NCBI GenBank assembly: GCA_027624715.1 | Contig: JAQBTV010000006.1 | Coordinates: 1-36,120, forward strand | From: Pseudomonadota bacterium | Lineage (GTDB): Bacteria; Pseudomonadota; Gammaproteobacteria; Burkholderiales; Eutrophovitaceae | DNA length: 36,120 nt | Direction of reading: 5' to 3' | Shown: in pieces, positions 1-36,120 of the stretch | Position numbering within the stretch: position 1 is the stretch's first letter | Layout of the letters: the number at the start of each line of letters is the position of its first letter | Notes under the pieces: generated by a model | What the model saw: the letters and a program-made list of their open reading frames with translations, nothing else | What the model was told of the DNA's origin: nothing | The model's database searches: none | Translations under genes and position numbers: made by a program

Positions 1-416
1 AGAGGACGCTTTCAATCATTAAGCCCGATGCAGTCGAGAAGAATGTAATTGGAAAAGTTTTATCCCGATTTGAAGATGCGGGCTTAAAAATATCAGCGAT
101 GAGGTTTACGGTTTTGTCGAAGGACGATGCGGCAGGCTTTTATGCGGTTCACAAGAATCGTTCGTTTTTTAATGATTTGGTTGAATTTATGACCTCTGGA
201 CCAGTTTGTATTCAGGTTCTTGAAGGCGAGGACGCGATTAAGAAAAATAGAGATTTAATGGGCGCAACTGATCCTACGAAAGCAGATAAAGGCACTATAC
301 GGGCTGATTTTGCGGTGAGTATTGATGCTAATGCTGTTCACGGATCTGATTCAATGGAAAATGCTGCGATTGAGATCGCATACTTTTTCCCCAACATGAA
401 CGTTTACAAGCGTTAA
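1..416 (+). CDS. ndk: Nucleoside diphosphate kinase (5' end cut by window edge)
   Basis: Transfers the gamma-phosphate of ATP to NDPs through a phospho-histidine, balancing cytosolic NTP/dNTP pools. The frame is open from base 3 and begins [17 protein letters not shown], the canonical Ndk N-terminus one residue after the usual MAIE. The first two bases (ag) fit the end of a GAG codon, so only about four codons are missing. The active-site histidine is visible in NAVHGSDS (codon at 339-341), and the C-terminal signature [11 protein letters not shown] is complete. The first ATG inside the window, at 99, is internal (Met in LKISAMRF) and is not the start. rlmN begins 4 bp after the stop, the usual proteobacterial ndk-rlmN pairing. 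Identification is firm from the family motifs. Confidence 0.96.
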
Positions 417-420
417 TTTA

Positions 421-1590
421 ATGTCAGAGAAGACCAATCTTCTTGATCTAGACCGTGGTCAACTCGCTGAGTTTCTCAAAGGGATTGGTGAGAATTCATT
501 TCGTTCTCAACAACTGTTCAGGTGGATTCACCAGCGCGGTGTTGTTGACCTTAACTTGATGACGGATCTTTCCAAGTCCTTAAGAGATAAACTTGGCGAA
601 CTTGTTACGATTAAAGTCCCTAAGTTTGGTCATGAGAATCGTTCAGATGATGGCACGCTCAAGTGGTTATTTCCGGTTGATAATGCAAATTCGGTTGAAG
701 CTGTCTTCATACCAGAGAAGGGGCGCGGAACTTTATGCGTTTCATCCCAAGCTGGGTGCGCGTTGGAGTGTGCTTTTTGTGCGACTGGTCGCGAAGGGTT
801 CAACCGGAACCTTAAAGTGTCTGAAATTATTGGTCAACTTTGGTTGGCGCAAAATAGATTCCCTCAATCCGATGGCTCATCAGCGAGACTTGACGGTGCC
901 GATGCATCGCGCCCCGTATCTAATGTTGTTCTCATGGGTATGGGTGAACCGCTAACCAACTATGACAACGTAGTTCACGCAGTTCGAATTATGCTGGATG
1001 ACTTTGCGTATGGCCTCTCTCGTAGGCGGGTAACAGTTTCTACGTCCGGAATTGTTCCGAACATTGACCGTTTGAGAGAGGATTGTCCGGTATCGCTCGC
1101 AGTTTCTCTTCATGCTCCTAACGATGAATTGAGAAGTAAGATCGTTCCAATTAATAAAAAATATCCAATAGTTGATTTGATGGAGGCGTGTAAGCGATAC
1201 ACTGATAGCTCAAAGGGGGAAATTATTTCAGGTGTTAAGTGGCAGCGCCGGGGATCACCTCGTGATTTTGTCACCTTTGAATACATCATGCTCGATGGAG
1301 TTAACGATTTGGCGGAGCATGCTAGACAATTAATTAACGTGACGAGGGGCGTTCCTTGTAAGTTTAATTTAATTCCGTTTAACCCTTTTAATGACTCGGG
1401 TTTTAATCGTAGCTCGGCACAGGTGGTCTCTAATTTTCAAAAAATACTTATGAATGCGGGCTTGGTGACTACGGTTAGAAAGACTCGAGGTGATGATATT
1501 GCTGGGGCTTGTGGTCAGTTGGCTGGCAAAGTGAAAAATCGTCGAACACCTCGAGGAGATGTTAATCCGACATTGACGGCGTTAATTTAA
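421..1590 (+). CDS. rlmN: Dual-specificity 23S rRNA/tRNA adenine-C2 methyltransferase RlmN
   Basis: Radical-SAM enzyme that, by family knowledge, makes 2-methyladenosine at A2503 of 23S rRNA and at A37 of some tRNAs. Seen here: the 4Fe-4S motif CxxxCxxC at C113, C117 and C120 ([11 protein letters not shown]), the SAM-binding MGMGEPL near 172-178, and the C-terminal methyl-carrying cysteine C364 in [13 protein letters not shown]. At 389 residues it is slightly longer than E. coli RlmN. Part of the extra length is a Lys/Arg/Ser-rich insertion at about residues 261-279, between CKRY and PRDFVTFEY. The start lies 4 bp after ndk, so the two are probably co-transcribed. The pilF and rodZ genes that often follow rlmN are absent; ispG comes next after 32 bp. 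Confidence 0.96.
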
Positions 1591-1622
1591 ATACGCCTCA
1601 TCTTATTGGTCTTTGGCGAGTT

Positions 1623-2840
1623 ATGAATAAAATACTGAGAAGAAAAACTAATACTGTTCACGTGGGCTCTGTCATGGTTGGCGGCGGTCAGCCCATAGTA
1701 GTTCAAGCGATGACCGATACGGATACGGCGGATGTCTTGGCCACGGTCTCCCAAATTATTGATTTGCACGCATCTGGTTCGGAGATCGTGCGGGTTACTG
1801 TTAATACAGTCGAAGCCGCGGCGGCAGTACCTCGCATCAAAGAGGCATTAGCAAAAAAAGGGATTGACTGTCCTCTAGTGGGTGACTTTCACTTCAATGG
1901 TCATCGGCTTTTAAAAGAACACCCGGAGTGTGCCGAATCATTAGATAAATATCGTATTAATCCGGGTAATGTGGGTAGAGGAAGCAAAAAGGATAGTCAG
2001 TTTGCTTCTATTATAGAGTATGCCTGCCGATTCAATAAACCCATCAGAATTGGTGCTAACTGGGGGAGTTTAGACCAGGTTCAGTTAAGTAGGTTGATGG
2101 ATGACAATGCTGCAAAAGAGGTGCCCTTAAGTAATGAAGGGCTTGTGCGCGAGGCGCTCATTTCATCTGCTATTCAAAGCGCTCAGTTGGCTGAGTCAAT
2201 TGGTTTGAGTCACGATAAGATTATTATTTCTTGTAAGGTTAGCGATGTGCAAGAGCTTGTAACTGTTTACCGGGATTTGAGTCTTAGAACTGATCACCCG
2301 CTTCATCTTGGCTTAACCGAGGCTGGAATGGGTAGTAAAGGAATCGTCTCGTCTAGTGCGGCATTGGCTATTTTGCTTCAAGAGGGAATCGGAGATACGA
2401 TTCGAATCTCTCTCACTCCAGAACCAGGCGGAGATCGCGTAGAGGAAGTACACGTTGCTCAAGAATTATTACAGACTATGGGTATTCGATCATTTATGCC
2501 GCTTGTAATATCTTGCCCTGGATGTGGACGCACCTCGAGTGATTACTTTCAAATACTGGCAAAGGATATTCAAGCGTTTTTGAGGGAACAAATGCCTCAT
2601 TGGAAAAAGCAATATCAGGGGGTTGAGGAGATGAAGGTTGCTGTGATGGGTTGTGTTGTAAATGGCCCGGGCGAGAGTAAAAATGCGAATATAGGTATCA
2701 GTTTGCCTGGCTCTGGCGAAAATCCCGTCGCACCCGTTTATGTCGATGGTAATAAAGTCACAACGTTGAGAGGAGTAACGATTGCGCAAGAGTTTGAAGG
2801 TATTGTGCAAAAGTATGTCCGCGAAACATATGGGAGTTAA
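1623..2840 (+). CDS. ispG: 4-hydroxy-3-methylbut-2-enyl diphosphate synthase (flavodoxin)
   Basis: Penultimate enzyme of the MEP isoprenoid pathway. It reductively opens MEcPP to HMBPP with a 4Fe-4S cluster fed by flavodoxin. The cluster ligands are visible: C298 and C301 in [11 protein letters not shown], and C344 in [13 protein letters not shown], with the conserved Glu at 351. The N-terminal TIM-barrel part begins [20 protein letters not shown], so the ATG at 1623 leaves the usual short leader. At 405 residues it is longer than E. coli IspG (372), as is typical of betaproteobacterial enzymes, which carry extra sequence between barrel and Fe-S domain. dxr at 21829 is a second pathway gene in the window. 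Confidence 0.96.
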
Positions 2841-2903
2841 TGTTGCCATTAAGGATGTAGCCAAACTGTGGGTTGCTGAGTAGATTTTTGGATGAGTATA
2901 CGT

Positions 2904-4190
2904 ATGGATAAGATTCAAGCGATTCGTGGAATGAATGATATTCTTCCCGAAGAAAGTTACCAGTGGGAATGGATTGAGTCTCGTATTAGAAAGTGGTTGG
3001 CAATGTTTGGGTATCAAAATATTCGAACACCGATCCTTGAAAGAACAGATCTTTTCGTACGGTCGATCGGAACGGCAACGGATATTGTTGAAAAGGAAAT
3101 GTATACCTTCATGGATACATTAAACGGTGATTCTTTGACGCTGCGCCCAGAAGGTACTGCTTCGGCAGTGCGTGCAGCCATACAACACAATATGACGTAC
3201 GGTGATGCCCGCAGATTGTACTACTACGGCCCTATGTTTCGGCACGAGCGGCCACAGAAAGGTCGTTTCCGGCAGTTTCATCAAGTCGGGGTAGAGGCCC
3301 TTGGTTTTGAAGGTCCGGATATTGATGCGGAACACGTCTTGATGGCTTCAGAACTTTGGAGAAGCTTAGGGATAGCTATTGGGGAAGTTAGATTAGAGAT
3401 TAATTCTTTAGGTAGCAAAGAAGACCGTGGCAAATATCGTGAGTCGCTAGTGACTTTTTTAAAGGTAAACGAGACGCTTTTGGATGAGGACTCTCGGAGA
3501 CGGATCAATATAAATCCATTGAGGGTCCTTGATAGTAAAAATCCAGAAATGCAAAAGCTTGTGTCGTCTGCTCCGAAATTGCTGGAATACTTGTCAACTG
3601 AGTCGATCGATAAGATGGAGCGGTTCAAGTTGTTTCTGGAAAATGCTGGAATTGAATATTTAGTTAATCCAAATCTTGTGAGAGGTTTAGATTACTACAA
3701 CGACGTTGTATATGAATGGAAGACGGATTTTCTAGGTGCTCAGGGAACCATTTGCGCGGGTGGTCGATACGATATCTTGGCCGAGCAAATAGGTGGTAAA
3801 CCCATACCAGCTTGCGGCTTTGCTTTGGGTGTCGAGCGTGTACTAGCTACTCTTGAGAGTTGTAGTGTTTTGATTCCAAAAATAACCCCAGACGTCTATG
3901 TGGTGTCTGCTGATGAAAAAGCTCAGCTTTATGCTTGGGATGTTTGTCGGGAATTGCGTGATAATGGTCTTAAAGTAATACTGCATTGCGGTGGTGGTGC
4001 GTTAAAATCTCAAATGAAGAAAGCTGATATGAGTGGCGCCAATTTTGCTATCATCATTGGTAATAGTGAGATGGCTAGGAAAAGAATTTCCTTGAAATCT
4101 CTTCGTGGTGCGAAGATGGCTATGGCGGACCAACAACAAGACTTGAGTGTGACTGACGCGATTAGCAGAATTCGTGGAAGTGATGTTTAG
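2904..4190 (+). CDS. hisS: Histidyl-tRNA synthetase
   Basis: Class II synthetase charging tRNA-His. Seen: IQAIRGMNDILPEES at the N-terminus, motif 2 in YYYGPMFRHERPQKGRFRQ, the histidine-binding LVRGLDYYNDVVYEW, motif 3 in CGFALGVERVL, and a C-terminal anticodon-binding domain (VYVVSADEKAQ onward). An in-frame ATG at 2892 would add four residues (MSIR). I prefer 2904 because MDKIQAIRGMND matches the usual family start and a GAG lies 7 bp upstream. The upstream choice stays possible. The 51-63 bp gap after ispG shows no obvious signal, and yfgM follows after 27 bp. The catalytic motifs are intact, unlike those of the paralogue HisZ at 11305. Confidence 0.95.
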   Translation: MDKIQAIRGMNDILPEESYQWEWIESRIRKWLAMFGYQNIRTPILERTDLFVRSIGTATDIVEKEMYTFMDTLNGDSLTLRPEGTASAVRAAIQHNMTYGDARRLYYYGPMFRHERPQKGRFRQFHQVGVEALGFEGPDIDAEHVLMASELWRSLGIAIGEVRLEINSLGSKEDRGKYRESLVTFLKVNETLLDEDSRRRININPLRVLDSKNPEMQKLVSSAPKLLEYLSTESIDKMERFKLFLENAGIEYLVNPNLVRGLDYYNDVVYEWKTDFLGAQGTICAGGRYDILAEQIGGKPIPACGFALGVERVLATLESCSVLIPKITPDVYVVSADEKAQLYAWDVCRELRDNGLKVILHCGGGALKSQMKKADMSGANFAIIIGNSEMARKRISLKSLRGAKMAMADQQQDLSVTDAISRIRGSDV

Positions 4191-4217
4191 ACATAGAAAT
4201 AAATTAGGTAATTAATT

Positions 4218-4853
4218 ATGGCAGTTTTTGACGCAGACGAGCAGGAACAGGTAGATGCAATAAAGCAGTTTTGGCGTGCTTACGGGAACGTGGTGATCAT
4301 GGTAGTGCTCGCGGTAGCAATTGGGTTTGGCGGCATGAAATGGTGGCAACATCAAAAGTTTATCAAGGCGCAATCAGCGTCCGCGACATTTAACAAACTT
4401 GAGGCTGCGGAAACTGGGGATGAGGTGGATTTAGTGGATTCCTTATCCAAAGAGCTTATTGTTGATTATGGTGGGACATACTACGCTGATTTGGCTCGAC
4501 TGAATCTCGCGAAGGCAGTTAGTGACAATGGTGACTATAAGCAGGCGATTGATCTTATTCAAGGCGTTATTGCAGACCATCGTGATGCGAGTTTGGTTTC
4601 ATTAGCAAAACTGCGCCTCTCCGCGCTGTATTTGATAACAGAACAATTTGATTTGGCAATGAGTATTCTCGATGGTGATGCTGATTCATCCATGTCTGGT
4701 TTGTTTGCGGACATGCGGGGGGATATCTACGCAGCTCAGAAATTAAACGATAAAGCCCGCGCAGCTTATGAGGAGGCACTTGATCGACTCCCAGAGGGCA
4801 ATCCATGGGTCGATATCGTTCAAATCAAGATTGATAGTTTAAGTTCGCAGTGA
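4218..4853 (+). CDS. yfgM: YfgM-like ancillary SecYEG translocon subunit (TPR protein)
   Basis: A single-pass inner-membrane protein with a periplasmic tetratricopeptide domain. In E. coli, YfgM binds SecYEG together with the chaperone PpiD and helps secreted proteins fold. Seen: a short acidic cytosolic N-terminus (DADEQEQVDAIKQFW), one hydrophobic segment at about residues 23-43, then helical repeats rich in Ala, Leu and Asp (YADLARLNLAKAV, LAKLRLSALYL, GDIYAAQKLNDKARAAYEEAL) typical of TPR_21/DUF2133 proteins. At 211 residues it is the normal size. It overlaps bamB by GTGA, so translation is probably coupled. Function is transferred from the family and from the conserved hisS-yfgM-bamB-der order. 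Confidence 0.88.
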   Translation: MAVFDADEQEQVDAIKQFWRAYGNVVIMVVLAVAIGFGGMKWWQHQKFIKAQSASATFNKLEAAETGDEVDLVDSLSKELIVDYGGTYYADLARLNLAKAVSDNGDYKQAIDLIQGVIADHRDASLVSLAKLRLSALYLITEQFDLAMSILDGDADSSMSGLFADMRGDIYAAQKLNDKARAAYEEALDRLPEGNPWVDIVQIKIDSLSSQ

Positions 4854-5980
4854 AAATTTTTATTACCGGCTTAGCGATTTTATCGCTCCTCTTGGCAGCT
4901 GCATGTGCCGCGCCGGGTCGAGAACCCGCAGATCTTCCAAAATTTGAACAAAGAGTGTCGCTACAAAAAATTTGGAATAACTCTTTGGGTAATCCTCGTG
5001 GGGGAATATTGTCTCCTATTGCTGTGGCAGATCGAGTGTGCGGGGCTTCAGCTCGATCGATCTCGTGTTTCAACTGGGAGACAGGACGAGTATTATTCGA
5101 AACGAAAATTGAACAGCAAATTTCTGGTGGCGTGGGTGCTGCAGATAGAGATATTATTGTTGGTGGAGAAGACGGTGTAGTTACACTGGTTGATGCTAGC
5201 GGTTCGGTGAAATGGGAGTCAAGCGTGCGTAATTCGGTCACCGGTGCTCCTCTAGCCGTTGGCGGTGTAGTCGTTGTTCGTGATGTTCAGGGGAGATTGG
5301 TTGCCTTGGATCGTGCAACGGGCACTTTCAAATGGGATTTTCAGGTGCCTAGTCAAAGTCTGATTTTGCGTGCTAATCCGGGGTTGGCAATTGGAGTGAA
5401 AGAATCAATCGTGGCCGGGTTCCATGGGGGTGTCGCGATGAATCTTGGAAGTGCTACGGGGAATGAATTGTGGGGTGTAAATGTCTCCATTCCTTCTGGG
5501 GATAATGATCTTGAGCGCATATCGGATGTTGTTGGAACTCCCATAGTTTTGGAAGAAGCGGTTTGTATGGCGACGTTCCAAGGCAGAGCCGCTTGTTTTG
5601 ACTTAGAAAAAGGGCGTCAGAATTGGAGCGTTAAGGTTTCAGCTGTGGGCAGTTTAGGTTTTGACAGTGATAAGATTTTTGTATCTGACTCAATCGGCCA
5701 CATTATGGCTCTGGATCGTAAAACAGGTGCCTTGTTGTGGCGTAACGAATCGTTCCAATATCGCAATATATCCGGTCCTTCATCACTTGGGCCTTGGGTA
5801 ATAGTTGGAGATCTGGATGGAGTGATTTCCCTATTAGACTCGGCTGACGGTTCCTTTGCAGGAAGGGTTAAAACAGACGGCAGCCCCATTTTGACTAATC
5901 CACTGGTAATCGGAGACAAAGTCTTTGTGCAAACGTCTGAGGGTAATTTGTATGCCTTCGGTATCGACCAACATCTCTGA
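4850..5980 (+). CDS. bamB: Outer-membrane assembly lipoprotein BamB
   Basis: Outer-membrane lipoprotein subunit of the BAM complex that contacts the BamA POTRA domains; bamA is at 24406 in this window. It has a GTG start at 4850, overlapping the yfgM stop. The signal peptide is hydrophobic and ends in LLAAAC, so the lipidated cysteine is Cys19. Residue +2 is Ala, not Asp, which fits sorting to the outer membrane. The mature part shows repeated PQQ-type beta-propeller blades: CFNWETGRVLFETKIE, TLVDASGSVKWESSV, ALDRATGTFKWDFQV, CFDLEKGRQNWSVKV, ALDRKTGALLWRNES. Length 376 is typical. No separate Shine-Dalgarno is clear, so translational coupling is likely. Confidence 0.93.
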   Translation: MKIFITGLAILSLLLAAACAAPGREPADLPKFEQRVSLQKIWNNSLGNPRGGILSPIAVADRVCGASARSISCFNWETGRVLFETKIEQQISGGVGAADRDIIVGGEDGVVTLVDASGSVKWESSVRNSVTGAPLAVGGVVVVRDVQGRLVALDRATGTFKWDFQVPSQSLILRANPGLAIGVKESIVAGFHGGVAMNLGSATGNELWGVNVSIPSGDNDLERISDVVGTPIVLEEAVCMATFQGRAACFDLEKGRQNWSVKVSAVGSLGFDSDKIFVSDSIGHIMALDRKTGALLWRNESFQYRNISGPSSLGPWVIVGDLDGVISLLDSADGSFAGRVKTDGSPILTNPLVIGDKVFVQTSEGNLYAFGIDQHL

Positions 5981-6018
5981 TTGCGGGTTAATGGTCGTCG
6001 ATTCTCGGCGTTAAATTT

Positions 6019-7380
6019 ATGACTATGTCAAGAACAGTAGCAATTGTCGGTAGACCAAATGTTGGGAAGTCGACACTATTCAATCGGTTAACTCGAACCA
6101 GAAACGCCATAGTGGGCAGTCAACCCGGATTAACGCGAGATCGACACTACGGTATTGTAAAAACACAACGGTCAAAGTTTATTGTTGTTGATACTGGTGG
6201 GCTTGAGTTTGATAAGGATCTCACGCGAGGTATATTCGGTGAAATGGCCAAACAGGCGGCGCAAGCCGTCGATGAAAGTGATTTAACTCTTTTTATTGTT
6301 GATTTACGAGCAGGCCTTATCAACGAAGATCTACTCATCGCTGATCAACTACGTAGGTCTGGAAGACCTCTGTGGGTGATTGCGAATAAGGGAGAGGGGG
6401 CGCGTTCGAGTTTAGCTTTGGCTGAATTTTACGAGCTTGGATTGGGTGAACCTCGGATAATCTCTGCTGCGCACGGCGATGGAGTATCAGACCTTATCTC
6501 AGAGATTGAGACTGAGTTTCAATCGGACTTGGAAGAAGACGTCACGGCTCAAAATGAGCTTGAAGACAGGCATCCAGTTATGGCGATTATAGGGAGACCC
6601 AATGTTGGGAAATCGACGTTGGTTAATTCTATCCTCGGCGAGGAACGAGTCATTGCGTTTGATAAGCCAGGGACAACGCGAGATGCTATAGAAATTGAGT
6701 TTCAGAGAGAGGGGAGAGACTACACCATCATTGATACGGCAGGAGTGCGTAAAAGAGGGAAGGTTAATGAGGTGATTGAGAAGTTCTCCGTCATTAAAGC
6801 CCTCCAGGCGATGGAGGAGTCAAATGTCGTTGTTTTGGTTATTGATGGAACAGAGGGTATATCAGATCAAGATGTTAATCTGGCTGCGTTTGCGGTGGAG
6901 GCTGGTAGAGCGATGGTTGTTGTCATTAACAAGTGGGACATTTGTGACGAAGAAGCTAGGGAAGTCGTTGATAGAACATACCGGCGTAAATTGCGGTTTT
7001 TAGATTTTGCTAAAGTGCACCATATTTCTGCAACCGCAGGCTCCGGTATTACTGGTTTGTTACGGTCAGTAGACACTGCATTTAAGTCTTCGAGAATGAA
7101 TCTGCCGACGCCGCAATTAACGCGAGTGCTTAAGACAGCGACTGAGCGCCAATCGCCTCCACGTAAGGGATACAATCGACCGAAGCTGCGTTATGCGCAT
7201 CAAGGAGGGATTAATCCTCCCTTGGTTGTTATCCATGGTAATTCAATTGAGGGTGTACCGGAGAGTTACCGGAGGTATTTGGAGAGTTCATTTACCACAG
7301 CTTTCAAACTTCAAGGGGCGCAGGTTAGGGTAATCTTCAAACAAGGGACTAATCCGTTTTCGAAGAGAAGTAAACCGTAA
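6019..7380 (+). CDS. der: Ribosome-assembly GTPase Der (EngA), double Era-like GTPase
   Basis: Essential GTPase that assists 50S subunit maturation. Two tandem G domains are visible. The first has GRPNVGKST at residues 11-19, DTGG and a degenerate NKGE. The second has GRPNVGKST from residue 192, DTAG and NKWD. A C-terminal KH-like domain follows (PPRKGYNRPKLRYAHQ). The protein ends shortly after TNPFSKRSKP, without the extended tail of E. coli Der, giving 453 residues. The start could be 6019 or the next ATG at 6025 (MSRTVAIVG); neither has a clear ribosome-binding site. The gene lies 38 bp after bamB. The 105 bp that follow carry no gene. Confidence 0.96.
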   Translation: MTMSRTVAIVGRPNVGKSTLFNRLTRTRNAIVGSQPGLTRDRHYGIVKTQRSKFIVVDTGGLEFDKDLTRGIFGEMAKQAAQAVDESDLTLFIVDLRAGLINEDLLIADQLRRSGRPLWVIANKGEGARSSLALAEFYELGLGEPRIISAAHGDGVSDLISEIETEFQSDLEEDVTAQNELEDRHPVMAIIGRPNVGKSTLVNSILGEERVIAFDKPGTTRDAIEIEFQREGRDYTIIDTAGVRKRGKVNEVIEKFSVIKALQAMEESNVVVLVIDGTEGISDQDVNLAAFAVEAGRAMVVVINKWDICDEEAREVVDRTYRRKLRFLDFAKVHHISATAGSGITGLLRSVDTAFKSSRMNLPTPQLTRVLKTATERQSPPRKGYNRPKLRYAHQGGINPPLVVIHGNSIEGVPESYRRYLESSFTTAFKLQGAQVRVIFKQGTNPFSKRSKP

Positions 7381-7485
7381 TATGTTCGTTTTATTTTTTG
7401 TTGTAGTACAATTTGGGTTTTCTCAGGAACGTTTTATATTCTGCTTTGTCCCAAGTTGAGCTGATTGCACCGTTAGGAGTTACAC

Positions 7486-7719
7486 ATGTCGTTGAAAGGG
7501 CAGATGTTACAAGAGCCATTCTTAAACGCTCTACGAAAAGAGCGAGTACAAGTTGCAATTTATCTCGTTAATGGAATCAAGCTTCAGGGTTACGTGGATT
7601 CGTTTGACCAGTACGTTATACTTCTTAAAAGTAATGTTACTCAGATGGTGTATAAGCACGCTGTGTCGACGATTGTTCCATCTAAGGCGGTAGCATTGGA
7701 GCCTGATGAATCGGTTTAA
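7486..7719 (+). CDS. hfq: RNA chaperone Hfq
   Basis: Sm-like hexameric RNA chaperone that pairs small RNAs with mRNAs. Seen: the N-terminal [13 protein letters not shown], the Sm1 motif with [20 protein letters not shown], and the Sm2 motif [11 protein letters not shown]. These contain the proximal-face Q, F and YKH residues. At 77 residues it is close to the minimal Hfq core, with only a short acidic tail (ALEPDESV), so most of the long C-terminal extension of enteric Hfq is missing. GGAG about 8 bp upstream of the ATG supports the start. The 105 bp upstream is AT-rich and holds TACAAT (7407) and TATATT (7435) -10-like hexamers, but no good -35, so I do not call a promoter. Confidence 0.97.
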
Positions 7720-7820
7720 GTGGATCTCATGCCAATGGCGAGTGTGCTTTATTGATTTCAAAGCTTCATGTGACTATTTCAATCCTTCTTGTAGGTCCCG
7801 TCAATTGGTGATCATGATTC

Positions 7821-8933
7821 GTGGATAAAGCGATAATCGTTTGTATTGATTTTCGAGACCCGTCATTTGAAGAATCTGTCGAAGAGATAAAGCGTTTAGT
7901 TACGAGTGCTGGAGCCAAGGTCTTGCATATTCTCTCGGGCAAAAGGGATCGTCCAGACGCTGCGATGTATGCCGGCAAAGGTAAAATCGAGGAGCTGGCG
8001 CGGATTGTTACGGAGAATGAGGCTGATTTGGTGGTGTTTAATCATGCGATCTCACCGGTTCAACAAAGAAATATTGAACGCGTCGTTAAATGTAGAACTT
8101 TGGACCGAACTAGCTTGATACTCGACATTTTTGCCCAACGAGCTAAAACGCATGAAGGAAAAGTTCAAGTTGAGTTGGCACAGTTGTCCCATCTGGCAAC
8201 TCGGTTAGTTCGAGGCTGGACGCACTTAGAGCGCCAAAAAGGAGGGATTGGACTGCGAGGTCCGGGTGAGTCGCAGCTAGAAACAGATCGTCGATTATTG
8301 GGTTTTCGTGTTAAATCCTTAAAAAGCAAGTTGGAAGTCATCCAAAGGCAAAGAAAAACGAGACGTAGCAGTAGGAACCGAAGGGGCGTGATTAAAATTT
8401 CATTGGTTGGTTATACAAATGCGGGCAAGTCTAGCTTGTTCAATCGGCTTACTAAGGCAAACGTATTCTCTGCTAATCAATTATTCGCGACTTTAGACAC
8501 AACAACTCGCAAATTTGCGTATGTGAATCAAACTGAGTTCGTGTTGTCAGATACTGTAGGTTTTGTTAGAGATTTGCCGCATTCCTTGGTGGAGGCGTTC
8601 AAGGCGACTTTAGAGGAAACTGCGGATTCGGATTTGTTGTTTCACGTGGTTGATGCCTCTAGTCAGTCAAGAGAATTTGAAATGGAACAAGTTCAAGCCG
8701 TTTTGAAAGAAATTGGGGCAGATAGCGTGCCGCAAATTACGATTTTTAATAAAATAGATCTCACTGAGATCACGCCGGGAATTGATAGGTCCCCATGTGG
8801 TAACATAAGTCAGGTGAGGTTGAGCGCAATAACTGGTGAGGGCGTCGAAGGTCTTAGAGATATTTGTTCCGAACTCTTGGTCTGTTTGCAGCCAAATAAC
8901 ATCGTTGAAAAAACACCTTCTGTCGTTGATTAA
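7821..8933 (+). CDS. hflX: Ribosome-splitting GTPase HflX
   Basis: Obg-HflX superfamily GTPase that, in E. coli, splits stalled or heat-damaged 70S ribosomes. Seen: the HflX N-terminal domain with SGKRDRPDAAMYAGKGK and DRTSLILDIFAQRAKTHEGK, the glycine-rich segment WTHLERQKGGIGLRGPGE, Walker A GYTNAGKS at residues 197-204, DTVGF (G3) and NKID (G4). Length is 370. The start is GTG: an in-frame TGA at 7809-7811 leaves GTG 7821 as the first usable start, and the protein then has the usual N-terminal length. The 101 bp after hfq contain no other gene. The hfq-hflX-hflK-hflC order is conserved across beta- and gammaproteobacteria. Confidence 0.95.
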   Translation: MDKAIIVCIDFRDPSFEESVEEIKRLVTSAGAKVLHILSGKRDRPDAAMYAGKGKIEELARIVTENEADLVVFNHAISPVQQRNIERVVKCRTLDRTSLILDIFAQRAKTHEGKVQVELAQLSHLATRLVRGWTHLERQKGGIGLRGPGESQLETDRRLLGFRVKSLKSKLEVIQRQRKTRRSSRNRRGVIKISLVGYTNAGKSSLFNRLTKANVFSANQLFATLDTTTRKFAYVNQTEFVLSDTVGFVRDLPHSLVEAFKATLEETADSDLLFHVVDASSQSREFEMEQVQAVLKEIGADSVPQITIFNKIDLTEITPGIDRSPCGNISQVRLSAITGEGVEGLRDICSELLVCLQPNNIVEKTPSVVD

Positions 8934-8981
8934 TTAATTTCTTAATATATTTCTTACATACATTTACTGGAATTTAAGCTT

Positions 8982-10157
8982 ATGGCAACGAATGACCCAA
9001 GATGGGGACAAAATAATGATGGCCCACCCGATTTAGAAGAGCTATGGCGTCGTTTCAATAAACGATTTAGTTCTTTCGGTAAAAAAGGTAATGGTGCGGG
9101 TGGTAACGAGTCGCCAAGTCGGCTGCCTACAATTGGCGGCGGTATGGTGATTATCATCGCTTTGCTCATATGGTCGGCTAGTGGCATTTATATTGTAGAT
9201 GCAAGTGAGCGAGGAGTTGTTTTTCGATTTGGCCGGTATTTGGAAACGACACAACCGGGACCACATTGGCACATTCCATGGCCAGTTGACAGTAGGGAGA
9301 TTGTGAACGTTTCTGAGGTGAGAACCGTTGAGGTAGGATATAGAAACAGCTCCAAGAACAAAGTGCCCACTGAAGCACTTATGTTGACGGATGATGAGAA
9401 TATTGTTGATCTTCAGTTTGCTGTTCAGTATGTACGTACTAATCCTGAGAGTTATCTATTCTTTAATCGCAGCCCAGATCAGGCAGTCAAGGAAGTAGCT
9501 GAATCTGCGATTCGAGAGATCGTGGGCAAAAGCAAAATGGATTTTGTGCTGCAGGAAGGTCGTGAAGCAATAGCGGTGAACGCACGTGATTTGATGCAAT
9601 CGATTCTTGACCGTTACCAAACTGGAATTACAGTGAGTCAAGTAACGATGCAGAATGCTCAACCGCCTGATCAAGTTCAAGCGTCATTTGATGATGCGGT
9701 AAAAGCGAAGCAAGACCAAGAGAGACAAAAGAATGAGGGACAAGCTTACTATAATGACATTGTGCCTAAGGCGCAGGGTGCGGCTGCACGACTAGTGCTA
9801 GAGGCGCAAGCTTATAAAGCCCGTGTTGTAGCTGCGGCACAGGGTGAAGCGGCTCGATTTCAGAGTGTTTTAACTGAGTACAGCAAGGCGCCAAAAGTTA
9901 CTCGTGAGCGTATGTATCTTGATACGATGCAATCGATCTTTACGAACGCCACGAAGGTGTATATCGATCAGAAGAAGAACAGCAACCTGTTATTTCTTCC
10001 GCTAGACAAATTAATTGGTTCCGGGGTTACTAAAAAATCCAGTACTTTTGGTATCGGGTTGGATCAGGTCAACGATATTGATTCAGGAATTAGTGGAAGT
10101 AACGAAGACAGTAGTGCTAGAAACGCATTGCGCGTACGCGATAGGGAGGCAAGATGA
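8982..10157 (+). CDS. hflK: HflK, SPFH-family regulator of FtsH protease
   Basis: Inner-membrane SPFH/band-7 protein that, with HflC, forms a large cage around the AAA protease FtsH and limits its access to membrane substrates. Seen: a Pro/Gly/Asn-rich cytosolic N-terminus (DPRWGQNNDGPPDLEELW is typical of HflK), one transmembrane segment at about residues 52-71, then the SPFH domain beginning with IVDASERGVVFRFGRY, and a long Ala/Gln/Glu-rich helix around residues 245-300. Length is 391. The stop overlaps the hflC start by ATGA at 10154-10157, so the partner subunits are translationally coupled. The AT-rich 48 bp before it may hold a promoter, but I cannot define one. Confidence 0.95.
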   Translation: MATNDPRWGQNNDGPPDLEELWRRFNKRFSSFGKKGNGAGGNESPSRLPTIGGGMVIIIALLIWSASGIYIVDASERGVVFRFGRYLETTQPGPHWHIPWPVDSREIVNVSEVRTVEVGYRNSSKNKVPTEALMLTDDENIVDLQFAVQYVRTNPESYLFFNRSPDQAVKEVAESAIREIVGKSKMDFVLQEGREAIAVNARDLMQSILDRYQTGITVSQVTMQNAQPPDQVQASFDDAVKAKQDQERQKNEGQAYYNDIVPKAQGAAARLVLEAQAYKARVVAAAQGEAARFQSVLTEYSKAPKVTRERMYLDTMQSIFTNATKVYIDQKKNSNLLFLPLDKLIGSGVTKKSSTFGIGLDQVNDIDSGISGSNEDSSARNALRVRDREAR

Positions 10158-11011
10158 GAATTTCATTGACCGCATCAATACTTAGTATTGGCGTTTTATT
10201 ATTTTCGGCGAGTCTGTCACTTTTTACAGTTGATGAACGGCAAGAAGCAATGATCTTTAGGTTGGGAGAGATTATCAGCATCAAGACAGAGCCAGGGCTT
10301 TATTGGAAGTTGCCGCTCATAGAGAATGTCAGATTCTTTGATATTAGAACGCTCACCGTTGATACCGAAGAGCCGGAGCGCTTCTTGACGTCTGAAAAGA
10401 AGAATGTATTGGTGGATTCGTTTATTAAGTGGAGAATTTCTGATGTCAAGCAGTATTACATTAGTGTGGGGGGTGATGAAATTCGTGCGGAAGACAGATT
10501 GAATAAGACGGTTAATGACAGCTTGAGGGGAGAGTTTGGTAAACGGACTGTATACCAAGTAATCTCTGGTGAGCGAGATGAAATTATTGAGCTTATGAGA
10601 AAGAAGGTAGATGCTGATGCGCGGAAGATCGGTGTTGAAGTGCTTGATGTTCGTTTGAAACGTGTCGATTTGACTACGGAGATTAGTGAGGCCGTTTTTT
10701 CCCGCATGGAAGCAGAACGAAAAAGAGTTGCGAATGAGTTAAGGTCAACTGGTTTTGCAGATTCTGAAAAGATACGAGCTAATGCTGATCGCGAGAGGGA
10801 GATTATCATAGCAGAGGCATATCGCGACGCTCAACGAATCAAAGGTGAGGGAGATGCTTTGGCGGCCCGTATTTACGCTAAGGCATTTAAAAAAGATCCA
10901 GATTTTTACTCTTTCTATAAGAGTATGAATGCCTATAGAGAGACTTTTAATAATAAGAGCGACGTGTTAATCGTTGAGCCGGAGTCACCATTCTTTAAGC
11001 ACATGAGATAA
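10154..11011 (+). CDS. hflC: HflC, SPFH-family partner of HflK
   Basis: Second subunit of the HflKC membrane complex modulating FtsH. Seen: an N-terminal transmembrane segment at about residues 5-24, then FTVDERQEAMIFRLGEI, the start of the SPFH domain. The family's conserved DVRLKRVDLTTEISEAVF and the Glu/Arg-rich helix ERKRVANELRS with GEGDALAARIYAKAF follow. It ends in FYSFYKSMNAYRETF, the usual HflC C-terminus. Length 285 is normal. The start overlaps hflK by 4 bp. The next gene, a small DUF2065 membrane protein, begins about 60 bp later, as in E. coli hflC-yjeT. Confidence 0.95.
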   Translation: MRISLTASILSIGVLLFSASLSLFTVDERQEAMIFRLGEIISIKTEPGLYWKLPLIENVRFFDIRTLTVDTEEPERFLTSEKKNVLVDSFIKWRISDVKQYYISVGGDEIRAEDRLNKTVNDSLRGEFGKRTVYQVISGERDEIIELMRKKVDADARKIGVEVLDVRLKRVDLTTEISEAVFSRMEAERKRVANELRSTGFADSEKIRANADREREIIIAEAYRDAQRIKGEGDALAARIYAKAFKKDPDFYSFYKSMNAYRETFNNKSDVLIVEPESPFFKHMR

Positions 11012-11056
11012 ATTAATCGTATGACGGGGTTATCTTGTCTGCTGTAGTGTAAAAAT

Positions 11057-11061
11057 GGAGG
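11057..11061 (+). promoter_or_regulatory. Shine-Dalgarno deciding the DUF2065 start
   Basis: GGAGG at 11057-11061 is the best ribosome-binding site nearby. It directly abuts a TTG at 11062, too close to serve it, but sits 9 bp before the in-frame TTG at 11071. That makes 11071 the likely start of the small membrane protein. No in-frame ATG or GTG is available at this point. Confidence 0.7.
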
Positions 11062-11070
11062 TTGACGAAT

Positions 11071-11259
11071 TTGGACGCTACTGATATTACGACTGCAATT
11101 GCTTTAGTGCTCGTAATAGAAGGTATGTTTCCGTTCTTGTCGCCCACTATTTGGCGGGATACATTTGAAAGATTGGTTAGCATGTCCAATGGGAAAATCC
11201 GATTTTTTGGTTTGTCGTCTATGCTTGTTGGTTTAGTAGTGCTTCTGTTTTTGTCTTAA
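11071..11259 (+). CDS. yjeT: DUF2065 (YjeT-like) small inner-membrane protein
   Basis: A 62-residue protein with two hydrophobic segments, about residues 8-25 (TAIALVLVIEGMFPFLSP) and 45-61 (SSMLVGLVVLLFLS). They flank a short loop with WRDTFERL and an Arg-Phe-Phe-Gly. This matches the DUF2065/YjeT pattern ALVLVLEGxxPxLxPxxW...RxxG. Its molecular function is unknown. Its place between hflC and hisZ/purA is conserved in many beta- and gammaproteobacteria, so a link to HflKC or simply shared transcription is possible. The TTG start at 11071 is chosen from the GGAGG 9 bp upstream; starting at TTG 11062 would add three residues. Confidence 0.85.
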   Translation: MDATDITTAIALVLVIEGMFPFLSPTIWRDTFERLVSMSNGKIRFFGLSSMLVGLVVLLFLS

Positions 11260-11304
11260 TAAAGCTGTGTGGGACCTGAAGATAGATATTAATAGGCGTT
11301 AGTC

Positions 11305-12486
11305 ATGCATCCAAAGTGGTTGCTTCCAGAGTTTGTGGATGATGTGCTTCCCAAGGAGGCACAAAGAGTCGAGTTGATAAGGCGGACGATCTTAGATTCA
11401 TTCGCCAGCTACGGCTATGAGCTTGTTTCGCCTCCGTTAATTGAATATTTGGAATCCCTTTTAACCGGATCGGGCAAGGACTTAGAGCTACAGACATTCA
11501 AGTTGGTTGATCAAATGTCTGGGAAAATGTTAGGTATAAGAGCGGACGTCACACCCCAAATCGCTCGTCTTGATTCCCATTTGTTAGGTGAGGAGGGTGT
11601 CACACGACTTTGTTACGCTGATCGGGTGCTCAGAACGCGTCCCATAGAAGGTGACATGAGTCGAGAGGTGGTTCAAATAGGTGCTGAGTTATTTGGGTGT
11701 TCTGGGATTTTTGCTGATATTGAAATTAACCGACTCCTAATCCAAAGTATTCGGTCAGTCGTTAAGCGCTCGTTAACGCTCGATTTGGGCAGCGTCTCCA
11801 TAGCTCAGTCTGTTTCTAATTGGCTAGCCTTAAATTCTGAAGCATCGACTAATTTCTATGAAGGATTGCAGTCGAAAGATACAGCTGCGTTGGAGGAGTT
11901 TTCTAAAGATTTTGATGATGAGGCACGAAAAGTCATTATGGCTTTGCCAACGCTCTATGGGGATTTTTCAGTTCTTGACGAGGCTCGTACTGTACTTGTG
12001 AACGTACCTGGTGCGAGTCGAGGTATTGATCAGTTAGAGAGCGTTTATCAGGCTATTAAAGATGATGTTGATCACGTTGCCTTTGATCTTGCCGAGCTAC
12101 GTGGATTCCAATATCACAGCGGATTGGTTGTGGCTGTGTATGTTGAGGGTGACCCGACCCCAATTGCCCGAGGTGGGCGGTATGATCACGTGGGTGAAGC
12201 CTTCGGTAGGTCGCGACCAGCTACCGGATTTACTATTGATTTACGTAGACTTTCCGTGTATGCGAGCGAATTTCTGCGAGTAGGTTCGCAGAGAAAAGTA
12301 TGGGCGCCTTGCGTGCAAAATGAGCCTGAACTCAAAACACAGATTACAGAATTACGCAGAGATGGAGATATTGTTGTAGAGGACCTTTTGGGCCAATCTA
12401 TGGACTTAAGCGCTAAAGGATACACTCACACTTTAGTGAAAGATGGACGTGGTTGGTCACTCGTAGCAATTGACAACAAAAACTAA
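11305..12486 (+). CDS. hisZ: ATP phosphoribosyltransferase regulatory subunit HisZ
   Basis: HisRS-like protein that does not charge tRNA. It joins the short form of HisG to make the hetero-octameric ATP phosphoribosyltransferase, the first histidine-biosynthesis step. Seen: the HisZ N-terminus WLLPEFVDDVLPKEAQRVE, the class II core RADVTPQIARLD and CYADRVLRTRP, and GGRYDHVGEAFGRSRPATGF near the end of the core. The true HisRS motif 2 (FRHERPQ) and the anticodon domain are missing. Length is 393. Context strongly supports HisZ, since hisZ-purA after hflKC is a standard arrangement. The partner hisG is not in this window. An AGGCG about 6 bp upstream supports the ATG. Confidence 0.94.
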   Translation: MHPKWLLPEFVDDVLPKEAQRVELIRRTILDSFASYGYELVSPPLIEYLESLLTGSGKDLELQTFKLVDQMSGKMLGIRADVTPQIARLDSHLLGEEGVTRLCYADRVLRTRPIEGDMSREVVQIGAELFGCSGIFADIEINRLLIQSIRSVVKRSLTLDLGSVSIAQSVSNWLALNSEASTNFYEGLQSKDTAALEEFSKDFDDEARKVIMALPTLYGDFSVLDEARTVLVNVPGASRGIDQLESVYQAIKDDVDHVAFDLAELRGFQYHSGLVVAVYVEGDPTPIARGGRYDHVGEAFGRSRPATGFTIDLRRLSVYASEFLRVGSQRKVWAPCVQNEPELKTQITELRRDGDIVVEDLLGQSMDLSAKGYTHTLVKDGRGWSLVAIDNKN

Positions 12487-12501
12487 AGTATGAATCTTTA
12501 A

Positions 12502-13818
<1,317 letters not shown>

Positions 13819-13822
13819 AGGA

Positions 13823-13842
13823 TAGTTGATATCTGTCAACTA
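13823..13842. terminator. Possible bidirectional terminator hairpin between purA and tRNA-Leu
   Basis: TAGTTGA (13823-13829) and TCAACTA (13836-13842) form a perfect 7 bp stem with a 6-base loop, placed between two convergent genes. There is no long T-run on either side (AAAGTTGC on +, TCCTTT on -), and the stem is AT-rich, so it is a weak intrinsic terminator at best. The call rests on position plus the perfect dyad. Confidence 0.4.
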
Positions 13843-13855
13843 AAGTTGCATCTTT

Positions 13856-13942
13856 TGGTGCCCGAAAGAGGACTCGAACCTCCACAGTGTTTCCACTACC
13901 AGGACCTGAACCTGACGCGTCTACCAATTCCGCCATCCGGGC
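13856..13942 (-). tRNA. tRNA-Leu (anticodon CAG)
   Basis: The minus strand reads GCCCGGATGGCGGAATTGG at the 5' end. It folds as a class II tRNA. The acceptor pairs GCCCGGA with TTCGGGC (one G-U). The D arm contains AATTGGTAGACGCG. The anticodon stem is TCAGG/CCTGG with loop TTCAGGT, giving anticodon CAG for CUG leucine codons. There is a long variable arm (TAGTGGAAACACTG), and the T arm is GGAGG-TTCGAGT-CCTCT. Discriminator A and the 3' CCA are encoded (TGGT on the + strand at 13856-13859). The gene has its own promoter just upstream and lies antisense to the direction of purA and rnr. Confidence 0.96.
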
Positions 13943-13953
13943 TAAGAGGCGTG

Positions 13954-13982
13954 ACTCTAGCTACCTGTCATTAGCCTGTCAA
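13954..13982 (-). promoter_or_regulatory. Sigma-70-type promoter of tRNA-Leu
   Basis: Minus strand: -35 TTGACA (13982-13977, a perfect match), a 17 bp spacer, and -10 TAGAGT (13959-13954, 4 of 6 to TATAAT). The predicted start is near 13947, about 5 bases before the mature tRNA 5' end. The position and spacing make this the clearest promoter in the window. A direct repeat TGACAGG with 11 bp period overlaps the -35 and the spacer. Confidence 0.75.
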
Positions 13983-13998
13983 TTTATTTAATTATGCC

Positions 13999-14002
13999 GA
14001 GG
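13999..14002 (+). promoter_or_regulatory. Shine-Dalgarno supporting the TTG start of rnr
   Basis: GAGG at 13999-14002 lies 7 bp before TTG 14010. The ATG at 13994 is out of frame and runs straight into a stop (ATG CCG AGG TAA). The site therefore argues for a TTG start. Confidence 0.55.
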
Positions 14003-14009
14003 TAAAACT

Positions 14010-16244
14010 TTGGTAAAAAGAAAACGAGCAAGTTTAGAGACCTCTGCTCAGCATAGTTCTGGAAAAGTGAGGAAGCGTGGTCGGGAATTCTCGCGCAAGC
14101 TGTCTCGCAAAGAAGAATTTTTCCCAGACTCGCTTCAGCGGCAAATTTTATGCGCTCTGGTCAGTCCTGAGGGCGATTTATCTGTCAGTGACATTTATGA
14201 GCAATGTCTGTCAGCCGGTTATAAGAAAACGATTATTCAGCAAAAAATTGGCGAATTAGAACGTCTTGGATTTCTAATGATTAAGAGTGATGCTGAGGTT
14301 CTGGAAGGGCCTTTATTTCATGTGGCTTCGGGTTCGGTTGAGTTACACCGAGATGGCTTTGGGTTCTTTGTGCATGATGGCGGTGCGGATTGGTATATCA
14401 GGCCATCTGACGCTCGCGGCATATTGAATGGTGACCGAATGGTTGCGCTAAGAATACTGAACTCTAGTATTGATCGTGCTCCCTTCGCGGTTCCTTTAGT
14501 GCTGACGCAACAAGGGTCACGCCGCGTCATACTGATTGTTGAGGAGCTTAAAAACACATTGATAACCCGTGTGTTGGCCGACGAAATAAAAGATCAGGTT
14601 CGTTTTGCCGGAGAAGTGTTATCCACAGTCTCCCCTGGGGATGTGATCTTGGCAGAATTGGGACGCTTCGATATTCAATCAGAGGCTTGGTCAGCGTCTA
14701 TGATCCAGAGTCTAGGTAAAATTAATGATCCAGGTATTGAGGTTTCTATAGCGTTACATAAATTTGGCATTCCTGGTGTGCAGGACGAATCGCTCGATTT
14801 TGAAGTTACTTGTGTTCCAGAAATAGTTGATGAAGCAAGTTTATCCAGCCGAGTTGATTTAAGGGGTTTTCCCTTTGTTACGATTGATGGACCAGATGCC
14901 AAAGATTTTGACGATGCGGTTTATGTGGAGCGTTGTGAAACGGGGTACACATTGTATGTTGCGATCGCGGATGTTTCTCATTATGTCAAGCAACGTAGTT
15001 TGATTGATCAGGATGCCAGTAAAAGAAGTACGAGTGTTTATTTTCCAAGATTGGTCTGCCCCATGCTCCCTGAAGAATTGTCGTCCGGGATTTGTTCTCT
15101 CAAGCCGAATCAAGACCGACTTGTCGTTGTTGTTAAGATTGAACTGGATAGTGAGGCAAGAGTAATCGAATCTCAATTTATACTCGGGGTTATTCGCTCG
15201 AAAAAAAGGCTGACTTATAGCGAAGTTGATGTGCTATTGGATGAGGCTCGATCTGGTGCTGAAGATAAGTTGCCGTCAGGCACATTTGATAGTTTGATCA
15301 ATCTCAAAGTGCTCACGCAGGCTCTTCTTTTAAATCGGCATGGTAGAGGCGCGCTTGAAATTAATGCTCGCGAATCAAGGTTTGTGTTTAATGAGCTAGG
15401 TCAAGTGTCTTTGATAAAGGCGCAAGAGCGATTCTTTTCGAGCAGGATGATCGAAGAAGCGATGCTTTGCGCCAATGTTGCAGCAGCTGAGTTTCTCAAA
15501 ACCAATAATGAGCCTTTTTTATATCGAGCCCATCCGGAACCAGATTTAGCCAAAATAGCCAAATTAGAGGAGTTTTTAGTGGGCCTTAATTTTGAGTTGA
15601 AAATTTCGTCCCGTCCTACACCGTCTGACTTCTTGAGTATTTTGGAAGCGAGCCGTGATCATCCGGCGGCGGAGTCTATCCAAACTGCGGTGCTACGAAC
15701 GATGAATCAGGCACGTTATACGCCTACGCCTACGGGTCACTTTGGCTTGGCTTATCAAAGCTATACTCATTTCACCTCTCCCATTAGAAGATATCCTGAT
15801 TTAATGGTGCATCGTGCGATTAAAATCCAATTGGGACATCCTTACAACAAGGTCACAGATTTAGAAGAATTAGGGGAACATTGTTCTTCGAACGAACGCA
15901 AGGTGGAAGAGGCTGTTCGCTGGACACATGGTTGGTTAAATGCAGCTGTTGCGGGTAGGTATATCGGAGAAGAATACGCTGGTCGCGTGGTCAGCGTTGC
16001 GTCATTTGGTTGTTTCATTTTCTTGGACGACCTTTGTTTGGAGGGATTACTACATGTTTCAGAGCTGGGTAACGAATTTTTTTACTTAGATGATGGATCT
16101 GTATCATTTACAGGCAGTGAGACAGGGGCGACCTATCGACTTGGTGACAGTGTCCCAGTTTATATCAGTGAGGCTAATGTTGAGACTGGGCGAGTTACTT
16201 TGAAACGCGCTCATCGAGGTAAGAGTAGGCGTCATGTCCGTTAA
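14010..16244 (+). CDS. rnr: Ribonuclease R (RNB-family 3'-5' exoribonuclease)
   Basis: Processive 3'-5' exoribonuclease that degrades structured RNA. Seen in order: a very basic N-terminal tail (residues 1-36, many K/R), a winged-helix region about 44-100, cold-shock/OB domains, the RNB catalytic domain with IDGPDAKDFDDA giving Mg ligands D293, D299, D301 and D302, HFTSPIRRYPDLMVHR, and an S1 domain from about 655 (GRVVSVASFGCFIFLDD). It stops soon after S1, at residue 744, against 813 in E. coli, so the long lysine-rich C-terminal tail is missing. The start is TTG with GAGG 7 bp upstream. The stop overlaps rlmB by 11 bp. Confidence 0.94.
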   Translation: MVKRKRASLETSAQHSSGKVRKRGREFSRKLSRKEEFFPDSLQRQILCALVSPEGDLSVSDIYEQCLSAGYKKTIIQQKIGELERLGFLMIKSDAEVLEGPLFHVASGSVELHRDGFGFFVHDGGADWYIRPSDARGILNGDRMVALRILNSSIDRAPFAVPLVLTQQGSRRVILIVEELKNTLITRVLADEIKDQVRFAGEVLSTVSPGDVILAELGRFDIQSEAWSASMIQSLGKINDPGIEVSIALHKFGIPGVQDESLDFEVTCVPEIVDEASLSSRVDLRGFPFVTIDGPDAKDFDDAVYVERCETGYTLYVAIADVSHYVKQRSLIDQDASKRSTSVYFPRLVCPMLPEELSSGICSLKPNQDRLVVVVKIELDSEARVIESQFILGVIRSKKRLTYSEVDVLLDEARSGAEDKLPSGTFDSLINLKVLTQALLLNRHGRGALEINARESRFVFNELGQVSLIKAQERFFSSRMIEEAMLCANVAAAEFLKTNNEPFLYRAHPEPDLAKIAKLEEFLVGLNFELKISSRPTPSDFLSILEASRDHPAAESIQTAVLRTMNQARYTPTPTGHFGLAYQSYTHFTSPIRRYPDLMVHRAIKIQLGHPYNKVTDLEELGEHCSSNERKVEEAVRWTHGWLNAAVAGRYIGEEYAGRVVSVASFGCFIFLDDLCLEGLLHVSELGNEFFYLDDGSVSFTGSETGATYRLGDSVPVYISEANVETGRVTLKRAHRGKSRRHVR

Positions 16245-16974
16245 GGGAGATTCTTATATTTTTGGTTTTCATGCGGTATTCGCGCGGTTGAGGCATAGTC
16301 CTGCCACAATCAGCGAAGTCTTTCTTGATCGTAAGAGAAGAGATGCCCGAATTCGTAAATTAGAGGAGCGGCTGAATGAGGCAAATGTGAAAACTTCACG
16401 CTGTGAGGGAGACCGCCTAAATAATATGTTGCCTGGTGTGGCGCATCAGGGTGTAGTGGCTTCGGTTACTGTTGATCAAGCCGTCTTGAGTCTTGAGGAT
16501 GTCATTGCTCCGGTATCGGAGTCTCAGCTTTTCGTGGTGCTCGATGGGGTTACTGACCCTAGGAATTTGGGTGCCATCATGCGGTCAGCATGTGCTTTTG
16601 GTGTAGCTGCGATCATTGTGCCTAAAGATCGCTCAGTTGGAATCACAGATGTTGTCGAAAAAGTAGCCAGTGGTGCGGCGGGAATAATCCCGTTAATCAG
16701 TGTGACGAACTTAGCTAGAACTCTGCGTTCACTGAAAGAATCGGATTTTTGGATTGTGGGCACCGATGGCGAGGCTGAGGAGTCGATTAGGGATTTCAGC
16801 TTTCCTAATCGAACTGTTCTTGTCTTTGGAGCGGAGGGGTCTGGGGCTAGGAGGCTTACAAAGGAAACGTGTGATCATTTGGTATCTATTCCAATAACGG
16901 GCGTTATCGAGAGTCTTAATGTCGCTGTATCTGTGGGTATATGTTTGTATGCGGCCACCAAAATGGAGTCTTGA
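16234..16974 (+). CDS. rlmB: 23S rRNA 2'-O-methyltransferase RlmB (SpoU/SPOUT)
   Basis: Makes Gm2251 in the peptidyl-transferase P loop of 23S rRNA, by family knowledge. Seen: the N-terminal substrate-binding domain (IFGFHAVFARLRHSP), SpoU motif 1 LDGVTDPRNLGAIMRSAC, motif 2 VFGAEGSGARRLTKETCD, and motif 3 ITGVIESLNVAVSVGI with the knot. Length 246 is normal. The gene begins inside the end of rnr (11 bp overlap), so rnr-rlmB is one translationally coupled unit, as in E. coli. It is followed by 181 bp that hold the rpsB promoter and leader; no strong terminator is seen after it. Confidence 0.95.
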   Translation: MSVKGDSYIFGFHAVFARLRHSPATISEVFLDRKRRDARIRKLEERLNEANVKTSRCEGDRLNNMLPGVAHQGVVASVTVDQAVLSLEDVIAPVSESQLFVVLDGVTDPRNLGAIMRSACAFGVAAIIVPKDRSVGITDVVEKVASGAAGIIPLISVTNLARTLRSLKESDFWIVGTDGEAEESIRDFSFPNRTVLVFGAEGSGARRLTKETCDHLVSIPITGVIESLNVAVSVGICLYAATKMES

Positions 16975-17011
16975 GTTTAAGCATCCAAAGGCCCAAAAAG
17001 CCTCTATATTC

Positions 17012-17040
17012 GTGATTTTCTGGAGGTTTTCATATATAAT
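17012..17040 (+). promoter_or_regulatory. Candidate promoter of the rpsB cluster
   Basis: A perfect -10 TATAAT lies at 17035-17040. The best -35 at 17 bp spacing is GTGATT (17012-17017), a weak 3 of 6 match. The start would be near 17047, giving a leader of about 110 bases before rpsB. The position upstream of a major ribosomal-protein gene and the consensus -10 support it; the poor -35 keeps confidence moderate. Confidence 0.55.
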
Positions 17041-17085
17041 TTGGTTTATCATTCAAAGTCCGTGAGGCTCTGGATGAAATTCGCA

Positions 17086-17129
17086 CATTCGATTTGTTGG
17101 GGTGCTCTGTTGAAGAGTTCCGTCGAATG
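17086..17129 (+). promoter_or_regulatory. Structured rpsB leader hairpin
   Basis: CATTCGA (17086-17092) pairs perfectly with TCGAATG (17123-17129). Inside it, GGTGCTCT (17101-17108) pairs with AGAGTTCC (17114-17121) with one T-T mismatch, one G-U pair and a 5-base loop GTTGA. The result is an irregular two-part hairpin with a strongly asymmetric internal loop (8 bases against 1). It ends 16 bases before the AGGAG ribosome-binding site (17146-17150). In E. coli, ribosomal protein S2 represses rpsB-tsf through the rpsB leader. This element is a candidate counterpart, which is inference from position and fold only. Confidence 0.5.
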
Positions 17130-17155
17130 GAGGCATAACCCAAACAGGAGTAGAA

Positions 17156-17902
17156 ATGTCAGTCACAATGCGTGAAATGTTGGACGCGGGAGTTCATTTT
17201 GGTCATCAAACCAAATTTTGGAACCCCAAAATGGCCCCATTCATTTTCGGCCATAGAAATAAAATTCATATTGTCAATTTAGAAAAAACCTTAGCGATGT
17301 TCCGTGAAGCGGCTAATTACGCAAAGCAATTGTCTGCTAATAAGGGAAAAATCCTCTTTGTTGGGACGAAGCGTCAAGCGCGCGATATCATTAAAGAAGA
17401 AGCCCTTCGAGCGGGTGCTCCTTTTGTAAATTATCGCTGGTTGGGTGGCATGTTGACTAACTACAAAACGGTGAAGCAGTCTACAAAGCGTTTAAAAGAC
17501 ATGGAAGCCCTAATGGCGGACGGTGGTGATGAGCGTATGTCCAAGAAAGAAAGTCTATTTTACCAACGCGAAATCGAAAAGTTAGACAAAAGCCTGGGTG
17601 GTATCAAGGATATGCCGTCTTTGCCGGATGCCTTGTTTATCGTAGATGTTGGTTATCAAAAGATTGCAGTCGAGGAAGCCAATAAGCTCGGCATACCGAT
17701 TATTGGCGTTGTCGATACGAATCATTCGCCTTTGGGCATTGATTACATTATTCCCGGAAACGATGACGCGAATAAGGCGATTCAATTGTATGCAAGGGGT
17801 ATTGCCGACGCGATTTTGGCGGGTCGGGATCAATCTATTGCTGCGATTGCTGCTGAGCAAGTTGTGGAGACTGAAGGGTTTGTACCCAAACAGGAGGATT
17901 AA
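17156..17902 (+). CDS. rpsB: 30S ribosomal protein S2
   Basis: Small-subunit protein joining late in assembly and needed to recruit S1. The protein begins [24 protein letters not shown], the S2 signature, and contains [41 protein letters not shown], and the second signature [10 protein letters not shown]...[20 protein letters not shown]. Length 248 is typical. A good AGGAG sits 5 bp before the ATG. An upstream promoter and leader hairpin suggest its own control. An intrinsic terminator follows, separating it partly from tsf. Confidence 0.98.
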
Positions 17903-17922
17903 TATCCTTTAAGGATAAAGAT

Positions 17923-17956
17923 TAGGGGCATCAGCCCCTATATTTTTATTTTTTTT
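17923..17956 (+). terminator. Rho-independent terminator/attenuator between rpsB and tsf
   Basis: TAGGGGC (17923-17929) and GCCCCTA (17934-17940) form a 7 bp, mostly G-C stem with loop ATCA, followed by a T-rich tract (TATTTTTATTTTTTTT, 17941-17956). A smaller hairpin TATCC/GGATA (17903-17917) lies just before it. This is the best intrinsic terminator in the window. Since tsf lies 81 bp downstream with no obvious strong promoter, it probably acts as an attenuator that lowers tsf and distal expression relative to rpsB. Confidence 0.85.
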
Positions 17957-18037
17957 CGGCATTTTTAGTCAATGTGACTCTTAATTAATGAAATCTTGTA
18001 ATTGGATGCATGAAAAACGTATGAAGGAGCTAACACG

Positions 18038-18922
18038 ATGACACAGATTACTGCGAGATTAGTAAAAGAACTTAGAGAAAGGACTGGCCTCGGTATGATG
18101 GAGTGCAAAAAAGCACTCACAGAGACGGATGGTGACTTAGCTAAGGCTGAAGATTTAATGCGCATTAAAAGTGGCTCTAGAGCTAGTAAGGTATCTAGTC
18201 GAATCGCAGCTGAGGGCGCCATTGCTATTTCAATTAGTGCTGACGCTAAGCAAGGAGCGATAGTCGAGGTGAATTGCGAGACTGACTTTGTTGGGAGAGA
18301 TGCGAGTTTCCTTAATTTCATCAATAGTCTTGCCGAGGTCGTGAATGCGACCGGTGAAACCGACATTACTTCAATCTCTCAGCAGAAACTTTCTCAAGGT
18401 GAAACTGTTGAGGAAGTTCGGCAGGCTTTGATTATGAAGCTGGGTGAAAATATTTCGCTGAGAAGAGCGAGAAAGTTTGACGCTAAAGGATCGCTTGCAT
18501 CGTACTTACATGGCAATAGAATTGGTGTCTTAGTGGATGTCGTTAATGGTTCGACAGAGTTGGGTAAGGATTTAGCGATGCACATAGCTGCAGCAAAACC
18601 AGTTGCTCTCTGGTCTAAAGATGTGGCTGCTAGTTTGTTGGATCGAGAGCGAGAGATTGCGAAAGCAAGAGCGATGGAGTCTGGGAAACCCGAGAATATT
18701 ATCGATAGAATCGTTGAAGGAAGCGTTCAAAAGTACTTATCAGAGGTCACCCTCTATGGGCAAATATTTGTGAAGGATGATAAGAAGTCAGTCGAAAAAT
18801 TGCTGAATGAGACGCAATCTAGCGTTGATTCATTTGCTTTGTTTGTAGTGGGTGAGGGTATTGAGAAGAAGGTTGATGACTTTGCAGCCGAGGTGGCTGC
18901 GCAGATGGCAAATCAATCATAA
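18038..18922 (+). CDS. tsf: Elongation factor Ts
   Basis: Nucleotide-exchange factor for EF-Tu. Seen: the N-terminal UBA-like domain with [23 protein letters not shown], the EF-Tu-contacting [11 protein letters not shown] at about residues 81-91, and core subdomains with AAAKPVAL and [13 protein letters not shown] near the end. Length 294 is normal for proteobacteria. AAGGAG about 9 bp upstream supports the ATG. It is preceded by a strong terminator/attenuator after rpsB and followed after 8 bp by pyrH, the standard rpsB-tsf-pyrH-frr order. Confidence 0.97.
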
Positions 18923-18930
18923 CGAGGCCG

Positions 18931-19656
18931 ATGAAACCCTCTATGGATCTTAAGTTCAAGCGAATTCTTGTTAAGCTCTCTGGAGAGGCCCTTATGGGCG
19001 AGGATTCCTACGGAGTCAATCGCATCACAATAGACCGCATCGTTTCTGAATTGGTCGATGTATCCAAGCTTGGTGTCCAAATGGCTATTGTGATTGGTGG
19101 CGGAAATATTTTTCGTGGGGTCGCGCCAGCAGCATCAGGTATGGATCGTGCGACTGCAGATTATATGGGCATGCTGGCAACAGTGATGAACGCGCTTGCC
19201 TTGCAGGATGCATTCAGAAGGTTGAATACGAAAAGTCGCGTCGTCTCAGCGCTAAACATAGAGCAAGTTGCGGAGCCTTATGTAAGAGGAAAATCGATAC
19301 GCTATCTGGAGCAAGGGCAAATTGTGATATTTGCTGCGGGTACTGGGAATCCATATTTTACGACGGATACGGCAGCGGCACTTAGGGGTATGGAAATGAA
19401 TGTGGATATTGTGTTTAAAGCTACAAAAGTAGATGGCGTGTATTCAGATGACCCCCTGAAGAATGCCAATGCTACTAGGTATGAAGATATTCATTTCGAC
19501 GAAGCAATTGAGAAGAAATTGAAAGTGATGGATGCTACGGCCCTCACTCTGTGTCGCGATCAAAAGTTACCTCTATGTGTTTTTAGTATTTTGAAGTCAG
19601 GGGCTTTAAAGAATGCTGTGATGGGTGGCAAAGAGGGTACGCTCGTCCACAATTGA
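18931..19656 (+). CDS. pyrH: UMP kinase
   Basis: Bacterial-type UMP kinase of the amino-acid-kinase fold; phosphorylates UMP to UDP, the entry to UTP and CTP synthesis (pyrG is at the end of the window). Seen: [25 protein letters not shown], the UMP-site [16 protein letters not shown], and [13 protein letters not shown]. Length is 241. Two starts are possible: ATG 18931 (MKPS...) and ATG 18943 ([12 protein letters not shown]). A GAGG at 18924-18927 lies 3 bp before the first and 15 bp before the second, so neither spacing is ideal. I keep 18931. Confidence 0.96.
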
Positions 19657-19674
19657 TGAATTAAGGGGAACGTA

Positions 19675-20238
19675 ATGTCAGATGTTGCGATTGTTTTGAC
19701 TGAGGCGATGGGGAGAATGGAAAAATCTTTAGACGTGTTGAAATTAGATCTGCAGAAGATCCGGACGGGGCGTGCGCACCCTTCAATTTTGGAACATATC
19801 CAAGTTGATTATTACGGATCAATGACACCGCTGACACAGGTTGCGAATGTGACTGCAATCGATTCTAGAACATTATCAGTAGTTCCCTGGGAAAAGACAA
19901 TGACAGCTGCTGTGGAAAAGGTTATTCGAGAATCTGATCTCGGTCTAAATCCCGCGTCACTCGGAGAACAAATTCGTGTTCCGATGCCTGCTTTGACTGA
20001 AGAGAGAAGGAAAGATTTAGTCAAGGTGGTTCGAAAAGAAGCGGAGGCAGCAAAGGTGGCTATTCGTAACATCAGGCGCGATTCTAATGAACAACTTAAA
20101 AATTTATTGAAAGTTAAATCAATCTCGGAGGACGACGAACGTCGATCTCAAGATGAGGTTCAGAAAATTACAAATAAGCACATCGCTGAAGTTGACTTAG
20201 CGCTCGGGAATAAGGAAAAAGATTTGCTTGATGTATAG
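19675..20238 (+). CDS. frr: Ribosome recycling factor
   Basis: Splits post-termination ribosomes together with EF-G. Seen: the three-helix-bundle domain ends ([31 protein letters not shown] and the C-terminal helix [19 protein letters not shown] with [13 protein letters not shown]), and the middle domain [16 protein letters not shown]...PWEKTM. Length 187 is typical. The ATG has GGGGA 5-6 bp upstream. It sits 18 bp after pyrH, and uppS starts 5 bp after its stop. Confidence 0.97.
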
Positions 20239-20243
20239 CTGCA

Positions 20244-21005
20244 GTGAAAAACTCAACAACTCAACAGATACCTGATAGCGCGCTCACACCTAATCATGTG
20301 GCTATCATTATGGATGGCAATGGCAGGTGGGCAAAAAATAGATTTTTACCTCGCGCAATGGGTCATCGAAGTGGTCTAAAATCGGTTCGGTCATCGGTAG
20401 AGTTTTGTCACCAAAATAATATTCCATTTCTAACCTTGTTTGCTTTTTCTAGTGAGAACTGGAGGCGCCCGGCAAATGAGGTTTCGTTTTTGATCTCTCT
20501 TTTTCAAAATACTTTGGAAGAAGAAGTGGCTGAGCTTCACGAAAATAATGTTCGCTTTAAGGTGATCGGTGATCGAAGCAAGTTTTCACTGCAGTTACAA
20601 GATATGTTCTCAGCGTCTGAAAAATTAACGGAGGCGAATTCTGGCCTGACGCTCACGATAGCAGCTAATTATGGTGGGCGTTGGGATATTTTAACCGCGA
20701 TTAGGAAGGCTATTGAAGAGGGTGTTGATGGAGGTATTTCAGAAGAAGTGTTATCGCGGTATATGCAGTTAAACTTTGCTCCTGAGCCTGATCTGCTCAT
20801 TCGCACAGGGGGCGAAGTACGTATCAGTAATTTTTTGATTTGGGACTTGGCCTATACCGAACTCTATTTTACTGACGTGCTCTGGCCGGATTTCGATACA
20901 GAGGAGTTTAAGAAGGCGATCCGTTATTATTCTGGACGGGAACGTCGATTTGGCAGAGCTGGATTTGAGACTGGAGTCTCATCTAAAACTGAGGGAGATT
21001 TATGA
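20244..21005 (+). CDS. uppS: Undecaprenyl diphosphate synthase (cis-prenyltransferase)
   Basis: Condenses IPP units onto FPP to make C55-PP, the lipid carrier for peptidoglycan and O-antigen. Seen: AIIMDGNGRWAK with catalytic Asp24, GHRSG, FAFSSENWRRP, ANYGGRWD, and the C-terminal RTGGEVRISNFLIWDLAYTE with LYFTDVLWPDF. Length is 253. The start is GTG 20244, 5 bp after the frr stop; MKNSTTQQIPDSALTPNH leaves a slightly long but reasonable N-terminus. The stop overlaps cdsA by ATGA. Its substrates come from the MEP pathway, of which ispG and dxr lie in this window. Confidence 0.96.
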   Translation: MKNSTTQQIPDSALTPNHVAIIMDGNGRWAKNRFLPRAMGHRSGLKSVRSSVEFCHQNNIPFLTLFAFSSENWRRPANEVSFLISLFQNTLEEEVAELHENNVRFKVIGDRSKFSLQLQDMFSASEKLTEANSGLTLTIAANYGGRWDILTAIRKAIEEGVDGGISEEVLSRYMQLNFAPEPDLLIRTGGEVRISNFLIWDLAYTELYFTDVLWPDFDTEEFKKAIRYYSGRERRFGRAGFETGVSSKTEGDL

Positions 21006-21829
21006 CGAGATACTCGGGTTTTGTCTCAAGAGTAGTCACATCAGTCATTCTGATCAGCGTTCTAGTGCTGATGATCTTCAGTTTTCACCAGTGGCTGTGG
21101 GGGTTAATATTGTTAATTCCCCTTGCCCTTACCGCTTTTGAATACTCGAGACTCTTTAATTGGAATCGACATTACAGCATAGGTTTTATCCTACTATGCA
21201 TTTCCGTCTGCACAATCCCTTTTCTTTTTATTACTAATTTTGTAGTTGTATTGAATTCAGTTGCAACACTTATCTGTTGGGGCGCAGTTCTTTTTTGGAT
21301 GTTCCTTGTTCCAGTTTTAATCAGATATCGGCTTATGTCGAGGCTTTACGTCCTCAATGCCTTAATGGGTGTCCTTGTCATTGTTCCAGTTTGGTATGTC
21401 CTTGTTGGCTTGCATCCGTGGCCTTATGGGTTAATCTTCCTGTTGTCTGGTATCTGGCTCGTTGATATTGGTGGTTATGTTTTTGGGAAAAGTTTAGGAA
21501 AGACTAAACTGCTACCATCGATTAGCCCTGGGAAAACCATTGAGGGTGTGCTAGGTGGGCTGTTTCTGCTTACCGTATATGCTTTGGCTTTACGTTTCTT
21601 CTATGCAGACTTTTTTTTAAAATTAAACTGGGGTCTCTTGCTTGTGCTCGTCCTATCGTTCGCAGCGATCTGTGTTGGCGGTGATCTTTTTGAGTCTTAC
21701 TTGAAGCGAGTCACAGACGTCAAAGATAGCGGGGGAATCTTACCTGGACATGGCGGCATACTTGATCGAATCGATAGTATGACCGCTCTCTTGCCTTTTG
21801 CTTTTTTAGTCGGACAATTATTTTATTGA
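21002..21829 (+). CDS. cdsA: Phosphatidate cytidylyltransferase (CDP-diglyceride synthase)
   Basis: Integral membrane enzyme making CDP-diacylglycerol from phosphatidate and CTP, the branch point of phospholipid synthesis. Seen: multiple hydrophobic segments across the first 170 residues, SPGKTIEGVLGG, GDLFESYLKR, and the CDS signature DVKDSGGILPGHGGILDRID near the C-terminus with metal-binding Asp residues. Length 275 is normal. The start overlaps uppS (ATGA), and the stop shares its last base with the dxr ATG (TGATG), so translation is coupled on both sides. Confidence 0.95.
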   Translation: MTRYSGFVSRVVTSVILISVLVLMIFSFHQWLWGLILLIPLALTAFEYSRLFNWNRHYSIGFILLCISVCTIPFLFITNFVVVLNSVATLICWGAVLFWMFLVPVLIRYRLMSRLYVLNALMGVLVIVPVWYVLVGLHPWPYGLIFLLSGIWLVDIGGYVFGKSLGKTKLLPSISPGKTIEGVLGGLFLLTVYALALRFFYADFFLKLNWGLLLVLVLSFAAICVGGDLFESYLKRVTDVKDSGGILPGHGGILDRIDSMTALLPFAFLVGQLFY

Positions 21830-23049
21830 TGAGTATGAATTTAGATAAAAAGTTTGTCTGCTTACTCGGATCCACAGGTAGTATTGGTCTAAGTACGCTC
21901 TCTGTTATTACGCAACAGTCCGATCGGTTTCAGGTGTTTGCATTGACTGCGCATTCAAACATAGATCTTTTGATTGAGCAGTGTCGTGTATTTCGCCCTA
22001 AGTATCTCGTTATTACAAATCCGGATTTGTATCAAGCCTTATCTGTTAGAGTGAAAGCAGATTGTCTTGATGCAGTGGTCATGAGTGGCCCTGATAGTCT
22101 CAGTGAGATTGTTTCTCATAATGATGTTGACATTGTTGTCGCGGGTATTGTGGGAGCTGCGGGACTTGGGTCTATTTATCAGGCGCTTTGTCGAGGCAAA
22201 ACCGTATTGGTCGCGAATAAAGAACCTTTGGTCATGGCAGGGGATTTTTTAGTTGACGTTGCAAAGCAAAACCATGCGGCTATTCTTCCGATTGACAGTG
22301 AACATAATGCAATATTTCAGTGTCTATCGCAGTGCGCGCCACCATATCTCTCCGACCAGGGTATATCAAAAATTCTATTAACGGCCTCTGGAGGCCCATT
22401 TTTAAACACCCCTATCAATGAGCTCAAGAATGTTTCCGTGTCTCAGGCGATTAAGCATCCAAAGTGGCAGATGGGTAGAAAAATTTCGATTGATTCGGCC
22501 ACCATGATGAACAAAGGACTCGAAGTTATTGAGGCGCACTATTTGTTTGCCGCCCCACTTGACACAATCGAGGTGGTTGTTCATCCGCAGAGTATTGTTC
22601 ATTCAATGGTACAGTATATCGATGGATCAACGCTAGCTCAGTTGGCCTATCCCGATATGCGGGTTCCAATTAGTCATGCCTTAAATTTTCCTCATCGAGC
22701 CCCCCTTAATGCTAAACCACTGAGATTGGAAGATATATCCACACTTCAATTTCACGCTCCAGATTTTGAGCGGTTTCCTTGTTTATCGTTAGCTTATGAA
22801 AGTTTGGGTAAGGGACGCGCGGCGGTTGTTGGTCTCAACGCAATTAATGAGGTTGTTGTGGAGGCATTTCTGGAAAATAAAATTCGATTTTCTGATATTT
22901 CTATCCTCATCGGGTCGATGATGAGTGATTTTAGTGCGTCAAACCCTAACTCTATTGAAGAAGTCTTTAGCGTTAATGCTGCTGCCAGGGAATTTGCTTT
23001 AGATGGCGTTAGCAAATTTAAGTGCGTAGATACTGAGATAGTCAGGTAA
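21829..23049 (+). CDS. dxr: 1-deoxy-D-xylulose 5-phosphate reductoisomerase
   Basis: First committed enzyme of the MEP pathway (DXP to MEP, NADPH-dependent). Seen: the NADPH-binding LGSTGSIGLSTL at about residues 13-24, ANKEPLVMAG, the metal ligands in PIDSEHNAIFQCL, LTASGGPF, the flexible-loop HPKWQMGRKIS, and DSATMMNKGLEVIEAH. One small oddity is Pro in NKEPLV, where most enzymes have Ser or Ala. I use ATG 21829, which overlaps the cdsA stop as TGATG. A TTG one codon earlier and an ATG at 21835 (MNLDKKF) are alternatives. The window therefore holds both dxr and ispG. Confidence 0.96.
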   Translation: MSMNLDKKFVCLLGSTGSIGLSTLSVITQQSDRFQVFALTAHSNIDLLIEQCRVFRPKYLVITNPDLYQALSVRVKADCLDAVVMSGPDSLSEIVSHNDVDIVVAGIVGAAGLGSIYQALCRGKTVLVANKEPLVMAGDFLVDVAKQNHAAILPIDSEHNAIFQCLSQCAPPYLSDQGISKILLTASGGPFLNTPINELKNVSVSQAIKHPKWQMGRKISIDSATMMNKGLEVIEAHYLFAAPLDTIEVVVHPQSIVHSMVQYIDGSTLAQLAYPDMRVPISHALNFPHRAPLNAKPLRLEDISTLQFHAPDFERFPCLSLAYESLGKGRAAVVGLNAINEVVVEAFLENKIRFSDISILIGSMMSDFSASNPNSIEEVFSVNAAAREFALDGVSKFKCVDTEIVR

Positions 23050-23052
23050 CCA

Positions 23053-24390
23053 ATGAGTGCTGCTTTTACTCTGTTTTCGTTCTTAATTGCGATTACCGTA
23101 TTAGTGGGTTTTCACGAGCTTGGCCATTTCTCTGTCGCTAGATTATTTAGAGTTACAGTGCTTACGTTTTCTATTGGGTTTGGCCGATCTATATTGGCGA
23201 CACGTGGTGGTGTGAATCGAACTAAATTTTCAATTGGAATGATTCCGCTCGGTGGGTACGTAAAAATGCTGGATCATGTCGATGACGTAGTGCCAGAAAA
23301 TCGTCATGGCGTTTTTAGTTCAAAGCCAGCCTGGCAAAAAAGTCTGATCGTTTTGGCCGGCCCATTGGCCAACTTCGTGCTCACCTTTGTTTTATTCGCC
23401 ATTGTGTTCAGTTTCAGCAGCACAGCACTAAAACCTGTTTTAGGTGAGCCGCGTGTTCAGTCCGAGCTCTTTGCTTCTGGGTTGAGAGGCGGTGAGACCG
23501 TATTGCAAATCAATGGTCGAAGCGTGGGTAGTTGGTCTGATTTACGTTGGGAGATGACTCGTTTTAATAGCGGTCGTTTTAGTCTGACCGTGCTTCGAGA
23601 TGGGTCAAATACTCCACAAACGATTAATCTTGATTTTTTGGAACAAGGCTTGCCACTCAATTGGGATGTCATCGGCATTTCGATGCCGAGGATTGATTTG
23701 GCACCCATAGTAGGGAGGATTGAACGTACGGGTACTGCATTCGAATCCGACTTGGTTGTTGGCGATCGAATTATGAGAGCCGATAAGACACCGATAAGAA
23801 TATGGGATGATTTTGTCCAATTAATTAAATCGAAGCCGGGGCAGACTATTAGTGTTGATGTGGAGCGAGATGGCCAGGTAGTTAATATCTCTCTTTTAGT
23901 AGGCTTAAACGAGAATTCTGAGGGTCGAATTGGAGTAGCTCCTGATCCGGATGGTATTATGCAAGAAGCTTTAATTAATCGAGATGGCATAACCATTCTT
24001 GGTTCGATCATGAAGTCCTTGCAGAGGACATCAGATTTAATTGGATTCACGTCACGAATGATTTTAGGGCTCATTATTGGTGATGTTGGATTAAACAATT
24101 TGGCTGGACCACTTGTGATTGCTGATCAAGCAGGTGAAACGGCTGAACTGGGCTTGGCAGCTTTTTTATCTTTCCTTGCTGTACTTAGTGTCAGTTTAGG
24201 TTTGATTAATTTGTTCCCGTTACCCCCGTTAGATGGCGGGCACTTGGTTTTTCATCTATACGAGTTATTTTTAGGTAAAAAATTGCCAGAAACAGTTATA
24301 GTTAAGGCTCAGCATATCGGAGTGGTATTTTTAACTGGCCTAATGGTTTTCGTCATTGCTAATGATGTTTTACGGAACTTCGGGGATTAG
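23053..24390 (+). CDS. rseP: Site-2 intramembrane zinc metalloprotease RseP
   Basis: Intramembrane protease that, in E. coli, cleaves anti-sigma factor RseA to release sigma-E and clears signal-peptide remnants. Seen: the zinc motif FHELGHF in the first transmembrane helix (His21, Glu22, His25), GGYVKML, two PDZ domains (about residues 125-195 and 205-285) with GGETVLQINGRSV and VGDRIMRADKTPI, and the C-terminal LFPLPPLDGGHL with third ligand Asp394. Length 445 is standard. It starts 3 bp after dxr and is followed 15 bp later by bamA. The position between cdsA/dxr and bamA is the conserved proteobacterial arrangement. Confidence 0.96.
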   Translation: MSAAFTLFSFLIAITVLVGFHELGHFSVARLFRVTVLTFSIGFGRSILATRGGVNRTKFSIGMIPLGGYVKMLDHVDDVVPENRHGVFSSKPAWQKSLIVLAGPLANFVLTFVLFAIVFSFSSTALKPVLGEPRVQSELFASGLRGGETVLQINGRSVGSWSDLRWEMTRFNSGRFSLTVLRDGSNTPQTINLDFLEQGLPLNWDVIGISMPRIDLAPIVGRIERTGTAFESDLVVGDRIMRADKTPIRIWDDFVQLIKSKPGQTISVDVERDGQVVNISLLVGLNENSEGRIGVAPDPDGIMQEALINRDGITILGSIMKSLQRTSDLIGFTSRMILGLIIGDVGLNNLAGPLVIADQAGETAELGLAAFLSFLAVLSVSLGLINLFPLPPLDGGHLVFHLYELFLGKKLPETVIVKAQHIGVVFLTGLMVFVIANDVLRNFGD

Positions 24391-24405
24391 AGAAGGTGGT
24401 TGCGC

Positions 24406-26685
24406 ATGAATAACCTATATAAAGTTGTCGTGCTGATATTTTTCATGAGCCTAAGCTTTGCCTCAAGTGCCTTCGATACGTTTGTTATTGAAGATATCAG
24501 GGTCGAGGGAATTCAAAGGACTGATGCTGGCTTAATATTTTCTAATCTTTCCGTTCAAGTTGGAGATAATATGGAGCCAGAAATAGCGGGTCAAATTATT
24601 CGTTCGTTGTTTAAGTTGGGATTTTTTGATGATGTTCAGGTTTTTACTGAAGGAAATGTGCTTGTTGTGAAACTTGTCGAACGGCCGGCTGTTTATAAAA
24701 TATCCGTTTCGGGATCGAAACTCCTCACCGAAGAAAAAATCATTGAGGCGTTAAGCCAAATGGGTTTACGTGAGTCTGTCATACTCGACGGCGCAATACT
24801 CGATCTCGTCGAACAGGAATTAAAGAATCTCTATATGTCAAAGGGCAAGTATGGTGTCGAAATTATAACGACGACAACGCCTCTTGAGAGGAATCGAGTC
24901 GCGGTTAATTTTGATGTGTTTGAAGGTCCCAAAGCGCTCATTGAAAAAATAAATTTTGTTGGGAATGCATTTTATACAGATGACGAGCTCGGTAAGAAAA
25001 TGAGCCTTAAATCTCCTGCTAGGATTAATGTGTTTAAGGGGGCTTTTGAATATTCTAAGCAAAAACTCGAAGGGGATCAGGAGGCAATACGGTCGCTTTA
25101 TCTTGATAATGGCTACGCAGACTTTCAAATCGAGTCCACCCAAGTTCAGTTATCTTCAGATCGAGAGCGCGTATTTATAACGATGTCTTTTTCGGAAGGT
25201 GAAAAATTTATTTTTGATTCCATATCTATGGCGGGTGATTCGGTTGTTAGTATTGAAGATTTGCTTCAATTGGTCGATATAATCCCAGGGGAAGTATTCT
25301 CGCGGAAAAGGCTGACTGATCTATCCCAAAAAATAATAAATCGTTTGGGTGAGTATGGTTACGCAAACGCAAGTGTAAATGCTGTGCCAGAAAAGGACGT
25401 TGAGGGAGCCAAAATCGGATTTACCCTCTACGTCAATGCTGGGCAACGGGTATATGTGCGTCGGATAGACATTAATGGAAATATTGAGACAAGGGACGAG
25501 GTCATCCGCCGTGAATTAAGACAGATGGAAGGGGCTTGGTATTCGATAAAAGATATCAACCGTTCAAAACAGCGATTGAATCTTTTAGGTTTTTTCTCTG
25601 AGGTAATTATAAATACAAATTCCGTGCCGGGAGCTACAGATCAGGTTGATCTTGAAGTGAAGGTTGTCGAGCGTTTGACGGGTAACTTGACATTAGGTGT
25701 GGGTTTTTCGAGCACTGAGCAGTTATTGCTGCAATTTGCATTGTCTCAAAATAATTTTTTTGGGACCGGTAACTCACTGGGTCTTACCGTTTCTTCAGGC
25801 AAGATTAATGAGACTTATGAGATTGACTATACGAATCCCTATGCTACAGACGACGGGGTTAGTCGCACTTATAAGGCAGGGAAAAGAACTACCGACGTTA
25901 GCAGCTTAGTGGTGTCTGCTTTTTCTACATCAACACTCAATGGATCCGTTACCGTTGGGGTGCCGCTCACAGAATACGACAAAATTTATTATGGCATTGG
26001 GGCAGAGCAAACTCAAATTACTTTAGGAGCAAATCCGACAGCCACATATCAAGAGTTTGTCAATCTTAATGGCACCGAGAATACGGTCATTCCCTTTACG
26101 ATAGGTTGGAGTCGTGACAAGAGAGACAGCGCAATCTATCCAACAGACGGTCTGATGCAGCGATTTGGGTCGGAGTTAGCCAGTCCTGCGGGAGATCTGT
26201 ATTATTATTCACTTATGTACAATGCTGAGTGGTATCGGCCACTAACGAATGACATGACTCTGAGATTAGGCGGTTCGGTAGCGTATGCTGAAGACTACGA
26301 TTCAAAACAACTTCCTTTTTATAAAAACCTTTATGCGGGAGGTCCGAGTTCAGTCAGAGGGTATCAGTCTAGTTCCATGGGACCTCTTAATTCTCTTGGT
26401 CAGGCATTAGGTGGGAAGCGCCGAATTCTATCGCAGGTAGAGGTAATATTCCCATTTCCAGGGGTCAATATGGATAAATCTCAGAGATTTACTTTTTTTG
26501 TAGATGCTGGTTCGGTTACTAATCATTTTGAAGATGGGTTGGATGAGATGAGGTATTCTGCCGGTCTAGGATTTAATTGGTATTCTCCTGTTGGTCCGAT
26601 GAGGTTCAGTATTGCGAAAGCACTGAATGCCGAGGTTACTGATAAAAAAGATGTATTTCAATTCACTCTGGGTACAGGTTTTTGA
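24406..26685 (+). CDS. bamA: Outer-membrane protein assembly factor BamA (Omp85)
   Basis: Central beta-barrel of the BAM complex that inserts outer-membrane proteins. Seen: a signal peptide ending ASSA (cleavage after about residue 22), FVIEDIRVEGIQRTDAG at the start of POTRA 1, five POTRA repeats to about residue 420, and a C-terminal 16-strand barrel. The barrel contains the loop-6 motif VRGY at residues 650-653 and ends in Phe, the usual BAM recognition residue. Length is 759. The ATG at 24406 is chosen because AAGGTGG lies about 6 bp upstream; a TTG at 24400 is in frame but poorly placed. Its partner BamB is encoded at 4850. Confidence 0.97.
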   Translation: MNNLYKVVVLIFFMSLSFASSAFDTFVIEDIRVEGIQRTDAGLIFSNLSVQVGDNMEPEIAGQIIRSLFKLGFFDDVQVFTEGNVLVVKLVERPAVYKISVSGSKLLTEEKIIEALSQMGLRESVILDGAILDLVEQELKNLYMSKGKYGVEIITTTTPLERNRVAVNFDVFEGPKALIEKINFVGNAFYTDDELGKKMSLKSPARINVFKGAFEYSKQKLEGDQEAIRSLYLDNGYADFQIESTQVQLSSDRERVFITMSFSEGEKFIFDSISMAGDSVVSIEDLLQLVDIIPGEVFSRKRLTDLSQKIINRLGEYGYANASVNAVPEKDVEGAKIGFTLYVNAGQRVYVRRIDINGNIETRDEVIRRELRQMEGAWYSIKDINRSKQRLNLLGFFSEVIINTNSVPGATDQVDLEVKVVERLTGNLTLGVGFSSTEQLLLQFALSQNNFFGTGNSLGLTVSSGKINETYEIDYTNPYATDDGVSRTYKAGKRTTDVSSLVVSAFSTSTLNGSVTVGVPLTEYDKIYYGIGAEQTQITLGANPTATYQEFVNLNGTENTVIPFTIGWSRDKRDSAIYPTDGLMQRFGSELASPAGDLYYYSLMYNAEWYRPLTNDMTLRLGGSVAYAEDYDSKQLPFYKNLYAGGPSSVRGYQSSSMGPLNSLGQALGGKRRILSQVEVIFPFPGVNMDKSQRFTFFVDAGSVTNHFEDGLDEMRYSAGLGFNWYSPVGPMRFSIAKALNAEVTDKKDVFQFTLGTGF

Positions 26686-26709
26686 TTTGACAGACTTGAG
26701 GAGTTTTGT

Positions 26710-27219
26710 GTGAGAAAAGTATCAGTGTACTTTAAAGGTTTGATTCTGATGGTTTCGGTTGGTTTAGCTGCCAATGTTGCTGCACAAGATATAAAGATTG
26801 GTTTTGTTAATACGGAACGCGTTTTTAAGGAGGCGGCACCAGCGCTGCGTTCCAATAAGAAGCTTCAGGAAGAATTCGCTTCTCGTGATAAAGAAATAAA
26901 AGTGGTTGGTGCCCAAGCGAACGAGTTAAAGGTTAAGCTCGAGAAAGACGGATTAATCATGGCTGAATCTGAAAAAAGAAAACTTGAGTCTGAGCTTTCT
27001 CGACTGTCACGAGAGATACAAAGGCTGCAACGAGAATATAGGGAAGAGCTCAATCTTAGGAAACAAGAAGAGCTGAGAGTTATTTTGCGTATCGCGAATG
27101 AAGAAATCGATAAGATCGCAAAACAAGAAAAATACGATTTGATATTGCAGGAGGCAGTGTATCGAAGTAGCCGCGTGGATATTACAGATAAAGTGATAGA
27201 GGCTCTTGCGGACGACTAA
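26710..27219 (+). CDS. skp: Periplasmic chaperone OmpH/Skp
   Basis: Trimeric periplasmic holdase that escorts outer-membrane proteins to the BAM complex. Seen: a signal peptide (LILMVSVGLAANVAA, cleavage after about residue 25), the N-terminal DIKIGFVNTERVFKEAPA-like strand region, a long charged coiled coil from about 45 to 135 forming the tentacle arms (AESEKRKLESELSRLSREIQ), and the C-terminal YDLILQEAVYRSSRVDIT. Length is 169. The GTG start at 26710 has GAGGAG 7 bp upstream. The location between bamA and lpxD is conserved. Confidence 0.93.
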   Translation: MRKVSVYFKGLILMVSVGLAANVAAQDIKIGFVNTERVFKEAAPALRSNKKLQEEFASRDKEIKVVGAQANELKVKLEKDGLIMAESEKRKLESELSRLSREIQRLQREYREELNLRKQEELRVILRIANEEIDKIAKQEKYDLILQEAVYRSSRVDITDKVIEALADD

Positions 27220-27246
27220 CGCATACAAAATTAGAAAGATCAAAGA

Positions 27247-28299
27247 GTGCTAAAGGCCCTGACAGTTCGGCAAATAATAGATCAGTTGGGTGGGGATGTT
27301 GTTGGCGATCCAACTATTTCCGTGACCGGGATCGGATCCATTAAAAATGCACGCAGTGGGCAGCTAACTTTTTTTTCTGATGCTAAATTAGCCTCATATA
27401 TTCCTCGAAGTGAAGCCTCAGTGGTAGTCGTTGCCGCTGAGAATGCCGACAGATTCGGGACGGCGATTACTAAAATAATCGTCGAAAAGCCCCATCTATA
27501 TTTCTCCCAAACATTGAACTTGTTATTTTCGATCTCTAATCTTGCAAGAGGTGTGAGTGTAACAGCGAGTATTGCTGATACTGCTATTTTAGGGGACAAC
27601 GTTGCAGTGGGCTCCCATGCGATTGTTGAGGATGGGGCAGAGATTGCTGAAGCTGTTGTTCTAGGGGCACGCGCTTATGTTGGTAAAGGAGCGAAAATTG
27701 GCTTAAATTCCATATTACACCCTGGGGCAATAGTACTTGACGGGTGTGAGATTGGTGACAACTGCGTGATTCACAGCGGGGCGGTCATTGGCGGCGACGG
27801 ATTTGGTTATGTTCACGATAACGCCCAATGGATCAAGGTTCCTCAGATTGGACGTGTGGTAATTAAAGACCATTGTGAAATTGGATGTAATACGACTATT
27901 GACCGAGGAGCAATTGATGACACCGTGATTGGTAAAGGAGTCAAAATCGACAACCAAGTTCAAATTGGACACAACTGTTGTATTGGCGACAACACCATTA
28001 TTTCCGGATGTGTTGGGATTGCAGGCAGTGTTGAGATTGGAAACAATTGCCGGATTGGTGGTGCTGCGATGGTTTCCGGCCATTTGAGTGTCTGTGATAA
28101 TGTGGATATATCTGGTGGCTCACTCGTATCAAAGAGCATATTGAAACCGGGGAGATATACCAGTGTCTACCCATTGAGCGAACATGGGGTATGGAAGAAA
28201 AATGCGGCTAATATTCGACATTTATCTGAACTTAAATCACGAATTAAGGAATTAGAGGTTCTTTTGTCAAGACCTTCAAGCGACGGCGATAGTCAATAA
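27247..28299 (+). CDS. lpxD: UDP-3-O-(3-hydroxyacyl)glucosamine N-acyltransferase LpxD
   Basis: Third step of lipid A synthesis; adds the N-linked 3-hydroxyacyl chain from acyl-ACP. Seen: the N-terminal uridine-binding domain ([18 protein letters not shown]), then a left-handed beta-helix of hexapeptide repeats from about residue 105 to 290 ([40 protein letters not shown]). The catalytic His242 is in QIGHN, and a short C-terminal helix follows. Length is 350. The GTG start at 27247 has only a weak AAGA upstream, but no better start exists and the protein is full length. It is followed by fabZ, lpxA and lpxB. Confidence 0.95.
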
Positions 28300-28336
28300 T
28301 GCGTTAAGAGTATTGCTTATTAGATTGGAAAAATTT

Positions 28337-28771
28337 ATGGATATTAATGAAATTATGAAGGTGTTGCCTCATAGGTACCCCTTCTTGCTGATTGACCGAG
28401 TAATTTCTTTTGAGCCTCATCAAAGCTTGGTGGCAATTAAAAATATCACGAATAATGAGCCGTTTTTTCAAGGACATTTTCCGGGGCATCTCGTTATGCC
28501 CGGCGTGCTGATTATCGAAGCTATGGCGCAAACGACTGCTCTACTGGCATTTAGATCGTCGGGCACGACGAAACCTGAAAACCATGTTGTTTATTTAGTT
28601 GGAATAGACAAAGCGCGTTTCAAGAAGCCTGTGGTGCCTGGAGATCAGTTGGTCATCAAAGCAGAGATTGTTCGTAATTTGAAAGGTATTTGGAAGTTTT
28701 CGGTTAGAGCTGAAGTTGATGGGAAGCTTGCTTCTGAGGCTGTCCTTATGTGTACGCATAGGGAAGTATGA
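28337..28771 (+). CDS. fabZ: 3-hydroxyacyl-ACP dehydratase FabZ
   Basis: Hot-dog-fold dehydratase of type II fatty-acid synthesis. It consumes 3-hydroxymyristoyl-type ACP, the same pool LpxA/LpxD use, hence the clustering. Seen: IMKVLPHRYPFLLIDRV, the catalytic His47 in FQGHFPG, the catalytic Glu61 in IIEAMAQ, and the C-terminal VPGDQLVIKAEIV. With the ATG at 28337 it has 144 residues. An in-frame TTG at 28313 would add eight unusual residues. The ATG is preferred because MDINEIMKVLPHRYPF matches the family and GGA lies 7 bp upstream. The stop overlaps the lpxA start by ATGA. Confidence 0.96.
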   Translation: MDINEIMKVLPHRYPFLLIDRVISFEPHQSLVAIKNITNNEPFFQGHFPGHLVMPGVLIIEAMAQTTALLAFRSSGTTKPENHVVYLVGIDKARFKKPVVPGDQLVIKAEIVRNLKGIWKFSVRAEVDGKLASEAVLMCTHREV

Positions 28772-29541
28772 TTCACCAGACAGCGGTCATTGATCTTGGT
28801 GCCCAAATTTCTGCTGATGTTGAAATTGGGGCGTACTCGATTATCGGTAAAAGTGTCTCGATAGGTTCGGGAACACGTATCGGCTCTCATACCGTTATAA
28901 CTGGCAAGACCTCGATTGGTGCAAAAAATCATATTTTTCATCATGTCTCTTTAGGGGAGCAACCACAAGACAAAAAATATGCAGGTGAGGAAACGGCACT
29001 AGAAATTGGTGATGGGAATGTCATCAGAGAGTTTTGTACGTTCAATACGGGTACTGTGCAGGATAAGGGGAAGACTGTTATTGGTAGCCGTAATTGGATC
29101 ATGGCCTATGTTCATGTTGCCCATGATTGCATTGTAGGTGATGATGTTATCTTGGCTAACTGCACGCAATTATCAGGGCATGTCGAAATTGGAGACTTTG
29201 CCATGCTTGGTGGCTTTACGTGTATTCATCAGTTTTGTCGCGTGGGTGCTCACGCATTGACGGGGCTTGGCTCAGTCGTGCTTTCTGATGTGCCTCCTTA
29301 CGTAACGTGTAATGGTAATGCGGCTAAGCCTCACGGTATCAATGCAGAGGGGCTTAAAAGAAGAGGTTTTAGTCGAGAGTCGATACGAACGATACGGGAG
29401 GCGTATAAAGTCTTGTACCGATCGTCGCTTTCTTTAGAGGAAGCTAAAGAAGAGATCAGTCATATGGTAAAAGATGCACCAGAGCTGACGATATTATCGG
29501 ATTTTCTATCCTCGAATTTAAGCAGAAGTGTTATTCGGTAA
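28768..29541 (+). CDS. lpxA: UDP-N-acetylglucosamine acyltransferase LpxA
   Basis: First lipid A enzyme; moves a 3-hydroxyacyl chain from ACP to the 3-OH of UDP-GlcNAc. Seen: hexapeptide-repeat beta-helix from the N-terminus (IHQTAVIDLGAQISADVEIG), HHVSLGEQPQDKKYAGE, EFCTFNTGTVQDKG, the catalytic His119 in YVHVAHDCIVGDDV, GGFTCIHQFCRVG, and the C-terminal helical domain GLKRRGFSRESIRTIREAYK. Length 257 is standard. It overlaps fabZ by 4 bp (ATGA) and lpxB by one base (TAATG), so the three are translationally coupled. Confidence 0.97.
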   Translation: MIHQTAVIDLGAQISADVEIGAYSIIGKSVSIGSGTRIGSHTVITGKTSIGAKNHIFHHVSLGEQPQDKKYAGEETALEIGDGNVIREFCTFNTGTVQDKGKTVIGSRNWIMAYVHVAHDCIVGDDVILANCTQLSGHVEIGDFAMLGGFTCIHQFCRVGAHALTGLGSVVLSDVPPYVTCNGNAAKPHGINAEGLKRRGFSRESIRTIREAYKVLYRSSLSLEEAKEEISHMVKDAPELTILSDFLSSNLSRSVIR

Positions 29542-30704
29542 TGTTGGGTTCGTCTCGTACTCTGCGTGTCGTAATCGTGGTTGGTGAGGTATCGGGTGAT
29601 ATGCTTGGGTCGGCATTATTAAAAGAACTCAACCTAAGGTTCTTGAGTTTGGAATCCGTTGGCATAGGTGGGCCCCTGATGGCCATTCAAGGATTCAGTG
29701 CGTGGTACCCAATGAGTGAGCTCTCAGTTATGGGGTATGTCGAAGTGCTTCTGAAGCTTCCTCGCTTGCTCAGAATCCGATCATCACTCGCAAAAAAAAT
29801 TGTTGCCTATAAACCTGACTTAGTTATTGGTGTCGATGCTCCTGACTTTAACCTTTCACTTGAGCGAACTATTCGGAATAGTGGCATTCCAGTGATCCAT
29901 CTCGTTAGTCCCTCAATCTGGGCGTGGCGATATGAGCGGATCCATAAAATCCGTCAATCTGTTGACCATATGTTGGTTTTATTTCCATTTGAAGAAAAAA
30001 TTTATGAGCAAGAGGGTATCCCAGTATCTTATGTGGGCCATCCTCTTGCAGATGAGATTGAGCCTGAGGTTGATCGGTCAAAGTATCGAAGTGAGTTCGG
30101 GTTTTCGTTGAGCGAAAAGGTAGTCGCACTTCTTCCAGGAAGTAGAAAGTCCGAATTAAAGCAGCATCTTAGTTTAATGATAGATGCCGCCAAGTTGATT
30201 CAAAATGCGTTTCCTGAGATACGCTTTGTGGTTCCCTTGTTAGATAAGGAAGCCCATGACTTTGCGCGCTCGATTTTATCCGGGAGGGACGTTATTTTGA
30301 ATGGTGCAGTTGACTTTATTGTTGCCCAAACACATAACGCGTTGAAAGCTGTAGATATTGCGATTGTTGCTTCTGGTACGGTCACATTGGAAGGCCTACT
30401 GTGTGAGTGTCCTATGGTTGTGACTTATAAGGTGTCTAAATTGACGGCATGGCTGATACGTCGACGTGCGAGTACAAGATTTGTGTCGCTTCCTAACATT
30501 ATCTCGAACGAATCATTGGTCAGTGAATTAATTCAAGAGGATGCGCAGCCAGATTTACTTGCTAAAGAAGTGATTTTGATGTTCCAGAATCCAGACCAAC
30601 TCGCATCTTTGCGTATGCGATTTAGAGTCATCAAGTCATCCTTGAGGATGGGAGCGGCCAAACGAAGTGCTGATGTAATTCAGAGGTTCTTAAATATTGA
30701 GTGA
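29541..30704 (+). CDS. lpxB: Lipid-A-disaccharide synthase LpxB
   Basis: GT19 glycosyltransferase joining UDP-2,3-diacylglucosamine and lipid X to the lipid A disaccharide at the inner-membrane surface. Seen: VVGEVSGDMLGSALL at the N-terminus, GIGGPLMAIQGFSAWYPM, YKPDLVIGVDAPDFNL, VSPSIWAWRYERI, YVGHPLADEI, LLPGSRKSEL, and the donor-site VASGTVTLEGLLCECPMVV. Length 387 is normal. The start shares one base with the lpxA stop, and the end overlaps the rnhB start by 8 bp. Confidence 0.96.
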   Translation: MLGSSRTLRVVIVVGEVSGDMLGSALLKELNLRFLSLESVGIGGPLMAIQGFSAWYPMSELSVMGYVEVLLKLPRLLRIRSSLAKKIVAYKPDLVIGVDAPDFNLSLERTIRNSGIPVIHLVSPSIWAWRYERIHKIRQSVDHMLVLFPFEEKIYEQEGIPVSYVGHPLADEIEPEVDRSKYRSEFGFSLSEKVVALLPGSRKSELKQHLSLMIDAAKLIQNAFPEIRFVVPLLDKEAHDFARSILSGRDVILNGAVDFIVAQTHNALKAVDIAIVASGTVTLEGLLCECPMVVTYKVSKLTAWLIRRRASTRFVSLPNIISNESLVSELIQEDAQPDLLAKEVILMFQNPDQLASLRMRFRVIKSSLRMGAAKRSADVIQRFLNIE

Positions 30705-31275
30705 CAATCAAATTATTTCCGGTGTTGACGAGGCGGGGAGAGGACCTTTAGCGGGGGAGGTATATGCCGCCGCGGTTATCCTGAATCCTGATTGGCCAAT
30801 CTTAGGATTAGAAGACTCTAAGAAGCTGTCTCCTAAACGTAGATCGGAATTGTCCATCCAAATTAAACAAGAAGCCTTAGCATGGTCGATCTCTTTTTCT
30901 ACAGTTGAGGAGATCGATATGCTGAATATCCTGCACGCCACACTTTTAGCTATGACACGAGCGGTGGAAAGTTTGAGCATTCGCCCTGAACTCGTACTGA
31001 TTGACGGCAATAGATCTCCCACGGTATATGGCGTAGCGACGCAAACGATTATAAAGGGTGATCAAACGGAACCTTGTATCTCTGCGGCTTCAATTATCGC
31101 TAAAGTCGCGCGGGACGAGCGTTTGATGGTGTTAGATCAAATGTATCCTCAATGGGGTTTCCGTACGCATAAAGGATACGGAACTAGATCTCATATTGAG
31201 GCGATTAGGACTTTTGGAGTAACACCGTTTCACAGGAAAAGTTTTGAGCCCATTAAGTCTATGGGTCTGAAGTGA
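30697..31275 (+). CDS. rnhB: Ribonuclease HII
   Basis: Removes ribonucleotides embedded in DNA by cutting the RNA strand of RNA-DNA hybrids. Seen: GVDEAGRGPLAG with catalytic Asp11 and Glu12, Asp103 in LVLIDGNRSP, Asp122 in IIKGDQTEPCISAASIIAKV, and the substrate-recognising YGTRSHIEAI with GVTPFHRKSF near the end. Length 192 is normal. The start must be TTG 30697: an in-frame TAA lies two codons earlier and the catalytic motif begins only eight residues in. AGAGG lies about 10 bp upstream, within lpxB. Its 3' end faces ppsR with only 9 bp between the two stops. Confidence 0.95.
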   Translation: MSDNQIISGVDEAGRGPLAGEVYAAAVILNPDWPILGLEDSKKLSPKRRSELSIQIKQEALAWSISFSTVEEIDMLNILHATLLAMTRAVESLSIRPELVLIDGNRSPTVYGVATQTIIKGDQTEPCISAASIIAKVARDERLMVLDQMYPQWGFRTHKGYGTRSHIEAIRTFGVTPFHRKSFEPIKSMGLK

Positions 31276-31284
31276 GCGCTTGTG

Positions 31285-32109
31285 TCAAAACGCCTGTCGT
31301 TTGAGTTTGGCTTTTTGCATGATGACGGTGGCCAACTCCTCTATAGATCTCGAGGTGGTGTCTAAAAAGTCAACATTGCTCTGTTTCATTAATGCTTCTG
31401 ATAAACGAACTTCAGTTTCGCAGTTTTTTAATGAGGCATATTCGCTGTCGGGACGACGTTCAGTACGAATGCGCACCAAGCGATCAGGGCGAATAGTGAG
31501 TCCAAACAGCTTATGCCTGAATGCATCTAGAGCACTTGGAAGGGCAAAGCGGTCAAAGTCCTCTGGAATTAAGGGGAAGTTAGCTGCCTTGATGCCGAAT
31601 TGCATGCCTAAATAGAGGCATGTTGGCGTTTTACCGCATCTGGAAACGCCAACCAAGATAACATCCGCTTCTTGTAGATTTTTGGTAGATTGTCCATCAT
31701 CTGAAGCAAGAGCGTAGTTCACGGCATTCATTCTTTTCAGATACCCTGACCCACGATTGCTATGGGAGCGGCCAACTGAGTGGTTAGATTTAACCTTCAG
31801 CTCTGCTTCCATTGGAGCGATGAACACTTGAAAACAGTCGATGTAGAGTGCGTCTGCCGTTTTTACGATGGACGATAAACTCATATCGACAAGCGTACTG
31901 AATATGAGAGGGCGACTCCCATCAGGCAGGCGGGCTTGATTGATTCGATCGACGGCTTCAGTAGCCTTGTTAGGCGTGTCCACAAAGGGTAGCGTGATCT
32001 CATTGAAAGTGATTTCTTCAAATTGAGTCAATAAGCTATGACCTAACATTTCAGCGGTAATACCGGTTCGGTCAGAGATGTAGAAAGCAGATCTTGTCTT
32101 TGTAGTCAT
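31285..32109 (-). CDS. ppsR: PEP synthase regulatory protein (bifunctional kinase/pyrophosphorylase, DUF299)
   Basis: DUF299-family enzyme that inactivates PEP synthase by ADP-dependent phosphorylation of a threonine and reactivates it by Pi-dependent dephosphorylation. Seen: TRSAFYISDRTGITAEMLGHSLL at the N-terminus, the P-loop VGVSRCGKTPTCLYLG, and QFGIKAANFPLIPEDF. Reading from the ATG at 32109 gives 274 residues, the usual family length. The frame stays open upstream to a TTG at 32175, adding 22 residues that look unlike the family and would cover the divergent control region, so I reject that start. The target gene ppsA is transcribed divergently next door. Confidence 0.94.
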   Translation of the reverse strand: MTTKTRSAFYISDRTGITAEMLGHSLLTQFEEITFNEITLPFVDTPNKATEAVDRINQARLPDGSRPLIFSTLVDMSLSSIVKTADALYIDCFQVFIAPMEAELKVKSNHSVGRSHSNRGSGYLKRMNAVNYALASDDGQSTKNLQEADVILVGVSRCGKTPTCLYLGMQFGIKAANFPLIPEDFDRFALPSALDAFRHKLFGLTIRPDRLVRIRTERRPDSEYASLKNCETEVRLSEALMKQSNVDFLDTTSRSIEELATVIMQKAKLKRQAF

Positions 32110-32131
32110 TTCTCTTGTTAGTGTGCTGCGA

Positions 32132-32137
32132 TATACT
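32132..32137 (+). promoter_or_regulatory. Candidate -10 element for ppsA
   Basis: TATACT matches TATAAT at 5 of 6 positions and lies about 55 bp before the ppsA ATG. No good -35 is present at 16-18 bp spacing (TTTCTC/TTCTCT), so if real it may need an activator. The predicted start falls near 32144, inside the GTTAG/CTAAC dyad. Confidence 0.35.
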
Positions 32138-32142
32138 GCGGT

Positions 32143-32158
32143 GTTAGAGTAAACTAAC
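32143..32158. promoter_or_regulatory. Inverted repeat in the ppsR/ppsA spacer (possible operator)
   Basis: GTTAG (32143-32147) and CTAAC (32154-32158) flank AGTAAA. The six central bases, read on the minus strand as TTTACT, are the proposed -10 of ppsR. The dyad also covers the predicted ppsA start. A third GTTAG lies at 32117-32121. The placement suggests a regulator site. The arms are only 5 bp, so chance is possible. Confidence 0.35.
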
Positions 32159-32175
32159 GTCCTCAACTGTATCAA
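32148..32175 (-). promoter_or_regulatory. Candidate ppsR promoter
   Basis: Minus strand: -35 TTGATA (32175-32170, 5 of 6 to TTGACA), a 16 bp spacer, and -10 TTTACT (32153-32148, 4 of 6). It is followed by a predicted leader of about 30 bases to the ATG at 32109. It also argues that the upstream TTG at 32175 is part of the promoter and not a start codon. Confidence 0.5.
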
Positions 32176-32191
32176 TAAATTTTAAAGTCCA

Positions 32192-36120
<3,929 letters not shown>

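Follow-up and report, generated by a model that had tools for sequence, protein, structure and literature searches.

In Escherichia coli, excess ribosomal protein S2, helped by S1, represses translation of rpsB-tsf through the leader of the mRNA, a feedback already mentioned in the first-pass annotation of the DNA studied here and described in a 2024 review (PMC10931766). According to the same review, the control may vanish upon deletion of a conserved bulge, the operator does not include the Shine-Dalgarno site and start codon, and the mechanism is unclear. The rpsB motif, as outlined in its original description (PMC2704228), is a structured RNA located before rpsB that comprises a stem P1, a hairpin P3 and a pseudoknot between the strand preceding P3 and a 3' extension after P1, with an optional helix P2. 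Transcripts linked to S2 genes are also mentioned for Bordetella pertussis, in which BprB derives from the rpsB 5' UTR and was connected with the rpsB motif by the authors who described it (PMC3110155), and for Burkholderia pseudomallei, in which an RNA candidate adjoining the S2 gene falls together with that gene (PMC5719362).

The rpsB leader at 17047-17155 of contig JAQBTV010000006.1 (Pseudomonadota bacterium, Burkholderiales) was analyzed within a window of 36,120 nucleotides, the whole stretch of DNA considered. This leader is very probably a shortened representative of the rpsB motif and acts as a translational operator for S2.

Results

Locus and Transcription Signals

The leader lies in the stretch between the end of an open reading frame at 16974 and the start of rpsB, and tsf is the next open reading frame after rpsB. 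From inspection of the translations by eye, we take the gene order to be rlmB, rpsB, tsf, pyrH, frr, uppS, cdsA and dxr. Over residues 2-240, the predicted rpsB product shares 57.7% identity with the E. coli K-12 stretch annotated as rpsB. The genome assembly that contains the window comprises 1.77 Mb in 32 contigs, and its nearest named contigs are marine metagenome-assembled genomes labelled Betaproteobacteria or Burkholderiales. The order to which it belongs also includes a genome (G098) whose leader (L099) agrees in every letter with the one on a named Neisseriaceae contig (L029).

A TATAAT hexamer precedes the leader, and AGGAG, the ribosome-binding site of rpsB, lies near its 3' end (Table 1). 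A consensus scan gave no full sigma-70 promoter on the + strand; the promoter assignment rests on the conservation of this hexamer, from the position of which transcription is predicted to start at about 17047. The GGAGG at the end of P1 resembles a strong Shine-Dalgarno sequence but, being 22 nt from the start codon, is too far away to be a working one. That it might serve as a decoy was a mere idea and was set aside; GGCGG stands in its place in several leaders from the order.

Table 1. Features of the rpsB leader and its surroundings (window coordinates)
Feature	Position	Strand	Basis and remarks
-10 hexamer TATAAT, likely rpsB promoter	17035..17040	+	Sequence; invariant in 8 aligned genus leaders
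P0, hairpin at predicted 5' end, outer seven pairs 17049-17055/17071-17077	17049..17077	+	Folding, strand matching
P1, 5' strand	17086..17093	+	Pairs with 17122-17129; covariation
Pseudoknot, 5' strand, core GGGU 17100-17103, outer 17096-17098 possible	17096..17103	+	Comparison
P3 hairpin, CUCU/AGAG, GUUGA loop 17109-17113	17105..17117	+	Folding; two-sided changes
P1, 3' strand	17122..17129	+	Covariation
Conserved GGAGG, end of P1	17129..17133	+	22 nt before start codon; GGAGG in 59/72, GGCGG in 8/72 order leaders
Pseudoknot, 3' strand, core ACCC 17138-17141, outer 17143-17145 possible	17138..17145	+	Comparison; adjoins Shine-Dalgarno site
Shine-Dalgarno site AGGAG	17146..17150	+	Sequence
rpsB, ribosomal protein S2, 248 aa	17156..17902	+	ORF; start codon ATG at 17156

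Between rpsB and tsf, a terminator-like hairpin followed by a T run is present at 17923-17940, and the level of tsf may be lowered relative to rpsB by this element. Similar hairpins were seen in the five genus relatives examined (L012-L016), and two loci of the same family (L017, L018) have none; E. coli carries AGGGGGCC...GGCCCCCTTTTT ahead of tsf. Elsewhere in the window, a tRNA-Leu (CAG) gene at 13856-13942 on the - strand lies between two + strand genes. A second S2-like gene was encountered in genome G003 (L010, 83-799), on a short contig; it is 55% identical to that of the window and may be a contaminant.

Hairpin and Conserved Stem

Inspection of the sequence together with folding confirms the hairpin placed at 17086-17129 by the first-pass annotation, including its base of seven Watson-Crick pairs (17086-17092/17123-17129), which U17093-G17122 could extend to eight, and its internal loop of 8 nt against 1 nt. 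The upper stem can likewise form seven pairs closed by GTTGA. Two of these pairs, G17101-C17121 and G17102-C17120, involve Gs that are shared with the predicted pseudoknot. The segment of 44 nt, which had been picked for its hairpin, gave a folding energy of -15.1 kcal/mol (z -3.2, with 1 of 200 dinucleotide shuffles as stable). By contrast, the 124 nt at 17047-17170 were no stabler than shuffled sequences (z -0.76, 43 of 200 as stable), and the case for a structured leader therefore rests on comparison with relatives.

MAFFT was used to align 13 leaders of the genus and family without reference to structure. This set leaves out L019 (identical to L012 over the stretch), the second S2-like hit L010 and L020/L051, which have unread bases at the expected start; no rpsB was found in genomes G004 and G016. 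P1 was paired in 77 of 78 cells of this alignment (98.7%), and four of its six pairs showed two-sided changes. The covariation score for the whole structure was 0.467 compared with 0.230 for shuffled alignments, none of 500 of which scored as high, and sliding the partner strand by 1-3 columns reduced paired cells to at most 53%. Pairs proposed by RNAalifold over the start region in the genus alignment (approximately 17131-17160) were discarded because no variation occurs at those positions.

A broader set of 72 rpsB-proximal leaders (the window, 13 genus and family loci and 58 order loci) was aligned to a covariance model derived from the family, seven places without rpsB and other named loci having been dropped beforehand. 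Across the 71 distinct rows, the paired fraction of cells was 93.7%, compared with 80.5% in shuffles. P1 was paired in 99.1% of cells and showed two-sided changes at each of its six pairs, and the pair just above P1 formed in 88.9%. The four P3 pairs present in the window also showed two-sided changes where counted, the outer two pairing in 83.9% and the inner two in 69.8% of cells, values that are partly due to poor alignment inside P3. As P1 and P3 guided the alignment, these order-level counts lean towards the model, from which the pseudoknot was absent. The compensatory base changes that the first-pass annotation proposed looking for in relatives are thus present in P1 in both the family and the order.

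Pseudoknot

GGGU at 17100-17103, within the internal-loop region of the originally proposed fold, can pair with ACCC at 17138-17141. The earlier fold was accordingly right as to its hairpin half and overlooked the pseudoknot that completes it. In the window, the core consists of U17103-A17138, G17102-C17139, G17101-C17140 and G17100-C17141; G17099 and A17142 are mismatched, and U17098-A17143, U17097-A17144 and G17096-C17145 are possible outer pairs, directly after which AGGAG begins. The distance from ACCC to a Shine-Dalgarno-like site was 3-6 nt in 57 of 72 order leaders, as judged by a text pattern that left four unparsed.

All four core pairs are formed in each of the 13 family leaders, and one of them varies (GC in 10, GU in 2 and AU in 1). 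In the 71 distinct rows of the order set, the core pairs in 98.9% of cells. Its letters are near-invariant (GGGUG in 68 of 72 and AACCC in 64 of 72), and covariation is slight because the core hardly varies. The position next outward, 17099:17142, is more variable: among 70 leaders it is A-U in 35, U-A in 7, C-G in 3, G-U or U-G in 5 and unpaired in 20. Further out, the next three positions are paired in 60.0, 66.7 and 43.5%, respectively, of cells, so that the four outer positions together range from 43.5 to 71.4%. Taken over all eight positions, 79.9% of cells pair with a covariation score of 0.204, compared with 72.1% and 0.010 after a one-column slide. The predicted pseudoknot is therefore backed mainly by conservation, together with changes in a small number of leaders and at one pair beside the core. 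By energy, the best duplex in the window is a shifted register, UUGGG/CCCAA, which cannot form in full in L012, L019 and L015, where C or A occupies 17099.

Hairpin at the Predicted 5' End

The P0 hairpin was assessed by folding and by matching cognate and non-cognate strands, as MAFFT failed to line it up in the genus alignment. In the window, P0 ends four bases before CGCAC, and a hairpin folds at this position in all eight genus leaders. The 71 leaders with enough DNA (L045 being left out) gave a mean z of -2.0 for the 45 nt before CGCAC, 49 of them lying below -1.5, whereas a control stretch further upstream gave a mean of 0.03, with 9 below -1.5. A helix of at least five pairs that ends 3-6 nt before CGCAC was found in 45 of 71 leaders; shuffles predict 19.0, and the control stretch yielded 19 of 71. 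The gap to CGCAC is exactly four in 33 of these 45 helices, and the helix starts 5-9 nt after a -10-like hexamer in 33 of 45.

For the 44 of 71 leaders with a hexamer in range, P0 strands matched their own partners at 6.41 of 7 positions but foreign partners at 5.17. No permutation of 10,000 was as high, a count that is not a probability because related leaders are not independent; within the genus, the advantage was small (mean of 6.1 of 7 compared with 5.6). No helix of at least five pairs at that spacing from CGCAC was present in 26 of 71 leaders, and among loci of the same family L047, L049 and L050 lack P0 and L048 has it by a weak fold only (z 0.29). These data point to an order-level trait, in which a sequence-variable hairpin often occupies the predicted 5' end.

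Distribution of the Leader

With the model built from the 13 family leaders, matches at E 0.01 or better were obtained in 69 of 200 order genomes. In 63 of these genomes the match adjoins rpsB, and the other six have a weak match only, away from rpsB. Examination by tblastn covered 70 of the 73 listed places, the other three being additional weak places in genomes represented by another match, and rpsB adjoins 63 of the 70 (in L109 it lies 46 nt beyond the match). Six places without rpsB (L103, L110, L113, L117, L118 and L121) scored 19.5 to 28.3 bits, and the seventh, L120, is cut off at a contig end. Since some true leaders score 20.3 bits, score alone cannot separate them from other matches.

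A second model, built from the 72 order leaders, matched 169 of 300 order genomes. The stricter filters used here lose weak matches, and the 131 of 300 genomes without a match imply that the element has been lost, has diverged or was missed in many relatives. Under the same filters, with the same loss of weak matches, 216 of 370 class genomes matched; the best-scoring 29 class loci, not counting the window, are all located ahead of rpsB, one of them (L131) belonging to the order of the window itself. Among the named loci, matches were weak for L035 (E 0.003), L032 (0.013) and L036 (0.04), weaker for L033 (0.095), L021 (0.23) and L024 (0.32), and absent for L037 and L040.

Discussion

Control by S2 is the best reading of this leader because the same core is found in the same place as in E. 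coli. By analogy, surplus S2 very probably shuts off its own production through the leader. The first-pass annotation, which had proposed a candidate S2 autoregulatory element, is upheld in that the sequence is an rpsB leader of this kind, and regulation would follow from that membership.

In the mechanism that we propose, S2 beyond what 30S subunits take up would bind the leader RNA, with S1 as in E. coli. Bound S2 (with S1) would hold the pseudoknot closed, and the closed pseudoknot would make it harder for 30S subunits to dock at AGGAG/AUG next to it. Translation of rpsB would fall as a result and, via lost coupling, so would tsf mRNA. When S2 is scarce, the GGGU strand would be freer, partly in the alternative GG-CC pairing, and translation would proceed. 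P0 probably protects the end of the transcript, although this is a guess. The review excludes the Shine-Dalgarno site and start codon from the E. coli operator and calls the mechanism unclear (PMC10931766), which argues against plain blocking.

It is improbable that the leader senses S2 but halts transcription early, yielding a short leader RNA, with ribosome access not being the target. Such a reading would fit the short rpsB-linked transcript of B. pertussis, which its authors interpret as halted rpsB transcription (PMC3110155), but processing can equally give a short fragment. In addition, no intrinsic terminator-like site was found on the + strand inside the leader, and a pseudoknot set against the Shine-Dalgarno site suits translational control.

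Still less probable is an unspecific 5'-UTR structure that merely shields the mRNA or leaves the start region accessible, without sensing S2. The sequence-variable P0 at the predicted 5' end is what would be expected of a protective stem; against this, P1 and the GGGUG, GGAGG and AACCC motifs are conserved across the order and among the class loci examined, and the matches examined precede rpsB, apart from weak ones and one at a contig end. A generic stabilizer is implausible, as it would hardly remain tied to one gene. That the plain two-part hairpin, including G17101-C17121 and G17102-C17120 and with no pseudoknot, is the working fold is very improbable: it is the minimum-energy fold, 6.6 kcal/mol better than P1 and P3 alone in calculations that leave pseudoknots unscored, and 42 of 65 order leaders could form the two additional pairs, but ACCC is kept with GGGU almost throughout the order, co-changes with it in a few leaders and is followed outward by a position that varies largely as pairs. 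Plain hairpin and pseudoknot fold may be alternative states.

A more speculative extension of the translational S2 operator, which we regard as unlikely, is that the order has a distinct minimal form in which the pseudoknot core suffices, the middle helix is a later or lost add-on, and P0, a dedicated 5'-terminal hairpin constant in position but not in sequence, is another functional part that links S2 occupancy to rpsB-tsf decay.

Comparison with Known S2 Operators

The first-pass annotation had left undecided whether this lineage uses the gammaproteobacterial fold or another. Comparison with the gammaproteobacterial leader reveals the same core fold, pseudoknot included, in a shortened version. 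The order-derived model finds the E. coli K-12 rpsB leader (L122, 378-477) with 31.5 bits and E 5.6e-7, the match ending on the rpsB start codon. GGGUGC and GGAGGCAUAACCC of the E. coli leader and of Rfam family RF00127 (t44) are letter-identical in the window, whereas the letters of P1 and P3 differ.

The middle helix of the E. coli type, with its CACA/UGGG internal loop, is absent from the window and from most parsed order leaders, and the t44 alignment of the window shows a gap at this helix. Simple text patterns, which left 5 of 72 order rows unparsed, gave a spacing from C.CAC to GGGUG of 17-22 nt in 61 of 67 order leaders but at least 24 nt in 28 of 29 class loci, a comparison in which gathering the order leaders with a short-form model may favor short leaders. 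By the same kind of pattern, a CACA-like stretch and a GGG before the 3' strand of P1 occur together in 1 of 67 order leaders compared with 23 of 29 class loci, the two marks occurring singly in 12 and 13 of 67. The CACA/UGGG loop may therefore not be defining for an S2 operator, as the literature examined never calls it required for S2.

At their gathering scores, Rfam families gave no match at the leader. In a permissive scan, RF00127 aligned in register with 26.3 bits (E 0.0017; gathering score 44), and RF01815 (rpsB), the longer model of 132 positions, aligned in the right register at 17082-17157 with 21.4 bits (E 0.035; gathering score 40). Leaders of this type are frequent in the order, yet neither Rfam rpsB family reached its threshold in any of the 20 genus, family and order loci tested.

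The order-level traits, namely the short form and P0, were not found in the literature searched, coverage of which was partial. The short form indicates which parts of an S2 operator may be dispensable and provides a smaller RNA with which to ask how S2 recognizes its own message. BprB of B. pertussis (PMC3110155) is likened to this leader by description. The closest parallel is the rpsB motif: the plan of P1, P3 and pseudoknot and its link to S2 are already described (PMC2704228), and the window has the same plan in the 5' UTR before rpsB, with covariation in P1, a P3 hairpin and the pseudoknot. It differs in that P2, optional there, is absent here, and in that the few betaproteobacterial examples in that paper compare with matches in 169 of 300 genomes of a single order.
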